A model generated the notes under the pieces. The model ran no database searches, was not told the DNA's origin, and was given only the letters and a program-made list of their open reading frames with translations. Below, piece by piece: positions 1 through 64,000 of a stretch of DNA of 64,000 nucleotides. The position numbers and the translations under genes are program-made. This DNA is from an uncultured Eubacterium sp. (GTDB lineage: Bacteria > Bacillota > Clostridia > Lachnospirales > Lachnospiraceae). The stretch is from assembly GCA_947385875.1 (NCBI GenBank), contig CANDMV010000001.1, forward strand, positions 1-64,000, written 5' to 3'. Position 1 is the first letter of the stretch. Each line of letters starts with the position of its first letter.

Positions 1-424
1 ACCACTGGTTATATACTTTTGGCAGGTCACGGTAAGACTGCACGTCATTTTTATAAAAATCGCAGAATAACGTCTCAGAAGTTGGTCTGACACACAGTCT
101 TTCCTGCAGCTCATTCTGCCCTCCATGCGTCACCCATGCCACCTCCGGCGCAAAACCTTCTACGTGGTCTTTTTCCTTATTCAGCAGGCCTTCTGGAATA
201 AAAAGCGGCATATATACATTTTGTACTCCGGTGTCTTTAAAACGACGGTCCAGCTCATGCTGGATATTTTCCCAGAGTGCGTAACCGGCAGGTTTAATAA
301 TCATGCAGCCCTTTACAGAAGAATAGTCGATCAATTCTGCTTTCTTTACTACATCAGTATACCACTGCGCAAAATCCTCCTGCATACTGGTAATGGATTC
401 CACTAATTTTTTGTCCTTAGCCAT
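1..424 (-). CDS. proS: Prolyl-tRNA synthetase, N-terminal part (cut by window edge)
   Basis: The first 141 codons of a class II prolyl-tRNA synthetase, which charges tRNA-Pro in the cytoplasm; the rest lies outside the window. The translation starts [14 protein letters not shown] and contains [24 protein letters not shown], the THGG segment and the class II motif 2 region RPTSETLF. This is the archaeal/eukaryote-like type (ProS type 3), which lacks the editing insertion of the E. coli enzyme and is common in Clostridia. The ATG at 424 is preceded by AAAGGAGAA at good spacing, which fixes the start. The family call is firm; nothing can be said about the missing 3' part. Confidence 0.93.
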
Positions 425-786
425 TTTGCTTCTCCTTTTATTCATAAAATAAATCTCATCAATGTCTTATACCGATTTATTCTATCGTCATATACTTCGA
501 ATGTCAAGGCAATAACATGGCAATGTCATGAATTTAGGTTACAGTTCAGCCTTCGGCTTCACTATAACGGAATCCGGCTCATTGAAAGTTCGCCTTTGGC
601 GAAGAGCCGGATTCCCTCCTGGTATAATTTACACATTCTTGGCTGTTTTTGCAGGCCTTTACAGCTAAAACAATAAACACTGCGGCAGTGCTTTAAACTG
701 CGAACCGCAAATCATAGATCTTTAATATCTCTGATCAGATACAGCTGTCATGCATGGATGATTTCATGTGGTATCTCAGTTACTTT
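425..786. repeat. Gene-free gap with a family C hairpin (569-615) and family B-like end sequences
   Basis: No gene was seen. At 569-615 lies a near-perfect hairpin that opens GGAATCCGGCTC and closes GAGCCGGATTCC around a GTTCGCC/GGCGAA inner stem. Similar hairpins occur at 33325-33370, 36090-36136 and 63753-63796. It is preceded by GTTACAGTTCAGCC (about 539), which resembles the ends of the family B elements. At 778-795 the sequence GTTACTTTTCACTCCC runs straight into the stop codon of the next gene. Position suggests a mobile or terminator-like palindrome downstream of the permease gene, but its function is unknown. Confidence 0.6.
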
Positions 787-1833
787 TCACTCCCACGCTG
801 ACAGACCCATCTCATACAATTCATAGATCAAAAATGCAGAAGCCGGCCCCAGCAGAACACCTGCCGCACCATATACATGAATTCCAATATAAATACTCAT
901 TAGGACTACAATCGGCGGATACCCAAGACGTGCTCCAATCAGCCTCGGTTCCAGAAGCTGCCGCACAAAGCTGCACACTACATACAGCAGACCATATACT
1001 GCCGCTAACACATAACGTCCGTTAATTATGTCAATGATCATCCAAGGTACAAAGATTGTGCCTGTACCAATAAACGGCAGCGCATCACAGATCCCGATTC
1101 CCATACCTGCCAGCAGCGCATAAGGATTTCCTGTCAAAAATAATCCTGCGACACAGATCAGACTGATAATCAGCAAAATAATTATCTGAGCCTTTAGATA
1201 AGTCCCTCCTGCCTCTTTCGCATGATGCTTAATCTGAACAGCCAGCCTGCCGATTTCAGATTTATGCACAGCACCAGACAGCTTTTCATAATCTGTCAGT
1301 ATCAAAAGTCCAGAAATCACGGACACAAGCGCCACTCCCATGATAGAAAATACCACTTTTGCATAGGATACTGAATTTTTCAGCAGATACGGCAGGGTAC
1401 TGGACTGAAATCCCGATTTTACTTTATTCTGCATCTTTAAAAACAGCTGTTCTGCTTCTCCAATCTGTACCCCTAGCCCCCGCTCAATCCGCCCGCAGCA
1501 GTCACACCAAAGATCTCGTATACTGCTCTCTATCGAATCCGCGTTCTGAGCCAATGCTGCCAGCTGCATACATACAGCCCGCCCGGCATAAAAGCATACG
1601 GCTCCGACTGCTGCCAGAACAAACGAAACGACAAGCATAGATACCGCTCCCCGTCCCTTTCCCGTTTTTTCCACCACTTTATCTACAATTGGATTTAGCA
1701 GCATTGCCAAAAAGGCTCCTAATAAAAAAGGAATTACGACTGGCAGAACGTATCTCATGATAAGATAAACTGCTAACGTAACTCCAATTAATAAAATTGT
1801 CTTTTTTACGTTGTCTTTTTCATACCATCTCAT
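787..1833 (-). CDS. AI-2E family (YtvI/PerM-like) membrane permease
   Basis: A polytopic membrane protein of the AI-2E/PerM family. Members include sporulation protein YtvI and various exporters, so the substrate here cannot be named. Visible features are an N-terminal transmembrane pair (LIGVTLAVYLIMRYVLPVVI, then FLLGAFLAMLLNPIVD), a mid-protein soluble stretch, and the family's C-terminal half with the GIGICDALPFIGTG motif and YIGIHVYGAAGVLLGP. The frame opens further upstream (TTG at 1914, ATG at 1905), but I chose the ATG at 1833 because relatives commonly begin MKW/MRW just before the first helix; no strong ribosome site decides it. The gene follows the pseudouridine synthase gene within about 100 bp, so it may be cotranscribed. 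Its stop lies inside a family B-like repeat end. Confidence 0.8.
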   Translation of the reverse strand: MRWYEKDNVKKTILLIGVTLAVYLIMRYVLPVVIPFLLGAFLAMLLNPIVDKVVEKTGKGRGAVSMLVVSFVLAAVGAVCFYAGRAVCMQLAALAQNADSIESSIRDLWCDCCGRIERGLGVQIGEAEQLFLKMQNKVKSGFQSSTLPYLLKNSVSYAKVVFSIMGVALVSVISGLLILTDYEKLSGAVHKSEIGRLAVQIKHHAKEAGGTYLKAQIIILLIISLICVAGLFLTGNPYALLAGMGIGICDALPFIGTGTIFVPWMIIDIINGRYVLAAVYGLLYVVCSFVRQLLEPRLIGARLGYPPIVVLMSIYIGIHVYGAAGVLLGPASAFLIYELYEMGLSAWE

Positions 1834-1933
1834 ACTAGAAGTATGCGTGGATGAAATCAAATATATGTAATCATACCGTCCACTTATCCTGCCACTTTTT
1901 AACATAAATGACAAAAACTTGACGCTTTTCCTC

Positions 1934-2728
1934 TTACATCATTTTTGTACAAGACTTTATTTCTCTAAACTGAGCTTCAAACTTTCGAAATACAGGCTGC
2001 GAAGGGACAATGCGAAAATTCATCTTTTTATTTTTCAACGGATGCACAAATTCCAATTCGTATGCGCATAATCCTAAACCGCCTGCAAAATCATCTATTT
2101 TCCTTCCATATTTACGATCTCCTGCTAACGGTGCCCCGATCTGCGCCATCTGCACACGAATCTGATGATGCCTTCCTGTCAGCAGCTGTATTCTCACCAG
2201 ATTCTGCACCGGATCTTTGTTCCGGTCCGTTGCCAACACTTGGTAAGACAATTCTGCTTTCTTCGCCTGTGCTGCCGTCTCAGACACTACATACGATGTA
2301 TTGCTCCGTCCATCCTTTTTTAGATAATGCTGCAATTTTGATTCTGTCGAAGACATAGCGCCTTCCGTAACTGCCAGATATCCCTTCAAAAAACTGTCCC
2401 GCGCCAGCTGTCTGCTCAATACAGCTGTGCTCTGCTGATGCTTTCCAAAGACTAAAATACCTTCTACCGGCTGATCCAAACGATGAACAAGCCCGATATA
2501 TATTTCTTCCCCCTTGTTATGTCGATAATTACGAAGCAGGCTGACCATATCCTGCTGTCCGGCTTTTTTTGTCTCGGAAGCTACCCCTGCCGGTTTCACA
2601 CATACCAAAATATCTGCGTCTTCATATAAAATATTTACACACTTATCCGCTGATTTATTCGGTAATATACTTAAGTCACTCACCATCTGCTCTCCTGCTA
2701 TATTAACCGCTAGTTTCCCCAGATTCAT
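1934..2728 (-). CDS. RluA-family RNA pseudouridine synthase
   Basis: A cytoplasmic enzyme that isomerises uridine to pseudouridine in rRNA or tRNA. The protein has the RluA-type catalytic domain without an obvious S4 domain: ILYEDADILVCVKPAG near residue 33, then the catalytic motif HRLD (Asp about residue 85), and the RNA-binding ARLLTGRHHQIRVQ-like segment as VRIQLLTGRHHQIRVQ. The residues after the catalytic Asp are QPVEG instead of the usual T-x-T/S-G; this looks like a subfamily variant and not damage. A GTG six bases upstream (2734) is an alternative start, but neither has a clear ribosome site. The start codon lies inside the first unit of a degenerate tandem repeat derived from the 3' end of the upstream regulator gene, so its 5' end may have been remodelled. 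The exact target nucleotide is unknown. Confidence 0.85.
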   Translation of the reverse strand: MNLGKLAVNIAGEQMVSDLSILPNKSADKCVNILYEDADILVCVKPAGVASETKKAGQQDMVSLLRNYRHNKGEEIYIGLVHRLDQPVEGILVFGKHQQSTAVLSRQLARDSFLKGYLAVTEGAMSSTESKLQHYLKKDGRSNTSYVVSETAAQAKKAELSYQVLATDRNKDPVQNLVRIQLLTGRHHQIRVQMAQIGAPLAGDRKYGRKIDDFAGGLGLCAYELEFVHPLKNKKMNFRIVPSQPVFRKFEAQFREIKSCTKMM

Positions 2729-2946
2729 TCTCACTATGAACCAGACCCATCCTCATATAAAACGAAATCTTACTTATATCGCAATTCATTCTCATTTCGA
2801 ACCAACACCTAACACACCATCCACAGCAGTATTCTCCCTGTCTGACAATTCATTCTCATTTCGAATCAACACTCATCGCACCATATATAAGACGCGACCA
2901 GCTCTACGTATCAAATCACATTTTGAACCGATACCCAACACCCCAT
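2722..2946. repeat. Degenerate tandem repeat that includes the 3' end of the response-regulator gene
   Basis: Four related blocks spaced about 61-67 bp apart start near 2722, 2783, 2847 and 2914. The two middle blocks share AATTCATTCTCATTTCGAA followed by CAACAC. The last block is the coding end of the response regulator (its GVGYRFKM terminus read on the minus strand), and the first contains the start of the pseudouridine synthase gene. The spacers also share a CATATAA...TATC pattern. This looks like duplicated, decaying copies of a gene's 3' end. Confidence 0.6.
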
Positions 2947-3605
2947 ATTGTTTCAATATACTGCGGCTTTGCCGTATTGATCTCTATCTTTTCACGTATT
3001 TTCTTTATATGCACAGTCACGGTCGCAATGTCTCCCACAGACTCCATATCCCAGATTTCCTTAAACAGCTCTTCCTTCGTAAATACACGGTTCGGATTCT
3101 GTGCAAGAAATACCAGCAGATCAAATTCTTTTGTCGTAAACTGCTTTTCCTCTTCATTGACCCATACACGTCGTGCAGTCTTATCAATTCGGATACCACG
3201 AATTTCTACGATGTCATTTTGTGGAATCCCGCTGCCGATCAGCCGCTCATACCGTGCCAGATGTGCCTTTACCCTTGCCACCAGCTCGCTTGGCGAAAAC
3301 GGCTTTGTGACATAATCATCCGCTCCCAGTCCGAGTCCCCGTATTTTATCTATATCATCTTTCTTGGCGGACACCATTAGAATCGGCAGATTCTTATGCT
3401 CTCGAATCTGCTTACAGACTTCAAAGCCATCCATTCCCGGCAGCATCAGGTCTAAAATTACCATGTTATAATCTTCTTCCAATACCTTTTTCAGCCCTTC
3501 TTCGCCGTTGGTCTCTATCTCCACCTTGAAATCACTTAGCTCCAGATAATCCTTTTCCAATTCTGCAATCGCCATTTCATCTTCTATAATCAATATTTTA
3601 CTCAT
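2916..3605 (-). CDS. OmpR/PhoB-type response regulator
   Basis: A DNA-binding response regulator of 229 residues, the usual family length. The receiver domain (1-120) shows the acidic pocket IIEDE (Glu8-Asp9), the phospho-acceptor Asp52 in VILDLMLPGMDG, Ser79 in MVSAK and Lys101 in the TKPFSP motif. A winged-helix trans_reg_C domain follows (about 130-229) with TTKEFDLLVFLAQNP, VTVHIKKIREK and the C-terminal IWGVGYRFKM. It overlaps the start of the sensor-kinase frame by 8 bp on the same strand and is transcribed before it is complete: the kinase gene is upstream and the regulator is last. It presumably takes phosphate from that kinase. The signal is unknown. Confidence 0.95.
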   Translation of the reverse strand: MSKILIIEDEMAIAELEKDYLELSDFKVEIETNGEEGLKKVLEEDYNMVILDLMLPGMDGFEVCKQIREHKNLPILMVSAKKDDIDKIRGLGLGADDYVTKPFSPSELVARVKAHLARYERLIGSGIPQNDIVEIRGIRIDKTARRVWVNEEEKQFTTKEFDLLVFLAQNPNRVFTKEELFKEIWDMESVGDIATVTVHIKKIREKIEINTAKPQYIETIWGVGYRFKM

Positions 3606-4731
3606 TTGGAACCTCCTGATATTTTCGAATCACAAAATACATCACCGTGCCGGTAGACTCCTTGCTAGTCGCCCAGATCTTGCCCCCATGATCTTGTATG
3701 ATTTTCTTAACTATCGACAGACCGATACCGCTTCCTCCGGTCGCAGAATTTCTGGACGCATCCGCCCGATAGAACCGGTCAAATACAAACGGCAGATCTT
3801 TCTGTGCAATGCCTTTCCCATTATCTTCAATCTCTACCTGAATAAAGTCTCCTACATCTTTTATGCGGATGTTAATCAAACCATGCTCTTTATCCATATA
3901 TTTGACAGAATTACTGATAATATTATCAATCACACGCTTTAGCTGCTCCGGGTCTGCTATAATTACGACATCATCACCTGCATAGTCAAAATATGACAGC
4001 CCGATATGCTCCGCCTCCAACTCCAGTCCTATTTCTTCCACACAATCACTAAAATAATCCGCTACATTTATTTTGTTAAAATTATATGGAATACGGTTTG
4101 TATCAATTTTAGAATACAGCGTCAGCTCATTAATCAGCCGATCCATGTCAATGGCCTTGTTGTAAATCGTACGGATGTATTTATCCATCTTTTCCGGCGT
4201 ATCCGCTACACCATCCAGAATTCCTTCCACATATCCTTTGATCGCAGTAATCGGCGTCTTAAGATCATGGGAAATATTGCTGATTAAAATACGATTCTCT
4301 TTCTCTGCCTCGACCTTTTCCTCTGCGGACTCCTTCAGACGCTTTCGCATGTCTTCAAAATTCTGGCACAGCCTGCCCATCTCATCATTGCTTTCAGCTT
4401 CTACCGTAAAGTCCAGATTGCCTTCCTTGATATTCTGCGCTGCTTCACCCAGCTTACGAATCGGCGTTACAATACCTCGATAGATCCAGACTGTAATCGT
4501 AAGTCCTGTAACAATCAGTATCATGACAATGCAAAGCACCATATCCTCAACCAGGGCTTTCATTTGCGAGACATCAATCTGATATGCTAACGTCCCGATA
4601 TCAATCCCATCAGGCTGAGCAACAGCTTTCATCTGAATCAGCCTGATCACAAAAAAAGCAAGCACAGCTAATATAATCGGTACAAATACGATCAAAAAAA
4701 AGGAGATCACTAATTTCGTGCTCAGCTTCAT
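3598..4731 (-). CDS. Membrane sensor histidine kinase (HAMP-HisKA-HATPase)
   Basis: The partner of the adjoining response regulator. It has an N-terminal helix (LVISFFLIVFVPIILAVLAFF), a short extracytoplasmic loop, a second helix (VLCIVMILIVTGLTITVWIY), a HAMP linker (RGIVTPIRKLGEAAQNI), a HisKA box ISHDLKTPITAIKG with the phospho-accepting His near residue 155, and an HATPase_c domain with N box IDNIISNSVKYM, G1 DNGKGI, F box FVFDRFYRAD and G2 GGSGIGLSIV. The sensor loop is only about 30 residues, so it may sense the membrane or an intramembrane partner. I chose the ATG at 4731 because GGGAG lies eight bases upstream; the frame is open to a GTG at 4749. The ligand cannot be inferred. Confidence 0.93.
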   Translation of the reverse strand: MKLSTKLVISFFLIVFVPIILAVLAFFVIRLIQMKAVAQPDGIDIGTLAYQIDVSQMKALVEDMVLCIVMILIVTGLTITVWIYRGIVTPIRKLGEAAQNIKEGNLDFTVEAESNDEMGRLCQNFEDMRKRLKESAEEKVEAEKENRILISNISHDLKTPITAIKGYVEGILDGVADTPEKMDKYIRTIYNKAIDMDRLINELTLYSKIDTNRIPYNFNKINVADYFSDCVEEIGLELEAEHIGLSYFDYAGDDVVIIADPEQLKRVIDNIISNSVKYMDKEHGLINIRIKDVGDFIQVEIEDNGKGIAQKDLPFVFDRFYRADASRNSATGGSGIGLSIVKKIIQDHGGKIWATSKESTGTVMYFVIRKYQEVPNE

Positions 4732-4776
4732 ACACATGGCTCCCATCACAAAAATTTAAAATTCTGTTACATTAAA

Positions 4777-4811
4777 CAGCTGCTGCGGCGTATACACACC
4801 ACAGCAGCTGT
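4777..4811 (-). terminator. Hairpin between metK and the sensor-kinase gene
   Basis: The inverted repeat AACAGCTGCTG ... CAGCAGCTGTT has 11-bp arms and an 11-13 nt loop. Read on the minus strand it is followed by only TTTAATG, so it is at best a weak intrinsic terminator for metK or an mRNA-stabilising hairpin ahead of the two-component operon. Confidence 0.5.
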
Positions 4812-4933
4812 TGCTTTGGCGTAAGCATTTAATTGCTTACTATATTATATCATGCGTCTAGTAATTTCACATAAAAAATAACGTAAAAATTCTAAATTTT
4901 TTCTAAACCAAGGTTACTATTCATGATAAAATC

Positions 4934-6121
4934 TTACAGATATTTTTTCAGTACATCCACCTTATCCAAAGCTTCCCAAGGCAGATTCAGGTCATTTCTT
5001 CCAAAATGTCCGTAAGCAGCCGTCTGGCGGTAAATCGGCCTTCTTAAATCAAGCATCTTAATGATTCCTGCAGGACGAAGATCAAAATTCTCACGAACAA
5101 TCTCAACCAGCCTCTCATTGGACAGTCTGCCGGTTCCAAATGTATCTACCATTACCGATGTCGGCTGCGCCACACCGATTGCATAAGACAGCTGGATCTC
5201 GCACTTATCCGCAAGCCCTGCAGCTACAATATTTTTAGCTACATAACGTGCTGCATAAGCTGCTGAACGGTCTACCTTTGTACAATCCTTTCCGGAAAAT
5301 GCGCCGCCGCCATGTCTTGCATATCCGCCATATGTATCCACTATAATCTTGCGCCCGGTCAGTCCCGCATCGCCCTGAGGTCCGCCAATTACAAATCTGC
5401 CTGTTGGATTAATGAAAAACTTCGTATCCGGGTCAATCATTTCTTTTGGAATCACCTCGTCAAACACATGCTTTTGAATATCTGCATGAATCTGCTCCTG
5501 CTCCACATCCTCATCATGCTGCGTAGACAATACAACAGCTTCCAGACGCTTCGGCTTTCCAGCTTCATCATATTCTACAGATACCTGTGTCTTTCCATCT
5601 GGACGCAGATATGGCAGGATACCGTCTTTGCGCACCCTGGTAAGCTGTAATGCCAGCTTATGCGCCAGCGAAATCGGATACGGCATATAACTCTCCGTCT
5701 CATTTGTTGCATATCCAAACATCATGCCCTGGTCGCCCGCGCCGATTGCTTCCAGCTCTTCATCTGTCATCTTATTTTCTTTTGCTTCAAGCGCCTTGTC
5801 CACGCCCATTGCAATATCCGCCGACTGCCTGTCCAGCGCGGAAAAAACAGCGCATGTATTGCAGTCAAAACCAGTCTTTGCATCATTATATCCAATTTCA
5901 TTTACGGTCTTTCTTACGATTGCAGGAATATCCAGCTGCGCTTTTGTCGTAATCTCACCAGTTACGAGTATAAATCCTGTACAGCTCGCTGTCTCGCAGG
6001 CCACACGGCTCATTGGGTCTTGTTCCATACATGCGTCCAGCACCGCGTCGGATATTGCATCACATAATTTGTCTGGATGTCCTTCTGTTACAGATTCTGA
6101 GGTAAATAATAGCTTTTCCAT
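4934..6121 (-). CDS. metK: S-adenosylmethionine synthetase
   Basis: Makes S-adenosylmethionine from methionine and ATP in the cytoplasm. The 395-residue product begins [18 protein letters not shown], the nucleotide and metal-binding N terminus of the family. It continues with [12 protein letters not shown] (the hexapeptide signature), the [21 protein letters not shown] region and the second signature GGGAFSGKD. The open frame continues 17 codons upstream, but the ATG at 6121 has AAAGGA seven bases before it and matches the family N terminus. It lies directly downstream of a SAM-I riboswitch with its own terminator, which is a classic feedback arrangement: high SAM would stop transcription before the gene. 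The assignment is secure. Confidence 0.98.
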
Positions 6122-6182
6122 ACTTTTTCCTTTCGTCGATTGATTAATTTGTTGTTGTGTCATTTTCAGCATTTTCGTGCAT

Positions 6183-6211
6183 AAAAAAACAGGTTCGCAA
6201 AAGCGGACCTG
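6183..6211 (-). terminator. Intrinsic terminator of the SAM riboswitch
   Basis: On the minus strand CAGGTCCGC-TTTT-GCGAACCTG forms a nine-pair stem with one mismatch, followed by seven T residues. It lies between the aptamer and the metK start and is the natural expression platform of the riboswitch. Confidence 0.9.
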
Positions 6212-6234
6212 ACACTACAGTTAAATAATCAAAT

Positions 6235-6337
6235 CCTCTTATTGTTCGATTACTCGCTCAGGTTGGCACCTTCCACGCAATGCAGGGGTTGCCGTGACTT
6301 CACAGATCCTTTGTATCTCCATCACTCTGAATAAGAG
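6235..6337 (-). promoter_or_regulatory. SAM-I (S-box) riboswitch aptamer
   Basis: Read on the minus strand, the leader of metK shows the S-box core: the P1 stem CTCTTATT pairs with AATAAGAG at the far end, followed by CAGAG-TGATGGAG, the GAAGTCACGGCAACC segment and AAGGTGCCAACCTG. Spacing and order match the SAM-I class. It sits immediately upstream of a hairpin-plus-T-run and of metK, so SAM binding should favour termination. A 62-codon open frame across this region is not a gene. Confidence 0.95.
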
Positions 6338-6449
6338 AAAAATCGTATGCAATTTTCGAATTTTCAAATCTAACTTCTGACATAGAATACTATATTTTCT
6401 TCTAAAAGTCAATGTTAAATCATACAAAACTTTTATTTTAATGTGCTAC

Positions 6450-7186
6450 ATAATGGAAAACCGGACGCCGGGTGAGGGAAGTTGTGCCGTCTTCCTGTGA
6501 CTTTTACAGAATAATAAGAAACTCTAAGCATTCTGCATTTACACTGTGGTACCGTACGGTCGCGTCGCCTAGTCCGCCCTGGCGAAACGCCAGAAGCTAA
6601 AGGCACCGCTGCGGCTTCGCCGCCTGTTTTTCGAGCAGAATACTAAGAGTTTCTAAATATTCTTCCAACGTCACAGAAAGACGGCACAACTCCCCTCACC
6701 CAGCTGTTATTGATAAGCCTTACTAATGAAAACACTAACTATACTAACAAAACTTTTAGCTGTGAAACGCTGTCCAGAAATCATTAAATGGATACAACTT
6801 CAGACAAAATATTCATGCAGCAACTGTCTGCAGTAGAAGTATCAGACTATGAATCTTAGTCAGCTAGCGGCTCACAGCTAAAAATTCTGCCGATGTATTA
6901 TCGTTTTCATTGAAAGGCTTATCAAAAACAGCCGGGTGAGGGGAGCTGGACCGTCTTCCGGCGACGTTGGAAGAATGCTTAGAAGCCCTTAGTATTCTGT
7001 TCGATACACAGGCGGCGAAGCCGAAGCGGCACCTTTAGCTTCCGGCCTTAGGCCGGGGGGCGAACTAGGTGCCGCGACCGTCCGGTGTCACAGCGTGGAT
7101 ACAGAATGCTTAGGGATTCTTAGCATTCTGGAAAAGTCGCCGGAAGACGGTCCAGCTCCCCTCACCCGGCGTCCGGTTATCCATTC
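6450..7186. repeat. 737-bp nested imperfect palindrome made of two inverted family A elements
   Basis: The gap between metK and murA contains no gene but a giant inverted repeat. The outer left arm reads TAATGGAAAACCGGACGCC, and its reverse complement recurs at 7165-7186. The inner junctions also mirror each other: GATAAGCCTTACTAATGAAAAC at 6712-6733 against GTTTTCATTGAAAGGCTTATC at 6903-6923. Each half (about 6460-6706 and 6930-7176) is itself a long hairpin: GGGTGAGGG...GCCGTCTTCC...GTGAC at one end and its inverse at the other, around a GGCGGCGAAGCCG core. The central 200 bp has a further inverted match (TTTAGCTGTGA / TCACAGCTAAA). Related copies occur elsewhere in the window. Confidence 0.85.
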
Positions 7187-7202
7187 ACATAAACAACAGC
7201 AT

Positions 7203-8498
7203 CTAGCTAACTTTTAGCTTAAATTTTTGAATCTCTTTCTCGGAGCAGACCTTCTCGATCTGCGCCCCCAGTTCGCTTAGTTTCTTTTCAAAATCTTCAT
7301 AGCCCCGTTCGATATATTGTATATTATCCACCACAGTAACGCCTTCCGCAGACAGCCCTGCAATCACAAGTGCTGCGCCTGCTCTTAAATCCGGCGCGCT
7401 GACTCTTGCCCCCATATAGCTGGATACGCCGTTGATAATCGCGATACTGCTTTCTACTTTTATGTTCGCTCCCATTCTGGTCAGTTCATCTACATAGCGG
7501 AAACGATTTTCAAAAATGCTCTCTGTCACAGTACTCGTACCCTGGGCGATTCCTAAAAGTACAGACATCTGCGGCTGCATATCAGTCGGAAATCCCGGAT
7601 ATGCAAGAGTCGTCACCTGTGTATGGCGCATCGGCTTCGAACATACGACTCTGACTGCGTCGTCAAATTCTTCTACTTCACAACCGACTTCAATGAGTTT
7701 TGCTGATGTAGCTTCCAGATGTTTTGGTATTACGTTTTTTACAGTTACATCCCCTTTTGTAGCCGCAGCTGCAAACATAAATGTTCCTGCTTCAATCTGA
7801 TCCGGTATAATAGAATACTCCGTCGCATGGAGCTTTTCTACGCCTACGATACGGATTACGTCTGTTCCCGCGCCGCGGATATTTGCTCCCATGCTGTTTA
7901 AAAAGTTCGCCACATCCACGACATGCGGTTCTTTCGCAGCATTTTCTATAATTGTCTTGCCTGCTGCCCTGGACGCTGCCATCATAATATTAATTGTTGC
8001 GCCCACAGACACTTTATCGAGATAGATATGCGTACCTGTCAGCTGCTTTGCATCCGCAACAATCAATCCATGCTGAATGGATACATCCGCACCCAATGCA
8101 CGAAATCCCTTCAGATGCAGGTCAATCGGTCTGCTGCCAATATCACAGCCTCCCGGCAGCGCCACTTCTGCATGATTGTACTTTCCAAGCAATGCCCCTA
8201 ACAGATAGTAAGATGCACGTATTTTTTTAATATATTCGTATTCCACGCACAGCTCGCTGATTAATGAGCCGTTGATCTTTACGGTGTGTTCATCTACGCG
8301 GTCTATTTTTGCGCCAATTTCCGCCATCGCATCCAAAAGCACATTTATATCACGTACATTTGGAAGATTATCAATCGTAACTGTCTCATTTGTCATAATA
8401 GCTGCTGCCAGAATCGCCAGCGCTGCGTTTTTTGCGCCTCCGATTTCCACTTCTCCAACCAACGGAATCCCGCCCTTAATCACATAATACTGTTCCAT
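7203..8498 (-). CDS. murA: UDP-N-acetylglucosamine 1-carboxyvinyltransferase
   Basis: Catalyses the first committed step of peptidoglycan synthesis, adding enolpyruvate from PEP to UDP-GlcNAc in the cytoplasm. The 431-residue product shows the EPSP-synthase fold signatures: GGAKNAALAILAA near the N terminus (Lys-Asn at 23-24), the RASYYLLGALLGK segment with Arg94, the active-site loop LPGGCDIGSRP with the catalytic Cys118 (which makes the enzyme potentially fosfomycin sensitive), and FPTDMQPQMSVLL. The start at 8498 is set by TTGAGGTG nine bases upstream, and the upstream in-frame codons are not needed. It stands alone between the giant palindrome and an AT-rich gap. Clostridia often carry two murA paralogs; which one this is cannot be told. 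Confidence 0.96.
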   Translation of the reverse strand: MEQYYVIKGGIPLVGEVEIGGAKNAALAILAAAIMTNETVTIDNLPNVRDINVLLDAMAEIGAKIDRVDEHTVKINGSLISELCVEYEYIKKIRASYYLLGALLGKYNHAEVALPGGCDIGSRPIDLHLKGFRALGADVSIQHGLIVADAKQLTGTHIYLDKVSVGATINIMMAASRAAGKTIIENAAKEPHVVDVANFLNSMGANIRGAGTDVIRIVGVEKLHATEYSIIPDQIEAGTFMFAAAATKGDVTVKNVIPKHLEATSAKLIEVGCEVEEFDDAVRVVCSKPMRHTQVTTLAYPGFPTDMQPQMSVLLGIAQGTSTVTESIFENRFRYVDELTRMGANIKVESSIAIINGVSSYMGARVSAPDLRAGAALVIAGLSAEGVTVVDNIQYIERGYEDFEKKLSELGAQIEKVCSEKEIQKFKLKVS

Positions 8499-8510
8499 CT
8501 CACACCTCAA

Positions 8511-8823
8511 TCTGTCATGCTCTATCTCTTAACTATCATTTATTATGCCTTGATCTGAACCTTGCTTCTATTACAATATGACATTCTTTTATATCTTACA
8601 AAGCCTGAACCATAATACAAAATATTATATACCATATACCATTTTCGTATCCTCACCAACACGTAATTATAATCGCGAATTTTCTTTTTTGTCAAGTCTT
8701 CTATAAATAATTATAACATTACAATATGCATATTGAAATATCTGCGAGACAATTTAATAAATATCTTTCTAAAATATTTTATTCCAAAATCTGCATAATG
8801 TTACTAATTTTGAATATATATAT
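8511..8823. other. AT-rich gene-free gap
   Basis: About 310 bp of AT-rich sequence between murA and the ABC exporter genes. I see no gene, no clear terminator and none of the repeat families; it presumably carries the murA promoter near 8560-8640. Confidence 0.4.
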
Positions 8824-10578
8824 TTATCTTGCAAACTGGCTATTATAAAGTGTCGCATAAAATCCATCTTTTTTCAAGAGTTCTTTATGAGATCCCTGTT
8901 CAATAATTTTTCCTTCCTTCATAACAAGAATCACATCAGCACTTTCAATCGTAGATAGACGATGCGCTACGATAAAACTGGTCCTTCCCTGCATCAAAGT
9001 GGCAAATGCATTTTGTATTTTCATCTCTGTACGTGTGTCTATTGAAGAAGTCGCTTCATCCAATATAAGCATTGGCGGCAGACAGAGCATTACCCGCGCA
9101 ATACATAATAACTGCTTCTGGCCCTGTGACAGATTTCCGCCGTCTTCCGTAATGTATGTCTCATACCCATCAGAAAGACGCTTGATAAAACTGTGGGCAT
9201 GAGCGGCTTTTGCTGCGCGAATCATTTCTTCATCTGATGCCTCCGGTTTTCCCATACAGATATTTTCCCGAATTGTACCGCTGCGCAGCCATGTCTCCTG
9301 AAGCACCATTCCATAAGACCCCCGCAGGCTTTTACGGGTAATCATTTTTGCATCCGTACCACTGACTTTTATCACACCTGCATCCGGATCATAAAAACGC
9401 ATCAAAAGGTTAATCATCGTCGTCTTGCCGCAGCCCGTCGGCCCTACGATAGCAATTCGCTGACTAGGAAGTACACGCAAATTAAAATCTTCAATTAATT
9501 TTTTATCAGGCACATAAGAAAAGCTCACATGCTCTAAATCAACACTCCCATGTGCCTGTTCCAACACTCTTGCAGCCGGGCTGTCCGGGATCTGGGGTTC
9601 TTCTTCAATCAGTTCAAAAATTCTCGACGCACATGCCAGTGCATTCTGTAATTCCGTGATAACGCCGGATATTTCATTAAACGGCTTTGTATACTGATTC
9701 GCATAGCTCAAAAAGCATGATAACTGCCCGACACTCAGATTTCCATTAATAACTGATAACGCGCCAAACACCGCCACTCCGGTATATACCAGACTGTTTA
9801 CAAAACGAGTTGCAGGATTCGTAATAGACGAGAAAAATATTGCGCTAAGCGAATGCTTTTCCAATTCTGCATTAATCGCATCAAACTGCTCCAGCACTTT
9901 CTTTTCTCTGCCAAAAGCCTGAACTACTTTCTGATTGCCGATCATTTCATCAATCAGCGCCGTCTGCTGCCCCCTGCTCTGAGACTGATGCTGAAACATC
10001 TGGTATGTGCTTTTCGCAATAAAAGCTGCCATCAAAAGAGATACCGGAGTAACCACTACAACTACAACTGTTATTTTAAAATTGACCGATACCATAAAAC
10101 AAAGCGTACCCACGATTGTGAGCAGTCCTGTAAAAAGCTGGGTAAATCCCATTAAAAGTCCATCCGCAAACTGATCTACATCCGCGATTACTCTGCTGAC
10201 AATCTCACCGGTAGAATGCACATCCAGATATTTTAACGGCAGTATTTCAATTTTTTGAAATGCTTCTTCCCGAATATCGCGTATGACCTGATAAGTAATC
10301 CGGTTATTAATTACATTCATCAGCCACTGGGCAAGCGCAGTAACCGCAATTAAAATACCTGCCTTTTTGATGATTTCCAAGATCCCGTCAAAATTCACCA
10401 GCCCCTTTTCTATTATCAGATCTACCGCGTCTCCGGTTAAAATCGGAAAATACAATGTGGCAAATACTGTAACCGCAGCAGAAAGCAGAGACAGCAGCAC
10501 TAAAACCCAGTACTGCCGGATATAATCCAGCACTTTTCGAATTGTCTGTAATTGTTTACTTTTGGTTTCCATTTTCAT
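8824..10578 (-). CDS. ABC exporter half-transporter, consensus-site subunit
   Basis: A type IV ABC exporter half-transporter of 584 residues: a six-helix membrane domain (about 20-320, with the coupling-helix sequence GQQTALIDEMIGNQKVVQAFGRE) fused to a nucleotide-binding domain. The latter has Walker A GPTGCGKTT, the modified signature LSQGQKQLL, Walker B MLILDEATSSID with an intact catalytic Glu, and the H-loop IVAHRLST. Its start codon overlaps the stop of the upstream partner gene (ATGA), so the pair is translationally coupled. The combination of an LSQGQ signature and intact Glu here, with a degenerate Walker B in the partner, is the hallmark of heterodimeric exporters such as TM287/288, LmrCD and BmrCD. 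The substrate (drug, peptide or lipid) is unknown. Confidence 0.93.
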   Translation of the reverse strand: MKMETKSKQLQTIRKVLDYIRQYWVLVLLSLLSAAVTVFATLYFPILTGDAVDLIIEKGLVNFDGILEIIKKAGILIAVTALAQWLMNVINNRITYQVIRDIREEAFQKIEILPLKYLDVHSTGEIVSRVIADVDQFADGLLMGFTQLFTGLLTIVGTLCFMVSVNFKITVVVVVVTPVSLLMAAFIAKSTYQMFQHQSQSRGQQTALIDEMIGNQKVVQAFGREKKVLEQFDAINAELEKHSLSAIFFSSITNPATRFVNSLVYTGVAVFGALSVINGNLSVGQLSCFLSYANQYTKPFNEISGVITELQNALACASRIFELIEEEPQIPDSPAARVLEQAHGSVDLEHVSFSYVPDKKLIEDFNLRVLPSQRIAIVGPTGCGKTTMINLLMRFYDPDAGVIKVSGTDAKMITRKSLRGSYGMVLQETWLRSGTIRENICMGKPEASDEEMIRAAKAAHAHSFIKRLSDGYETYITEDGGNLSQGQKQLLCIARVMLCLPPMLILDEATSSIDTRTEMKIQNAFATLMQGRTSFIVAHRLSTIESADVILVMKEGKIIEQGSHKELLKKDGFYATLYNSQFAR

Positions 10579-12473
10579 AGTGCACTGCCCCCTTTCTTAA
10601 TTTTGCTGTCTTCCGACCGAAACTGAGATGCATAGATTTCCTGATATACACTACATGTTTTCAGCAGCTCTTCATGGGTTCCGCATCCTTCCACTCTGCC
10701 GTCATCCAGCACCAATATACAATCCGCCGACTGTACAGATGATGTTCTCTGAGATACAATAAATATCGTAGGATTATAATCAAGCTCCCGCAGTGACTTT
10801 CTAAGCTTTGCATCTGTAGCAAAGTCTAAGGCACTGGCACTGTCATCCAGAATCAATATTTCAGGCCTTCGTACTAATGCCCTGGCAATCGTAAGACGCT
10901 GACGCTGTCCTCCAGACAGATTTTTTCCTCCCTGCTCAATCGGCTCATCAAGACCAAGCTCCTTTGCTTCAATCACATCTGCCGCCTGCGCTGCCTTTAT
11001 TGCATCGCTAAGCTGCTCGTCTGTCGCATTTTCATTGCCCCATTTTAAATTCTCACGGATAGTTCCCTTAAACAAAATTGCTTTCTGCATAACCACACCG
11101 ATCTTCTGACGAAGCTTCAATACATCATACGAACGGACATCTACGCTGTCCACCTTCACGCAGCCTTCTGATACATCATAAAATCTAGGTATAAGATTCA
11201 CTACAGTACTTTTCCCTGATCCTGTGCCTCCGATAATGCCAATCGTCTCGCCTTTTTGCACCTGAAGATTAATATCTGTTACGGCATGTTCGCCAGATCC
11301 CTGATAAGACATGCTGACATTTTTAAACTCTACACAAATATTGTTTTTTCCTGATTTTACTTTTCCGGAATGTCCTGCTAACGGCCTTTCTTTTACTTCC
11401 TGCACACTTGCATTCAACAATGCTGCCTCTGTATCCTGCACACTTGCATCCAACAATGCTGCCTCTGTATCCTGCACACTTGCATCCAACAATGCTGCCT
11501 CTATATCCTGCACGCTTATATCCGGCAGTCCTTCCTCCACATCCAATATGTCAGCTACACGCTTTCCGCAGGCAATCGCTTTCGTTACGCTGACAATCAG
11601 ATTTGCCAGCTTAATCAGCTCAATTAAAATCTGTGACATATAATTCACAAGAGCTACCACTTCACCCTGTGTAATAAATCCCGTATCTACCCGCACAGCA
11701 CCTGTCCAGATCAGCACCAGCGTAGCAACATTAATAATCACATACGTAACTGGATTTGTCAATGCCGATATTCTTCCTACATACTGCTGATGTTCATTCA
11801 GTATTTGATTTTTATGATTAAATTTTTGAATTTCTTCCTCTTCTTTATGAAATGCGCGTATGACCCGGACTCCGGTAAGATTCTCACGAACCAGCGTCAA
11901 TACTTCATCCAGCCCATTTTGTACTTTCTTATATAATGGAATGCTGACTCTCATCACCCCAAATACTACCAAGGATAATAATGGTATCGTTACAACAAAA
12001 ATAAAAGCTGCTTTCACATCAACTGTAAAAGCCATCACCATTGCTCCAAATACTATAAACGGCGACCGCAGAAACAGACGCAGAAACAAATTAATTCCTG
12101 CCTGCACCTGATTAATATCACTTGTCATTCGTGTAATCAGAGTTGATGTGCCAATCTGGTCAATTTTAGAAAATGAAAGCTTCTGAATATGGTCAAACAC
12201 TGCATGGCGCAGCTTAGTAGCCATGCCGACTGCCGCTTTGGCAGCAAAAAATTGAGCCGTGATGGAGCAAACTAATCCAATTATGCCAAGTCCAACCATC
12301 ACCAGACACATTCGGATGACATAATTCTTATCACCTCCTGCAATCCCCACATCAATAATTGCAGCCATTACGAGCGGAACGATCAGCTCGAATGTCGCCT
12401 CCAGCATTTTAAAAAGAGGTGCAAGAACACTTTCTTTTTTATAATCTTTAAGAAAAAATAATATTTTTTTCAT
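10575..12473 (-). CDS. ABC exporter half-transporter, degenerate-site subunit with repeat insert
   Basis: The partner of the downstream half-transporter. It has a six-helix membrane domain (about 1-310) with the GLDEVLTLVRENLTGVRVIRAF motif, and a nucleotide-binding domain with Walker A GGTGSGKSTV, signature LSGGQRQRL, and Walker B ILILDDSASALD, where the catalytic Glu is replaced by Asp; the switch His is Gln (FIVSQRTS). Both changes mark the non-catalytic site of heterodimeric exporters. Between the two domains (about 330-385) is an unusual linker of tandem 12-residue units of the type DASVQDTEAALL, which makes the protein longer (632) than the usual 580. The gene ends in an ATGA overlap with its partner. 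An intrinsic terminator upstream separates it from the foldase gene. Confidence 0.92.
   Translation of the reverse strand: MKKILFFLKDYKKESVLAPLFKMLEATFELIVPLVMAAIIDVGIAGGDKNYVIRMCLVMVGLGIIGLVCSITAQFFAAKAAVGMATKLRHAVFDHIQKLSFSKIDQIGTSTLITRMTSDINQVQAGINLFLRLFLRSPFIVFGAMVMAFTVDVKAAFIFVVTIPLLSLVVFGVMRVSIPLYKKVQNGLDEVLTLVRENLTGVRVIRAFHKEEEEIQKFNHKNQILNEHQQYVGRISALTNPVTYVIINVATLVLIWTGAVRVDTGFITQGEVVALVNYMSQILIELIKLANLIVSVTKAIACGKRVADILDVEEGLPDISVQDIEAALLDASVQDTEAALLDASVQDTEAALLNASVQEVKERPLAGHSGKVKSGKNNICVEFKNVSMSYQGSGEHAVTDINLQVQKGETIGIIGGTGSGKSTVVNLIPRFYDVSEGCVKVDSVDVRSYDVLKLRQKIGVVMQKAILFKGTIRENLKWGNENATDEQLSDAIKAAQAADVIEAKELGLDEPIEQGGKNLSGGQRQRLTIARALVRRPEILILDDSASALDFATDAKLRKSLRELDYNPTIFIVSQRTSSVQSADCILVLDDGRVEGCGTHEELLKTCSVYQEIYASQFRSEDSKIKKGGSAL
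11401..11520. repeat. 36-bp in-frame tandem repeat in the exporter linker
   Basis: The sequence TGCACACTTGCA recurs at 11401, 11437 and 11473 with a diverged fourth copy at 11509, an exact 36-bp period. It encodes the 12-residue linker units on the minus strand, so copy-number changes would keep the reading frame. Confidence 0.9.
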
Positions 12474-12516
12474 ATATTTATCCTCGATTTAATATTATAG
12501 CTTCATATTCACAAAG

Positions 12517-12548
12517 AAAGACAGTACTGTAACCACAGTATCTGTCTT
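12517..12548 (-). terminator. Intrinsic terminator between the foldase and ABC exporter genes
   Basis: On the minus strand AAGACAGATACTGT-GGTT-ACAGTACTGTCTT forms a 13-base stem with one bulge, followed by TCTTT. It lies downstream of the foldase lipoprotein gene and about 45 bp before the exporter operon. Confidence 0.75.
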
Positions 12549-12835
12549 ACCTTCTATTTTTATTCTATTTTATCACGAGCAGATGCATTTCTCATCCATA
12601 GTCAGCATATATTTATACAGCCAGATTAAAGTCCATTACTTTTCACGCCCTGACCAAAAAAACGTCTATACTGTAAAAGTAATAACATCCGGCTCATTTC
12701 TAGATGTTTATCTAAAATCCCATCGCGACGCCATTTCATTCAGGGATCCGTATGCGCTCACGACTTTTAATGCTGGCGGTGCGTTCATAGCGCACGTAGG
12801 TTTACTATCCACACATTTTACGTACCTTAATCTGC
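12549..12835. repeat. Gene-free gap with degenerate family B-like and family E repeat sequences
   Basis: At 12636 the sequence ATTACTTTTCACGCCCTGACC resembles the family B end, and ACATCCGGCTCATTTC at about 12687 resembles part of family C. At about 12761-12808 a segment with TGCGTTCATAGCGCACGTAGG is matched by a second copy at about 20566-20622. No gene is supported here; open frames on the plus strand run over the foldase's repetitive 3' end. Confidence 0.5.
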
Positions 12836-14170
12836 TCAATCATCCGCAGAAGTGCCATCCGCTGCCCCATCATCTGCTGCTGTGCTGCTATTCTCATTGT
12901 CCGTGGAATTTTCATCTGCTGTACCGCCATCTGTTTCACCATCTGCTGCTGTACTGCCGTCTGTTCCATCTGCTGCTGTGCTGTCATCTGTTCCATCATC
13001 TGCTGCTGTGCTGCCGTCTGTTCCATCTGCTGCTGTGCTGTCATCTGTTCCATCATCTGCCGCTGTGCTGCCATCTGTTCCTGTCGCACTATCTGCTGTC
13101 GTATTATCATCAGTTGTCGTTTCAGCAGCCTTGATCGTGTACAGCTCGTCAAAATTCACCTTTTTCCATTCACTTTCATTTATTTCCCATTTACACGCAT
13201 CCTTATAACCTTTCAACACCTCATCATACTTATCTGTGCGTCTTTTAGAAAGAATGGATTCTTTCTTTGTCTCAGCTGCATCTTCATCATCCGTGTCATC
13301 CATACGGATCACATAGAATGCATCATCCGCTTCTATGACAGAATCAGCGACTTTCTTATCTTTCAGCTGATCCGCTGCTTTTAGCACAGCAACATCCAGA
13401 CTCGTAGTATTATCATCCTCTTTTAAGTCACCAGATCCAAATGAGCATGTCATAACTGTATAACTGCCTTTATTAACGGCTGCATCCATATCCTTTTGCG
13501 CATCTGCCAGAAACTCTTCTGCTTCTTTTTTCGGATCAACTGCCGACTCATCATCCGCTGTCGCATCATCCGCTTCTGTATTCTCCGTATCCGTATCTGA
13601 ATCTGTTTCTTGTGGTTTTTCGAATTTTACATAACTAAATGTTTTCTGCGCACATTCTTCATCTGATACCTTCGTATCAATCTGTTCTATGATTGCCTCA
13701 TGCATCTTAGACTGAATTTTATAAAGACGGAGCATTTCTTCTACAGTCTCCTGTGTAGCGCCCATAGCACTCAATGCATCGTCTGTATTATCGGCAATGA
13801 ATTTAGATGCTGCTTCCGTTATCTCCGCCTTTTCTTCATCTGTCAGCTCTACATCATAATCCGAAGTATGCGCATCCAACAGATAATATTCCTGTAGACT
13901 TTCCATAAGATCTTCTTTAACTGAATCCGTCATCGTTGTCCCGTCGCCGGAATCCGTAGACCACATATTTTCTCCATAATAAGACAGAAAATAAGCGTCC
14001 ATCTGCACTGCCTGATATTGTGCCATAAAATTCGCAACGCCCATAGAAATCTCTTTGCTGTCTAACGTCGCTGCCACCGCGTTTGTATCAATAGAGCTTC
14101 CGCATCCTGCAGCAAAGGACGACAACATTACAGCTGTCAGCAATACTGCTGCCATTTTCTTTAACTTCAT
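12836..14170 (-). CDS. PrsA/SurA-type peptidyl-prolyl isomerase lipoprotein with repetitive acidic tail
   Basis: An exported foldase-type lipoprotein of 444 residues. It begins MKLKKMAAVLLTAVM and has a lipobox FAAGC (Cys about residue 23), so it is lipid-anchored outside the membrane. The next about 200 residues follow the SurA_N/trigger-factor C pattern (helix-rich, NFMAQYQAVQMDAY, LQEYYLLDAH, EEKAEITEAASKFI). A PPIase-like segment follows (FLADAQKDMDAAVNKGSY, SVIEADDAFYVIRMDD). The last about 90 residues are a low-complexity tail of TDGSTAADDGTDDS-type repeats, probably extracellular and disordered. AGGAGG ten bases before the ATG at 14170 sets the start. Gene order mfd then foldase is common in Clostridia. 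The isomerase activity is inferred, and the tail is the odd feature. Confidence 0.8.
   Translation of the reverse strand: MKLKKMAAVLLTAVMLSSFAAGCGSSIDTNAVAATLDSKEISMGVANFMAQYQAVQMDAYFLSYYGENMWSTDSGDGTTMTDSVKEDLMESLQEYYLLDAHTSDYDVELTDEEKAEITEAASKFIADNTDDALSAMGATQETVEEMLRLYKIQSKMHEAIIEQIDTKVSDEECAQKTFSYVKFEKPQETDSDTDTENTEADDATADDESAVDPKKEAEEFLADAQKDMDAAVNKGSYTVMTCSFGSGDLKEDDNTTSLDVAVLKAADQLKDKKVADSVIEADDAFYVIRMDDTDDEDAAETKKESILSKRRTDKYDEVLKGYKDACKWEINESEWKKVNFDELYTIKAAETTTDDNTTADSATGTDGSTAADDGTDDSTAADGTDGSTAADDGTDDSTAADGTDGSTAADGETDGGTADENSTDNENSSTAADDGAADGTSADD
12900..13075. repeat. Tandem repeat encoding the acidic Ser/Thr/Asp tail
   Basis: Repeats built on CATCTGCTGCTGTGCTG and CCGTCTGTTCCATC alternate in this stretch, with a long period near 57 bp (a TDGSTAADDGTDDSTAADG block on the minus strand). 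The copies are nearly identical, pointing to recent expansion within the 3' end of the foldase gene. Confidence 0.8.
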
Positions 14171-14335
14171 AAGTGAAATGCCTCCTGAAATATTCTTTAA
14201 ACTTCTTATATCCATGAACAAATGTGCCTAATACTTAATCAGTGTACATGCACTGGTCTATTATAGAGCAAATATACGTGATCTGCAAGTCGTTTCATTA
14301 TTTTTTCACAAAAGTGATTTAGATAGTTACTTTTC

Positions 14336-14628
14336 TCACCCTGACCAGAAACCGCCGACTGGATACAGTCTTTTAATTGTGAAACGCCGGCCGAAAATCG
14401 CTGACTTGATATAGCCGTTACAGATAGAATATTCATGGAATGTATCCATCGCTTACGTAGACTTAGGCGCAAAGTCTCTGTCCCGCGTCTTAGTCGGAGT
14501 TAGCGATTAGTTCACCGCAATGTTGCTCCAGTCCGCGCAGAGAATGAGCCGCCAGACAAATCCGTCCAACCAGACGCAGAATCATCAGGGAGGTCGCTAA
14601 GTTAATGACATTGGGTGTGAAAAGTAAC
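14336..14628. repeat. Family B element with inverted ends, 293 bp, abutting the mfd stop codon
   Basis: The left end GTTACTTTTCTCACCCTGACC and the right end GGGTGTGAAAAGTAAC are imperfect inverted repeats. The interior carries GAGCCGCCAGACAAATCCGTCC (also at 53356-53377) and GGTCGCTAAGTTAATGACATTG (also near 53240 and 53410). The right end finishes one base before the mfd stop codon at 14630. There is no coding capacity, and the structure is MITE-like. No target-site duplication is evident by eye. Confidence 0.65.
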
Positions 14629-14629
14629 G

Positions 14630-17600
14630 TTAGATACTTAGACAAATCTGGCTCATCATTTCCACCATCTGGGTCAGAAGCGCCAAAATATCTATTTTTT
14701 TTGCATCTCGGCTGTTTTTTACCAGATTATATGCAAATACTGGATTTTTCCCCGCCGCTGTAAATGTCATCCTGCCTTCATAATTTTTCACCAGATCAGG
14801 GATTTTTGCTGTATTAATGTCAGCATGTTCATGCATAAGCAGTTTTATAACCGCACCCTTTTGATTAACCTCCTTAATGTAGACGCGATGTGCCTTTGCC
14901 TTTAACTGTGCAATTTTCAACAGGTTAATAACAGATTTTGGCGGATCACCGAAACGATCCAGCAGCTCTTCCATCATCTCCTCTGCTTCCTCCTGCGTTT
15001 CTATACTTGCCACACGCTTATAAATATCCAGCTTTTGATATTCATTTGGAATATATGACGGAGGAATATAAGCATCAAGGTCTATATCAATAGAAGTCTC
15101 AAAATCCTCTTTCAGCGACACACCTTTTGCCTGCTTGACTGCATCATTAAGCATTTTACAATACAAATCATAGCCGACGGCTTCCATATGCCCGCTCTGC
15201 TGGGCTCCGAGCAGATTTCCCGCGCCCCGAATTTCCAGGTCACGCATGGCAATCTTAAATCCGCTTCCCAGATCTGTAAATTCTTTAATAGCTGCCAGAC
15301 GCTTTTCTGCTATTTCTTTCAGCATCTTATCCCGTCGATACATCAAAAAAGCATATGCCGTTCGATTAGAACGTCCTACACGCCCCCTCAGCTGATACAG
15401 CTGTGACAGCCCCATGTTGTCCGCATCTTGTATAATCATCGTATTTACATTCGAAATATCTAATCCTGTTTCAATAATTGTCGTAGATACGAGCACATCG
15501 ATTTCTCCATTGATAAATTGATACATGATATTTTCCAGCTCCCGCTCTTTCATCTGGCCATGAGCGATCGCTGTCACAGCATCGGGCACAATACTCTGCA
15601 CCTTTGCCGCTACATCTTCAATCTGATTGACCCTGTTAAATACATAATAGACTTGTCCTCCTCTGGCAAGCTCGCGTACAATAGCCTCCCGCACCATCTC
15701 TTCATTATATTCCATAACATAAGTCTGTATCGGCACACGGTCTACCGGAGGTTCTTCCAAGACACTCATATCTCGGATTCCAATCAGGCTCATATGGAGC
15801 GTTCTTGGAATTGGAGTTGCTGTCAGAGTCAGCACGTCCACATTCGTCTTTAGCTTTTTAATCTTTTCCTTATGTGTAACGCCAAAACGCTGCTCTTCAT
15901 CTACAATTAAAAGTCCTAAGTCTTTATACTGTACATCCTTGGAAAGCACACGGTGTGTACCGACAATAATATCTACCATTCCCTTTTTCAGTTCCTGAAT
16001 CGTCTTCTTCTGCTCCGCCGGCGTCCGAAAACGACACAGCAGACCGACTGTTACTGGAAAATCCTGCATCCGCTGTACGAAATTATTATAAACCTGCTGC
16101 GCCAATATCGTCGTCGGTGCCAGATATACTACCTGCTTGCTCTCCTGAACTGCTTTAAACGCTGCGCGGATCGCAATCTCAGTCTTGCCGTATCCTACGT
16201 CTCCGCAGATTAAGCGGTCCATAATCTTTGGACTTTCCATATCATGCTTTGTAGCTTCGATTGCCATTGTCTGATCCTCCGTCTCTTCAAACGGAAACAT
16301 TTCTTCAAATTCTCTCTGCCAGACAGTATCCGGCCCATATACATATCCCTTTTGATTTTCCCTCGCCGCATACAGCTGCACCAGCTCTCCTGCAATTTCT
16401 TTCACCGCTGTGCGGACTTTTGTCTTTGTCTTCTTCCACTCCAGACTGCCCAGTGTGTTCAGCTTTGGCTTTCTCGCATCAGAGCCTGCGTACTTTTGAA
16501 TCAGATCCAGCTGCGTCGCTAGTATATACAGAGTACCTCCCTTATCATATTCAATCTTGATATAATCTTTTGTCGTTCCCTCTACTTCTATTTTTTCTAT
16601 TCCGCGGTAAATCCCAAGTCCGTGATTCTCATGCACGACATAGTCGCCGACACTTAAATCAGCAAAGCTGGCGATCTTTTCTCCTGTTTTATTTTTATGT
16701 CTGCGTTTTTTCTTCTTTTTCTCAGTACCAAATATATCGCTTTCTGATATGACTACAAACTTTAACATCGGATATTCATAGCCGCGCTTTACTTTTCCAT
16801 ACAGCGTCATGACTTCACCCGGTTTTACGATATGATCATAATCCTCCGTGTAAAACGCATTCAGCCCTTCATCCGTCAAATCCTGTGCCAGACGACCTGC
16901 TCTTGTCCTAGAACCAGATAATAAAATCACCTTATAATTTTTATTCTTATATTGCTGTAAATCCTTAACCAACAGCTCGAAGCTGTTATTATATGGATTA
17001 ACCGTCCTTGTCTGTATCGGATAGACGTGGCTGAATGCCAGCTGGGGCACTTTTAATTCCAGCGTGGCAAGCGCGATCGTATGCATCCTCTCTACTCTTG
17101 CAAAGATTTCCTTTGCCCGAAAAAGCGCATCCATCTGCCCCGGCAGAATATATCCCTTCTCCAGACGCTGCTGCATACTTTCTACAAACTCCTGCTCCAC
17201 TGCCGAGCTCTGCTCTGCAATACGTACCGGTTCATCCAGCGCAATCATCGTATGCTCCAGATCAAAATAATCCAGCAAGGAAACTGTCCGCCCTGCAAAA
17301 TATGTTAGGTAGGCATCCAGATTGGCACTGCTCTTCATCTCACGCAGCTCTTCCACAAACGCATCTACAGCATTCTTCAAGCGAGCTGCCTCCTGCGTCC
17401 TCATATCCTTCCGCAGCTTCAGCGTTACCGCCTGCTCTTCTTCTTTCAGACACCGGATTCCTTCCTCAATCCCAGCCTCATCTAATAAAAACTCCGTTGC
17501 CGGATAGATCTGAATTTCCTCCAGATTTTCAATCGACCTCTGACTGGAGGCCTCGTAGCTGCGTATGGAATCGATCTCATCCCCCCACAGCTCAATACGG

Positions 17601-18172
17601 TACGGATTGTCCTCTGTCAGCACAAAAACATCTAAAATCCCCCCGCGTACCGCAAACTGTCCCGGCGCTTCTGCCTGATAATTCCGCTCATACCCCATCA
17701 CCGCCAGCTCTTTAAGCATTTCATTCAAATCTAAAGCACTGCCGATTTTCAGCTTTTTTACCATGGACAAAAAGCCGGCTGGCTCTGCCATCCGGTTCAT
17801 TAATGCATCAAAAGTTGTGACAACGGTACAAGGCTTGTTTCCTGCCAGCAGCTTTAAGACCTCTATCCGTTCTTTTTCAAGTTCATTTCCACGTATATCA
17901 GACTGATAGAATAAAATATCTTTTGCCGGAAAATACCGGACATTTTTATCAAAAAAACGATACTCCTCACAAAATTCCCTCGCCCGCTGCTCTGTAAATG
18001 TAACAATCAGCCGACTAAAATCTGCGCCGCTGAGACAATGAATTGCATGAAGTTTTTGTGAATCTATACAGCCGGTAAGCTCTAAAACACCAGAAGGCAT
18101 CTTAGAATGAAGTCTGTCATGAATCTCCTTAAACTCCGTCAGATTCTCAAACGGCTCCTTAAATGCTTTCAT
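14630..18172 (-). CDS. mfd: Transcription-repair coupling factor
   Basis: A DNA translocase that displaces stalled RNA polymerase and recruits UvrA for nucleotide excision repair. The 1180-residue product has the expected layout. The UvrB-like N-terminal module (about 1-450) is followed by the RNA-polymerase-interacting domain (FADLSVGDYVVHENHGLGIYRGIEKIEVEG, about 500). The RecG-like helicase motor has Walker A ICGDVGYGKTEIA, motif II IVDEEQRFG, motif III TLTATPIPRTLH and motif VI QLRGRVGRSNR, and the TRCF C-terminal domain follows. AGGAGT seven bases before the ATG fixes the start. Downstream of pth, upstream of the foldase: the typical Firmicutes order. The 3' end abuts a family B repeat. 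Confidence 0.98.
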   Translation of the reverse strand: MKAFKEPFENLTEFKEIHDRLHSKMPSGVLELTGCIDSQKLHAIHCLSGADFSRLIVTFTEQRAREFCEEYRFFDKNVRYFPAKDILFYQSDIRGNELEKERIEVLKLLAGNKPCTVVTTFDALMNRMAEPAGFLSMVKKLKIGSALDLNEMLKELAVMGYERNYQAEAPGQFAVRGGILDVFVLTEDNPYRIELWGDEIDSIRSYEASSQRSIENLEEIQIYPATEFLLDEAGIEEGIRCLKEEEQAVTLKLRKDMRTQEAARLKNAVDAFVEELREMKSSANLDAYLTYFAGRTVSLLDYFDLEHTMIALDEPVRIAEQSSAVEQEFVESMQQRLEKGYILPGQMDALFRAKEIFARVERMHTIALATLELKVPQLAFSHVYPIQTRTVNPYNNSFELLVKDLQQYKNKNYKVILLSGSRTRAGRLAQDLTDEGLNAFYTEDYDHIVKPGEVMTLYGKVKRGYEYPMLKFVVISESDIFGTEKKKKKRRHKNKTGEKIASFADLSVGDYVVHENHGLGIYRGIEKIEVEGTTKDYIKIEYDKGGTLYILATQLDLIQKYAGSDARKPKLNTLGSLEWKKTKTKVRTAVKEIAGELVQLYAARENQKGYVYGPDTVWQREFEEMFPFEETEDQTMAIEATKHDMESPKIMDRLICGDVGYGKTEIAIRAAFKAVQESKQVVYLAPTTILAQQVYNNFVQRMQDFPVTVGLLCRFRTPAEQKKTIQELKKGMVDIIVGTHRVLSKDVQYKDLGLLIVDEEQRFGVTHKEKIKKLKTNVDVLTLTATPIPRTLHMSLIGIRDMSVLEEPPVDRVPIQTYVMEYNEEMVREAIVRELARGGQVYYVFNRVNQIEDVAAKVQSIVPDAVTAIAHGQMKERELENIMYQFINGEIDVLVSTTIIETGLDISNVNTMIIQDADNMGLSQLYQLRGRVGRSNRTAYAFLMYRRDKMLKEIAEKRLAAIKEFTDLGSGFKIAMRDLEIRGAGNLLGAQQSGHMEAVGYDLYCKMLNDAVKQAKGVSLKEDFETSIDIDLDAYIPPSYIPNEYQKLDIYKRVASIETQEEAEEMMEELLDRFGDPPKSVINLLKIAQLKAKAHRVYIKEVNQKGAVIKLLMHEHADINTAKIPDLVKNYEGRMTFTAAGKNPVFAYNLVKNSRDAKKIDILALLTQMVEMMSQICLSI

Positions 18173-18212
18173 AACTGTTACTCCTATTCAAGATTTATAT
18201 TTGATATTAAAT

Positions 18213-18785
18213 CTATATTTTCTTTTTATTGTATAAATTCATAGCCTGCGCCGCATCATCAGACAAAATCAGCTCTGCCGCTGCCACCGCATCCGTTATC
18301 GCACTGTCTACTTTTTTTCGCTCCTCGTCTGTAAAACGGCTCAATACATAATCGGCCAAATCCCATTTCTCCGGTTTTTGCCCGATACCAATTTTAATCC
18401 GGGCAAATTCCTGCGTATTGGCATGTGCAATAATATTTTTCATACCGTTATGCCCACCTGCACTGCCTTTTAAACGGATCCTGATATTTCCCGGCTCTAA
18501 GCTGATGTCATCATAAATAACTAAAAGCTGTGAAGCCGGATCTAATTTATAAAAATTCAGCAGCATACCAACAGCTTCCCCGCTGTTATTCATATACGTC
18601 TGGGGTTTTACCAGCAATACTTTCTGACTGCCAATCATTCCGCGGCCGCACATCGACTTTCCTTTTATTTCATTCACAGTTATATTATACTTTTCCGCTA
18701 TGGCATCAATGGTATCAAAACCTATGTTGTGCCTTGTTTTCTCATATTTTCTGGTCGGATTGCCCAGACCTGCGATCATATACAT
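18213..18785 (-). CDS. pth: Peptidyl-tRNA hydrolase
   Basis: Recycles peptidyl-tRNAs released from stalled ribosomes. The 190-residue product starts MYMIAGLGNPTRKYEKTRHN, with Asn9 and the catalytic His19, then the family signatures VLLVKPQTYMNNSG and YDDISLEPGNIRIR, and GSAGGHNGMKNI. The frame is open 32 codons further upstream, but the ATG at 18785 matches the family N terminus, with GAGGAAG about 12 bases upstream. It is followed within 45 bp by mfd, so the two are probably cotranscribed. Confidence 0.96.
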   Translation of the reverse strand: MYMIAGLGNPTRKYEKTRHNIGFDTIDAIAEKYNITVNEIKGKSMCGRGMIGSQKVLLVKPQTYMNNSGEAVGMLLNFYKLDPASQLLVIYDDISLEPGNIRIRLKGSAGGHNGMKNIIAHANTQEFARIKIGIGQKPEKWDLADYVLSRFTDEERKKVDSAITDAVAAAELILSDDAAQAMNLYNKKKI

Positions 18786-19004
18786 GATTTGTGTATCTTC
18801 CTCATTTTCTTTCCTATCTTTTTTTGTACCGCCTGCCAATATTTTACTTCTGTTCCAAGGCAGCCGCAGCCAATCAAACATCTCTATTATATCCCCTTTT
18901 ATTATTTCTTACAACGCAATTCTTAGGTTACTGCGTATTCCCAGCAACAGTTCATCCCAGTACTTTTGCATTAACTACAATCTATCAATGAATCAATTCA
19001 CTTC

Positions 19005-19265
19005 TCATAGTGTCCCCTGCATGAAATAATTAATGCCATCTTCAATTATATAGACTATTCTATGTTCCGCATCAATACGGCGGCTCCAAAATCCTGCAAG
19101 ATTTCCTTTTAACGGTTCCGGCTTACCTAACTCATCAAACGGATTCCGATAAATGTTCTTTACAAGCTGATTGATCCGTTTCAGCATCTTTTTATCATGA
19201 CTCTGCCAATACAGATACTCTTCCCATGCGTCAAAATCCCACTGTATTGTTTTTATATATGCCAT
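19005..19265 (-). pseudogene. yoeB: YoeB/Txe-family toxin, C terminus lost by frameshift
   Basis: An mRNA interferase toxin of the YoeB family by sequence: WDFDAWEEYLYWQSHDKK, the GKPEPLKGNLAGFWSRRI block (Glu and Arg of the active site) and EHRIVYIIEDG. The frame then reads INYFMQGTL and stops. In the next frame the same DNA encodes LIISCRGHYEK followed by a stop at 18998, which is the normal family C terminus with the catalytic His-Tyr. So the gene has a net +1/-2 indel near 19036, just after EDG, and the present product lacks the catalytic end. The ATG at 19265 overlaps the stop of the frame-restored antitoxin (TGATG). Either a decayed locus or an assembly error; both are possible. Confidence 0.85.
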
Positions 19266-19310
19266 CACTCCTCCAGCAGCTCATGTTCCACAAATTGTAA
19301 ACTACCTGCT

Positions 19311-19526
19311 TTATATGCTTCCATTTTTTTCCAAATACTCGATATTACTCTCTAAATAAAACGGATCCGCAGAAATCTCAAACGGTATTCGTTTTTCCCT
19401 GCTTACTTTCTTTGCAAAAATAGTAAAAGCTGCCGTCATTGTCAATCCCATATCGGCGCAGAATTTTTCCATTTTCTCCTTAAGCTCCGCATCCATACGA
19501 AAATTAATATCAACTGCTTGTGACAT
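19311..19526 (-). pseudogene. RelB/DinJ-family antitoxin, truncated by a homopolymer frameshift
   Basis: The partner of the downstream toxin. It starts MSQAVDINFRMDAELKEK with the ribbon-helix-helix DNA-binding segment (MDAELKEKMEKFCADMGLTMTAAFTIFAKKV), then reads EYLEKNGSI and stops. The stretch GGAAAAAAATGG contains seven A residues; with six, the frame continues EKMEAYKAGSLQFVEHELLEE, the usual toxin-binding tail, and ends at 19265 overlapping the toxin ATG. GGGGTG six bases before the ATG at 19526 supports the start. As written, the antitoxin would keep its DNA-binding part but lose most of its toxin-binding part. Confidence 0.85.
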
Positions 19527-19618
19527 ACGTAACACCCCTTTCTTCGACTAAGTATAGCATCTCGTAACGAACTTCTCAATATTTAATGCAATAATTACCC
19601 ACATTCATTAAAGTCATT

Positions 19619-19762
19619 GTTACTATTCACGGCCTGAGGGCCGCTCATAGTAACGATTCGGGGCGATATTGAAAATTTGCTTCGCAAAATCGCCCCTCAA
19701 TCCTGAATCATGTTCTCACGGAACGCTCAGTTTATGCGCGTTCCTGACCCATGAAAAGTAAC
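19619..19762. repeat. Family B-like element, 144 bp, with inverted ends
   Basis: The left end GTTACTATTCACGGCCTGAGG and the right end CCTGACCCATGAAAAGTAAC are inverted repeats. Inside are smaller palindromes: GGGGCGAT...ATCGCCCC around TTTGCTTCGCAAA, and GGCCTGAGGGCC. It is non-coding and lies between the toxin-antitoxin remnant and the uridylyltransferase gene. Confidence 0.65.
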
Positions 19763-19800
19763 AAGTCATTCACTTAAGCTTTTTATCTGATCAAAAAATG

Positions 19801-20535
19801 TTATGAACGGGACGCTATCACATCCGCTGCCGCCGCAAGCTGTTCCTGATCGTTCACTCCTGTAACATCTTCTGGATCATCCAGTCTATAAGCATCCACT
19901 CTAAGTCCCTTTGCCTTAATAATTTCCAGCGTATCCGGCAGATAATACTCCCCCTGCACATTATTCGGCCGCAGCTGGTCTAGTGCATCTCTCAGCTCTT
20001 TCGTATCGAATAAATACATTCCAGAATTAATTTCATGTGATTCACGTTCTTGTTCAGTAGCATCTTTATGTTCGACACTTTTAACAAATCTTCCCTGACC
20101 ATCTCTGATAATGCGGCCATATCCATCCGGCTGATTAACGAAAGCAGACAAAACGGTTACAGCATCCTGATGCCCTTCATGATATTCTGCCAGATTCCTA
20201 AGTGTCCTAGATGTAATTAACGGCGTATCGCCAAAAAGAATCATTGTAATGCCGCTCTCCCCCAAAAACTCTCTGGCACATTTTACGGCATGGCCAGTTC
20301 CCAGCTGTTCTGGCTGCAGCACAAATGTTACATCTTTATGCGCTATTGTTCTGCATACGACATCCTGCTTGTATCCGACTACCAGACAAATTTCCTCTGC
20401 CCCTGCTCCTCTCGCCGCATCTATGACATAATCTACCAGACATTTTCCATGAATCCTGTGTACGACCTTTGGCAGATCCGACTTCATTCTGGTTCCTTTT
20501 CCTGCCGCAAGAATTACAGCTTTTATATTCTGCAT
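19801..20535 (-). CDS. Single-domain GlmU-like N-acetylglucosamine-1-phosphate uridylyltransferase
   Basis: The product of 244 residues matches the N-terminal pyrophosphorylase half of GlmU: MQNIKAVILAAGKGTRMKS (nucleotide-binding loop), LPKVVHRIHGKCLVDYV, the QPEQLGTGHAV motif, LFGDTPLI, DGYGRIIRD, EINSGMYLFD and NNVQGEYYLPD. It stops right after the linker (VNDQEQLAAAADVIASRS), where bifunctional GlmU continues into the left-handed beta-helix acetyltransferase; no trace of that domain is seen downstream. GGGAGGAA before the ATG at 20535 sets the start. It should convert GlcNAc-1-phosphate and UTP to UDP-GlcNAc for wall synthesis, with the acetylation done by another protein. Related sugar-phosphate nucleotidyltransferase activity cannot be excluded. 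Confidence 0.8.
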   Translation of the reverse strand: MQNIKAVILAAGKGTRMKSDLPKVVHRIHGKCLVDYVIDAARGAGAEEICLVVGYKQDVVCRTIAHKDVTFVLQPEQLGTGHAVKCAREFLGESGITMILFGDTPLITSRTLRNLAEYHEGHQDAVTVLSAFVNQPDGYGRIIRDGQGRFVKSVEHKDATEQERESHEINSGMYLFDTKELRDALDQLRPNNVQGEYYLPDTLEIIKAKGLRVDAYRLDDPEDVTGVNDQEQLAAAADVIASRS

Positions 20536-20808
20536 TTTATTTCCTCCCTTTTTGTGCCACCATATGCACTCAAAACTTTTATTCTTGTTATTGCGTTTAT
20601 AGCGCATGAAGGTTTACTTTATTATCCTAACACACACTGTCAAGATCTACAAGCCAAATACACATAGTTCTAATCGTAGTCAGCTGTACTGTAAAACAAT
20701 TCAAATAGCAACTGTTAATAGCAATGCGGCATCATTTTGATTTCCATACATAATTATCACACAGTCTCATATATTAATACAAACTGCTGTCCATATCGGT
20801 ATAAAACT

Positions 20809-22107
20809 ATGAAACCTAATCTTTTTAAATTCATTGTTTCCATCGAGCTTTTCACCCTGTTTGGAATAATTGCCCTTACATGGATTTCATCCCATTATGG
20901 CACTACGCTATTCAGTCTGCTGAATATTTCTTCAATCCACAGCCCGGCCGTTTCCCAAAATACCGAATCCTCAGGCTCTGGCAGCTCCCAAAATACAAAT
21001 TCCGAGAACAATTCTGACGGCGGAGATTTTATCAAATGGGTTGATTTTCAAGTTACCAGCGAAGCTATGAATGATGCCTATCAGTACGACCTCAAATCAC
21101 ATGATACGGACACGCCGATCGACTGGGTATGTCTGCTTGCCGTACTTGGGGTAAAATATGGAGGAGATTTTAAAAATTACAAATCCAGCGACATGTCTGC
21201 CATTGCAGACAAAATATTAAATAAAGAATCTACTTTAGAGGAAATTACAAAAGATATGAAACATTATGATTACTATAATGAAGCGTATCATGCAGTTCTT
21301 GGAGGATTTGTAGGCACATATCAAATATCATCTGAGCAAACTGACCTAAATTCAGACTTGACAAAAAGAAACTCCGACAATAATAACACTGAAAATGTCA
21401 TTCTCAACAAAGTGAACCATAACGATTCTAACAAGAACAGTACTGGCAATAACACTGATAATGCCAGTTTCAACAAGGTGAACAATAACAAAACAGATTC
21501 TATGAAGACCACCTATGGCCTGAAAGCATTTTCTCCTATCGCCAAAGGGTTTCCTTATACAGACTACGACGACTTCGGCACCTCCCGCTCGTTCGGCTAC
21601 CGCAGACAGCACCTCGGTCATGATATGATGGGACAGATCGGGACACCAATCATAGCCGTAGAATCCGGCTATGTAGAATGCCTTGGATGGAATCGTTACG
21701 GAGGATGGCGCATCGGTATACGCAGCTTTGACAAAAAGCGCTATTACTACTACGCACACCTGCGCCAGAACTTTCCTTATAATAAGGCGCTAAAAGAGGG
21801 CAGTGTCGTCACCGCCGGTGATGTCATCGGCTATATGGGGCATACCGGCTACAGCGATAAAGAAAACGTAAATAATATCGACATTATACATCTTCATTTC
21901 GGCCTGCAGCTTATATTTGACGAATCCCAGAAGGATGGAAACAGCGAGATCTGGATCAGCTGTTATGAACTGGCCAGATTTTTATCTCAGAACCGGAGTG
22001 AAACGGTGAAAGATGAAGCTACAAAAGAATGGCACCGTACTCAGAATCTCATCGATCCCGCAGTAGAAAATTATATCCAGAATGCTTCCCAGAATAACAC
22101 CAATTAA
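20809..22107 (+). CDS. Membrane-anchored M23 (LytM-type) peptidoglycan endopeptidase
   Basis: A cell-wall hydrolase of about 432 residues. The N-terminal signal anchor (FIVSIELFTLFGIIALTWIS) is followed by an extracellular region: first a Ser/Asn-rich linker, then a helical domain (FQVTSEAMNDAYQYDLKS ... WVCLLAVLGVKYGG), often seen in Lachnospiraceae M23 proteins. An Asn-rich linker with repeats of the NSDNNNTEN type follows, then the LytM domain, with zinc ligands in HLGHDMMG (HxxxD) and HLHFGLQ (HxH). The ATG at 20809 is chosen because the anchor follows directly; its ribosome site is weak. SpoIIQ-like sporulation roles are possible for this family, but nothing in the neighbourhood proves it. 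Confidence 0.85.
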   Translation: MKPNLFKFIVSIELFTLFGIIALTWISSHYGTTLFSLLNISSIHSPAVSQNTESSGSGSSQNTNSENNSDGGDFIKWVDFQVTSEAMNDAYQYDLKSHDTDTPIDWVCLLAVLGVKYGGDFKNYKSSDMSAIADKILNKESTLEEITKDMKHYDYYNEAYHAVLGGFVGTYQISSEQTDLNSDLTKRNSDNNNTENVILNKVNHNDSNKNSTGNNTDNASFNKVNNNKTDSMKTTYGLKAFSPIAKGFPYTDYDDFGTSRSFGYRRQHLGHDMMGQIGTPIIAVESGYVECLGWNRYGGWRIGIRSFDKKRYYYYAHLRQNFPYNKALKEGSVVTAGDVIGYMGHTGYSDKENVNNIDIIHLHFGLQLIFDESQKDGNSEIWISCYELARFLSQNRSETVKDEATKEWHRTQNLIDPAVENYIQNASQNNTN

Positions 22108-22235
22108 AATGGTTCCTATACCTAAACTGCTCTGCACTCGGAAATAGACATTTCATATAACAAGCATTTATAACACAAATCATAGACTCATTACATATGA
22201 ACAGCATAGCTTACTGCATCAGTGATTTTACTCAA

Positions 22236-22280
22236 AATAAAAACTACAGCAAGCGGAAGTTTGGCATATCCAGCTTGCTG
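22236..22280 (-). terminator. Intrinsic terminator downstream of spoVG
   Basis: On the minus strand CAGCAAGC and GCTTGCTG form an 8-bp stem around an 18-nt loop, followed by TAGTTTTTATTTT. It lies 37 bp after the spoVG stop codon. Confidence 0.65.
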
Positions 22281-22316
22281 CAGCTTTCTTGGGGCAGGTA
22301 TCTGCCCTTACTGCTT

Positions 22317-22613
22317 TTATTCTGGTTTTATTTCTATCTCTGCCTCTTCTTCTGCTGTCATTTCTTTGCGGTATTCATCTAAAATAATGCTTTGAATACG
22401 CTCTCTGGTCTCAGAATTGATTGGATGAGCTATATCCCGGAATTCTCCATCGGCTGCCTTTCTGCTTGGCATAGCTATGAACAATCCCTTCACCCCTTCA
22501 ATTACTTTGATATCATGCACGACAAATTCATCATCAATCGTGATTGATACCACTGCTCTCATCTTGCCTTCTTTTTCTACTTTTCGGACTCGGACATCTG
22601 TTATACGCATCAT
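22317..22613 (-). CDS. spoVG: Septation/sporulation regulator SpoVG
   Basis: A small nucleic-acid-binding regulator of cell division and sporulation, 98-99 residues. The N terminus [20 protein letters not shown] and the core [30 protein letters not shown] and [22 protein letters not shown] are diagnostic. AGGGG six bases before the ATG at 22613 supports this start over the longer open frame. The C-terminal tail is acidic, as in other family members. It follows glgC-glgD on the same strand with a 60-bp gap and may be cotranscribed with them; an intrinsic terminator follows. Confidence 0.97.
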
Positions 22614-22674
22614 CTTTCGCCCCTTTCTGTTTTCTCCTCTTAAACACCTCACATTTTATTTTATTGCTTATAAC

Positions 22675-23796
22675 TTACAACCCATATCGTTCATTATTGT
22701 CTTCAATGACTACTTTCACACTACTGTCTCCACAGTAATATGTATTCGCCTTAAGAGTACCCCGACTCTCTACGACACAATTCTCGATATGTGTATTGTC
22801 CCCTATATATACTTCATTCAAAATGATTGAATTCTTAATTACACAGTTCTTACCTACAAATACTTCCTTGAATAATACAGAATTTTCCACTTTACTGTTT
22901 ATAATGCACCCGCTTGAAACCAGGCTGCCCTTTACCTCAGAACCTACATTATATTTTGCAGGCGGCAGGTCATCCACTTTTGAATATACATGCGGATAAT
23001 CTCTGAAAAAGAATTTGCGCACCTGAGGATTTAGAAAATCCATATTCGTCCTATAATAAGACTCTACCGTAGAGATGTTGCTCCAATACCCTTCGAGCTT
23101 ATAGCCATAAATACGCTTTAAATTCTTATACCGAATCAGTATATCCGTCACAAAATCGTTCCGGCTCTCCTGCGCACAATGCTCTAATAAATCAATCAGC
23201 TGTCTGCGGCGGATGACATAAATGCCTGTAGAAATTGTCTTTGAGAGGGCAACCATAGGCTTTTCCTCAAATTCTACGATTCTGGAGTCTTCATTCATTC
23301 TGACTACTCCATATCTGCTGACATCTTCTGTTTTGTCCATATCCTTGACAACTACGGTAATATCTGCTTTTTTCTCTATATGATAATCTAAAATCTTATT
23401 ATAATCAATCTTGTATACGCAGTCACCGCTTGTAATAATCACATACGGTTCATGGCAGCGCTTTAAGAAATCAATATTTTGATACATTGCATCCGCCGTT
23501 CCGCGGTACCACCAGCTGTTATCTGCTGTTACGGTCGGCGTGAATACGTATAATCCACCCTGCTTTCTTCCAAAATCCCACCATTTTGATGAACTCAAAT
23601 GCTCATTTAATGAACGGGCATTATACTGAGTCAATACGGCTACTGTCTGGATCTGAGAATTGGTCATATTGCTTAATGCAAAATCAATGCAGCGGAAGCT
23701 CCCGCCTACCGGCATGGCTGCAATCGCTCTTTTTTTTGATAATTCCTGCATACGATTGTTATTGCCGCCGGCTAAGATCAATCCTAATGCTTTCAT
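22675..23796 (-). CDS. glgD: Glucose-1-phosphate adenylyltransferase regulatory-type subunit
   Basis: A paralog of ADP-glucose pyrophosphorylase that in Firmicutes forms a complex with GlgC for glycogen synthesis. The N terminus [16 protein letters not shown] has a degenerate nucleotide loop compared with Glg[25 protein letters not shown] and EFEEKPM mark the nucleotidyltransferase fold, and a C-terminal left-handed beta-helix follows ([22 protein letters not shown]). The start overlaps the glgC stop (ATGA), so translation is coupled. At 373 residues it has the typical GlgD length. Confidence 0.96.
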
Positions 23797-25067
23797 GCTG
23801 ACTCACCCACCTTTATTATAGAATCGCCGCTTGCAAGCAGCCCATCTGGATAATCCGATAAAGAAGTCTCTCCAACGATGGCTGTATTTCTGCCAATCCG
23901 AACATCTGCCGGAATCACAGACGCTTCTCCTATTGTAACTAAGTCAAACGCATACACCTTTGGATTGTAGGTGCTTGGAGCAAATTCCCCGACCCCGACC
24001 TGCGCGCGGTCGCCGACCTTTGTATTTTCAGCAATAATCGCCTTGTCTACCACCACATTTTCACCGATCACTACATCAGCCATAATAATGGAATTACGTA
24101 CTACAGAGCCTTTTCCAATGGTTACGCCCGCTCCGATGACGGAACTATATACTTCACCATAGATCTCACTTCCTTCACCGATCAGGCTTTTTTCCACGAT
24201 AGCCTCTGTGGCAATGTACTGTGGTTCAATAATATCACACTTTGTATAAATCTTCCAATACTTTTCGTATAAATTAAATTCTGGAATCAAATCTATTAAC
24301 TCCATATTGGCTTCCCAATAAGAACCTAATGTCCCTACATCCTTCCAATAGCCGTTATACTCATAAGCAAACATTCTGGAGCCTTTTTCATGCAGATAAG
24401 GAATAATATGCTTGCCAAAATCACAGTTACTCTGATCCTTCAATGCTACTAGCGCATCCTTTAACACCTTCCAGCTGAATATATAAATACCCATAGATGC
24501 CATATTGCTCCTGGGATGCTCCGGCTTTTCCTCAAACTCTTGAATCCGCTTTCCACCGTCTGTAATTACAACTCCAAATCGGCTTGCTTCTTCCAGCGGC
24601 ACCGGCATAGCGGCAATCGTAACATCTGCCTGATTGGCTTTATGAAAATCAAGCATCTCTTGATAGTCCATCTTATAGATATGATCACCGGATAAGATAA
24701 TGACATATTCTGGATGATAATTTTCCATATAATTTAAGTTCTGATAGATCGCATTCGCCGTACCTGTATACCATTCACTGTTATCGCTTTTTTCATAAGG
24801 CGGAAGTACGGTAACGCCCCCATAATTTCGATCCAAATCCCACGGAATGCCGATGCCGATATGAGTGTTTAACCGCAGCGGCTGATACTGTGTCAATACG
24901 CCTACAGTATCAATCCCGGAATTAATACAGTTGCTAAGCGGAAAATCAATAATCCGATACTTCCCGCCAAACGCTACTGCGGGCTTAGCCACAGTCGAAG
25001 TCAGCGCGCCGAGACGGCTCCCTTGTCCCCCAGCCAACAGCATGGCAATCATTTCTTTACAAACCAC
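23793..25067 (-). CDS. glgC: Glucose-1-phosphate adenylyltransferase, catalytic subunit
   Basis: Makes ADP-glucose from ATP and glucose-1-phosphate, the committed step of glycogen synthesis. Intact motifs are [76 protein letters not shown] and the C-terminal beta-helix repeats. I prefer the GTG at 25067 (product starts MVCKEMIAM): GAGGTG lies six bases upstream, whereas the GTG at 25076 sits within that site. It overlaps glgD by four bases. No glycogen synthase or branching gene lies in the window. Confidence 0.95.
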
Positions 25068-25224
25068 TTCGCTCACCTCTCGTCTAATATTCAGTGTTTT
25101 TGTACAAATAGTATATCATAATCTTTTTGAAATGTACATCATTTTTAACATTAAATTAGACGATTTATGCTGTTTTTTGTAAGATTTAACATATTTTACA
25201 CGCATTTCACAATTAAGAAATCAT

Positions 25225-25252
25225 TTGCAAATTAAAAGGATATGGTTATAAT
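25225..25252 (+). promoter_or_regulatory. Sigma-A-type promoter for murC
   Basis: TTGCAA at 25225-25230 and TATAAT at 25247-25252 are separated by 16 bp, 68 bp before the murC ATG. It is the only strong candidate in the divergent glgC/murC gap. Confidence 0.65.
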
Positions 25253-25319
25253 AAAATAGGTACGGTTTTAAAACTGCTCTAAGCAGCAGGACAATAAAGA
25301 ATGTGCAGGTGTGAAATAT

Positions 25320-26765
25320 ATGTATCAGATTAATTTTAAGCAACCCATCCATATCCATTTCATCGGAATCGGAGGTATCAGCATGAGCGGGCTTGCTGAG
25401 ATTCTGTTAGAAGAACATTTTACCATCTCTGGATCCGATGCAAAAGAGTCTGAGCTTACAAAACAGTTAGCTCAGTCCGGCGCCGTCATTTATTACGGCC
25501 ACAGCGCCGATCAGATCAAACCTGAATACGACCTCGTAGTTTATACAGCTGCTGTACACGAAGATAATCCAGAATATCAGGCAGCCGTCGCGGCCAAAAT
25601 TCCAATGCTCAGCCGCGCGGAGCTGCTGGGACAGATTATGAATAACTACCCGCTCTCATGCGCTGTCGCAGGCACACACGGCAAGACAACTACGACCTCT
25701 ATGATTACTCAGATCCTGCTTTCCGCAGAATCCGATCCTACGATTTCAGTCGGCGGTATTCTCCCGTCCATAGGAGGCAATATCCGTGTCGGGCATTCTG
25801 ATTATTTTGTTACAGAAGCATGTGAATATACAAACAGCTTTTTACATTTTTATCCAAAATACAGCATTATTTTAAATATTGAGGAAGACCATCTGGATTT
25901 TTTTAAGGATTTAGACGACATCCGCAGCTCCTTTTGCAGCTTTGCCCATAATACCGCAGCTGACGGAGCGATCATTGTAAACAGTGAAATCAAAGACATC
26001 CTAAGCTTAATGGAAGGAATCGAGCCTGAAATCATCACCTACGGCTTTCAGCCTTCCTGCGATTTTTATCCTGAAGACATTACTTACCACGAGAACGGCT
26101 GCGCACATTTTCGTATTATGCGCCGAGTAAAAGAGACGCGCTTTGAGCCGGCTGAAAGTAAAAACACCGCCACGTTTTATTGTTCAGCCCGCACAGAAGA
26201 GGTCTGCCATGTCAGCTTAAGCGTACCCGGCCGCCATAACATCAGCAATGCACTGGCTGCAGCCGCGCTCGCTATGCAGCTTAAGATCCCTGTCACCGCC
26301 ATTTCTAAGGGGCTTGGGTTATTCCAAGGTACAGACCGCAGATTTCAGTATAAGGGCCAGTTTCACGGTGTGACTGTCATTGATGACTATGCACACCACC
26401 CGACTGAAATTGCCGCCACGCTTGGGGCAGCTGCAGATTACCCGCATAAACGCATAATCTGTGTATTTCAGCCGCATACTTATACAAGGACAAAAGCTTT
26501 TTTAGACGCATTTGCCGAAGCTCTCAGCGCTGCCGACCTTGTCGTTCTGGCTGACATCTACGCAGCACGGGAAACCGATGATCTGGGCATCAGTTCCAAA
26601 GACCTCCTTGCAAAGCTTGAAGCAAAAGGCACCGAAAGCTATTATTTTCCTTCTTTTGAAGAAATTGAAAAATTTTTATTAGAAAAAACAATAAACGGTG
26701 ATCTGTTGATAACTATGGGTGCCGGAGACATATTAAAAGTAGGAGAAAAGCTGTTAGAACAATAG
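25320..26765 (+). CDS. murC: UDP-N-acetylmuramate--L-alanine ligase
   Basis: Adds L-alanine to UDP-MurNAc in peptidoglycan precursor synthesis. The Mur ligase fold is complete. The N-terminal Rossmann loop is HFIGIGGISMSGLAEIL, the ATP-binding P-loop AGTHGKTTTTSM, the central motif ACEYTNSFLHFYPKYSIILNI with EEDHLD, and the C-terminal part has DDYAHHPTEIAATL and QPHTYTRTKAF. AGGTG eight bases before the ATG at 25320 makes this start better than the GTG at 25311. The 3' end runs into two abutting DnaA boxes, one base after the stop. Confidence 0.97.
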   Translation: MYQINFKQPIHIHFIGIGGISMSGLAEILLEEHFTISGSDAKESELTKQLAQSGAVIYYGHSADQIKPEYDLVVYTAAVHEDNPEYQAAVAAKIPMLSRAELLGQIMNNYPLSCAVAGTHGKTTTTSMITQILLSAESDPTISVGGILPSIGGNIRVGHSDYFVTEACEYTNSFLHFYPKYSIILNIEEDHLDFFKDLDDIRSSFCSFAHNTAADGAIIVNSEIKDILSLMEGIEPEIITYGFQPSCDFYPEDITYHENGCAHFRIMRRVKETRFEPAESKNTATFYCSARTEEVCHVSLSVPGRHNISNALAAAALAMQLKIPVTAISKGLGLFQGTDRRFQYKGQFHGVTVIDDYAHHPTEIAATLGAAADYPHKRIICVFQPHTYTRTKAFLDAFAEALSAADLVVLADIYAARETDDLGISSKDLLAKLEAKGTESYYFPSFEEIEKFLLEKTINGDLLITMGAGDILKVGEKLLEQ

Positions 26766-26935
26766 TTATCCACATTATCCACATTTAATTGTGCAAAAAC
26801 TGCAGAATTGAATGTGGATTTTTTGTGTCTTCATCAGATTAAATGAAAGCATTTCAAAGCATTTATCTTTCTGCTGTTTTCCACAATAATATAATTTTAA
26901 CTTCATCCTTTTCCACGTTATCCACAGTATCCACA
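26766..26935 (+). promoter_or_regulatory. Cluster of DnaA boxes upstream of the replication genes
   Basis: Three exact TTATCCACA boxes occur at 26766-26774, 26775-26783 (directly abutting) and 26918-26926. Near matches are GTATCCACA at 26927-26935, TTTTCCACA at 26877-26885 and the inverted TGTGGATTT at 26813-26821. The consensus DnaA box is TTATNCACA. The gap between them is AT-rich. The next genes encode a DnaD-like and a DnaI-like replication protein, so DnaA-dependent control of this operon, or an auxiliary DnaA-binding site, is plausible. Confidence 0.75.
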
Positions 26936-27002
26936 TTCCTTTTCATATGCCTGTTGTTCAAAATAGATATTAAAAATTGTACTTCTCAATTGGAAAATCC
27001 TG

Positions 27003-27011
27003 TGCTATAAT
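27003..27011 (+). promoter_or_regulatory. Extended -10 promoter for the dnaD-like gene
   Basis: TGCTATAAT has the extended -10 TGn plus a consensus TATAAT, about 105 bp before the start codon; the -35 region (TTCTCA at 26983) is weak. Confidence 0.5.
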
Positions 27012-27116
27012 CTGTGCAGCAGCAACAGTTCCTTAGAAAGGATCATTAACGTACAGCTGTCTTCAGACAATACATCAGATCCATCATCAAAAGACTGTAA
27101 TAGGGAGGAGACTCAT

Positions 27117-28316
27117 ATGGCTGATATTTTATTACGACGTGACAGCAGTCTCGCTGCCACCTATGTACCGAATACTTTTATCGATGAATATATGACACAT
27201 GCTGACGGAGAATTTGTAAAAATTTATCTGTATCTCCTCCGCTGCATGAACCATCAAAGTTCTGCATTTTCTATCTCGGATATTGCAGACAAATTTGACC
27301 ATACAGAAAAGGATGTGATCCGTGCTCTTCGGTATTGGGAGAAAATGCATTTATTATGTCTGGAATTTGATAAGCAGAAGGAATTGACCGGGATCTGTTT
27401 ATCAGACTGTATTTCAGCTTCTCCGCAGACTGCCGTGAATACTTCACATAATGCGTCCGGAAGTGAGACTGCAGGTCTGCCGCCTGAAGCATCAGATGCA
27501 TACCGTAAGGCTGATCTGCCAGCATATGAAGCAGCAGATACGCACCATAAAAATGCAGATACACAGCGCAGGGCTGACATTGCGCGCCATGAAGCTGTAC
27601 CAATCCATCAGATTCCAGAGCGGACAGAATATACACAGCGGGAGCTTGCACATTTTGATGAAGACGAAACCGTAAAAGAGCTGCTGTTTGTAGCAGAGCG
27701 ATACCTCGGACATCCGCTGCGCTCTGCGGAAATTCAGACGATATTATATTGGGTGGACAAACTGAATTTATCCCAGGATATGATCGATTACCTGATCGAA
27801 CAGTGTGTCGCGAAAAATCATGCGAATATCTGGTATATGAACAGCATTGCGATTTCCTGGGCCAAAAACGGAATTCGTACGCTTTCAGAGGCAAAACAGG
27901 ATTCTATTGTGCATAATAATGTCGTTTATAGCGTCATCAAGGCATTCGGCATTTCAGACCGCAGCTTGGGAAGCGGAGAGCTGGAATATATTCACAAATG
28001 GTCAAATGAAATGGGATTTTCAGATGAGATTATTACATTAGCTTGTCAGAAATCACTGATGCACACACACAAAGCCAGCTTCAGCTACGCAAACAGCATC
28101 TTAAGCAACTGGCAGAAGCATAATGTACATACATTAAATGATGTCGAGCTGATTGACGCACAGTATCAGGAACAAAAAGCAAAGCAGATTACTACCAGCA
28201 AAACAGCATGTGCACGCACAGCCAAAGGAACTATGGCAAATAGCTTTGCAAACTTTACACAGCGGACCTATAATTTTGAAGAGCTGGAACGCGAGCTGCT
28301 TTCCCATGTCAGATAG
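27117..28316 (+). CDS. DnaD-domain replication initiation protein (DnaB/DnaD-like)
   Basis: A cytoplasmic primosome protein that helps load the replicative helicase. The N-terminal part (about 1-100) is a winged-helix DDBH1-like region (YVPNTFIDEYMTHADGEFVKIYLYLLRCM, IADKFDHTEKDVIRALRYWE). A variable Ala/His-rich linker follows. Two DDBH2 domains then end in the YxxxIxxxW-type motif: YMNSIAISWAKNGI and YANSILSNWQKHNV. At 399 residues with two C-terminal domains it resembles Bacillus DnaB (remodelling protein) more than DnaD. GGGAGGAG before the ATG supports the start. It is followed 32 bp later by the helicase loader gene and is preceded by a DnaA-box cluster. Confidence 0.88.
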   Translation: MADILLRRDSSLAATYVPNTFIDEYMTHADGEFVKIYLYLLRCMNHQSSAFSISDIADKFDHTEKDVIRALRYWEKMHLLCLEFDKQKELTGICLSDCISASPQTAVNTSHNASGSETAGLPPEASDAYRKADLPAYEAADTHHKNADTQRRADIARHEAVPIHQIPERTEYTQRELAHFDEDETVKELLFVAERYLGHPLRSAEIQTILYWVDKLNLSQDMIDYLIEQCVAKNHANIWYMNSIAISWAKNGIRTLSEAKQDSIVHNNVVYSVIKAFGISDRSLGSGELEYIHKWSNEMGFSDEIITLACQKSLMHTHKASFSYANSILSNWQKHNVHTLNDVELIDAQYQEQKAKQITTSKTACARTAKGTMANSFANFTQRTYNFEELERELLSHVR

Positions 28317-28348
28317 CCGATATTTGCAGTAATGGAGATTCAATCACT

Positions 28349-29353
28349 ATGTCTTTAACAAATTCACAATATGACCAGCTTCAGCGTCAGTACGATGCCA
28401 GACAGCTGCACAGCCAGCATGTCATGAAAGACCGAAGGTCAAAACTATTTGCATTATATCCACGCCTAAAAGAATTGGAAGATCTGACCGCATCTGTCAG
28501 TGTCAGACAGGCAAAAAAATTATTGGAAGGGGATGATACCGCACTCTCACAGCTAAAACAGGAATTAGCCTGCTACCGGGCAGAACGTACAGCTATTCTG
28601 GCTTCTGCCGGACTGGATGAGCAGTATTTTGAACCGCCTTATACCTGCCCTGACTGCAAAGATACCGGCTATATCAATGGCAGACGCTGCCACTGTTTTA
28701 AGCAGGCCGTCATTGATTTAGTATATACACAATCAAATATTAAAAATATATTAGCAGAAGAAAACTTTAAGCATTATTCCTTCGATTATTATTCGAGCAT
28801 TGAAAAAACCCCCGCAACCGGACTGACTTTCAGAGAAACAGCACAGTTAGCCGTAAAGGATGCCCTGGTATTTATTCGTAATTTTGACACTGAATTTGAC
28901 AACCTGTTTTTATATGGCGACACTGGTACCGGCAAGACTTTTTTATCAAACTGCATTGCCAGAGAGCTATTAGACAGCGGTCATTCTGTCATTTATTTTA
29001 CTGCTTTCCAGCTATTTGACATATTGGAAAAAAATAAATTTCAAAAAGACTCAGATGCCGCTTCGTCTTTACAAAATATTTTTGACTGTGATCTGTTGAT
29101 CATTGATGACCTGGGAACTGAAGTACCAAATGCTTTTACCATATCACAATTATTTTTATGTATAAACGAACGAATTCTGCGCAAACACTCAACTATTATT
29201 TCGACCAACTTGAACATTGACCAGCTTAGCGCGATTTATTCGGAGAGAATCTTATCCCGCATTATGAGTAGTTATAGTATCATAAAACTTTTTGGTGACG
29301 ATATTCGGCTCCAAAAGAAAAAATTGCAGCTGTCCGGCGGCAGACCTGCCTGA
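28349..29353 (+). CDS. DnaI/DnaC-type helicase loader ATPase
   Basis: An AAA+ ATPase of 334 residues that loads the replicative helicase. The N-terminal helical part carries a zinc-binding cluster (CPDCKDTGYINGRRCHC), as in clostridial DnaC/DnaI-like loaders. The ATPase core has Walker A YGDTGTGKTFLSN, Walker B LLIIDDLGTE, sensor 1 STNLNI and the arginine-finger segment SERILSRIM. It forms an operon with the DnaD-like gene. The pair DnaB/DnaD-like plus DnaI-like is the usual loader set in Clostridia. Confidence 0.92.
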   Translation: MSLTNSQYDQLQRQYDARQLHSQHVMKDRRSKLFALYPRLKELEDLTASVSVRQAKKLLEGDDTALSQLKQELACYRAERTAILASAGLDEQYFEPPYTCPDCKDTGYINGRRCHCFKQAVIDLVYTQSNIKNILAEENFKHYSFDYYSSIEKTPATGLTFRETAQLAVKDALVFIRNFDTEFDNLFLYGDTGTGKTFLSNCIARELLDSGHSVIYFTAFQLFDILEKNKFQKDSDAASSLQNIFDCDLLIIDDLGTEVPNAFTISQLFLCINERILRKHSTIISTNLNIDQLSAIYSERILSRIMSSYSIIKLFGDDIRLQKKKLQLSGGRPA

Positions 29354-29413
29354 CTGAGTAATCTATACACAAATGATTACATATGCAAAAACATATAAAC
29401 GGAGGACTTTATT

Positions 29414-30604
29414 ATGCATTATGATGACCGTATGTTAGAAAGCATTCCTGTAGGAGTACTCGGACTGATTCCTATGTCAAGCTGCTCAGACTTAGGAAAA
29501 AAAGTGGACCAGTATCTCGTAAAATGGCGTCACGAACGCCAGTCCGATCATAAGTCCACGATTGCCTTTCGTGGATTTGAACGGGACACTTATATCGTCA
29601 ACGCGCAGACTCCGCGTTTTGGCACCGGTGAAGCAAAGGGCTTTATCAAAGAATCCATCCGCGGCTATGACCTCTACATTATGGTAGACGTTACCAATTA
29701 CCACGAGACATATACTGTCTGCGGACAACAAAACCATAAGTCGCCAGATGACCACTATGCTGACTTAAAGCGTATTATCGCTGCCGCAGGCGGCAAGGCA
29801 CGCCGCATTACAGTTATTATGACATTTTTATATGAAAGCCGCCAGCACAGACGTACCGGGCGAGAATCTATGGACTGTGCCATGGCACTTCAAGAACTGA
29901 CAAATATGGGTGTAGATAATATTATCACTTTCGATGCCCATGATCCTCGCGTGCAGAACGCAATCCCGTTATCTGGCTTTGAAACTATTCAGCCCTCCTA
30001 CCAGTTTATCAAAGGACTGTGTAACAATGTACCTGACCTAAAATTTGATTCTGAACATATGATGATGATCAGCCCTGATGAAGGCGCTACAAGCCGTGCT
30101 GTATATCTGGCAAGCATACTTGGCATTAATATCGGTATGTTTTACAAGCGCCGTGACTACAGCCGTATTGTAAATGGACGAAATCCAATTATTGCACATG
30201 AATTTTTAGGTGCTTCTGTCGAAGGGAAGGATGTCATGATTATAGACGACATGATTTCTTCTGGTGACAGCATGATTGATGTCGCAACAGAATTAAAGAA
30301 ACGCAAAGCAAAACGTATTTTTGTATTATCAACTTTCGGATTGTTCACAAACGGACTGGATAAATTCGACAAGGCTGTAGAGGAAGGCATTATATACCGC
30401 GTAATTACAACAAACTTAGTCTATCAGTCACCAGAGCTGCTCTCGAAACCGTATTATATTAACTGTGACATGAGTAAATATATTGCATATATTGTAGATA
30501 CATTAAACCATGACGCATCAATCAGCGATCTTCTGAATCCATATGACCGCATCAAGCGTCTGGTTACAAAATATAAGAATGGAAAGCTAAAAAACAGCAG
30601 ATAA
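29414..30604 (+). CDS. prs: Ribose-phosphate pyrophosphokinase
   Basis: Makes PRPP from ribose-5-phosphate and ATP for purine, pyrimidine, His, Trp and NAD synthesis. The 396-residue protein is longer than the usual 315, matching the clostridial (Lachnospiraceae) form. It has the RGFERDTYIVNAQTPRFG N-terminal half, TFDAHDPRVQNAIP, SPDEGATSRAVYLA and the PRPP-binding loop VMIIDDMISSGDSMID. GGAGG eight to nine bases before the ATG supports the start. The PRPP made here also feeds NadC in the NAD locus further on. Confidence 0.94.
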   Translation: MHYDDRMLESIPVGVLGLIPMSSCSDLGKKVDQYLVKWRHERQSDHKSTIAFRGFERDTYIVNAQTPRFGTGEAKGFIKESIRGYDLYIMVDVTNYHETYTVCGQQNHKSPDDHYADLKRIIAAAGGKARRITVIMTFLYESRQHRRTGRESMDCAMALQELTNMGVDNIITFDAHDPRVQNAIPLSGFETIQPSYQFIKGLCNNVPDLKFDSEHMMMISPDEGATSRAVYLASILGINIGMFYKRRDYSRIVNGRNPIIAHEFLGASVEGKDVMIIDDMISSGDSMIDVATELKKRKAKRIFVLSTFGLFTNGLDKFDKAVEEGIIYRVITTNLVYQSPELLSKPYYINCDMSKYIAYIVDTLNHDASISDLLNPYDRIKRLVTKYKNGKLKNSR

Positions 30605-30643
30605 ATCCAAGCGATTTTAATATTACTTTTCGTTAGATAAATG

Positions 30644-30670
30644 ATACCCGGATGCTGTACATCCGGGTAT
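30644..30670 (+). terminator. Hairpin terminator between prs and the DUF6465 gene
   Basis: ATACCCGGATG-CTGTA-CATCCGGGTAT is a perfect 11-bp stem with a short T run on the plus strand. The two flanking genes are convergent, so it may act on both. Confidence 0.7.
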
Positions 30671-30754
30671 TTAGACAGATTGCAGAAATGAATATTTAAA
30701 TACACTTTAGGATCGTAGGAATTTTAATTTTATAAATCTAATGTACCTTTTATC

Positions 30755-31177
30755 TTAGAATAAATCTACTCCACCTGTATACTTGCCATCGTTGATCACA
30801 TAATAAGCTTTAAACTCTTCCGGCTTGATATATATCTGCAAGGACTTAATTGATGATACTCTATGTCCGCCGGCAACAAATGCTGCCTTTACTTTATCCA
30901 CTACAGCAGCTTCGCCTGCCTGCTGACCCTGATATTCTATATATACTTCCGGCTTTAATTCCGGCTTATCAGCTTTCTTGGCTGTCGTCTTTTTTGCTGC
31001 AGGTTTTTTAGCTGCTTTCTCAGCCTGCTTTGCATCTTCCTTTGCAGTCTTTTTTGCTGCTTCAGGCTTTTCTTCTGCCTTAACATCGGCTGCTTTCGCC
31101 TCTGTCTTACCTGCTTCTGCGACTTTTTTTACTTCTGCTGTTTTTGTTTCTTTTTCTGTACTGCTTTTTGAGCTCAT
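30755..31177 (-). CDS. DUF6465-like protein with Lys/Ala-rich N-terminal tail
   Basis: A 140-residue protein of unknown function that I recognise as DUF6465-like, common in Lachnospiraceae. Residues 1-75 are almost entirely Lys, Ala, Glu and Thr, resembling a histone H1-like or disordered nucleic-acid-binding tail. The C-terminal 65 residues form a compact domain (PEVYIEYQGQQAGEAAVVDK, SIKSLQIYIKPEEFKAYYVI, GGVDLF). AGGAGGTCTAGGAG before the ATG gives a strong start. It is 20 bp downstream of the HPr-like gene on the same strand, a likely operon. No enzymatic motif is visible. Confidence 0.75.
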   Translation of the reverse strand: MSSKSSTEKETKTAEVKKVAEAGKTEAKAADVKAEEKPEAAKKTAKEDAKQAEKAAKKPAAKKTTAKKADKPELKPEVYIEYQGQQAGEAAVVDKVKAAFVAGGHRVSSIKSLQIYIKPEEFKAYYVINDGKYTGGVDLF

Positions 31178-31196
31178 CTCCTAGACCTCCTAAAAT

Positions 31197-31451
31197 CTAC
31201 TCACATACTAAAAATTTTTCCATTGCTAACAGAGCTTCCTGTTCATCGTTGCCTTCTGTAATAATGTTTACACTCATTCCTTTTGACGGATTAAACGCCA
31301 TAATTCCCATTATGCTCTTTGCATTAATTTTACGATTATCATTCACAATCGTAATATTACTGTCAAACTGACAAGCTACCTGAACAAGCTCTGCGATTGG
31401 ATTTTCATGCCCTTTTGCTACATTTGATACAATAATTTGCTTATTACTCAT
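31197..31451 (-). CDS. HPr-like phosphocarrier-family protein with altered active site
   Basis: An 84-residue protein with the HPr fold: the Ser46 region INAKSIMGIMAF is well kept, and the C terminus EGNDEQEALLAMEKFL fits. The canonical phospho-histidine motif GLHARPA is replaced by GHENPIAEL, one residue shorter and without the Arg next to His. Normal PTS phosphotransfer from enzyme I is therefore doubtful. It may be a regulatory paralog like Crh, acting through the Ser46 site, but that is an inference. GGAAGTGGAAG precedes the ATG at 31451. It is in a likely operon with the DUF6465-like gene. Confidence 0.8.
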   Translation of the reverse strand: MSNKQIIVSNVAKGHENPIAELVQVACQFDSNITIVNDNRKINAKSIMGIMAFNPSKGMSVNIITEGNDEQEALLAMEKFLVCE

Positions 31452-31622
31452 AATTACTTCCACTTCCTTAGAATCTGTTTACAATACACAAGTTCACCTC
31501 GTAATATAGTCTATAAATCCCGTATTTGCAAGTGTTTTTTTTAATTCTGTTAAATTCATACGAATGACATATAAAACAGTGCAAAAATTTATGCACTTTG
31601 CAACGTTTTTTGTACCGTGTTT

Positions 31623-33023
31623 TTAACCGCGCTCACGTTCTAAAATAACCTGAAATGCTTCTACGTCCTTTGCAATCTCTCCGCTTAACGCCAGCATACA
31701 GATTAAATTTGGAACTGACATTAAAGCATTCGCTATATCAGAAAAATTCCATGCGATTGAAAGCGTCGTAGTTGCACCTACAAAAGCTGTTAAGGAAAAT
31801 ATAACCCGATAGACCATATTAAACCTATGTGTTCCTAACAGATACTCGAATGCCTTTTCCCCATGATATTCCCATCCTAAAATCGTTGAGAACGCAAATA
31901 AAGCAACGCCGATTGTAACTATCCATCCGCCCATTGGCCCTAATACAGTCTTAAATGCTTCAATCGTAAGAGCAGACCCTTCTACTGCCTTGCCAGCCGA
32001 ATCTGTAATGCCAAGAACTCCTGATGACGCAATACAAAGGCCGGTAATCGTGCATACTACAAGCGTATCCCAGAAAGTGCCTGTCATATTGATATATGCC
32101 TGACGCACTGGATGATCTGTAACAGCTGAGGCTGCTGTAATTGCGGCTGAGCCCATACCTGCTTCATTGGAAAACATGCCGCGGGCTATCCCATAACGCA
32201 TACTGCTCATCATGGACGCAACAATCGTACCTCCTACACCGCCTGCTACTGCTTTTATAGAAAAAGCCATCTTAAAAATCATAGCTACACCGGACGGCAC
32301 ATTACCAATATTTCCGACAATTACAATTAATCCGCCGATTACATAAAAAACCGCCATACATGGAACAACGATAGAAGAAACCTTCGAGATCGACTTTATG
32401 CCGCCTACGATAATAACGAGTGATAAGATTGTAATAATCCCTCCCGTAACCCACGGCGGCACTTCAAATGTCTTATTCATCGCTTCAGAAATAGAATTTG
32501 CCTGCGTTAGATTGCCAATTCCAAATGATGCAAATACCGCAAACAATGCAAACAGCCATCCCAATACAGCTCCGGCTGTCTTATTTTTTAACGCTTTTCT
32601 CATTGTATACATGGGACCGCCAGACATCTCACCTTGTTGATTTACCTCCCGGTACTTAATCGCCAGCATACATTCACTAAACTTTGATGACAGACCAAAA
32701 CATGCAGAAATCCACATCCATACAAGAGCTCCGGGGCCGCCGGATACCATAGCTGTCGCAACCCCAATAATATTTCCTGTACCAATCGTTGCTGCCAATG
32801 CTGTCGTAAGCGCCTCGAACGGAGATACATCTCCCATGCCGCGGCTCTTGCTTCTTGCTTCTTTGCTTAAAGTACTCTTGATCGCATAGGGCAGATTCCT
32901 CCACGTATAAAACTTCAACCGAAAGGTCAAAAAAATTCCAGTTCCTACTAACAGCACCAGCATGACCGGTCCCCAGACAAAATCATCAATTATTTTTAAG
33001 ACCTTATCCACTGTCTCCACCAT
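31623..33023 (-). CDS. Alanine/glycine:cation symporter (AGCS family)
   Basis: A sodium- or proton-coupled amino-acid importer of 466 residues with about 11 membrane helices. It carries the AGCS signatures: FEALTTALAATIGTGNIIGVATA near residue 70, GGPGALVWMWISACFG, and the GGPMYTM region. Also visible are RYGIARGMFSNEAGMGSA and the C-terminal ILGWEYHGEKAFEYL. The ATG at 33023 has GGGAGG upstream. A strong sigma-A promoter (33217-33245) and a leader hairpin precede it. Alanine or glycine is the family substrate; which one is not visible. Confidence 0.93.
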   Translation of the reverse strand: MVETVDKVLKIIDDFVWGPVMLVLLVGTGIFLTFRLKFYTWRNLPYAIKSTLSKEARSKSRGMGDVSPFEALTTALAATIGTGNIIGVATAMVSGGPGALVWMWISACFGLSSKFSECMLAIKYREVNQQGEMSGGPMYTMRKALKNKTAGAVLGWLFALFAVFASFGIGNLTQANSISEAMNKTFEVPPWVTGGIITILSLVIIVGGIKSISKVSSIVVPCMAVFYVIGGLIVIVGNIGNVPSGVAMIFKMAFSIKAVAGGVGGTIVASMMSSMRYGIARGMFSNEAGMGSAAITAASAVTDHPVRQAYINMTGTFWDTLVVCTITGLCIASSGVLGITDSAGKAVEGSALTIEAFKTVLGPMGGWIVTIGVALFAFSTILGWEYHGEKAFEYLLGTHRFNMVYRVIFSLTAFVGATTTLSIAWNFSDIANALMSVPNLICMLALSGEIAKDVEAFQVILERERG

Positions 33024-33169
33024 GATACAATATCCCTCCCTTCTTTGTTAATGCCCCGCTGCCAGAATCCTGTCCCTATCTACACTATGCTGGTTCTGCT
33101 AAAATATGCCGAATAGCAGCTGCATCCATGTGATTTTATCCTCATGGCACATCATCCTTTATCTAAAAA

Positions 33170-33197
33170 GGACAACGTTCTCACGTTGCCCCGTCTT
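33170..33197 (-). terminator. Leader hairpin with T run before the symporter gene
   Basis: On the minus strand GGGGCAACGT-GAG-AACGTTGTCC forms a tight stem followed by TTTTTAG. It begins about 15-20 nt after the predicted transcription start, so it may act as an attenuator or a 5' protective hairpin. I recognise no riboswitch aptamer. Confidence 0.6.
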
Positions 33198-33216
33198 TGA
33201 GAAAAACACTGCTTTA

Positions 33217-33245
33217 ATTTTATCAATTTATTCGCTAAATGTCAA
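33217..33245 (-). promoter_or_regulatory. Sigma-A-type promoter for the symporter gene
   Basis: On the minus strand TTGACA (33245-33240) and TAAAAT (33222-33217) are separated by exactly 17 bp, about 200 bp before the symporter start codon. Confidence 0.8.
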
Positions 33246-33324
33246 TTTATTTTTCGCTGTATACTACATCTAAAACAACAATTTGATACAGTTCAGCCTA
33301 GAGCGTGTGATTTTTGCCAGGAAA

Positions 33325-33370
33325 GAATCCGGCTCTTCCCCAAAGGCGAACTTCCAATGAGCCGGATTCC
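33325..33370. repeat. Family C hairpin
   Basis: A hairpin of GAATCCGGCTC ... GAGCCGGATTC with CAAAGGCGAACTT inside, matching the copies at 569, 36090 and 63753 in inverted orientation. It lies between the symporter leader and the downstream end of the large exported-protein gene, and is flanked by TACAGTTCAGCC on one side and GTTACTGTGAA on the other. Confidence 0.75.
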
Positions 33371-33433
33371 GTTACTGTGAAGTTGCATACTGAACTGCAG
33401 CAGCAGTTTTGATATTAATGATACATTATCCCT

Positions 33434-35953
33434 CTATTGTTCTGATTTCGGCTGAACTGTAATATATATTCCGCCTGCCGTACTAAACTTCGATTCAGCT
33501 TCTTCAATCGTACTTTTCGTGATCGCGCCTGCCTGAGGATCATAGAGCCATACATTCAGTGAATCATATCCTGTTACAAGCACTGCTTCCTGCATACCCT
33601 GGACTGCCATCACCGGCATCCCGCAGCTTACGTAATATAAAATCTGTGACAATGTGCAGCCTTCTATACTGATCACATTCCTGTCAGACAGCAGGGATTC
33701 TAAAATATCCTGCGGCGTATCCCCCCGCTCCATCAATTCGCCGACGCTTACCTCAATGCCTTCATGCTTTAAAACTGCACTAATACATTTTGCAGCCGGG
33801 GAACCAGATAAATCAGCTTCTGCAGGCTGTACGTCAAAGGACGGCTGTATATTCTTTCTGGCACGCTTCCAGATATATTTCTGCTGTTCATCTACAACCA
33901 CGCCCATATTTTCATCCGCGCTCCGTATCGCTGCTGCTACATCCGTAGTCGCCGCTTCGATTCTTCCCTTTGCAAACGCATAATAAATCTGCTGATCCTG
34001 CTCCGCCTTCAAAATCGTATCCCGGTCTTCCTGATTCATGACCTGTTTAGCAGCAATAAATATAGGTGCTGTTTCCTTTTCCTCCTCCGTCAAAACCAGC
34101 TGAATCTGCGTCTGCTTTCGCTCTGTAACGGTCATATGAGTAATCTCCTTTTCCGCGTTTTCCTGACTGCGGTTTACAATCGAATCCTGCTGAGCCTGCT
34201 CATATCCATTCACACCTGCTGTCATTCGTTTAATAATCAGCACGCCATTATGAACCTCTACGCCGTCTATATAATAGTTTTTCTTACGATATGTTTTTAA
34301 CACTTCTCCGCTGGACGCATCAATAATACGCAGGGAATACATAGGTTCCTGTCTGATTCCCGCGATCGTACCCACTCTATGCTTATCAGCAGCTATACCA
34401 TATACTAAGTCTTCCTGCAAAAATCCCAGTACATGCAGCCTCTTGCCAGATTTTGCGCGAAGCTTCTGCTCTCTGCCGCTTTCTAAGTCCATCACTGTAA
34501 TTTCTTTTGCATCCTCATCCGAAGACCACGCCAGATATTTATTTGATTCAGATACTGCATATGAGCCATCCACCAGTCCTGTAGCAACTTCCTCGATTTC
34601 AAGCGTGGCAAGCTCCGTATGGTATACAGTGCCGTTAAAAATTAAATAAATGCTTCCTGCTGTATTTTCATATAACAGCTTTCCCAGTTCTGAACGCAGC
34701 ACTTCATAGGATTTATCAAATGACAAAAACAGCTGCTCTTCATTTGTATTTGCCTGACTGTCATAATGCAGAAAACTGATTCCTACCCTGCCTTCATGCA
34801 CGCCGCGGTTCATATAACCATAGACAACATAATTAATATCTCCTGCTTCATCTATGCTGAGTATGCGAATATCATGCTGCATATGATTTTCACGAGTTTC
34901 AATGCCTTCATGCCCGCGAAAGCTGAACACCTGTGCTAGCCTGCCTAAAGACTGGTTATAGCTCCACAAATCTCCTTCCTGAACAAAACAGGTAATCGTT
35001 TCAGTTTCATTCTGCATATATTCCACATCCTGTTCACGAATACCCAGCTGTAAATAATTTTCGTATAAAAAGTCATTCTCTCCATTAAAAATCTGATCCA
35101 TTGTACGCTCAAAATTCAGCAGATACATACGTTCGCTTGTATAGCGAATCCGATAATATTCTTCCACATTATAGTATTCCAGCTCACCTTTATTTTCATT
35201 GCTGGTCACGACGTAATTCAGCATAATGACATTATACGAGCTGTTCATCTCCTTAACAGACGGAATCGGCGTCGTCAGCCTGTCACATTGAAAATCTGCC
35301 CAGTTCGCCTGCGTCAGGCTAGAATTGATGGTCACTTTATGAAGTGTGGAATTATCTCCAGATGCATTCGGTTCCCAATAGGTTGAAAGCGCATCCGGAT
35401 CCTCGGAAAACGTCAGCTCATTAATCTGCTGCGCAAACCTTACACTCTCCGCTACATAGCAGTCCTGCGCATCAGCAATCCTCGTATAATAATAACAGAT
35501 GTCTTCATCCTGTTTCAGCTTCAGTGTCAAAATATATTCCCTGGACTTTTCTAATAAACTTTGTACAGGAATGCTTGTCCGAATCTGATCGTCATTTAAT
35601 TCGTAGGATGCGATATTTCCATCAGAAATCAGCCGTCCACCGTCTATGCTGCGGATTTCATAAGAGATACTGTCAATACGATAACCGTATGTCCGAATCA
35701 GCAGAGGAATCTCTCGGCTGCCGGACAATGGCGTTATCGTATCCCTCATCCCGGTAGCACTCATCTGCATCGTATACCCATATAATTCATTAATCTGCTG
35801 GTTTTCATCATACAGTACAATCACCGGCAGTGTTGCTTCTTCCATTTCAGTTGTCAGGTCAAGCTGATTATGATTGGTAACCCGGCCGGATACGGCTAAT
35901 GTCACAACAAAAACCACTGCTAATACAAATGCTTTAATTAACCCTTTCTTCAT
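33434..35953 (-). CDS. Large exported protein with C-terminal degenerate C39/papain-like domain
   Basis: Not assigned to a named family. The 839-residue product starts MKKGLIKAFVLAVVFVVTL, an uncleaved signal anchor, so the bulk is extracytoplasmic. A beta-rich middle (about 60-600) has propeller-like repeats (KYLAWSSDEDAKEITVMDLESG; YGYMNRGVHEGRVGISFLHY). The last about 110 residues look like a C39-type fold: CISAVLKHEGIEVSVGEL carries a Cys where the nucleophile sits, and VTGYDSLNVWLYDP matches the His...Asp strand, but Ala replaces the catalytic His. AAGGAAA before the ATG at 35953 fixes the start; the open frame extends 20 codons further. No operon partner is obvious. A structural or pseudo-peptidase role is possible, but only an inference. 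Confidence 0.7.
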   Translation of the reverse strand: MKKGLIKAFVLAVVFVVTLAVSGRVTNHNQLDLTTEMEEATLPVIVLYDENQQINELYGYTMQMSATGMRDTITPLSGSREIPLLIRTYGYRIDSISYEIRSIDGGRLISDGNIASYELNDDQIRTSIPVQSLLEKSREYILTLKLKQDEDICYYYTRIADAQDCYVAESVRFAQQINELTFSEDPDALSTYWEPNASGDNSTLHKVTINSSLTQANWADFQCDRLTTPIPSVKEMNSSYNVIMLNYVVTSNENKGELEYYNVEEYYRIRYTSERMYLLNFERTMDQIFNGENDFLYENYLQLGIREQDVEYMQNETETITCFVQEGDLWSYNQSLGRLAQVFSFRGHEGIETRENHMQHDIRILSIDEAGDINYVVYGYMNRGVHEGRVGISFLHYDSQANTNEEQLFLSFDKSYEVLRSELGKLLYENTAGSIYLIFNGTVYHTELATLEIEEVATGLVDGSYAVSESNKYLAWSSDEDAKEITVMDLESGREQKLRAKSGKRLHVLGFLQEDLVYGIAADKHRVGTIAGIRQEPMYSLRIIDASSGEVLKTYRKKNYYIDGVEVHNGVLIIKRMTAGVNGYEQAQQDSIVNRSQENAEKEITHMTVTERKQTQIQLVLTEEEKETAPIFIAAKQVMNQEDRDTILKAEQDQQIYYAFAKGRIEAATTDVAAAIRSADENMGVVVDEQQKYIWKRARKNIQPSFDVQPAEADLSGSPAAKCISAVLKHEGIEVSVGELMERGDTPQDILESLLSDRNVISIEGCTLSQILYYVSCGMPVMAVQGMQEAVLVTGYDSLNVWLYDPQAGAITKSTIEEAESKFSTAGGIYITVQPKSEQ

Positions 35954-36089
35954 CCGTTTTTCCTTTCGTGCATACAGTTTTACATTACAGCCCGCAAACA
36001 ACTTTCTGTTCACACCGCAAAAACATTAACCTGTCAGTAACTTCTCCGACGGTTCTGCGTCTGGTTATATGTAAGGTTACTCTGTAAAC

Positions 36090-36136
36090 GGAATCCGGCT
36101 CATCGAAAGTTCGCCATTGGCGAAGAGCCGGATTCC
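36090..36136. repeat. Family C hairpin
   Basis: The hairpin runs GGAATCCGGCTC-ATCGAAAGTTCGCC-ATTGGCGAA-GAGCCGGATTCC and is almost identical to the copy at 569-615. It lies upstream of the large exported-protein gene. Confidence 0.8.
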
Positions 36137-36254
36137 CTCTTGGCAAAATCCACATTACTTACGTACTTTGCTTCTAGATTGGCAAAGTACAAGTCACAGC
36201 TGTAACGTCATTCATATTCTATTATTATACTCTGTATATAAGATTCTAATCACT

Positions 36255-36800
36255 TTACCACCAACGGCGGCATCGATTATGCCTGCATCGCCTATTATAC
36301 ATCTCATTGTAAAGCAGTACTTCGATCAAATTGCTCAGCCCCGGATTGTGCGGCGGTCTGCCTGGAGGTGGCGGAGGTGGTCCTGGAGGTCCTGGAGGCC
36401 TGCCCGGAGGCCATGGCGGAGGTGGTGGTCCCGGAGGTCCTGGAGGCCATGGCCTGAAATTTTGTTCTTCGACCTGCTCAGCTTCAAGCTCCGAAGCTGC
36501 TTCCTTGGGCTGTACTGCATTTTGATAGATCCGTTCACAGATCACTTTCAGCATCAGCCTGTCTGGATACTCATCAAACATCATGCTGCCTTCATACTCC
36601 ATCTGATCGCATTCTTCTTCGACCAGCTTTTGGATCCGCTTCGCTTCCTCTGGATACAGCTCTTTCATACGGTCCATGTCGCGCTCATAATCCAGCTCTG
36701 TCATATAAATATTCTGCATCGGATAGCTCATATAAAACGGCATTCCAGAAGCATACTGATACTGCTGCATACGCATAAACTGTTCCTGCTTATAATCCAC
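36255..36800 (-). CDS. Conserved clostridial protein with Pro/Gly-rich tail
   Basis: A 181-residue protein with no named function. Residues 1-100 contain a recognisable motif block seen in clostridial hypothetical proteins: MKELYPEEAKRIQKLVEEECDQMEYEGSMMFDEYPDR, followed by LMLKVICERIYQN. The segment from about 122 to 155 is nearly all Pro and Gly (PPGPPGPPPPPWPPGRPPGP), and the end is Arg/Cys/His/Trp rich (RRCRHNRCRRWW). The start is GTG at 36800, supported by AGGAGA seven bases upstream. The N-terminal Met/Tyr/Gln-rich part and the Pro/Gly tail suggest a structural or spore-surface protein, but this is an inference. Confidence 0.65.
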   Translation of the reverse strand: MDYKQEQFMRMQQYQYASGMPFYMSYPMQNIYMTELDYERDMDRMKELYPEEAKRIQKLVEEECDQMEYEGSMMFDEYPDRLMLKVICERIYQNAVQPKEAASELEAEQVEEQNFRPWPPGPPGPPPPPWPPGRPPGPPGPPPPPPGRPPHNPGLSNLIEVLLYNEMYNRRCRHNRCRRWW

Positions 36801-37004
36801 GTGTCTTTCTCCTGCATTTCGTTAATAACAGTATATGCAGAGTGAAAGCTTTGGTCACTTCTTTCAGAAAAAACTATCTGATTGTGCTGCTGTAATGATG
36901 AAGCCTGAACTGTAACACTGATTATAACCCACCCGCAAAAGTGTTTCAACCCCTCATGTCGATTTTCACACTCAATGTGAATCATGCATGTTACATTGTG
37001 GATA

Positions 37005-37085
37005 CCCGGACGCTGATTGCGGGGAGCCGGGCTGTCTTCTGGTGACTTTTCCAGAAGACGGAACCGCTCCCCGCACCCGGCGTCC
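37005..37085. repeat. Shortened family A palindrome
   Basis: An 81-bp hairpin with CCCGGACGC at the left end and CACCCGGCGTCC at the right, inner stems GCGGGGAG / CTCCCCGC and GTCTTCTGG / CCAGAAGAC. The outer ends match the family A elements at 6461 and 7165, but the long interior is missing. The surrounding gap 36846-37355 otherwise holds only a weak family B-like stretch (TTTCACGCCCCTCCGC ... GTCGGGTGTAAAAAG, 37124-37166) and the promoter region of the next gene. Confidence 0.75.
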
Positions 37086-37355
37086 TCACAGCCAATATAC
37101 AACAATTTATCCGAATGACATTGTTTCACGCCCCTCCGCTTTTGGGCCAGTCGGGTGTAAAAAGCAGCGAAAAAGGATATTGTTTACATATATATCTAAA
37201 TAAGGTAACTAATTTATTCATAATTTCCTTATTTCCTTCAAAAAATAAGTTATTTTTATGATTTTTACCGATTGATTTTTTGACCATAAGGATATATTTT
37301 ATACTCAGTCAGAATAAAGTTATTTAAAAAATTTCTGAAGGAGGTTTTTCCGAAT

Positions 37356-39488
37356 ATGAAAATGACATCAAGACGTGTTCATTCACACCCTGATCAAAAA
37401 GAGAAGCGAGATTACAGCCGACAGATTCACTTTTTGAACCGCTATTCTTTAATATTTCATGCATTGCTATCCTGTCTGCTGGTTATTATTATAGAGATTT
37501 GTTCCAGAAGGTCTGTCATCGGCGCATTTAAGTTTTTAGGCGCACATACTTTTGCATTTTTCTTTGACGCACTGATTATTTATGCTACACTGACGATTGT
37601 ATATCTGTTCCGCCGCCGAATGCTGATGCGTATTATTATAAGCAGTATCTGGCTGCTGCTCGGTATTATCAACGGATGTGTACTCTCTCAGCGCGTAACG
37701 CCGTTTGGCTATACAGACATTAAATGTATTTCCGATCTATTGACAATGACCAACACCCAGTATTTTACAAAGACACAGGAAATCTGCGTTGTTATTTTAT
37801 TGTCTGCACTGACAATTTTTTTAATTATATTCAGCATCAAGGGGCCAAAATTCCAAGGCAAAGCACATAAAGTCCGTGCTGTATGCTTGTGCATAGGCAT
37901 GTGTATTCTGATGTCAGGCGCGACTACTTTGGCCCAGAATTCAAACTGGATGGCTTCCTATTTTTCAAATATCGCTCAGGGATATTCTGACTATGGTTTT
38001 GTATATGGCTTCTCCTCCAGTGTCATGAACCGCGGCATGAGCAAGCCTGATGACTATTCAAAAGATACCATTAAGGCGATTGAAGAACGAGTTGCCAATG
38101 TTCGCGAAGATAATGCTTCCTATACAGTGGCGGATTCTAAAGAGCTGATATCCGATTCAGCGAATCCTGATGCACAGCAGCCGAATATTATCTGTGTCCT
38201 GCTAGAATCATTTATGGATCCAACTGAAATCAATTTTTTAGAGCTTTCAGAAGATCCAATTCCTAATTTCAGGGCATTGTGTGACAATTATACGTCCGGT
38301 TATCTCACAGTTCCAGTCGTTGGCGCCGGGACTGCCAATTCGGAGTTTGAAGTACTTACCGGTATGAACCTGCGTTTTTTCGGCACAGGCGAATACCCAT
38401 ACAAAACAATTCTGAAAAAAACAAACTGTGAAAGTATCGCATCTGACTTGTCCATGCTTGGCTACGGCACACATGTCGTCCATAACAACGGCGGCAACTT
38501 TTACAGCCGGGCAAATGCATTTTCCCAGTTTGGATTTGATACATTTACCAGCAAAGAGCTGATGAACATTCAGGAATACACTCCGCTCGGCTCATGGCCG
38601 ACCGACGATATTCTGATTGATGAGACAGAAAAAGCTCTGGATTCCACACCAGACCAGTCAGATTTTGTGTATACAATTACTGTTCAGGGTCATGGAAATT
38701 ATCCGAGTGAAAAGGTCATTCAGAATCCTGAAATCAAAGTGTCCGGCGCAGAGACAGAAGAAAAGAACAACCAATGGGAATATTATGTGAATGAAATCCA
38801 TGAAGTGGATAAATTCATTGCCAATCTGACAGATATGCTTTCTAAAAGAGATGAAAAGACCATCCTTGTATTGTTCGGAGATCATCTGCCTACTATGGGG
38901 CTGACCGACGAAGATGTAAAGTCGGGTGATATTTTCAAGACACAGTATGCTACCTGGAATAATTTTGGCATGGAGCAAAAAGATGCTGACCTGACCGCAT
39001 ATCAGATGCTCGCTTATACAATGGAACAGGCTGGCATTTATGAAGGAACGATCTTTACATACCATCAGGCCGGCCAGTACGATACAGAAGATGAACAGTA
39101 TCAGAAAGGATTGGAAAACCTGCAGTATGACCTTCTCTATGGAGAACGCTATTGTTATGACGGCATTGACATATATCCTGCCACAGACCTTCAGATGGGC
39201 ATTGACAAGACATATATCTATAACTACCGCGAAAATGCCGATGGCAGCCTGTCTATCTATGGAACAGGCTTTACAAACTGGAGCCGCATATATGTCAATG
39301 ATGAGAAAATGTCAACTACGTTCGTATCAGACCGTCAGGTCGTTTTATCACCAGAAGATACCGAAAGCCTGGAAGACGGAGATATTTTAAAAGTATGTCA
39401 GGTAGGCTCCAGCAGTACAATCTTCCGTACAACAGAAAATGCGATGGCATATGATAAGCCTTTCGTTGGGCAGACTGAACTCGAATAG
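37356..39488 (+). CDS. LTA synthase-family sulfatase-fold membrane enzyme
   Basis: A polyglycerolphosphate synthase-like enzyme (LtaS family) that would transfer glycerol-phosphate or a similar group at the outer membrane face. Five N-terminal helices (about 34-49, 61-85, 91-110, 142-160, 174-192) match LtaS. The extracellular catalytic domain has a metal-binding Glu284 (VLLESFMDP), the catalytic Thr326 in VGAGTANSEFEVLTG, and FGDHLPTMGL. A C-terminal add-on (about 610-700, YIYNYRENADGSLSIYGTGF) looks like an Ig/IPT-type domain, which LtaS itself lacks. TGAAGGAGG precedes the ATG. Isolated gene. Exact substrate (teichoic acid or membrane glycolipid) is not visible. Confidence 0.9.
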   Translation: MKMTSRRVHSHPDQKEKRDYSRQIHFLNRYSLIFHALLSCLLVIIIEICSRRSVIGAFKFLGAHTFAFFFDALIIYATLTIVYLFRRRMLMRIIISSIWLLLGIINGCVLSQRVTPFGYTDIKCISDLLTMTNTQYFTKTQEICVVILLSALTIFLIIFSIKGPKFQGKAHKVRAVCLCIGMCILMSGATTLAQNSNWMASYFSNIAQGYSDYGFVYGFSSSVMNRGMSKPDDYSKDTIKAIEERVANVREDNASYTVADSKELISDSANPDAQQPNIICVLLESFMDPTEINFLELSEDPIPNFRALCDNYTSGYLTVPVVGAGTANSEFEVLTGMNLRFFGTGEYPYKTILKKTNCESIASDLSMLGYGTHVVHNNGGNFYSRANAFSQFGFDTFTSKELMNIQEYTPLGSWPTDDILIDETEKALDSTPDQSDFVYTITVQGHGNYPSEKVIQNPEIKVSGAETEEKNNQWEYYVNEIHEVDKFIANLTDMLSKRDEKTILVLFGDHLPTMGLTDEDVKSGDIFKTQYATWNNFGMEQKDADLTAYQMLAYTMEQAGIYEGTIFTYHQAGQYDTEDEQYQKGLENLQYDLLYGERYCYDGIDIYPATDLQMGIDKTYIYNYRENADGSLSIYGTGFTNWSRIYVNDEKMSTTFVSDRQVVLSPEDTESLEDGDILKVCQVGSSSTIFRTTENAMAYDKPFVGQTELE

Positions 39489-39515
39489 TACAAAACTGCA
39501 TAATTTATTTTTCAC

Positions 39516-39615
39516 AGGACTGCCGCACTAAGTAAAATACATACAAGCATGATTTAGTAGATCTACAAATATGGAACTGCTATATTTTGTTGTATTTTCT
39601 TAGTGCGGCAGTCCT
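39516..39615. mobile_element. MITE-like element with 24-bp inverted ends
   Basis: The left end AGGACTGCCGCACTAAGTAA and the right end TTCTTAGTGCGGCAGTCCT are inverted repeats of about 24 bp with one mismatch, enclosing about 50 bp of AT-rich DNA. It has no coding capacity. It sits between the LtaS-like gene and a 5'-truncated ATPase gene whose open frame begins inside the right end, suggesting that an insertion or deletion at this element removed the ATPase's N-terminal half. It could also serve as the terminator of the LtaS-like gene. Confidence 0.65.
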
Positions 39616-40293
39616 CATATTTTTATTAATTACTATCTTATTGCCAACGAATCATTTTGTCAGAAAATGATTGCAGGAAGTGATCATACATCTGAAGAAC
39701 TTTTAAAAGAATTTGGCAATTTCAAAGTGTTACATATAAAAGTAAAACTTGAAAAAATAAAATTGGCGGATTTATCACAAGAGTTTCAATTACCAGATGC
39801 TTTACAGAGCTTAATAGGGACTCAGGAAGGTAATAGAATAGAAGCAAAGGTAATATATGACCAATTTGAAGTTGATTTGATGACCGAGGAGTCAGCCGGA
39901 GTAAAACGTTTATTTCAAATAATTTGTCCGATCATTGAGATTTTGATTGATGGTCGAACACTTATTTGTGATGAATTAGAAGCCAGTTTACATGAATCAG
40001 TTATTTATCAAATTGTACAAATATTTCACCATTGTCAATATGATAAATTTGCGCAATTAATTTTTTCTACACATGATACAAGCTTATTAGATACAGATTT
40101 ATTTCGAAGAGATCAAGTGTGGTTTACTCAATTAAATTCGGAACGTGCAACTGATTTATATTCTCTTGTTGAAATTAAAAATGTGCGAAAAACTGAAAAT
40201 TTGAAAAAAGGATCTATTTCCGGGAAATATGGTGCCATACCTATGCTTAATAAAAAGTTCTTTCAAGAATTGGAAAAAGGTATTTTAGAATAG
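39604..40293 (+). pseudogene. AAA-family (RloA/AAA_15-like) ATPase, 5'-truncated remnant
   Basis: The C-terminal half of an AAA_15-type ATP-binding protein, of the sort found in abortive-infection and restriction-associated loci. It shows Walker B LICDELEASLHESV, the H-loop segment LIFSTHDTSLLD and the family C terminus GSISGKYGAIPMLN. Walker A and the N-terminal half are missing. The open frame continues upstream of the first ATG (39667) to the right end of the adjacent inverted-repeat element, where it meets a stop. The base composition is more AT-rich than neighbouring genes. It is followed immediately by a short HEPN-like frame. I treat it as a defence-gene remnant. Confidence 0.75.
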
Positions 40294-40297
40294 GAGG

Positions 40298-40546
40298 GTG
40301 CTACATGATTTGCTTAAATCTGGAAAAATTATCGAAGGAGAAAATATCTGGCGAGCACAGATTGTATTTCTGGCAAGCGCTCTCGATTTTTATATGCACG
40401 AATTGACCAAATATGGTTTATGTGAGATTTATAATGAAAATTGGGAGCGAACAGATAAATATGAAAATCTACAAGTAAATATGACAGTACATAAAATTGT
40501 AGGTTTACTCGAAAAAAGTGTCAGCATTTGCGTAAGCATTTCATAA
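40298..40546 (+). pseudogene. Short HEPN-like (RiboL-PSP-HEPN type) fragment
   Basis: An 82-codon frame starting with GTG at 40298 (AGGAGG overlaps the preceding stop). The stretch NIWRAQIVFLASALDFYMHELTK resembles the first helices of HEPN-domain proteins of the RiboL-PSP type, which often follow AAA_15 ATPase genes. The sequence diverges after VGLLEKS and ends early, so the domain looks truncated. It is probably part of the same decayed defence pair. No RNase motif (Rx4-6H) is visible in what remains. Confidence 0.5.
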
Positions 40547-40565
40547 TAAATCTGATTAAAGGTGA

Positions 40566-40652
40566 ATGTCAGAATTTCCAGATAACTATTTTCGTGTATT
40601 CCCATAAATCAGGGATTATAGAAACTTTTAAAAAGAAATTCTGACACGCCCC
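40566..40652. repeat. Short element with 12-bp inverted ends
   Basis: TGTCAGAATTTC and GAAATTCTGACA are perfect 12-bp inverted repeats around a 60-bp AT-rich core, immediately downstream of the HEPN-like fragment. It may be an insertion-sequence end remnant. Confidence 0.5.
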
Positions 40653-40696
40653 TAAAAAACACCTTTTAAAACGGCACCTTTCGCATTCTTTCCTAA

Positions 40697-42595
40697 TTAT
40701 AATATGACATTTCCCTGCTCGATCGTACCATCACGATACGCTGCAAGCAGTTTTTTCAGTCCTTCAATATCTTCTAATATTTTCTTTCCGCTATCTGTAT
40801 GCTTTACCATCAGACGTTCTTTTTCAGTCTCTACAAGCTCGCTATGCGACTCTATATCCTTATTCTCCCGCAGAGCAGAGTATACGCTTTCAAACGGCTG
40901 GTGTGATTTAATACGGATTCCATGTGAATTATAAATCAATGTATATCCTGCGAGCCCCGTCGTCTTATGATAACTGCGGCAGAACCCTCCGTCAATCACA
41001 ATCAGCCTGCCATTGGCACGAACCGGCTGCTCGCCTTTTCCCGTGCGTACCGGCGTATGCCCATTAATAATATGCGACATCGATGAATATAATCCGAACT
41101 CCCTCAGAATCATATTGCAAGTTTTTTCCGTCTTGTAGAACTTATAATAAGGATCTGATTCCTCATGCCATACAGATTCATCCGCAATATAACTGCGCTC
41201 AAAGGTCTTAATATTACGTCCGCACAGCGGCGACCTTCTGCCGCACCAAAGGTACCACATAAAGTCCAAATCCTTCTGCTTGCGCCCTGACAGATAAGCA
41301 CGACGGCTTGTCTTATCCGCATAGTCCAGATATGCCCGTCCTTTGTACATTCTTCCGTCAATGCAGATGCCCTCAAAGTTACCCTCATCATCCAGAGGGA
41401 TGCAGCCGTGATACAGCAGATTCCCATTATACGATTTATACATGCCTCCCTTTTTATATAAAAACCGGATGTGTTCATTTAAGCGGCTGCTGTTTATAAA
41501 TGCCATGCACAGCTCATCCATGATTTCATCCTCGTCCGGTGAAAGCTTATATACATCATTGCGGTCAATGGTTGGAAACTCTGTCTCTGTCAGTTCATAT
41601 GTCTTTCCTTCCAGCTCTATCGTATGGTTCTCCCAGTTAATCTGATGCAGCAGCCTGCGGTCATCCATCTCATACTCTGGATGTCTTGCAATAATCTGTC
41701 CTTCCAGCTTGAACATCATCACTGTAATTGCCTTCACTGCTGCTTTCATTGGATCAATACCTGGATATAATTTCTCTGAATACAGCGTCAGCTTCCGAAG
41801 GCTGATCCCATAGCTGTTTTCTAAGATCTCGGTATTATTATATTTTAAATTGTTGCGCACGACATTTGCAATGCACGCCTTGCTTCCGGCAGCTGCTCCC
41901 ATCCACAAAATATCATGATTGCCCCATTCGATGTCTAAAGAATGGTATTTCATCAGAAGATCTAAAATCTGGTCCGCGCAGGCGCCTCTGTCAAAAATAT
42001 CCCCTACAATATGCAGCCGGTCTACAGCCAGCCTTTTAATCAAATCGGCCAGTGCTACGATAAATTCTTCAGCATTATCCAGCTCAATAATTGTCTTAAG
42101 TATCTCTCGGTGATAGATGACCTGATTATCGTCTTCATCCTTCTGCACATGCAGAAGCTCATCTATAATGTAGGCAAATTCCTCCGGCATCGCCTTACGT
42201 ACTTTGGAACGTGTATATTTGGACGATAAGGTCTTAGCGATTTCTATCAGCTCCGTTAGAATCTCACGATACCATTCACGCAGATTAATAATATCCTTTT
42301 TAATCAATTCCAGCTTTTCCCTCGGATAATAGATCAATGTGCAGATCTGCTCACGCTCTGCATCAGATAAGAGATCTTCAAAAAGCATATCCACCTTCTC
42401 ACGGATAACGCCGGAACAGTTATTCAAAATATGATAAAATGCTTCATACTCTCCATGCAGATCACTCATAAAATGCTCTGTGCCCTTCGGCAGATTCAGG
42501 ATTGCATTCAAATTGATGATCTCACGGCATACCGTCTGGATCGTCGGATATTTTTCCGCCAGCAGATTCAAATATTTCTCTTGTTCGAATTCCAT
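40697..42595 (-). CDS. fbp: Class III fructose-1,6-bisphosphatase
   Basis: The Firmicutes-type gluconeogenic phosphatase, 632 residues, close to the usual 640-670. The product starts MEFEQEKYLNLLAEKYPTIQ. The metallophosphoesterase-type metal motifs are HFMSDLHGEYEAFYHI near the N terminus, IVGDIFDRGACADQIL, WGNHDILWMGAAAGS and INGHTPVRTGKGEQPV; the C terminus is the class III type. GGGGGAAA before the ATG at 42595 sets the start; the open frame extends six more codons. It stands alone between the defence remnants and the coat-protein gene. Confidence 0.96.
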   Translation of the reverse strand: MEFEQEKYLNLLAEKYPTIQTVCREIINLNAILNLPKGTEHFMSDLHGEYEAFYHILNNCSGVIREKVDMLFEDLLSDAEREQICTLIYYPREKLELIKKDIINLREWYREILTELIEIAKTLSSKYTRSKVRKAMPEEFAYIIDELLHVQKDEDDNQVIYHREILKTIIELDNAEEFIVALADLIKRLAVDRLHIVGDIFDRGACADQILDLLMKYHSLDIEWGNHDILWMGAAAGSKACIANVVRNNLKYNNTEILENSYGISLRKLTLYSEKLYPGIDPMKAAVKAITVMMFKLEGQIIARHPEYEMDDRRLLHQINWENHTIELEGKTYELTETEFPTIDRNDVYKLSPDEDEIMDELCMAFINSSRLNEHIRFLYKKGGMYKSYNGNLLYHGCIPLDDEGNFEGICIDGRMYKGRAYLDYADKTSRRAYLSGRKQKDLDFMWYLWCGRRSPLCGRNIKTFERSYIADESVWHEESDPYYKFYKTEKTCNMILREFGLYSSMSHIINGHTPVRTGKGEQPVRANGRLIVIDGGFCRSYHKTTGLAGYTLIYNSHGIRIKSHQPFESVYSALRENKDIESHSELVETEKERLMVKHTDSGKKILEDIEGLKKLLAAYRDGTIEQGNVIL

Positions 42596-42855
42596 ATATT
42601 TCCCCCTTTTCAATGCACTTGCAGTTAAGCTGTTTTTGTCAACCCCATTAACATTTTAAATCTCCTGATATTCTATAACATGCTACATTGACTGCCTTTC
42701 CGTTTTTGATTATATCAAACTGCCGTCTATCCTGCAATCAGTTTCATGAAAGGAATTTTTTCGAAATATTTTATAAAGTGCGGTATAAAATGATTTCCAC
42801 TTCCACATAATACTTCCTGTAAACAAGCTATTATTTAAGAAAGAGGTACGACATT

Positions 42856-43314
42856 ATGATTTTAACAGAAAAAGAAACTACTGCAATCAAAGACTTGCAG
42901 ACTCAGGAAAAAAGCTGTATTGAAAAATATAACCGCTACAGCTCAGAAGCAAAAGATACTGTATTACAAGACCTGTTCAAGAGTCTGGAAAAAGAAGAAC
43001 AGGAGCATTATCAGTCTCTGGGCAAGGTACTTTCCGGCACTGTACCGACCTGCAACTGCAACGACAATGACGGCAAGCGTTATGATCCGCCAGCAACGTA
43101 CAATGCAATGACAGAAAATAACGATAAGAAAAACGACTGCTTCTTAGCAACAGACTGCATCGGAACGGAAAAAATGGTGTCATCTGAATACAACAGCAAC
43201 GTATTCAAGTTCTCAGAGCCAAGCCTTCGCAAGCTGTTAGCTGATATACAGATCGAAGAACAGAACCATGCAGAAATGCTGTATAAGTATAAAACTGTAA
43301 ACGGAATGTCGTAA
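42856..43314 (+). CDS. CotF-type spore coat / ferritin-like protein
   Basis: A 152-residue protein of the clostridial spore-coat (CotF-like, ferritin-fold) type. Helix 1 is LTEKETTAIKDLQTQEKSC, helix 2 is LQDLFKSLEKEEQEHYQSLGKVL, followed by a Cys/Asn-rich middle (PTCNCNDNDG). Then DCIGTEKMVSSEYNSNVFKFSEPSLRKLLADIQIEEQNHAEML gives helices 3 and 4, with the ExxH-like EQEH and EQNH pairs. GAGGT before the ATG at 42856 supports the start. A strong terminator follows. Its presence agrees with SpoVG in indicating a spore former. Confidence 0.85.
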   Translation: MILTEKETTAIKDLQTQEKSCIEKYNRYSSEAKDTVLQDLFKSLEKEEQEHYQSLGKVLSGTVPTCNCNDNDGKRYDPPATYNAMTENNDKKNDCFLATDCIGTEKMVSSEYNSNVFKFSEPSLRKLLADIQIEEQNHAEMLYKYKTVNGMS

Positions 43315-43333
43315 TGTAATTTCGTTCTTATAA

Positions 43334-43367
43334 AACCTGCCCTGCTTCATGCGCGGGCAGGTTTTTT
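43334..43367 (+). terminator. Intrinsic terminator of the coat-protein gene
   Basis: AACCTGCC ... GGCAGGTT stem (with CTGCTTCATGCGCG in the loop region) followed by six T residues, 20 bp after the coat gene's stop. Confidence 0.9.
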
Positions 43368-43634
43368 CATTTAATAATATTTCTTGGTAATTTAACAGCT
43401 GCCTAGAGTGTATTTGAAAAATGCTTACCATTTTTTTATTGCTGACCACTTTTGACAATTTAACGACCACTTAGGTAATCCGGGTTGAATAGCATCATTT
43501 TATTTTATATATTATGCCTATACATACTCTAAAATCGTCTTGTATTTTGGTGATTTTTACAGAGGAACTGGGAACACCATCATAAGCTGTAAATATCCCC
43601 ATACAGACAGCGAACGGATATAAAGGAGGAAGCT

Positions 43635-46631
43635 ATGGAAAACAAAAATGAACTGAAAACTCGCAAAAAAGAATTTAATCGTGCACGACGAAAAGCGACA
43701 AGGCCCTGGAAAATACTAACCTTTATCAGCGCGCCAATTACTGCCATCCTGATTGCAGCCGCTGTATTCTGTAGTATCTTTGACAACTCACTGTCTATAT
43801 TTGTCGGCGGAACATTTAACAATATTAAAAACAGGGATGAAAACGCCACTTATTACAAATTAGACTTTGATTCTAAGGAAGAAATGGTCCATTATGGTGA
43901 AGACCTATGTAAACAGGTAGAAGCAGAAGGAGCTGCGCTGCTTATGAACGAAAACAACGCGCTGCCGCTAGACAAAGGCTCCAAGGTCAGCTGTTTTTCC
44001 ACTTCCTCTGTGAATCTGGTCTATGGCGGCACCGGCTCAGGCAATATCGACGCATCGACTGCGAATACGCTAAAAGGCTCGCTCGAAATCGCAGGATTTG
44101 AAGTAAATAAAACACTCTGGGATTTTTATCTAAATGATGCTTCTGAATATCAGCGTAAAGCAGGCGGCATGGTCTCCACAGAATCAGCTACAGTATCGGA
44201 ATGCCCATGGGATGTCTACACAGATGAAGTGAAGGATTCTGTCATCTCCTACGGTGATGCTGCAATCATTACATTCTCTCGTGTCGGCGGTGAAGGTGCC
44301 GACTTAGACCATCGAAATGTGAATTATCTTGCATTAGATGAACACGAAAAAGAAATGATGGAAAATATTGCAGCTATGAAAGCTGGCGGTTCCATTAAGA
44401 AAATTATCGTGCTAATCAATACAGCAAACGCGCTTCAGGTCGATTTTTTGAAGGAAAATGAATATGGAATAGATGCCTGTCTATGGATTGGCGACGTAGG
44501 TATATCCGGCATCGACGCAGTCGGCGAGATTCTGGCAGGAACTATCACGCCTTCCGGAAGCCTTGTAGATACGTACTGTTACAACAACTACTCCTCTCCG
44601 GCTATGGCTAATTTTTCACCTGTTACCTATGAAGGCTATGAAGAAGGCATTATTCCTAAAAACGCAAGTACTTATATGATTTATCAGGAAGGCATTTATG
44701 TAGGATATAAGTACTACGAGACACGTTATGAAGACTATGTCATGGAAAAAGGCAATGCAGGCGATTACAATTACAGCGACGATGTAGCTTTCCCGTTCGG
44801 CTACGGACTCAGCTATACAGAGTTTGGCTACAGTGACCTGTCTGCCAAATATGACGAAGGTACAGATCAATTTGAAGTAAAAGTAACTGTAACAAATGAA
44901 GGAAGCACTTATTCAGGCAAAAAAGCTGTACAAATCTATGTACAGTCCCCATATACTTCATATGACATTAATAATAACGTAGAGAAAGCTTCCGTAGCAC
45001 TCTGCGGTTTTGGAAAAACAGATATCCTTGCTCCGGGCGAGTCTGAAACGCTGACCATATATGTGGACCGCAGAGAGTTTGCTTCCTACGACGCGTATGG
45101 TGCAGGCACCTATATTCTGGATGAAGGCGATTACTATCTGACAGCAGCTTTCGATGCGCATAATGCTGTAAACAATATACTTGCCGCCAAAGGATACAAG
45201 GCCTCAGACGGGCGCATGGACACAGACGGAGACAAGTCTCTTACTTTCAAATGGAACAATAAAAAATTAGATACAACGACTTATGCTGCATCACTTAATG
45301 GCACACAGATTACAAACCAGTTATCAAATGCAGACATTAAGTTAAGTGAAGACCTCGGCGGTACAGATGTCACCTACCTGTCACGTAATGACTGGACAGG
45401 GACTTTCCCTACAGAATCCTTGAAAATCATTCTGACAGAAAATCTGATAGCAAAGCTTCAGGATGTACAATACAATGCAGCCGATTATGACGCTGTAGAC
45501 ATGCCGCAGCTGAATGCAGACAACGGCTTAAAGCTAGTCGACATGATCGGGCTTGAATATGATGATCCAAAATGGGAACAGCTGCTGGCTCAGCTCTCAT
45601 TTGATGATATGGTATCCCTGATTGGAGATTCTTTCCACTGGACAATGCCGATTGAATCTGTGCAGGCACCTGGCACGCGTGATGAAAACGGCCCTCAGGG
45701 TCTGACTGCCTCTTTATTCAAAGCAGGAGACGAAGAAGGAAAAACCGCTCTGACAGCAACAGCATTTACATCCGAAGATGTGATGGCTGCTACCTTAAAC
45801 ACCAATCTGATGTATGAAATCGGAAAAGTAATCGCCAACAACTGCATCGCAGCAGATATCGCCTGTCTCTACGGCCCAGGCAGCAATATGCATAGAACCC
45901 CATATGGCGGACGAAACTTTGAGTACTATTCTGAAGACGCGTTTCTTTCTGGTGAAATGGGAAAATATGAAGTACAGGCAATGACAGACAGAGGAATCTT
46001 CGTAGTATTGAAGCATTTTGCATTAAATGACTGTGAGCAGGATCGAATCGGCCTTGGTGTCTGGCTAAATGAACAGACTGCCAGAGAGATTTACTTAAAG
46101 GCATTTCAGGCTCCGGTAGAAGAAGCCGATGCGGGACTGATGGTCGCTTATACTCGATGGGGAGCCATCTGGTCAGGAGGGAACCTTGGTCTGATGCACA
46201 ATATTCTGCGCGAGGAATGGGGAAAGATCGGCTTAATCATTACCGATAATGTACTCACCTCATATGTAAACGGCCCTGATGGAATCATTTCAGGCGGAGT
46301 ATCTACGTTTGATGCTATGCTGCCATTAGTAACCAATGCTCTTCCAAAATACAAAAATGATCCTGTTATGGTCACTGCCATGCTGGAAGCATGTCATCAG
46401 AATCTTTATTCTATCGCAAATTCGGCAGGCATGAACGGTATCGGCCCGAATACTATTATAAAGAAAAGAAATATCGCAATCGTAACCGGGTTATGGGCAG
46501 GCTGTATTGCGGTCGGCATGTTATTTGTAGTATCGCTTGTATTATGGATCATTAAGAAGCAGAGATTTAAGAAGACAGATATTTATATAAATTATAAAGC
46601 TGATCTGGCAGAATATAAGGCTCAATCTTAA
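43635..46631 (+). CDS. Domain-permuted GH3 glycoside hydrolase, membrane-anchored
   Basis: A 998-residue beta-glucosidase-type enzyme with domains in reversed order. After an N-terminal membrane helix (about 27-47) comes the GH3 C-domain (EGAALLMNENNALPL at 98-112, FGYGLSYTEFGY), then a fibronectin-III-like domain (about 410-510), and only then the GH3 TIM-barrel domain. The barrel has FHWTMPIESVQAPGTRDENGPQG, LKHFALNDCEQDR and the nucleophile segment GLIITDN. A second membrane helix (about 950-975, WAGCIAVGMLFVVSLVLWII) and a basic tail close the protein. Known permuted GH3 enzymes occur in Ruminococcus and relatives. AAAGGAGGAAG before the ATG is strong. The substrate is unknown; plant or host glycans are likely. 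Confidence 0.9.
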   Translation: MENKNELKTRKKEFNRARRKATRPWKILTFISAPITAILIAAAVFCSIFDNSLSIFVGGTFNNIKNRDENATYYKLDFDSKEEMVHYGEDLCKQVEAEGAALLMNENNALPLDKGSKVSCFSTSSVNLVYGGTGSGNIDASTANTLKGSLEIAGFEVNKTLWDFYLNDASEYQRKAGGMVSTESATVSECPWDVYTDEVKDSVISYGDAAIITFSRVGGEGADLDHRNVNYLALDEHEKEMMENIAAMKAGGSIKKIIVLINTANALQVDFLKENEYGIDACLWIGDVGISGIDAVGEILAGTITPSGSLVDTYCYNNYSSPAMANFSPVTYEGYEEGIIPKNASTYMIYQEGIYVGYKYYETRYEDYVMEKGNAGDYNYSDDVAFPFGYGLSYTEFGYSDLSAKYDEGTDQFEVKVTVTNEGSTYSGKKAVQIYVQSPYTSYDINNNVEKASVALCGFGKTDILAPGESETLTIYVDRREFASYDAYGAGTYILDEGDYYLTAAFDAHNAVNNILAAKGYKASDGRMDTDGDKSLTFKWNNKKLDTTTYAASLNGTQITNQLSNADIKLSEDLGGTDVTYLSRNDWTGTFPTESLKIILTENLIAKLQDVQYNAADYDAVDMPQLNADNGLKLVDMIGLEYDDPKWEQLLAQLSFDDMVSLIGDSFHWTMPIESVQAPGTRDENGPQGLTASLFKAGDEEGKTALTATAFTSEDVMAATLNTNLMYEIGKVIANNCIAADIACLYGPGSNMHRTPYGGRNFEYYSEDAFLSGEMGKYEVQAMTDRGIFVVLKHFALNDCEQDRIGLGVWLNEQTAREIYLKAFQAPVEEADAGLMVAYTRWGAIWSGGNLGLMHNILREEWGKIGLIITDNVLTSYVNGPDGIISGGVSTFDAMLPLVTNALPKYKNDPVMVTAMLEACHQNLYSIANSAGMNGIGPNTIIKKRNIAIVTGLWAGCIAVGMLFVVSLVLWIIKKQRFKKTDIYINYKADLAEYKAQS

Positions 46632-46696
46632 AATATAAATGGCTGCTTTTCAGAAAACCTTGTAAACAGTCTGGATAAGTATTACATTATGGGGAA

Positions 46697-46726
46697 GGCG
46701 GACGCCGGGTGAGGGGAGCTGTTCTT
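46697..46726. repeat. Family A end fragment
   Basis: GGCGGACGCCGGGTGAGGGG followed by AGCTGTT matches one end of the family A elements at 6461 and 7176. Only about 30 bp remain, placed between the converging ends of the GH3 gene and niaR. Confidence 0.7.
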
Positions 46727-46832
46727 GACAATCCTTACAATAAATCGGCAAATACAATGCCGTTACGTATTCGCAGTACAAAAAACAGCAGTGCATATAT
46801 ATGCCAACTGCTGTTTCCCTATTTTTATGTGC

Positions 46833-47399
46833 CTACGACTTTGCCGATATTTTTGCCCGATTCCAAAAGTCAACCGGCTCATCTTCCTGCAGACAGGCCA
46901 GCATCCCTTTTTCCTCCAGCATCTTATGAATACTATCCAATGTCTGATCATCATCCGCAGATATAGTATGGTAATGATAACCCGATGTTACATTTTTAAG
47001 CAGACTTGATTTCCCGGATCGTATTTTTTCCATAAAATCCTGAATGTCTCTTCGAGAGCGTATTTTCATATCCGCACGCACAATCCCATATACTCGGTGA
47101 TAAATAAACACATCCCTTACTTTTCCGCCCAGATCTATAATCAAAGTCAGTTCTTCTTCTGTCTGTTCATCAGAATGAAGCATCTTAAAAACCCTGCTGA
47201 CCTCATGCGCTGTCTGCATTATAACATATCCCCGGCTTGCTGATAAAATATCAGCTCCATTTGCACGCAGTAATGCTATATCCTGAACAATAATCTGACG
47301 GCTGACCTGAAGCTGCTGTGCGAGCACAGCCCCGGAAATCGGTTCTTTACTATTAGATAATATTTGAAATAACTGTTTTCTCCGCTGTTCTCCACTCAT
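46833..47399 (-). CDS. niaR: NiaR-type NAD biosynthesis repressor
   Basis: A transcriptional repressor of NAD synthesis genes that senses nicotinate. The N terminus has a winged HTH_11 domain (RRKQLFQILSNSKEPISGAVLAQQL, VSRQIIVQDIALLRANG), and the rest is the 3H (three-histidine) domain with HEVSRVFKMLH, FIYHRVYGIVRADMKI and SGYHYHTIS, the metal/nicotinate-binding part. The product from the ATG at 47399 is 188 residues; GGAG lies 11 bases upstream. The open frame could start earlier, but without a better ribosome site. It lies next to nadC and nadB on the same strand, and a NiaR-like operator is visible at the nadB/nadA promoters. Confidence 0.92.
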   Translation of the reverse strand: MSGEQRRKQLFQILSNSKEPISGAVLAQQLQVSRQIIVQDIALLRANGADILSASRGYVIMQTAHEVSRVFKMLHSDEQTEEELTLIIDLGGKVRDVFIYHRVYGIVRADMKIRSRRDIQDFMEKIRSGKSSLLKNVTSGYHYHTISADDDQTLDSIHKMLEEKGMLACLQEDEPVDFWNRAKISAKS

Positions 47400-47459
47400 C
47401 GCAGCATACTCTCCTTTCTTTTTATTCATGCCGCTGCTGTTTGTATGCAAAGCTGATTT

Positions 47460-48317
47460 TTAACCAACTGCATGTAGATTTTTTAATGATAAATCCAAAA
47501 TAGGCGCAGAATGCGTTAAAGCACCGCTGGAAATATAATCAACGCCCAGATCAATCAGTCCCGCAATATTTTCTTTTGTCACATTACCGGATATCTCTAC
47601 CTCTGCCCTGCCTGCAATATAATCAACCGCTTCTTTCATCTGCTCATGCGTCATATTATCCAGCATAATAATATCAGCTTCTGCTAAAACAGCTTCTTTC
47701 ACCATATCAAGCGTTTCTACTTCTACTTCGATTTTGCGTACAAACGGTGCATATTCCTTTGCCATAAGCACCGCATTCTTTACCCCTCCGGCTGCATTGA
47801 TATGGTTATCCTTCAATAGAACTCCGTCAGACAGATTATATCTATGATTATTGCCGCCGCCAGTACGCACTGCATATTTTTCAAAAATCCGGTTATTCGG
47901 AGATGTCTTTCTGGTATCCAGCAGCTTGATTTTTGTATCCGACAGCAGAGAAGCCACAGAATATGTATAAGTTGCAATCCCGCTCATTCTCTGCAGATAA
48001 TTCAGCGCCGTACGTTCCCCGCATAATAATATACGAATATCACTGCGGACTTTTGCAATCAGCTGTCCTTTATTTACTGCATCTCCATCTGCAGCAAAAA
48101 AATCTGTGGATGATGTCTCATCCAACAGTGTAAACACACGCTCAAATACCTGAAGCCCGCAGATCATGCCATCCTGCTTGCAGATTAAATCAACTTCCCC
48201 TAGCTGCGCATGAGGCATCACGCTGTTCGTAGATACATCATCGCTGGTAATATCCTCCTGAAGTGCACTCAAAATCAATGGGTCTACATTTAATTTCATT
48301 GTTATCGGATCAAACAT
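47460..48317 (-). CDS. nadC: Nicotinate-nucleotide pyrophosphorylase (carboxylating)
   Basis: Converts quinolinate and PRPP to nicotinate mononucleotide. The 285-residue product shows ALQEDITSDDVST at the N terminus, GERTALNYLQRMSGIAT, the LDTRKTSPNNRIFEKYAVRTGGGNNHRYNL core (phosphoribosyl and quinolinate-binding residues), EVEVETLDM and IMLDNMT. It is the second gene of the nadB-nadC-niaR set on the minus strand, separated from nadB by about 180 bp that contain a repeat. Confidence 0.97.
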   Translation of the reverse strand: MFDPITMKLNVDPLILSALQEDITSDDVSTNSVMPHAQLGEVDLICKQDGMICGLQVFERVFTLLDETSSTDFFAADGDAVNKGQLIAKVRSDIRILLCGERTALNYLQRMSGIATYTYSVASLLSDTKIKLLDTRKTSPNNRIFEKYAVRTGGGNNHRYNLSDGVLLKDNHINAAGGVKNAVLMAKEYAPFVRKIEVEVETLDMVKEAVLAEADIIMLDNMTHEQMKEAVDYIAGRAEVEISGNVTKENIAGLIDLGVDYISSGALTHSAPILDLSLKNLHAVG

Positions 48318-48341
48318 TTTCTATCATTCCTTTCTATTCTA

Positions 48342-48490
48342 TTTGTAACTATTTTGTGTCCCAATATCATTCGCTTAACGGCCTCCTTGACGATTCTACG
48401 TCTGGCGGAACGGATTTGTCTGGCAGCTTATACTGTGTGCGGACTGGAGCAACACTGTGATGAACTAACCGCTAAGGTCCTGCCCGCTGA
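48342..48490. repeat. Family B/D-like repeat between nadB and nadC
   Basis: Starts GTAACTATTTTGTGTCCCAATATCATT and contains GGCCTCCTTGACGATTCTACGTCTGGCGG and ACGGATTTGTCTGGC, which match 53251-53300 and (inverted) 14546-14580. It is a degenerate copy inserted between two genes of one operon; no coding capacity. Confidence 0.6.
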
Positions 48491-48500
48491 GTACACTCCC

Positions 48501-49784
48501 TTACTCATCCGCCTTGCTGATTGCCATCCTGACAGCACGGTAATGTTCCTCTATGACTGCTCCATAATTTTCATAATATTTCACGTTTACTGCTGCAAAT
48601 AAATCTGTTTCCTGCTGCGGGATGATTCCTTTCATAGCAATATCTTCCGCTGCCCTCTTTGCAAATACAAGGCTTTCCAATAATGAATTACTGGCCAGCC
48701 TGTTCCTTCCATGCACCCCATTGCAGGCTGTCTCACCAACTGCATACAGCCGTTCCATAGATGTGCGGCTGCTGTAATCTACCCGAATGCCTCCCATAAA
48801 ATAATGCTGTGCAGGAACCACCGGGATACATTCTTTCGTAACATCATATCCCATTGTGGCACAATGTGCAATAATATTTGGAAAATGAATCGTTAATTCT
48901 TCTTTTGGTATTGTCCTAAGATCTTCCCAGACAAACTGCGTCTGATCTTTTTCCATCTGCGACAGGATTGCTGCTGTAAGCTGATCTCTCGGCAGCAGCT
49001 CATCTACAAAACGGTTCATATTTTTATCATAGAGCTTAGCGCCTTCTCCGCGCACGGACTCAGAAATTAAAAAACTGCGTTCATCCTCTTTCGTGTAAAA
49101 GGTCGTTGGATGAATCTGGATATAATTTATATCCTTTAAATCAATATTATGGCGCAGTGCCACGGCTACAGCATCACCTGTCAAATGTCTAAAATTTGTA
49201 GAATGCTTATACAATCCGCCGATTCCTCCAGCAGCAAGTATCGTAACTGCTGCCCGCACCATCTCGATTTTTGCATTCTCCCTCCTCACCACTGCTCCAT
49301 AACAAGTATTATTTTCACTTATAAGATCTAACATTTCTGTATACTGCAGCAGTCTGATATTGGGACGCTTGCGCACCTGCCCTAACAATTTACTGGTAAT
49401 CTCTCTTCCTGTCAGATCTTCGTGAAATAAAATCCGATTCTGGGAATGCGCTCCTTCTCTTGTATACGCAAAATTGCCGTTTTTCTCCCTTTGAAAATCC
49501 ACTCCATAGCTGAGCAGGTCTTGTATAATCTGCCCTGACGAACGTATCATAATCTCCACGGACGTTCTGTCATTTTCATAATGCCCGGCACGCATCGTAT
49601 CTTCAAAATAACTTTCATAATCAGAATCATCCTTCAGCACACATATTCCACCCTGCGCGAGAAAAGAATCACTGCTTTCCAGATCTGATTTTGTAATCAG
49701 CATGACCTGCATTTCCTGCGGCAGATGCAGCGCGCAATAGAGTCCGCTGCATCCGGTTCCAATAATTAATATATCTGTTTTCAT
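48501..49784 (-). CDS. nadB: L-aspartate oxidase
   Basis: Oxidises L-aspartate to iminoaspartate, the substrate of NadA. The FAD-binding N terminus is DILIIGTGCSGLYCALHL, followed by the SSDSFLAQGGICV loop, the active-site region REGAHSQNRILFHEDLTG, the HPTTFY and SESVRGEGA motifs, and C-terminal GRNRLASNSLLESLVF. At 427 residues it lacks most of the C-terminal helical domain of the 540-residue E. coli enzyme, as do several clostridial NadB proteins. It is divergent from nadA and shares its regulatory region. Confidence 0.96.
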   Translation of the reverse strand: MKTDILIIGTGCSGLYCALHLPQEMQVMLITKSDLESSDSFLAQGGICVLKDDSDYESYFEDTMRAGHYENDRTSVEIMIRSSGQIIQDLLSYGVDFQREKNGNFAYTREGAHSQNRILFHEDLTGREITSKLLGQVRKRPNIRLLQYTEMLDLISENNTCYGAVVRRENAKIEMVRAAVTILAAGGIGGLYKHSTNFRHLTGDAVAVALRHNIDLKDINYIQIHPTTFYTKEDERSFLISESVRGEGAKLYDKNMNRFVDELLPRDQLTAAILSQMEKDQTQFVWEDLRTIPKEELTIHFPNIIAHCATMGYDVTKECIPVVPAQHYFMGGIRVDYSSRTSMERLYAVGETACNGVHGRNRLASNSLLESLVFAKRAAEDIAMKGIIPQQETDLFAAVNVKYYENYGAVIEEHYRAVRMAISKADE

Positions 49785-49802
49785 AAAGTATTCTGCTCTT
49801 TC

Positions 49803-49948
49803 TGTCAGCTCTCAGCTGCTCATATGCCTATGGTCTGAAAGCACTCGTTCTACAGCCGCCATGAACTTGTCAGCTCTCAGCTGCATGTATGTCTATCGGC
49901 CTAAAAGCATATGTTCTGCGTCTGCCCAAAACTTGTCAGCTCTCAGCT
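49803..49948. repeat. 65-bp tandem repeat in the nadB leader
   Basis: The 16-mer TGTCAGCTCTCAGCTG occurs exactly at 49803-49818, 49868-49883 and 49933-49948, with a 65-bp period; the intervening sequence (AAAGCA..GTTCTGC) is also similar. The copies lie within the predicted 5' untranslated leader of nadB. Each core is self-complementary in part (CAGCTCTCAGCTG). Confidence 0.85.
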
Positions 49949-49968
49949 GTATATATGTTCATTGCGCT

Positions 49969-50060
49969 ATTATATCACATGAATATCATACTGACAAGAC
50001 ACATGACAATATAAATATATAGACAAATATATTGACAATACAGCCTGCATTTAATATAAT
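49969..50060. promoter_or_regulatory. Overlapping divergent promoters of nadB and nadA with NiaR-like operator
   Basis: For nadA (plus): TTGACA at 50032-50037, 17 bp, TATAAT at 50055-50060, a perfect consensus. For nadB (minus): TTGTCA (49997-49992), 17 bp, TATAAT (49974-49969). The sequence TGACAAGACAC at 49992-50002, which reads GTGTCTTGTCA on the minus strand, resembles the NiaR operator GTGTCTTGACAC and overlaps the nadB -35 box. A second TGACA...AGACA arrangement follows at 50004-50025. NiaR is encoded next door. Confidence 0.8.
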
Positions 50061-50109
50061 TTTTTTAATTTTGGAACTGTAAACAGGAAAACATAGGAGA
50101 AATAAATAC

Positions 50110-51024
50110 ATGAAAACAACAAAAACCATTCAGGATGACATTTTAAGATTAAAAAGAGAAAATGACATATGCATCCTGGCCCATGCATACGAGAGCCAGG
50201 ATATTTGGGAAATCGCCGATTATGTAGGCGATTCTTACGGACTCAGTCTCAAAGCCTCTAAAGCAGACCAGAAAACAATCCTGCTCTGTGGTGTCCGCTT
50301 TATGGCCGAAACAGTGAAAATACTTTCACCTCAAAAGAGCGTTCTGCTGTCTCATCCATCTGCCGGATGTCCTATGGCCCAGCAGATGACTGTCGAGCAG
50401 CTGAATGACTTAAAGAAAAGCTATCCCGACTACACGGTCGCTGCATACATAAACACTACATCCGAGCTGAAAACAGCCTGCGATGTATGCGTCACTTCTG
50501 CCTCTGCAGTAAAAATTATTCGAAGTCTGGAAAACTCAGACATTTTATTTATTCCTGACTGCAATCTAGGTGCATGGGTTTCTAAGCAGATTCCAGAGAA
50601 AAACATCCAGCTTGTAAAAGGCGGCTGCCCTGTCCATACAAGGATATCTGCGCAGGAAACAGAACAAATCCGAAGGCTCCACCCAAATGCTATGCTGTTG
50701 GTACACCCAGAATGCCTCCCAGAAGTCACCATTCAGGCAGATTATGTCGGAAGTACTACCGGTATCATGGATTATGTGAAAAACAGCTCTGAAAATGAAT
50801 TTATCATCGGAACGGAAAACAGTATTGTGCAACATCTGCAGTTCGCCTGTCCGGATAAGCACTTTTATGCACTGTCCAAAAACTGTATCTGTAGTGACAT
50901 GAAGCTGACAACTCTGATGGATGTCTATCGCTGTGTACATGGTACTGGCGGCGAGGAAATTCATCTATCTGATGATGTTATGTCAAAGGCACGCCGCTGT
51001 ATTGACACAATGTTGAAATATTAA
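50110..51024 (+). CDS. nadA: Quinolinate synthase
   Basis: A [4Fe-4S] enzyme that condenses iminoaspartate with dihydroxyacetone phosphate to quinolinate. The 304-residue product has the three-fold NadA layout. Likely cluster ligands are Cys87 (SAGCPMAQQ), Cys202 (LVHPECLPEV) and one of Cys259/Cys261 (KNCICSDMK). The substrate-binding segments AYINTTSELK, CVTSASA, IPDCNLG and GSTTGI are present. The start follows TAGGAGAAATAAATAC. It is transcribed away from nadB from a consensus promoter. Together with nadB, nadC and niaR it gives a complete aspartate-to-NaMN route in the window. Confidence 0.97.
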   Translation: MKTTKTIQDDILRLKRENDICILAHAYESQDIWEIADYVGDSYGLSLKASKADQKTILLCGVRFMAETVKILSPQKSVLLSHPSAGCPMAQQMTVEQLNDLKKSYPDYTVAAYINTTSELKTACDVCVTSASAVKIIRSLENSDILFIPDCNLGAWVSKQIPEKNIQLVKGGCPVHTRISAQETEQIRRLHPNAMLLVHPECLPEVTIQADYVGSTTGIMDYVKNSSENEFIIGTENSIVQHLQFACPDKHFYALSKNCICSDMKLTTLMDVYRCVHGTGGEEIHLSDDVMSKARRCIDTMLKY

Positions 51025-51071
51025 CAGATCTTTGCTCTTTTCCCATATTAAAGCAGCTTATGCTCTCTAAA

Positions 51072-51110
51072 AACTCCGGAAACCCGCATAACTGCTGGAT
51101 TTCCGGAGTT
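51072..51110 (-). terminator. Intrinsic terminator between nadA and the ABC-F gene
   Basis: AACTCCGGAAA and TTTCCGGAGTT form an 11-bp stem with a 17-nt loop. The T run (TTTTTAG) is on the minus strand, so it best serves the ABC-F transcript, though it may also work for nadA. Confidence 0.8.
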
Positions 51111-51318
51111 CACATCAGCTATACGAGCTCCTTACCTGTCACTGGCATGAACATGTATACATACTATATATACAAAAGGAAGTGAAATACAAATAATAAC
51201 CGGCAACTTTATATTCGTAATGCTTCGTCATCATTCATCCCTCATAAACTTCTTGTTCTTTTTATAATAGTCCTTAACTATCTGAATCTCATGTTTCATA
51301 CAGCTGTATTATTTTACC

Positions 51319-52857
51319 TTACTGCTCCACTAACCCATCTTCTGTCAGCCTGCAGACTCTGCTGCATACCTCCTCAATATATTTACGGTCATGAGAGATA
51401 CTAATAATTGCCCCCGGAAACTCTTTGAGCATCTGCCGGATTACCGGCCCGGACAACGGTGAAAAGTTACGTGTCGGCTCATCTAAAATCAATACGCTTG
51501 CACCAGACAGACTCATTTTCAAAAGTAATATTTTTGCTTTCTGTCCGCCGGATAACTGGCTGATCTTGTGATCCATTTCATCTGCCGTATACTTTAATGC
51601 TCCCAGATAAGTACGTATCTTTGTCCTCTCTTCTTTCTCCCCGCTCTGGTCCAGGAAATCCACAGGCGTCATCGAAAAATCCAGCAAGTCTTCATAGTTC
51701 TGCGGCATGTATTCCGCATAAAGATCTGTTCTGTCCAATAGCTCCTTCGCAATCATTTGAAGCAGAGTCGTCTTTCCAGCTCCATTCATTCCCACAATAC
51801 ATAGTTTTTCAGAACCACGAATCCGAAGATTAATATTTTTAGCAAGAACCCTGTCATGGTCAGGTGTATAGAGCTTTTCTAAGGAATACTCAATCACTGT
51901 TTTGCCGGCAGGTATCTTAGACTTTTCACTGCCTATTTTAAAAAAGATTGCCTCTTCTTCCTCCGGCATTTCCGTCATATTTTCATCCTCACGGGCAAAT
52001 CTCCGCTCCATAGATTTAACCACATGCATTTTCTTTTTCAATAATCGTCCCTTGGAAGGATTCTGCCTTGAGATACTTCCCTGTGCGTGTTCTACACTCT
52101 GAAAAATTCTCCTATACTTCTCCTCACGAAGCTTCTTTTCCCGTCGATCATTTTCCGCCCGGCGCTGCTGATTTTCATACTGACTGAAACGTTCCTGAAG
52201 GTACTGCTGATAAGACATATGTGCGATGGTATGCCGACACTTCGTCTTTTTCCTGATCTGTTCAATATGGATGACCATATTTGCCGTACGCTCAATCAGC
52301 GTTTCATCATGAGATATATACAATATAATATGCCTCCAGCTGAGTATAAATTTTTCAAGCCATTCCAGCGTTTCCAAATCAATATCATTCGACGGCTCAT
52401 CAAGCAATAAGACATCCGGCTCTGATAAAATCAGCCGCATCATCTGCACCTTCACCTTCTCACCGCCTGATAAAGTACCCATGCACTGGCCGCTATAAAA
52501 GACCTCCCCAGTAAATCCAAACATCGCTGCAATTCGATTCAGTTCCTTTGGTGTCTGTTCAAAAAATTGATCTTCCTCCATAAAATATTCATAAATAGTT
52601 TTCCCGCAGTCTTCAGGCGGCAGCTCCTGCGGCAGATAACCGAGCTTCTGCCCCTGAATGACCCGTTCTCCTTCTGCTTCACAATAATCAGAAATCATCT
52701 GAGGATTATATATCCATTGAAGAAGCGTAGATTTTCCATTTCCCTCCTCTCCTATCATAACTGCTTTATCTCCTTCATTCAATACGCAGCTAAAATTTTC
52801 AAAAATGTATCTCAAATCTTTTTTGTGTATAATATTCAAATTTTTAATCTGTAACAT
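51319..52857 (-). CDS. ABC-F family ATPase
   Basis: A soluble protein with two tandem ABC domains and no membrane part, the ABC-F layout of ribosome-associated translation or antibiotic-protection factors. The first domain has GEEGNGKSTLLQW, LSGGEKVKVQ and VLLLDEPSNDID. A charged coiled-coil linker follows (about 240-310, RRAENDRREKKLREEKYRR). The second domain has GMNGAGKTTLLQ, LSGGQKAKIL and the unusual VLILDEPTRNFSPLSG. AGGAGG four to five bases before the ATG at 52857 sets the start of the 512-residue product. A long structured leader with a terminator-like hairpin precedes it, as in drug-inducible ABC-F resistance genes. Resistance is a possibility, not established. Confidence 0.88.
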   Translation of the reverse strand: MLQIKNLNIIHKKDLRYIFENFSCVLNEGDKAVMIGEEGNGKSTLLQWIYNPQMISDYCEAEGERVIQGQKLGYLPQELPPEDCGKTIYEYFMEEDQFFEQTPKELNRIAAMFGFTGEVFYSGQCMGTLSGGEKVKVQMMRLILSEPDVLLLDEPSNDIDLETLEWLEKFILSWRHIILYISHDETLIERTANMVIHIEQIRKKTKCRHTIAHMSYQQYLQERFSQYENQQRRAENDRREKKLREEKYRRIFQSVEHAQGSISRQNPSKGRLLKKKMHVVKSMERRFAREDENMTEMPEEEEAIFFKIGSEKSKIPAGKTVIEYSLEKLYTPDHDRVLAKNINLRIRGSEKLCIVGMNGAGKTTLLQMIAKELLDRTDLYAEYMPQNYEDLLDFSMTPVDFLDQSGEKEERTKIRTYLGALKYTADEMDHKISQLSGGQKAKILLLKMSLSGASVLILDEPTRNFSPLSGPVIRQMLKEFPGAIISISHDRKYIEEVCSRVCRLTEDGLVEQ

Positions 52858-53110
52858 AGGGCCTCCTTTTCTATCGGCTTTTCCAAAAAGAAAAAGCCCG
52901 TTTTCGTATCCGAAAACAGACTCACGCAAAAAACCCTATATTTTCTGAAAACAGACATACAAAAAGGGCTGAATAAAGCGAGATAATCTAATTCGGCATA
53001 CGCAGACAACCTAGTGAATCAATCGTAAATTCCACAGATCAAGATCATGATTTACAATCTATCACTAAGTATTTAATATTTGCAGCATCCAAATCAAATT
53101 ATCTATTAAT
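52858..53110 (-). promoter_or_regulatory. Structured leader of the ABC-F gene with attenuator-like hairpin
   Basis: On the minus strand the leader contains a long hairpin (TTAGTGATAGATTGTAAAT ... ATTTACGATTGATTCACTA, about 53079-53014). About 90 nt later comes a second hairpin, GTTTTCG-GATA-CGAAAAC followed by GGGCTTTTTCTTTTT (52919-52886), a plausible intrinsic terminator ending about 30 nt before the start codon. This arrangement suits transcription attenuation. No known riboswitch core is recognised. Confidence 0.6.
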
Positions 53111-53239
53111 CATTCTCTCACCCTGCACATCTGTGCCCTTTCTTTTTATTCTCACATATTATACACAAAAATATTCTAAAATGCAATACTATATTTCATT
53201 CAAAAAAAGCAATCGGTCACAATTCCTGACTCGTAAATC

Positions 53240-53440
53240 AATGTCATTAACTTAGCGACCTCCCTGACGATTCTGCGTCTGACGGGATGGATTTGTCTGG
53301 CGGCTCATGATTTCACCTCCATTAAAAACGCTCCTTAAACGTCCTTACAGAGTATGAGCCGCCAGACAAATCCGTCCCGCCAGACACAAAATCTGGTTAT
53401 GTAAGGCTTAAGTTAATGACATTGCCCGTAAATAGTAACT
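53240..53440. repeat. Composite repeat with 29-bp hairpin arms (family B/D)
   Basis: Outer arms ATGTCATTAACTTAGCGACC (53241) and TTAAGTTAATGACATTG (53409-53425) are inverted. Inner arms at 53281-53309 (GACGGGATGGATTTGTCTGG...) and 53354-53382 are also inverted and encode the GAGCCGCCAGACAAATCCGTC core shared with the element at 14336-14628. A degraded family C half (TTCAGCCTTCGGCTTCACTGTAACG) follows at 53446-53470. It is non-coding. Confidence 0.7.
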
Positions 53441-53632
53441 ACAGTTCAGCCTTCGGCTTCACTGTAACGAAATCAGACTCATTGAAAGTTTACTGCAGTT
53501 CAATATTTTCAATTAATTACATAAAAAACTAGCTTGTAAACAATTATTGTCAGTATGTAAACTAGTATATACTTGCCTTTTCAAATTCAATCTGCGATAC
53601 TGAGCATAACAAAGCAAAAGGAGGTCATGCTT

Positions 53633-54067
53633 ATGAAAAAACTTTTTATAATCCCTTTATTATGTGCTTCTCTTTTTTTTGGTTCTACTTCAGCATTTGC
53701 GGCAGAGCCTATTGAAGTAGAAGGTCCTGTTCGGCAGACCGTTGCAGCTGCAGGAGACGGAAGAACTCGTGCTTCTTGGGGACAAGGTAAGTTAACACAC
53801 GCCAACCCTCTTGGCCGTAAGCCATGGGCTTACGCAACTTCTTCTACTTACTCAGGAACTTGTTTCAAAATTAAAGCAAGAACAAAAGTAATCAGCGACG
53901 GTCAGACAGATTACACATCTTGGGCTGTTAAAGAAAACGCTTCCTCTGTTACATCTGCTACAATGATTGCAAGAACAGAAGAAAACGTAACTTTTAACGG
54001 ACTTCACGAATTTAAGGATACTTCATCTTCCGGTTGGCAATACGCTACAACATCTGCAAGCTATTGA
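53633..54067 (+). CDS. Small secreted protein of unknown function
   Basis: A 144-residue protein with a textbook signal peptide, MKKLFIIPLLCASLFF ending AFA-AEP (cleavage near residue 24). The mature part of about 120 residues is rich in Ser, Thr, Ala and Tyr, has a single Cys, and shows no membrane helix (ASWGQGKLTHANPLGRKPWA; YTSWAVKENASSVTSATMIA; SSGWQYATTSASY). It recalls small secreted bacteriocin-like or beta-sandwich proteins, but I recognise no family. AGGAGG eight bases before the ATG at 53633 fixes the start. Its stop overlaps the start of the next gene (TGATG), so the two are translationally coupled. Confidence 0.7.
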   Translation: MKKLFIIPLLCASLFFGSTSAFAAEPIEVEGPVRQTVAAAGDGRTRASWGQGKLTHANPLGRKPWAYATSSTYSGTCFKIKARTKVISDGQTDYTSWAVKENASSVTSATMIARTEENVTFNGLHEFKDTSSSGWQYATTSASY

Positions 54068-55017
54068 TGTTCCATAAGTCTTTGAAAAAAACTGCAGTCA
54101 TAGCTATTATGTCTACGGCTGCAGCTTTTTTCATATGTTTTTCTTATTTTGGGTTGAATAATCGTGTATCCCATTTACAAAATCCGGAAGATGAACATTT
54201 AATTGGGAATGGCGTTTATTTCAACATTTTTACAGACAAAACCAGAAATGAAAAAACTACCGGTATCTTTTCCAAAGTTGATAATAATACTATATTTTAT
54301 GCATCTATTCAAAACTCTGGCAAAGACCGCCATATGAAATTAAAAGGTTACTTAAATTATTTCAATTCGCCGCTTGAATTTTTAGACACATCCTATAGCG
54401 AAGATGACATCTATTTACTAGACGGAGATAATATTTTAATACCTTTTAAAATCACATCTACAATCAAACCAGATACAAACTACAAACTCCTACTTTCTCT
54501 GTTTATTGGAACTGACCAATACGAAGAAACTATGCATTACCAAACCACGCAGCATACACTATCTTACGATTATTTTATTCAAAACACTTCAGACAGCCAG
54601 ACCGTTAATTTAACTATGAAAGAAGATGAGAATACTCAATACACCCTTTTAGACTTTCCTGGAGTTGTTTTAAATACAGATTTCAAGAATACTGCATCTG
54701 TAAAATTACCTCCATATAAGTTAACGGTAAAAGCCGGAGAATCATTTAAATTATCTTATAAAATAGGACACATAACAGGAAATCATACATTGCTGCTTGT
54801 GACTATCAATTATCAGCAAGCAGTTATGAATAACAATGCTGCTGCACTACTAATAAATACACCTGAAGATTATCTGGCCTCTGGCATAATCACCCTTACA
54901 GCGCCAAGTAAAAAAGGGAGATATGAAGTGTGTGCTGTTGCAATTCCGTCTCCTACGCTGCCAAATGTTTTTGAACTACTGGAAAATGCTTACCGCTTCA
55001 CATTATATGTCCAGTAG
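54067..55017 (+). CDS. Membrane-anchored extracytoplasmic protein of unknown function
   Basis: A 316-residue protein that starts at the ATG overlapping the upstream stop codon, without its own ribosome site. It has a signal anchor at about 9-28 (AVIAIMSTAAAFFICFSYFG) and a large Asn/Thr/Tyr-rich, probably beta-structured, outside domain (GYLNYFNSPLEFLDTSYSED; KLPPYKLTVKAGESFKLSYK). It has no catalytic motif that I recognise. Base composition is AT-rich compared with the housekeeping genes. The coupling implies that the secreted small protein and this anchored one work together, for example as factor and partner/immunity, but that is a guess. Its 3' end overlaps the convergent regulator gene by 20 bp. 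Confidence 0.7.
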   Translation: MFHKSLKKTAVIAIMSTAAAFFICFSYFGLNNRVSHLQNPEDEHLIGNGVYFNIFTDKTRNEKTTGIFSKVDNNTIFYASIQNSGKDRHMKLKGYLNYFNSPLEFLDTSYSEDDIYLLDGDNILIPFKITSTIKPDTNYKLLLSLFIGTDQYEETMHYQTTQHTLSYDYFIQNTSDSQTVNLTMKEDENTQYTLLDFPGVVLNTDFKNTASVKLPPYKLTVKAGESFKLSYKIGHITGNHTLLLVTINYQQAVMNNNAAALLINTPEDYLASGIITLTAPSKKGRYEVCAVAIPSPTLPNVFELLENAYRFTLYVQ

Positions 55018-55537
55018 CCAACGTGTTTGAAAAAGCTCTAGAAGGCATACTTGTCGTTTTAGGAACTTCACAATAAAAAAAATATAATAATCCAAACGAA
55101 ATTGCAATATTTAAGACAATGAGTATTGCAATTTTTTTTGAAAAATTATTTTTATACAATCTTTTTGTCAAATAATAGCTCCAATAAAAAGGTATCAAAA
55201 AATGCTTTATATTAATTTTTATTTCAACAATGTTTTCGACTTCCAATTCTGCATCATTCAACCGTACTAAACTTCCATGTTCGATCTCATTGATCTCTAG
55301 TGGTTTTTCACATTTCTTTTCTTCTACATCTGCTGCATTTTTATTTTCTAAAAGATCGCTTGTATCCATCTCATATAATTCACATATTTTTTTAAAATTT
55401 TCTAAATCCGGCAAACATACATTATTTTCCCATTTGGATATTGACTGCCTAGAAATAAGTAGTCTCTTAGAAACCTCCTCCTGCGACATATTCTTCCCTT
55501 TTCTGGCTTCCTTTAATTTATTCCCTAATGTCCCCAT
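54998..55537 (-). CDS. XRE-type regulator with C-terminal membrane helix
   Basis: A 179-residue protein: Xre/Cro helix-turn-helix (GNKLKEARKGKNMSQEEVSK, RLLISRQSISKWENNVCLPDL), an acidic linker, then a basic stretch and one membrane helix (about 146-166, IAILIVLNIAISFGLLYFFY), with a short outside tail. GGAGAG before the ATG at 55537 sets the start; the open frame extends 35 codons further. XRE-TM proteins often sit beside small membrane or secreted-peptide genes and regulate them. It is convergent with the secreted/anchored pair and overlaps the latter by 20 bp at the 3' ends. Confidence 0.85.
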   Translation of the reverse strand: MGTLGNKLKEARKGKNMSQEEVSKRLLISRQSISKWENNVCLPDLENFKKICELYEMDTSDLLENKNAADVEEKKCEKPLEINEIEHGSLVRLNDAELEVENIVEIKINIKHFLIPFYWSYYLTKRLYKNNFSKKIAILIVLNIAISFGLLYFFYCEVPKTTSMPSRAFSNTLATGHIM

Positions 55538-55660
55538 GTGTATTCTCTCCATACTAATCAAAACGCTTTTAAAAAATTCTAAAACAGTATAACTGCGAAC
55601 TGCCGCCATCCTGCCTATTGAAAGTATGTTATATCGAAACAAAGATCAAACTGCAATTTT

Positions 55661-56485
55661 CTAACTTTCCAAATACCTCACCATTTTCCCATGAGCCCGC
55701 GCATAATCGATCTCTGACCTTGTGCTCTCCCCGATATATCCTCCGACATTAATTACAAATATTTCATCTGACAGATCAATCTTCCGTTTATGCATATCAT
55801 CCAGCATCTCTTTTGTCCTTGTCAGCGTGCCCTCATCCATATTCTCCCATACTTCCGAATCACCGCCATGCCCAAAAAGCCCTACTGAAATTACAATATT
55901 TCCTTCCAGAGTCAGCTGTTTTTGTACTTTGATAAATTCTTCTTTAAACCTAGTACTTCCACACAATGTAACTACCGGATATTTTCTGTATGGCACAAAT
56001 TCATCCTGATAGCTGATTCTGCTTGGATGTCTCGGCTTATGCCCTTTCTTGTCCCGTATACAGTATACTTTATCAGAAAACTGTAATAAATATTCTAATG
56101 CCCTCTGCTTTGCTTTTAAATAACGATCTTCAACTCCCCACGCAGCCACAATCACATCTGCATCACACAAAATCTGCTCATGTCTTTCCCAACGCACTTG
56201 CTGAGATTCATCAATTCCTTCCTGCTCTGTCGAAACCGTCTCGAACAGGTTAATCATTATCAGTTCCCCTATATCATACTGATACAAATACCTGCTGATT
56301 TTTGTCAGAGTCAAATCACTATGATGATCACAGGCTGTGCTTGGATTTATCCCAACTACTACTGCCTTTCGACAAGAATCAGGGTTAATTTGCACTTTAA
56401 TACTGATCCTTCTATTATCTTCAAACACGCTGTCAAATGGATCAACTATTAATTTAGAATTTAATTTATACTTTTTTTGAAACAT
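55661..56485 (-). CDS. DUF1643 fused to a nucleoside 2-deoxyribosyltransferase-like domain
   Basis: A 274-residue two-domain protein. The N-terminal 150 residues are DUF1643-like (RKAVVVGINPSTACDHHSDLT, LIMINLFETVSTEQEGID, DADVIVAAWGVEDRYLK, GHKPRHPSRISYQ). The C-terminal part begins VVTLCGSTRFKEEF (171 on) and continues ISVGLFGHGGDSEVWE and SDEIFVINVGGYIGESTRSEIDYA, the Rossmann-like pattern of nucleoside 2-deoxyribosyltransferases and their relatives. The STRSEIDYA motif supplies the expected catalytic Glu region. It lies 10 bp from the HipA-like kinase gene and is probably cotranscribed after it. Nucleotide/nucleoside metabolism or defence are both possible; function unknown. Confidence 0.75.
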   Translation of the reverse strand: MFQKKYKLNSKLIVDPFDSVFEDNRRISIKVQINPDSCRKAVVVGINPSTACDHHSDLTLTKISRYLYQYDIGELIMINLFETVSTEQEGIDESQQVRWERHEQILCDADVIVAAWGVEDRYLKAKQRALEYLLQFSDKVYCIRDKKGHKPRHPSRISYQDEFVPYRKYPVVTLCGSTRFKEEFIKVQKQLTLEGNIVISVGLFGHGGDSEVWENMDEGTLTRTKEMLDDMHKRKIDLSDEIFVINVGGYIGESTRSEIDYARAHGKMVRYLES

Positions 56486-56495
56486 AATTTATCTG

Positions 56496-57617
56496 CTATT
56501 CTATAATTCCTAATTCCTGAATTCTCCCATATACTTTTTCAAATACATGTTTCAGTCCCCGATAACTTTTACTCTTTGCCAGCCTAATAAATGCTTCTTC
56601 ATTGAACTTGAGATCTGTATATTTTACAAACTTAAACGCAAGCTCTCTTAATGTCTCTGTCGTATTAAACATCTGACTGAGCGTATCCCTCGCATCACAT
56701 TCAAAATAATCAGCAACCAGCGCACAGTTAAAATCAAACAACGGTGCCAGATGCTCAATCACACCCGTATTATTATTCATCAAAAAACCGTAATTTTGTG
56801 TATGCCGATCCGTATTAATAATTATATAATCTAATACTGGTATCGTGGCAAATTCACTTCCCCAGCGATCCAGACAATATTCCCGGAAGTCAATTCCACG
56901 CCTCTTACAGTACTCTATGACCTCCCACGCTTCAATAAACGAATGCTCTTCCTTGACAAAATTCTGACAGATTGAGACATATGCCGTACCGCTTGCAGTA
57001 TCTTTTATATCGCTTAAATATACGATACTGTCAATCCGGTTTTCGAAGCATTCAAGAATCTCGGAAGCCAAAATCTCCATTCTTGTATTTACATAATCAT
57101 TTGTCTTATCCGACTTTAATAGATACAAACTGTCACCCAGGTAAATCCATCCTTTTCGAAACAGCCCTTTCGTCGTCAGCTCCGGACAGATTGGATTTGT
57201 CGTCAATGTAGGGCTGAACCCCGTTAAAGACAAGTCTATAATATCCCGCAGCTTGTTCTGCCTGATATTAATCTTTGACCAGTCTGTCTTTTCATCATCA
57301 TCCTTGACCCAAAAACTGTCAATAATTGATACTCCCTTGCAGCTGATGCAGATATTCACCCTGTTATCTATAGAATCTACCTGTGGTATTTGAAATGCCG
57401 CATAAATCTGCTTTGCATTATCCCTTGATAAAGACAGCACTCTGCTGCTTAAATAATCTTTGACTGCTTGTACATTATGTAAAATATCCTTTAACTTCGT
57501 CGAAAGCCTTATATTCGATCGAAGACAGAATGGCAGGAGATCGTTTCGAATTACTTCTACGACAAAATCCTCCATATCAAAATAAAGTATTTCCGTATTC
57601 TTTAGCATTAAATACAT
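56496..57617 (-). CDS. HipA-like Ser/Thr kinase-fold protein
   Basis: A 373-residue protein with the HipA_C kinase pattern: YLGDSLYLLKSDK region, then the catalytic loop YIIINTDRHTQNYGFL (Asp and Asn of the kinase site) and the metal-binding APLFDFNCAL. The N-terminal 150 residues lack a clear HipA_N/HipB-binding domain and carry KGVSIIDSFWVKDDDE, a segment typical of stand-alone HipA-like proteins of Firmicutes. No hipB-like HTH gene adjoins directly; the nearest is the XRE-TM gene 2 kb away. It is followed 10 bp later by the DUF1643-fusion gene. The target of phosphorylation is unknown, and a toxin role should not be assumed. Confidence 0.8.
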   Translation of the reverse strand: MYLMLKNTEILYFDMEDFVVEVIRNDLLPFCLRSNIRLSTKLKDILHNVQAVKDYLSSRVLSLSRDNAKQIYAAFQIPQVDSIDNRVNICISCKGVSIIDSFWVKDDDEKTDWSKINIRQNKLRDIIDLSLTGFSPTLTTNPICPELTTKGLFRKGWIYLGDSLYLLKSDKTNDYVNTRMEILASEILECFENRIDSIVYLSDIKDTASGTAYVSICQNFVKEEHSFIEAWEVIEYCKRRGIDFREYCLDRWGSEFATIPVLDYIIINTDRHTQNYGFLMNNNTGVIEHLAPLFDFNCALVADYFECDARDTLSQMFNTTETLRELAFKFVKYTDLKFNEEAFIRLAKSKSYRGLKHVFEKVYGRIQELGIIE

Positions 57618-57991
57618 TTTCTACCACCGTCTAACTTCTCCGGAGCTCTGTCCGGCTTATGACCTGTTACTATGATCCGGAGCTCTGTCCGGCCTGTTTC
57701 CTTATGATTCTTACCAGTACGATATTCGGCTTATGCCATTTATTCTCACAGCTTTATCCGATCTGTACTTTTTATTCTTCTTCAAACACTACAATGCTCA
57801 TCCAGACAGAAATTAGACTTTATTACATCCTGATTCCACACCATTGCTGCGTAATAATGGACAAATTTACATCGCTGTCGAAGTTTTACCTTATACTGAT
57901 ACAAAAACAATCGCACTAAAGTCGAATTTCTGCCCGAACGAAGTACTAGCCTATACCTCTTTTCTAGGAGATCTGTCTGGTCTATGCCGGT
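57618..57991. repeat. Gene-free gap with an 18-bp duplicated GC-rich block
   Basis: TCCGGAGCTCTGTCCGGC occurs exactly at 57639-57656 and 57676-57693 (37-bp period), with decaying versions (ATTCGGCTTATGCC; TTTATCCGATCTGT; GATCTGTCTGGTCTATGCC) further along. I see no supported gene; the promoter of the HipA-like gene is probably here. Confidence 0.55.
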
Positions 57992-60178
57992 CTAAACCGG
58001 TTTCTTATTTACACGTCTTCCTTTCTTCTTCCCCTCTTCCTGTTTATTCTTCTTGCCCTTTGATTCATCTTCCTTCTTTATTTTCTTTTCTTTTAATTTT
58101 TTATAGCTGCCCGGATGATCTCTTTCCCCAGCCTCATCATCTTTAGCTTTTTTTATATTATCTCCCTTTTCAGATTCTTCGGATTTTGCTTTTCTTAACT
58201 TCACCTTTTTACAGCTGTTCATCTCATCCCCTGCTTCCGGCTCTTCGACTTTCGCTTTTTTTAACTTCACCTTTTTGCAGCTGTTCATCTTATCTTCTGC
58301 TTCCAGCTCTTCGGCTTTTGCTTTTTTTAACTTCGCTTTTTTATAGCTGCTCATCTCATCCTTTGCTTCTGGTTCTTCGGCTTTTGCTTTTTTCAATTTT
58401 ACTTTTTTATAACCATTGATATCATATTTTTCTTCATACCCTTCGAAATATGCGACATAATCCGCATTTTTACGCTCTCTTATGCTTTTAATGTAACCAT
58501 GCGTATCGAACTCTGCAAATCCTCCCAGCTCAATAATCGCCACTGCCACATTGGAACAATGTGCCCCAATACGCTCTAGATTCGCCAATAAATCATTAAA
58601 GGCAAATCCCTGTTTCAGCTCACACTTACCATGCTGAAGCCGCTTGATATGGCGCATTTTTAATTCATCGCACAAAACACCTATCAGCTCACGCAGAGGC
58701 TCTACCTTTGCAGCTGTATATCTGTCATCATCCATAAAAGATATCACTGTCAGGTCTACAATCTCGGAAACCGCTGATTCCAACACATCCAGCTCATATC
58801 TTCCTTCTTTTGAAAAATCAAATTTCTTTTCGTGCAGCTCATTCGCCACTTTGGAAATATTGCTTGCATGATCTCCCAGCCGCTCAAAATCACTCAATGA
58901 ATGCAAAAACTTAGATACATCTGTATTCTGTACAGCAGTCATTTCCCGTCCAGTCAGCTGCATCAGATAGCTTCCCAGCTTATCTTCGTATTTATCAATC
59001 AGATTTTCTTTTTCCTGAACCTGATTAAACTTTTCCTCTGTATATTCTGACAACAATTCTAATGCATACCGGATATTTTTCTGAACCTTCTTTGCCATGC
59101 CGTTCATTGCCTGATGACTCTGGGCAATCGCAAGCGGCGGATATGCCAGAAAACGTTCTTCCAACAGATCAAAATCTGCCTGATCCTCTTTATCCTCCTC
59201 AGTATCTTTAATCAATAAAAATACTATCTTTTCAATCGTTTTAATAAACGGACTTAATACAATAATCGTCGCCATTCGAAATACAGTATTCATCAGAGCA
59301 ATTCGAATCGGACTCATGACCATATCCATAAATTCAAAATGAACAAATGCATGTACTGTATAAAAGACGATTGACCAAAACAACATGCCAAATAAATCAT
59401 TCAGCAGATAAATCAGCGCTGTCCTTTTTCCATTTTTATTCGTCCCAATCGAAGATAACAGTACCGGACACGCTGCTCCTACACCAATACCCATTGTAAT
59501 CGGCAGCGCTGCCGCAAACGTAATTCCTCCTGTGACTGACAGCGCCTGCATGATTCCGACAGAAGCAGAAGCACTCTGCAGCACAGCGGTAAACAAGATT
59601 CCGACCAAAATACCCATAAAAGGATTTGTAAACATCGTCAGTGCGTGGACAAAATGCTCATTGCTCTTTAACGGTGATACTGCGCTGCTCATTGTCTGCA
59701 TACCAACCATTAATATAGAAAATCCAAGCATAATATCACCGACATTGCGATAAGACGCTTTTTTCACAAACATCTTAAATATAATGCCTGCTACTGCTAC
59801 TACCGATGAAATAGTTGCTGTGGACAGCAGCTGCGCGATTCCCCCGGTTCCTTCAATATAAGAAAGACAAAGAATCCATCCTGTGATACTGGTGCCGATA
59901 TTTGCTCCCATGATAATGCCGATCGCCTGTGCGACCTTCATCATCCCTGCATTTACAAACCCTACAACCATTACAGTAGTAGCTGAAGAAGACTGAATGA
60001 TTGCAGTGACTGCCATGCCAAGCATAATACCCTTGAGTGGTGTATTCGTCAGCTTATATAAAATAAGCTCCAGCTTCTCTCCTGCTGCTTTCTTTAAACC
60101 GTCGCCCATTAGGGACATGCCGAATAAAAATAACGCCACGCCGCTCAACAATGATAATATTAGTGTGAATCCTTCCAT
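57992..60178 (-). CDS. Na/Pi cotransporter (NptA-type) with PhoU-like domain and charged repeat tail
   Basis: A phosphate transporter-type membrane protein of 728 residues. Two Na_Pi_cotrans repeats carry QSSSATTVMVVGF and QSASASVGIMQ, in eight or nine helices (1-310). A cytoplasmic PhoU-like helical domain follows (about 340-560, DFERLGDHASNISKVANEL and ANLERIGAHCSNVAVAI). The last about 150 residues are a Lys/Glu-rich tail with four tandem units of about 21 residues (NSCKKVKLKKAKVEEPEAGD type), ending KKGRRVNKKPV. The family normally ends near residue 560-590, so the tail is an expansion. No pho regulatory gene is adjacent. Phosphate uptake is the family role. Confidence 0.9.
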   Translation of the reverse strand: MEGFTLILSLLSGVALFLFGMSLMGDGLKKAAGEKLELILYKLTNTPLKGIMLGMAVTAIIQSSSATTVMVVGFVNAGMMKVAQAIGIIMGANIGTSITGWILCLSYIEGTGGIAQLLSTATISSVVAVAGIIFKMFVKKASYRNVGDIMLGFSILMVGMQTMSSAVSPLKSNEHFVHALTMFTNPFMGILVGILFTAVLQSASASVGIMQALSVTGGITFAAALPITMGIGVGAACPVLLSSIGTNKNGKRTALIYLLNDLFGMLFWSIVFYTVHAFVHFEFMDMVMSPIRIALMNTVFRMATIIVLSPFIKTIEKIVFLLIKDTEEDKEDQADFDLLEERFLAYPPLAIAQSHQAMNGMAKKVQKNIRYALELLSEYTEEKFNQVQEKENLIDKYEDKLGSYLMQLTGREMTAVQNTDVSKFLHSLSDFERLGDHASNISKVANELHEKKFDFSKEGRYELDVLESAVSEIVDLTVISFMDDDRYTAAKVEPLRELIGVLCDELKMRHIKRLQHGKCELKQGFAFNDLLANLERIGAHCSNVAVAIIELGGFAEFDTHGYIKSIRERKNADYVAYFEGYEEKYDINGYKKVKLKKAKAEEPEAKDEMSSYKKAKLKKAKAEELEAEDKMNSCKKVKLKKAKVEEPEAGDEMNSCKKVKLRKAKSEESEKGDNIKKAKDDEAGERDHPGSYKKLKEKKIKKEDESKGKKNKQEEGKKKGRRVNKKPV
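58185..58405. repeat. 63-bp tandem repeat encoding the charged tail
   Basis: Blocks with TTTTTTAACTTCACCTTTTT, GCAGCTGTTCATC and TCTTCGGCTTTTG recur with a 63-bp period (about four copies), giving the 21-residue units of the Na/Pi cotransporter tail on the minus strand. Copies differ slightly, so the array is not brand new. Confidence 0.85.
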
Positions 60179-60727
60179 CTGCTTATTTTCCTTTTCATCC
60201 GTATGCCGTTAAAGATAATTTTCATTACTGTTTCACACCCAATATCACTAACCTAGTGACCGCCCATAGACTGTTTTTTTCATTAACCAGTGACTAAGCT
60301 TTGTCCTGTTTTTGTTTTCTACAATCTCCCGGACGTTCCACAATCAGCAGGACAGACATTGGCTTATATCTGCTCAAACACTTCTTGTTTGGACAGTATC
60401 AGTAAATACGATTTGTCAGGCAGGCTGACCAATTATCGACTATTATATCGTTATCATAAAGCAACGCTGAATGACAACATTGTGTCCATAACATTATTAT
60501 TGACAATCTTTTACACATATTTTACATTTTACCATATCCTGCGCAAAAAAAAAAGAAAAAAATAGGCCGTTCAGAATCGTTCTAGATTACGCTCATCCAC
60601 ATTATGGATCGCCGCAAACCATAGGTAGTACAGCAGCACACACGAAAATACCATACTTTAGATTCACTATGATTTCCGCAGCGCAGTACTAATACATTCT
60701 GATACAGCCTATATTCTTTATTACAAT
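60179..60727. other. Gene-free gap with degenerate repeat sequences
   Basis: About 550 bp without a supported gene. Near the transporter start, ATTACTGTTTCACACCC (60226) and AATATCACTAACCTAGTGACCGCC resemble a family B end. The rest is AT-rich with a run of ten A residues near 60546. A possible promoter for the transporter lies within, but none is clear. Confidence 0.4.
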
Positions 60728-60946
60728 TTATTTATCTCTCCAGATAATGCGCCCTTTTGTCAGATCGTATGGAGACATCTCAATCGTAACTTTGTCTCCC
60801 GGCAATATACGTATAAAATTCATACGCAGCTTTCCGCTGATATGCGCAAGAATCTGATGCCCATTCTCCAGCTCTACCTGAAACATTGCATTCGGCAGTT
60901 TTTCGACTACCTTTCCTTCTACTTCAATTACATCTGCTTTTGACAT
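60728..60946 (-). CDS. infA: Translation initiation factor IF-1
   Basis: A 72-residue OB-fold initiation factor: [72 protein letters not shown] before the ATG at 60946 gives the start. It is downstream of map and adk on the same strand, the normal end of the spc operon, but no rpmJ or rpsM follows. The upstream gap contains a 40-bp direct duplication. Confidence 0.97.
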
Positions 60947-60957
60947 TTTCATTCCTC

Positions 60958-61018
60958 CATTTATTATACTCGCGATCATTAAAATCTGCCTATGAATCAT
61001 TTATTATACTCGCGATCA
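60958..61018. repeat. 40-bp direct duplication upstream of infA
   Basis: CATTTATTATACTCGCGATCA occurs exactly at 60958-60978 and 60998-61018, followed in each copy by a related TCTG(C/T)CTATGAA. The first copy reaches the infA ribosome site, suggesting duplication of the infA upstream region. Confidence 0.8.
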
Positions 61019-61123
61019 AGTCTGTCTATGAAACCCGACTTATGATTGCTGTCGATTTATACTCTATAGAAAAATTTATCACTCGTAAGTATATATTCAA
61101 GGCATCTTGTATATTTTTACATG

Positions 61124-61951
61124 CTAAATCGCTTTTCTGCGTCCTGCATGATTCATATGCATAGACGCATAAACCGCTGCCAGTTCCTCTGCTTCTTCTT
61201 CTGTCACCGACAATAATTCGGGTCCATCTGCAGTAATCAGGATTGTATTTTCATAATGCGCAGATAAAGAGCCGTCCGCTGTGGAAGCCGTCCAGCCATT
61301 ATCCGACCATCGTACCTGCCATGTCCCGATATTAATCATTGGTTCCACGGCAAGTGTCATTCCAGACATCAGACGCATTCCCCTGAAACGCTGCGGGTAA
61401 TTTGGAATCTCCGGCGGTTCATGCATATGTCTGCCGATCCCGTGACCTACCAGGTCACGAACTACACCATAACCATAGCTCTTTGCATAATTTCCAATCG
61501 CTCTGGAAATATCAAAGAGTCTGCACCCCGCCTTCGCATACTTCATTCCTGCAAAAAAACTGAGCTTTGTCCGCTCAATCAGATCCGATGCCTGTTGTGA
61601 TATAGTACCAACACCAATCGTCCTTGCAGCATCTGACTGATAGCCTTTATATATTACCCCAGTGTCAAGGCTTATAATATCGCCTTCCTTCACAATCCGA
61701 TTCTTATTTGGAATTCCATGAACCACTTCATCATTTAAAGATACACAGACAGACGCTGGAAATCCCTGATAATTTAAAAATGAAGGAATGCAGCCATAAC
61801 TCCGTATTAATTCCTCGCAGATACGGTCAATATCCAAAGTAGACATTCCGGGCACGATCTCTGCGGCCAGTTCTTTATGCACTCTGCCCAGAATCCTTCC
61901 CGCTGCCCGCATCAGTTCTATTTCCTTTGCAGATTTGATAGCTGCCCGCAT
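61124..61951 (-). CDS. map: Methionine aminopeptidase, type I
   Basis: Removes the initiator Met from nascent proteins. The 275-residue product keeps the metal ligands: ISLDTGVIYKGYQSDAARTIG (two Asp), VVRDLVGHGIGRHMHEPPEIP (His), TLAVEPMI (Glu) and SAHYENTILIT (Glu). The ATG at 61951 is two bases after the adk stop, with GGGAGC upstream inside adk, so translation is coupled. The C terminus runs about 20 residues past the catalytic core. Confidence 0.96.
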   Translation of the reverse strand: MRAAIKSAKEIELMRAAGRILGRVHKELAAEIVPGMSTLDIDRICEELIRSYGCIPSFLNYQGFPASVCVSLNDEVVHGIPNKNRIVKEGDIISLDTGVIYKGYQSDAARTIGVGTISQQASDLIERTKLSFFAGMKYAKAGCRLFDISRAIGNYAKSYGYGVVRDLVGHGIGRHMHEPPEIPNYPQRFRGMRLMSGMTLAVEPMINIGTWQVRWSDNGWTASTADGSLSAHYENTILITADGPELLSVTEEEAEELAAVYASMHMNHAGRRKAI

Positions 61952-61953
61952 CT

Positions 61954-62598
61954 TTACGCTCCCAGTATTCCTACAATAGCGTTAAATACATCTTCCATCG
62001 GCTGCGTACCATCTACAGATTTTAAAATATCCTGTTTTTTATAATAATCAATCAACGGCTGTGTCTGCTCATGATAAACACTCAGACGCTTTTGTACCGT
62101 TTCCGGCTTATCATCATCTCTTAATACAGTCTGCGCGCCGCAGGCATCACAGACACCTTCTGCCTTCGTCGGATTAAATTCGATATGATAGGTAGCTCCG
62201 CAGCTCAAACAAGCCCTGCGTCCGCCCATACGATTTACGATATTCTCATCCGGTACATCTACGTCAATCGCATAATCCATCTTCTGTCCGATTTTATTCA
62301 AAGCCTCATCCAATGCTTCTGCCTGTGGAATTGTACGCGGGAATCCATCCAGAACAAATCCATTCTTACAGTCATCCTGCTGAATACGATCCATCACCAG
62401 ATCACAGGTCAGCTCATCCGGCACTAATAAGCCCTGATCCATATACTCTTTCGCTTTCTTTCCAAGCTCCGTTCCGTTTTTGATATTTGCACGGAAAATA
62501 TCTCCGGTTGATATATGCGGAATCGAATATTTCTCCGCAATCCTCTTCGCCTGTGTCCCTTTTCCTGCGCCTGGCGCACCTAGCATAATAATTTTCAT
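61954..62598 (-). CDS. adk: Adenylate kinase
   Basis: Interconverts AMP and ATP with two ADP. The 214-residue long form has the P-loop [42 protein letters not shown], a lid with a four-Cys zinc site (CLSCGATYH ... CDACG) and [11 protein letters not shown]. It would normally follow secY; here the gene upstream is an Rpn-type nuclease 150 bp away, transcribed in the same direction. The start at 62598 has AGGAGGAATGAGATAACATG. Confidence 0.97.
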
Positions 62599-62754
62599 GT
62601 TATCTCATTCCTCCTATTTATCTATCTATATGATCTACTCGCAGCATATATTTTATCAGCCAAATGCTGCATCGCTGTTATTGAACAGCCTTTTGAAGCT
62701 GAACAACGCTTACATCCACAATACCATAAACCGCTTAATTTTTCTACTGAAACT

Positions 62755-63621
62755 TCATATTTTTTCCTGTTGCTCCGCCTTTATTTTTATTATATCATCA
62801 ATAGAAAGTCCAACAAACTCAGCAATCTTTTCAAGCGCTATCGTTCCATCCTCCAACATTTTATTAGCAGCATTTATTGCACCTTCCTTCCTTCCTTCCT
62901 TTCTTCCTTTTTGTAAAGATTCATTTCTCATATCTTCCATAATTCGGCACATCTCCTGCACTCCTTTCGGATTTTCTTTTAGATAACGTGTTTTTTCTGC
63001 CATCAATTCAAAATTCATATCGTCTGCCCTTGTACAGTTAAAATCATGCATAAGTTTTCCAATCTTAGATTCTCCCCGATATTCCCCGTTCACATAAAGA
63101 ATATGTTCTCCATCTTCAAAAGACCTGCCTGTGGCAAGGTTCATCCTCTCAATCGGATAAATCGGCTCCCCTTTACTATAAAAATCTTTCTCGATAATAA
63201 AGATTGTATAAGTGTCTGGCAGTTCTTTAAATTCCTGTCCTGAACGAAGATTCTCTACATCCATCACACTGGAATGGTATCTCGCCCTGTGCGGGTCTGC
63301 TCCTTTTTCCTGCCTTTGAATCTCCATATCATACCTCTTCCCCGCTGAATCTGTTCCATATGCATCCAGACAGATCGAACGCGCCCCAGCCAGCCTTTTC
63401 ATATCCTTTTGCGTTTCGCATTTAGTAATCATCAAGTCCTGCTTATCCGTGATAATTCGCAATACAAACTCTGCCAGTGGTATATTATCCTTGAAAAGAC
63501 AACGCATAAAATCATCATCAATAGGCCGCAATTCACTCAGACGCTGTAAATCTTCCTGATGCTGCTGTTCTGTCGCTGTCAAGATCTCTACCTGCCCTTC
63601 CGTACGTTTTCGTAGCTCCAT
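62755..63621 (-). CDS. Rpn/PD-(D/E)XK nuclease-family protein (putative transposase-type)
   Basis: A 288-residue member of the Rpn recombination-promoting nuclease / PDDEXK_2 family. The N terminus ELRPIDDDFMRCLFKD, LDAYGTDSAGKRYDMEIQRQ (PD-(D/E)XK core with Asp and E-x-Q), ARYHSSVMDVENLRSGQEFKELP and YTIFIIEKDF are typical. The C terminus has the family's GRKEGRKEGAINAANKML helix, encoded by four CCTT repeats (62882 on). The protein may promote recombination; mobility of its own is not shown by any terminal repeat. It occupies the place where secY would be expected upstream of adk. Confidence 0.88.
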   Translation of the reverse strand: MELRKRTEGQVEILTATEQQHQEDLQRLSELRPIDDDFMRCLFKDNIPLAEFVLRIITDKQDLMITKCETQKDMKRLAGARSICLDAYGTDSAGKRYDMEIQRQEKGADPHRARYHSSVMDVENLRSGQEFKELPDTYTIFIIEKDFYSKGEPIYPIERMNLATGRSFEDGEHILYVNGEYRGESKIGKLMHDFNCTRADDMNFELMAEKTRYLKENPKGVQEMCRIMEDMRNESLQKGRKEGRKEGAINAANKMLEDGTIALEKIAEFVGLSIDDIIKIKAEQQEKI

Positions 63622-63687
63622 ACTACCATAAACATCCTAATTTTACAAGCCAGTATATTTCCGATCAGCGTTTATAGTTATTTCACA

Positions 63688-63845
63688 GTTACTTTTCACA
63701 CCTTGACCAGACACCCACTGTCTGGTCAAGGTCTAAGAATGCGGCTTGCCATGCATCCGGCTCTTCGCCAAAGGTCAACTTTCATGAGCCGGATGCCGTT
63801 ACTTTTTACAGCACAGCCGCTGTCTGGCTAGGTGTGAAAAGTAAT
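63688..63845. repeat. Family B element, 158 bp, with a family C hairpin inside
   Basis: GTTACTTTTCACACCTTGACC at 63688 and its inverse GGCTAGGTGTGAAAAGTAAT ending at 63845 are terminal inverted repeats. Inside, TGTCTGGTCAAGG also pairs with the left end, and a complete family C hairpin (GCATCCGGCTC ... GAGCCGGATGC) occupies 63753-63796. It is non-coding and lies upstream of the Rpn-type gene. Confidence 0.8.
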
Positions 63846-63902
63846 CTTACCAGTTACCCTTTCATATCGTCCGTAAGCCTTTAAACCATAATGCATTTGA
63901 TA

Positions 63903-64000
63903 AAACAGCCGGGTGAGGGGAGCTGTCCCATCTTTTGTGACGTTGGAAGAATGTTTAGAATCCCTTAGTATTCTGTCCAACAACCAGGCGGCGAAGCCGA
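63903..64000. repeat. Family A element, cut by window edge
   Basis: Starting AACAGCCGGGTGAGGGGAGC, this matches the copy at 6927 base for base over long stretches: GTGACGTTGGAAGAATG, CCCTTAGTATTCTGT and CAGGCGGCGAAGCCGA. It continues beyond the window. Confidence 0.85.

What the first reader, a model, noticed from the sequence alone, without database searches (positions are those of the whole stretch)
53633..55537. Possible new small system: secreted protein, coupled anchored partner and XRE-TM regulator
Three genes not matching a family I know form a compact unit. The secreted 144-residue protein and the anchored 316-residue protein are coupled by TGATG; a membrane-bound XRE regulator converges on them with a 20-bp 3' overlap. 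The upstream region has palindromic TGTAAAC motifs (53533-53570) that may be the regulator's operator. This could be a secreted effector with surface partner, a bacteriocin/immunity pair or a cell-surface sensing system.
Basis: inference. Interest (0 to 1): 0.62.

Follow-up and report, generated by a model that had tools for sequence, protein, structure and literature searches.

The report
Secreted toxin–anchored immunity gene pair
A gut-type bacterium carries a small mobile set of genes that most likely makes a secreted antibacterial protein, a partner protein fixed outside the cell membrane that protects the producer, and a membrane-bound switch that controls them; neither of the two main proteins belongs to a described family.

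Summary
In detail: A (144 aa, Sec signal), B (316 aa, one N-terminal membrane anchor), joined by TGATG, and C (XRE regulator with a C-terminal transmembrane segment) converging with a 20-bp overlap. The refuting test fails. A rumen Lachnospiraceae MAG has the whole trio (A 82%, B 68%, C 58% identity) in other surroundings, with dN/dS 0.09–0.17. Neither protein matches Pfam, NCBIfam, PHROGs, PADLOC or PDB sequences. A was never found without an adjacent B; B is often found without A, and A was lost twice with B kept. In several relatives B is a lipoprotein. I therefore read A as a secreted bacteriocin-like toxin, B as an extracytoplasmic immunity protein, and C as the regulator. The 'palindromic' TGTAAAC motifs are 9-bp direct repeats with a 21-bp pitch, seen only in loci with C. 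Function is inferred; nothing was tested on cells. The module resembles lactococcin 972 and TslA/TilA in logic but fails the lactococcin 972 membership tests: a new variant of a known kind.

The parts
53633..54067 (+). Gene A: 144-aa Sec-secreted protein, mature part ~120 aa, proposed toxin
   Evidence: all-beta in a low-confidence model
54067..55017 (+). Gene B: 316-aa protein with one N-terminal anchor and ~290-aa ectodomain, proposed immunity protein
   Evidence: lipobox in five relatives
54998..55537 (-). Gene C: XRE regulator with one C-terminal transmembrane segment and short conserved outer tail (VPKTTSxPS)
53534..53542 (+). Operator box 1, TTGTAAACA
53555..53563 (+). Operator box 2, ATGTAAACT, 21 bp from box 1 (9-12-9 geometry)
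53573..53601 (+). Candidate promoter TTGCCT-17-GATACT, 9 bp downstream of box 2; same layout in L014 and L016 (inferred, weak consensus)
   Evidence: not picked by the consensus scan
53618..53626 (+). Ribosome-binding site AAAGGAGGT of gene A (position approximate)

Best explanation
A-B is a mobile toxin-immunity module. A is exported by Sec, its signal peptide is removed, and the ~120-residue beta-rich protein acts on the envelope of neighbouring Gram-positive cells. B stays outside the producer's membrane on an N-terminal anchor (a transmembrane helix here, a lipid in several relatives) and binds A before it reaches its target, so the producer and relatives carrying only B are protected. C, a DNA-binding protein held in the membrane, reads the direct-repeat operator upstream of A and adjusts A-B expression to a signal outside the cell, possibly the state of A or B. 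Shown: gene structure, conservation, co-occurrence, selection, loss pattern, anchors. Inferred: killing, binding of A by B, and what C senses.
For: Every A found lies next to a B: window, L016, S. ventriculi L017 and JB2 plasmid L005, Acetivibrio L006, G1068, G074. In the Sarcina loci the two genes are divergent, so adjacency is not just shared transcription. In one phylum sample of 398 genomes B was found in 5 (a sixth hit, G738, is spurious) and A in 1. A was lost twice with B kept: L014/L015, where A's first codons are fused to B with B still under constraint (dN/dS 0.22), and the JB2 plasmid, where A has an in-frame stop while B is intact. Orphan B genes occur in G705, G1124, G1125 and G837, and as a tandem pair in G1068, as immunity genes do (G705 and G837). 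B has a lipobox instead of a TM anchor in G837, G705, G947 and both tandem G1068 copies, so its place outside the membrane is what is kept. B is mostly acidic (net -5 to -26, one exception at +7) while most A are slightly basic. Settings fit antagonism: a 9.8-kb plasmid, flanking recombinases, a 2.4-kb block at 99.4% identity in two MAGs with different flanks, an agr system beside B in G947, and FtsX/MacB-type ABC genes beside B in G710 and G629.
Against: No antibacterial activity is known for A, and it has no recognisable relative among bacteriocins or catalytic motif. Both structure models are too poor to use (pLDDT 36 and 43). B beside BlaI/BlaR1 without A could have another job. In G710, G947 and G967 the secreted neighbour of B is not clearly homologous to A. 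In the window A is at least as constrained as B, with no sign of diversifying selection.
Confidence: 0.6

Rival explanations
1. Surface-display pair: B is a membrane-anchored holder that retains A on the cell surface as an adhesin or coat component, in the manner of WxL proteins and their WxL-interacting partner.
For: A is secreted and beta-rich; B is a large anchored ectodomain; the pair is tightly linked. One insignificant structural hit of the poor A model is a WxL-interacting protein.
Against: No WxL motif or DUF916 match. B stays intact and constrained after A is lost, and occurs as tandem orphans, unexpected for a mere holder.
Confidence: 0.2
2. Sensing system: A is a secreted signal or bait, B its surface receptor, and C the membrane-bound regulator that receives the message.
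For: C has a cytoplasmic HTH and a transmembrane end with a conserved outer tail. The operator is present in the four loci with C and absent from the loci examined without it. Other loci place B beside agr or BlaR1 genes.
Against: Most A-B pairs have no C. A signal does not explain repeated loss of A with B kept.
Confidence: 0.13
3. B is a general envelope-stress or inhibitor-binding protein, and A is one of several secreted clients that share its locus by chance of mobility.
For: B beside BlaI/BlaR1 and ABC genes without A; different secreted neighbours in G710, G947 and G967.
Against: A was always adjacent to B in six different loci or lineages, in two orientations.
Confidence: 0.07

Closest known systems
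Lactococcin 972 family (including mediterrocin of Mediterraneibacter gnavus, PMC12345188)
   Same: Small Sec-secreted antibacterial protein, no modification, often plasmid-borne, found in Bacillota including Lachnospiraceae; ABC genes accompany B in G710 and G629.
   Different: A is longer (~120 vs 66-89 aa mature), does not match the family by Pfam or hhalign, and its partner is a single-anchor ectodomain protein instead of the multi-span DUF1430 protein.
TslA/TilA of Staphylococcus aureus (PMC10941976)
   Same: The immunity protein is anchored on the outer face of the membrane and neutralises a toxin acting from outside; orphan immunity genes are typical of such toxins.
   Different: TslA is a lipase secreted by type VII; A has a Sec signal and no lipase match in Pfam. 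No sequence relation found in the libraries searched.
SdpC/SdpI/SdpR of Bacillus subtilis
   Same: Secreted toxin, membrane immunity protein and linked regulator (from general knowledge).
   Different: SdpI is a multi-span membrane protein and SdpR an ArsR-type repressor (general knowledge); B has one anchor and C is an XRE protein with its own TM segment.
LytTR-controlled bacteriocin promoters (PMC6193735)
   Same: 9-bp direct repeats separated by 12 bp, lying a few bases (4-11 bp in S. mutans) upstream of a -35 box.
   Different: Box sequence ATGTAAACA does not fit the LytTR consensus as I know it, and the linked regulator is XRE.

Membership tests
Lactococcin 972 family | Sequence match to the family profile | tested here: not met
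   No such Pfam/NCBIfam match for four A proteins at E up to 5-10; hhalign of the A profile with two members E 0.09 and 0.16 over 9 and 1 columns
Lactococcin 972 family | Adjacent multi-span DUF1430 membrane protein | tested here: not met
   B has one N-terminal anchor and no Pfam match; compare pBL1
Lactococcin 972 family | Sec signal peptide on a small secreted protein | tested here: met
   Hydropathy and N-terminus; no dedicated signal-peptide predictor was available
Lactococcin 972 family | Beta-sandwich fold like 2LGN | tested here: inconclusive
   A model pLDDT 43, no PDB match below E 0.001
Lactococcin 972 family | Inhibits growth of other bacteria | not testable with these tools
   Needs an assay
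Toxin-immunity pairs in general | Toxin gene not found without immunity gene; immunity gene found alone | tested here: met
   (samples of genomes, not all)
Toxin-immunity pairs in general | Partner protein neutralises the toxin | not testable with these tools
   Needs co-expression or binding assay
WxL / WxL-interacting protein system | DUF916 domain in the anchored partner; WxL motifs in the secreted one | tested here: not met
   No Pfam match; no W-x-L in window A
SdpC/SdpI/SdpR | Multi-span SdpI and ArsR-type SdpR | tested here: not met
LytTR-regulated bacteriocin promoter | 9-12-9 bp direct repeats just upstream of a -35 box | tested here: met
   with PMC6193735; promoter hexamers are weak
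LytTR-regulated bacteriocin promoter | LytTR consensus and a LytTR regulator | tested here: not met
   Box reads ATGTAAACA; linked regulator is XRE; other regulators of the genome not examined

The most novel reading that the evidence does not exclude
A founds a new family of secreted antibacterial proteins in Clostridia and other Bacillota, neutralised by a new family of outer-surface immunity proteins and coupled to several sensing devices (XRE-TM, agr, possibly BlaI/BlaR1), with immunity genes spreading on their own as a cheater strategy. In the window, C could sense toxin-bound B across the membrane.
Probability: 0.4. Interest if true: 0.75.

Novelty: new variant of a known kind. Interest (0 to 1): 0.55.

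Why it matters
If right, it adds an unannotated class of secreted antibacterial proteins in gut and rumen Clostridia, with a surface-borne immunity gene that can mark hidden bacteriocin loci and predict which strains resist. B is the better search handle, since it is more widespread than A. It also gives a compact case of a membrane-bound XRE regulator tied to a two-box operator.

Tried and rejected
The single-protein scan of genome contigs and five scans of viral contigs found no relatives, and phage records gave none, so a phage origin has no support. AlphaFold on B alone and on A with four sequences gave unusable models; Foldseek on A gave only generic beta-sandwich hits above E 0.01 and I draw nothing from them. 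G738's B hit lies inside a prenyl synthetase-like ORF and was dropped. The weak A hit in G034 sits in a 737-aa frame and was not used. G072's weak B hit covers only the anchor end and was not followed. I considered an inverted-palindrome operator and rejected it for direct repeats. My first motif search used the wrong spacing and found nothing. Type II toxin-antitoxin was rejected because A is secreted and B is outside. Homology of A to the secreted neighbours of B in G710, G947 and G967 is not established.

Full report
Observation. A (53633-54067, 144 aa) has a typical Sec signal; B (54067-55017, 316 aa) starts on the last base of A's stop codon (TGATG) and carries one N-terminal hydrophobic anchor; C (55537-54998, minus) is an XRE protein with one hydrophobic stretch near its C terminus, and its 3' end overlaps B by 20 bp. 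A and B match nothing in Pfam, NCBIfam, PHROGs or PADLOC above noise, nor any PDB sequence.

Co-occurrence. tblastn against plasmids found both A and B on one 9.8-kb plasmid of Sarcina sp. JB2, there divergent. Profiles then found the pair in Acetivibrio alkalicellulosi, S. ventriculi, and genomes G1068 and G074. The full trio A-B-C in the same order is present in a rumen Lachnospiraceae MAG, L016, with A 82%, B 68% and C 58% identical; its flanks (UvrB-like gene upstream, a RhuM-type gene downstream) differ from the window's (an ABC ATPase gene upstream, DUF1643 and HipA-like genes downstream). Between window and L016, dN/dS is 0.09 (A), 0.17 (B) and 0.11 (C), so all three behave as functional genes.

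Asymmetry. In a phylum sample of 398 genomes B was found in five genomes after removal of one spurious hit, and A only in the window's own. A directed search of twelve genomes, eleven of them from the B searches and G422 from the A search, found A at E below 0.001 only in G422, G1068 and G074, each time next to B. B without a detectable A occurs in G705, G1124 and G1125 (behind BlaI/BlaR1 in G705 and G1124), G837 (BlaI/BlaR1 divergent), G629 (beside an ABC transporter) and as a tandem pair in G1068. Two losses of A with B kept are visible. In L014 and L015, A's promoter and first codons run straight into B; the junction shares TGAT with both ends of the missing piece, and B still has dN/dS 0.22 against L016. 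On the JB2 plasmid A is interrupted by an in-frame stop while B is intact; an intact copy of A exists in S. ventriculi. This is the pattern expected of an immunity gene.

Place of B. B carries a lipobox in G837, G705, G947 and both tandem G1068 copies, and a TM anchor elsewhere. The common factor is an ectodomain held outside the membrane. TilA of S. aureus, a lipidated protein on the outer leaflet that binds and blocks a secreted toxin, shows that such immunity exists (PMC10941976).

Mobility. L014 and L015 share a 2,435-bp block at 99.4% identity with unrelated flanks, which points to movement unless the MAG assemblies are at fault. The Sarcina pair lies between resolvase-type genes and on a plasmid. 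In Acetivibrio the pair sits near repeated transposase-like ORFs and a ParA-like gene (named by eye from the translations, not tested against a library).

Regulation. TGTAAAC occurs at 53535 and 53556. In the rumen loci the boxes are identical 9-mers (ATGTAAACA) 12 bp apart; 0 and 2 of 500 shuffles of those upstream regions reach that match, against 31 of 500 for the window's 8-of-9 match, so the support comes from conservation. The site is unique in the genome. Nine bases further lies TTGCCT-17-GATACT, in the same layout in the relatives; the hexamers are weak. The 9-12-9 geometry is that of LytTR-controlled bacteriocin promoters (PMC6193735), but the sequence is not LytTR-like and the linked regulator is XRE. 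The repeats are present in the four loci with C and absent upstream of A in the loci examined without C, which favours C as the binder; these four are also the closest relatives, so this is not independent proof. C's terminal tail VPKTTSxPS is conserved.

Comparison. The nearest known kind is the lactococcin 972 family, which includes a Lachnospiraceae bacteriocin, mediterrocin (PMC12345188). A fails the sequence tests for it and B is not a DUF1430 protein. The fold test is inconclusive because the model is poor. It works like a bacteriocin-immunity pair but is not shown to be a member of any named family.

Limits. Toxicity, A-B binding and C's signal are inferred. G947's pair sits inside an agr locus (LytTR regulator, GHKL kinase, AgrB), which fits a competition gene but rests on an uncertain A. 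No search of the paper library that I ran showed this pair described; the library is partial.

Noticed in passing
window 53239-53424: A ~186-bp MITE-like element with 16-bp perfect terminal inverted repeats (CAATGTCATTAACTTA) and 40-nt inner arms, just upstream of the operator; another perfect end at 14598-14613 and degenerate ends near 48362 and 60240.
   Followed up: partly
window 6236-6337 and 6503-6668 (minus): A SAM riboswitch and a TwoAYGGAY RNA motif lie close together.
   Followed up: no
window 55661-57617 (minus): DUF1643 protein followed by a HipA-like C-terminal-domain protein (below the Pfam cut-off) downstream of the trio.
   Followed up: no
L019 5215-11508 (G710): Three FtsX/MacB-type permease ORFs, a B relative, a cysteine-containing secreted 154-aa protein and an ABC ATPase form one cluster; possibly a related but distinct system (two permeases tested by Pfam).
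   Followed up: partly
L039 4759-9241 (G947): A small secreted protein and a B lipoprotein sit inside an agr locus, between an AgrC-like kinase and AgrB; no AgrD was looked for.
   Followed up: partly
L014 and L015 5425-7859: A 2,435-bp block carrying B and C at 99.4% identity in two rumen MAGs with unrelated flanks; its ends and mode of movement are unexplained.
   Followed up: partly
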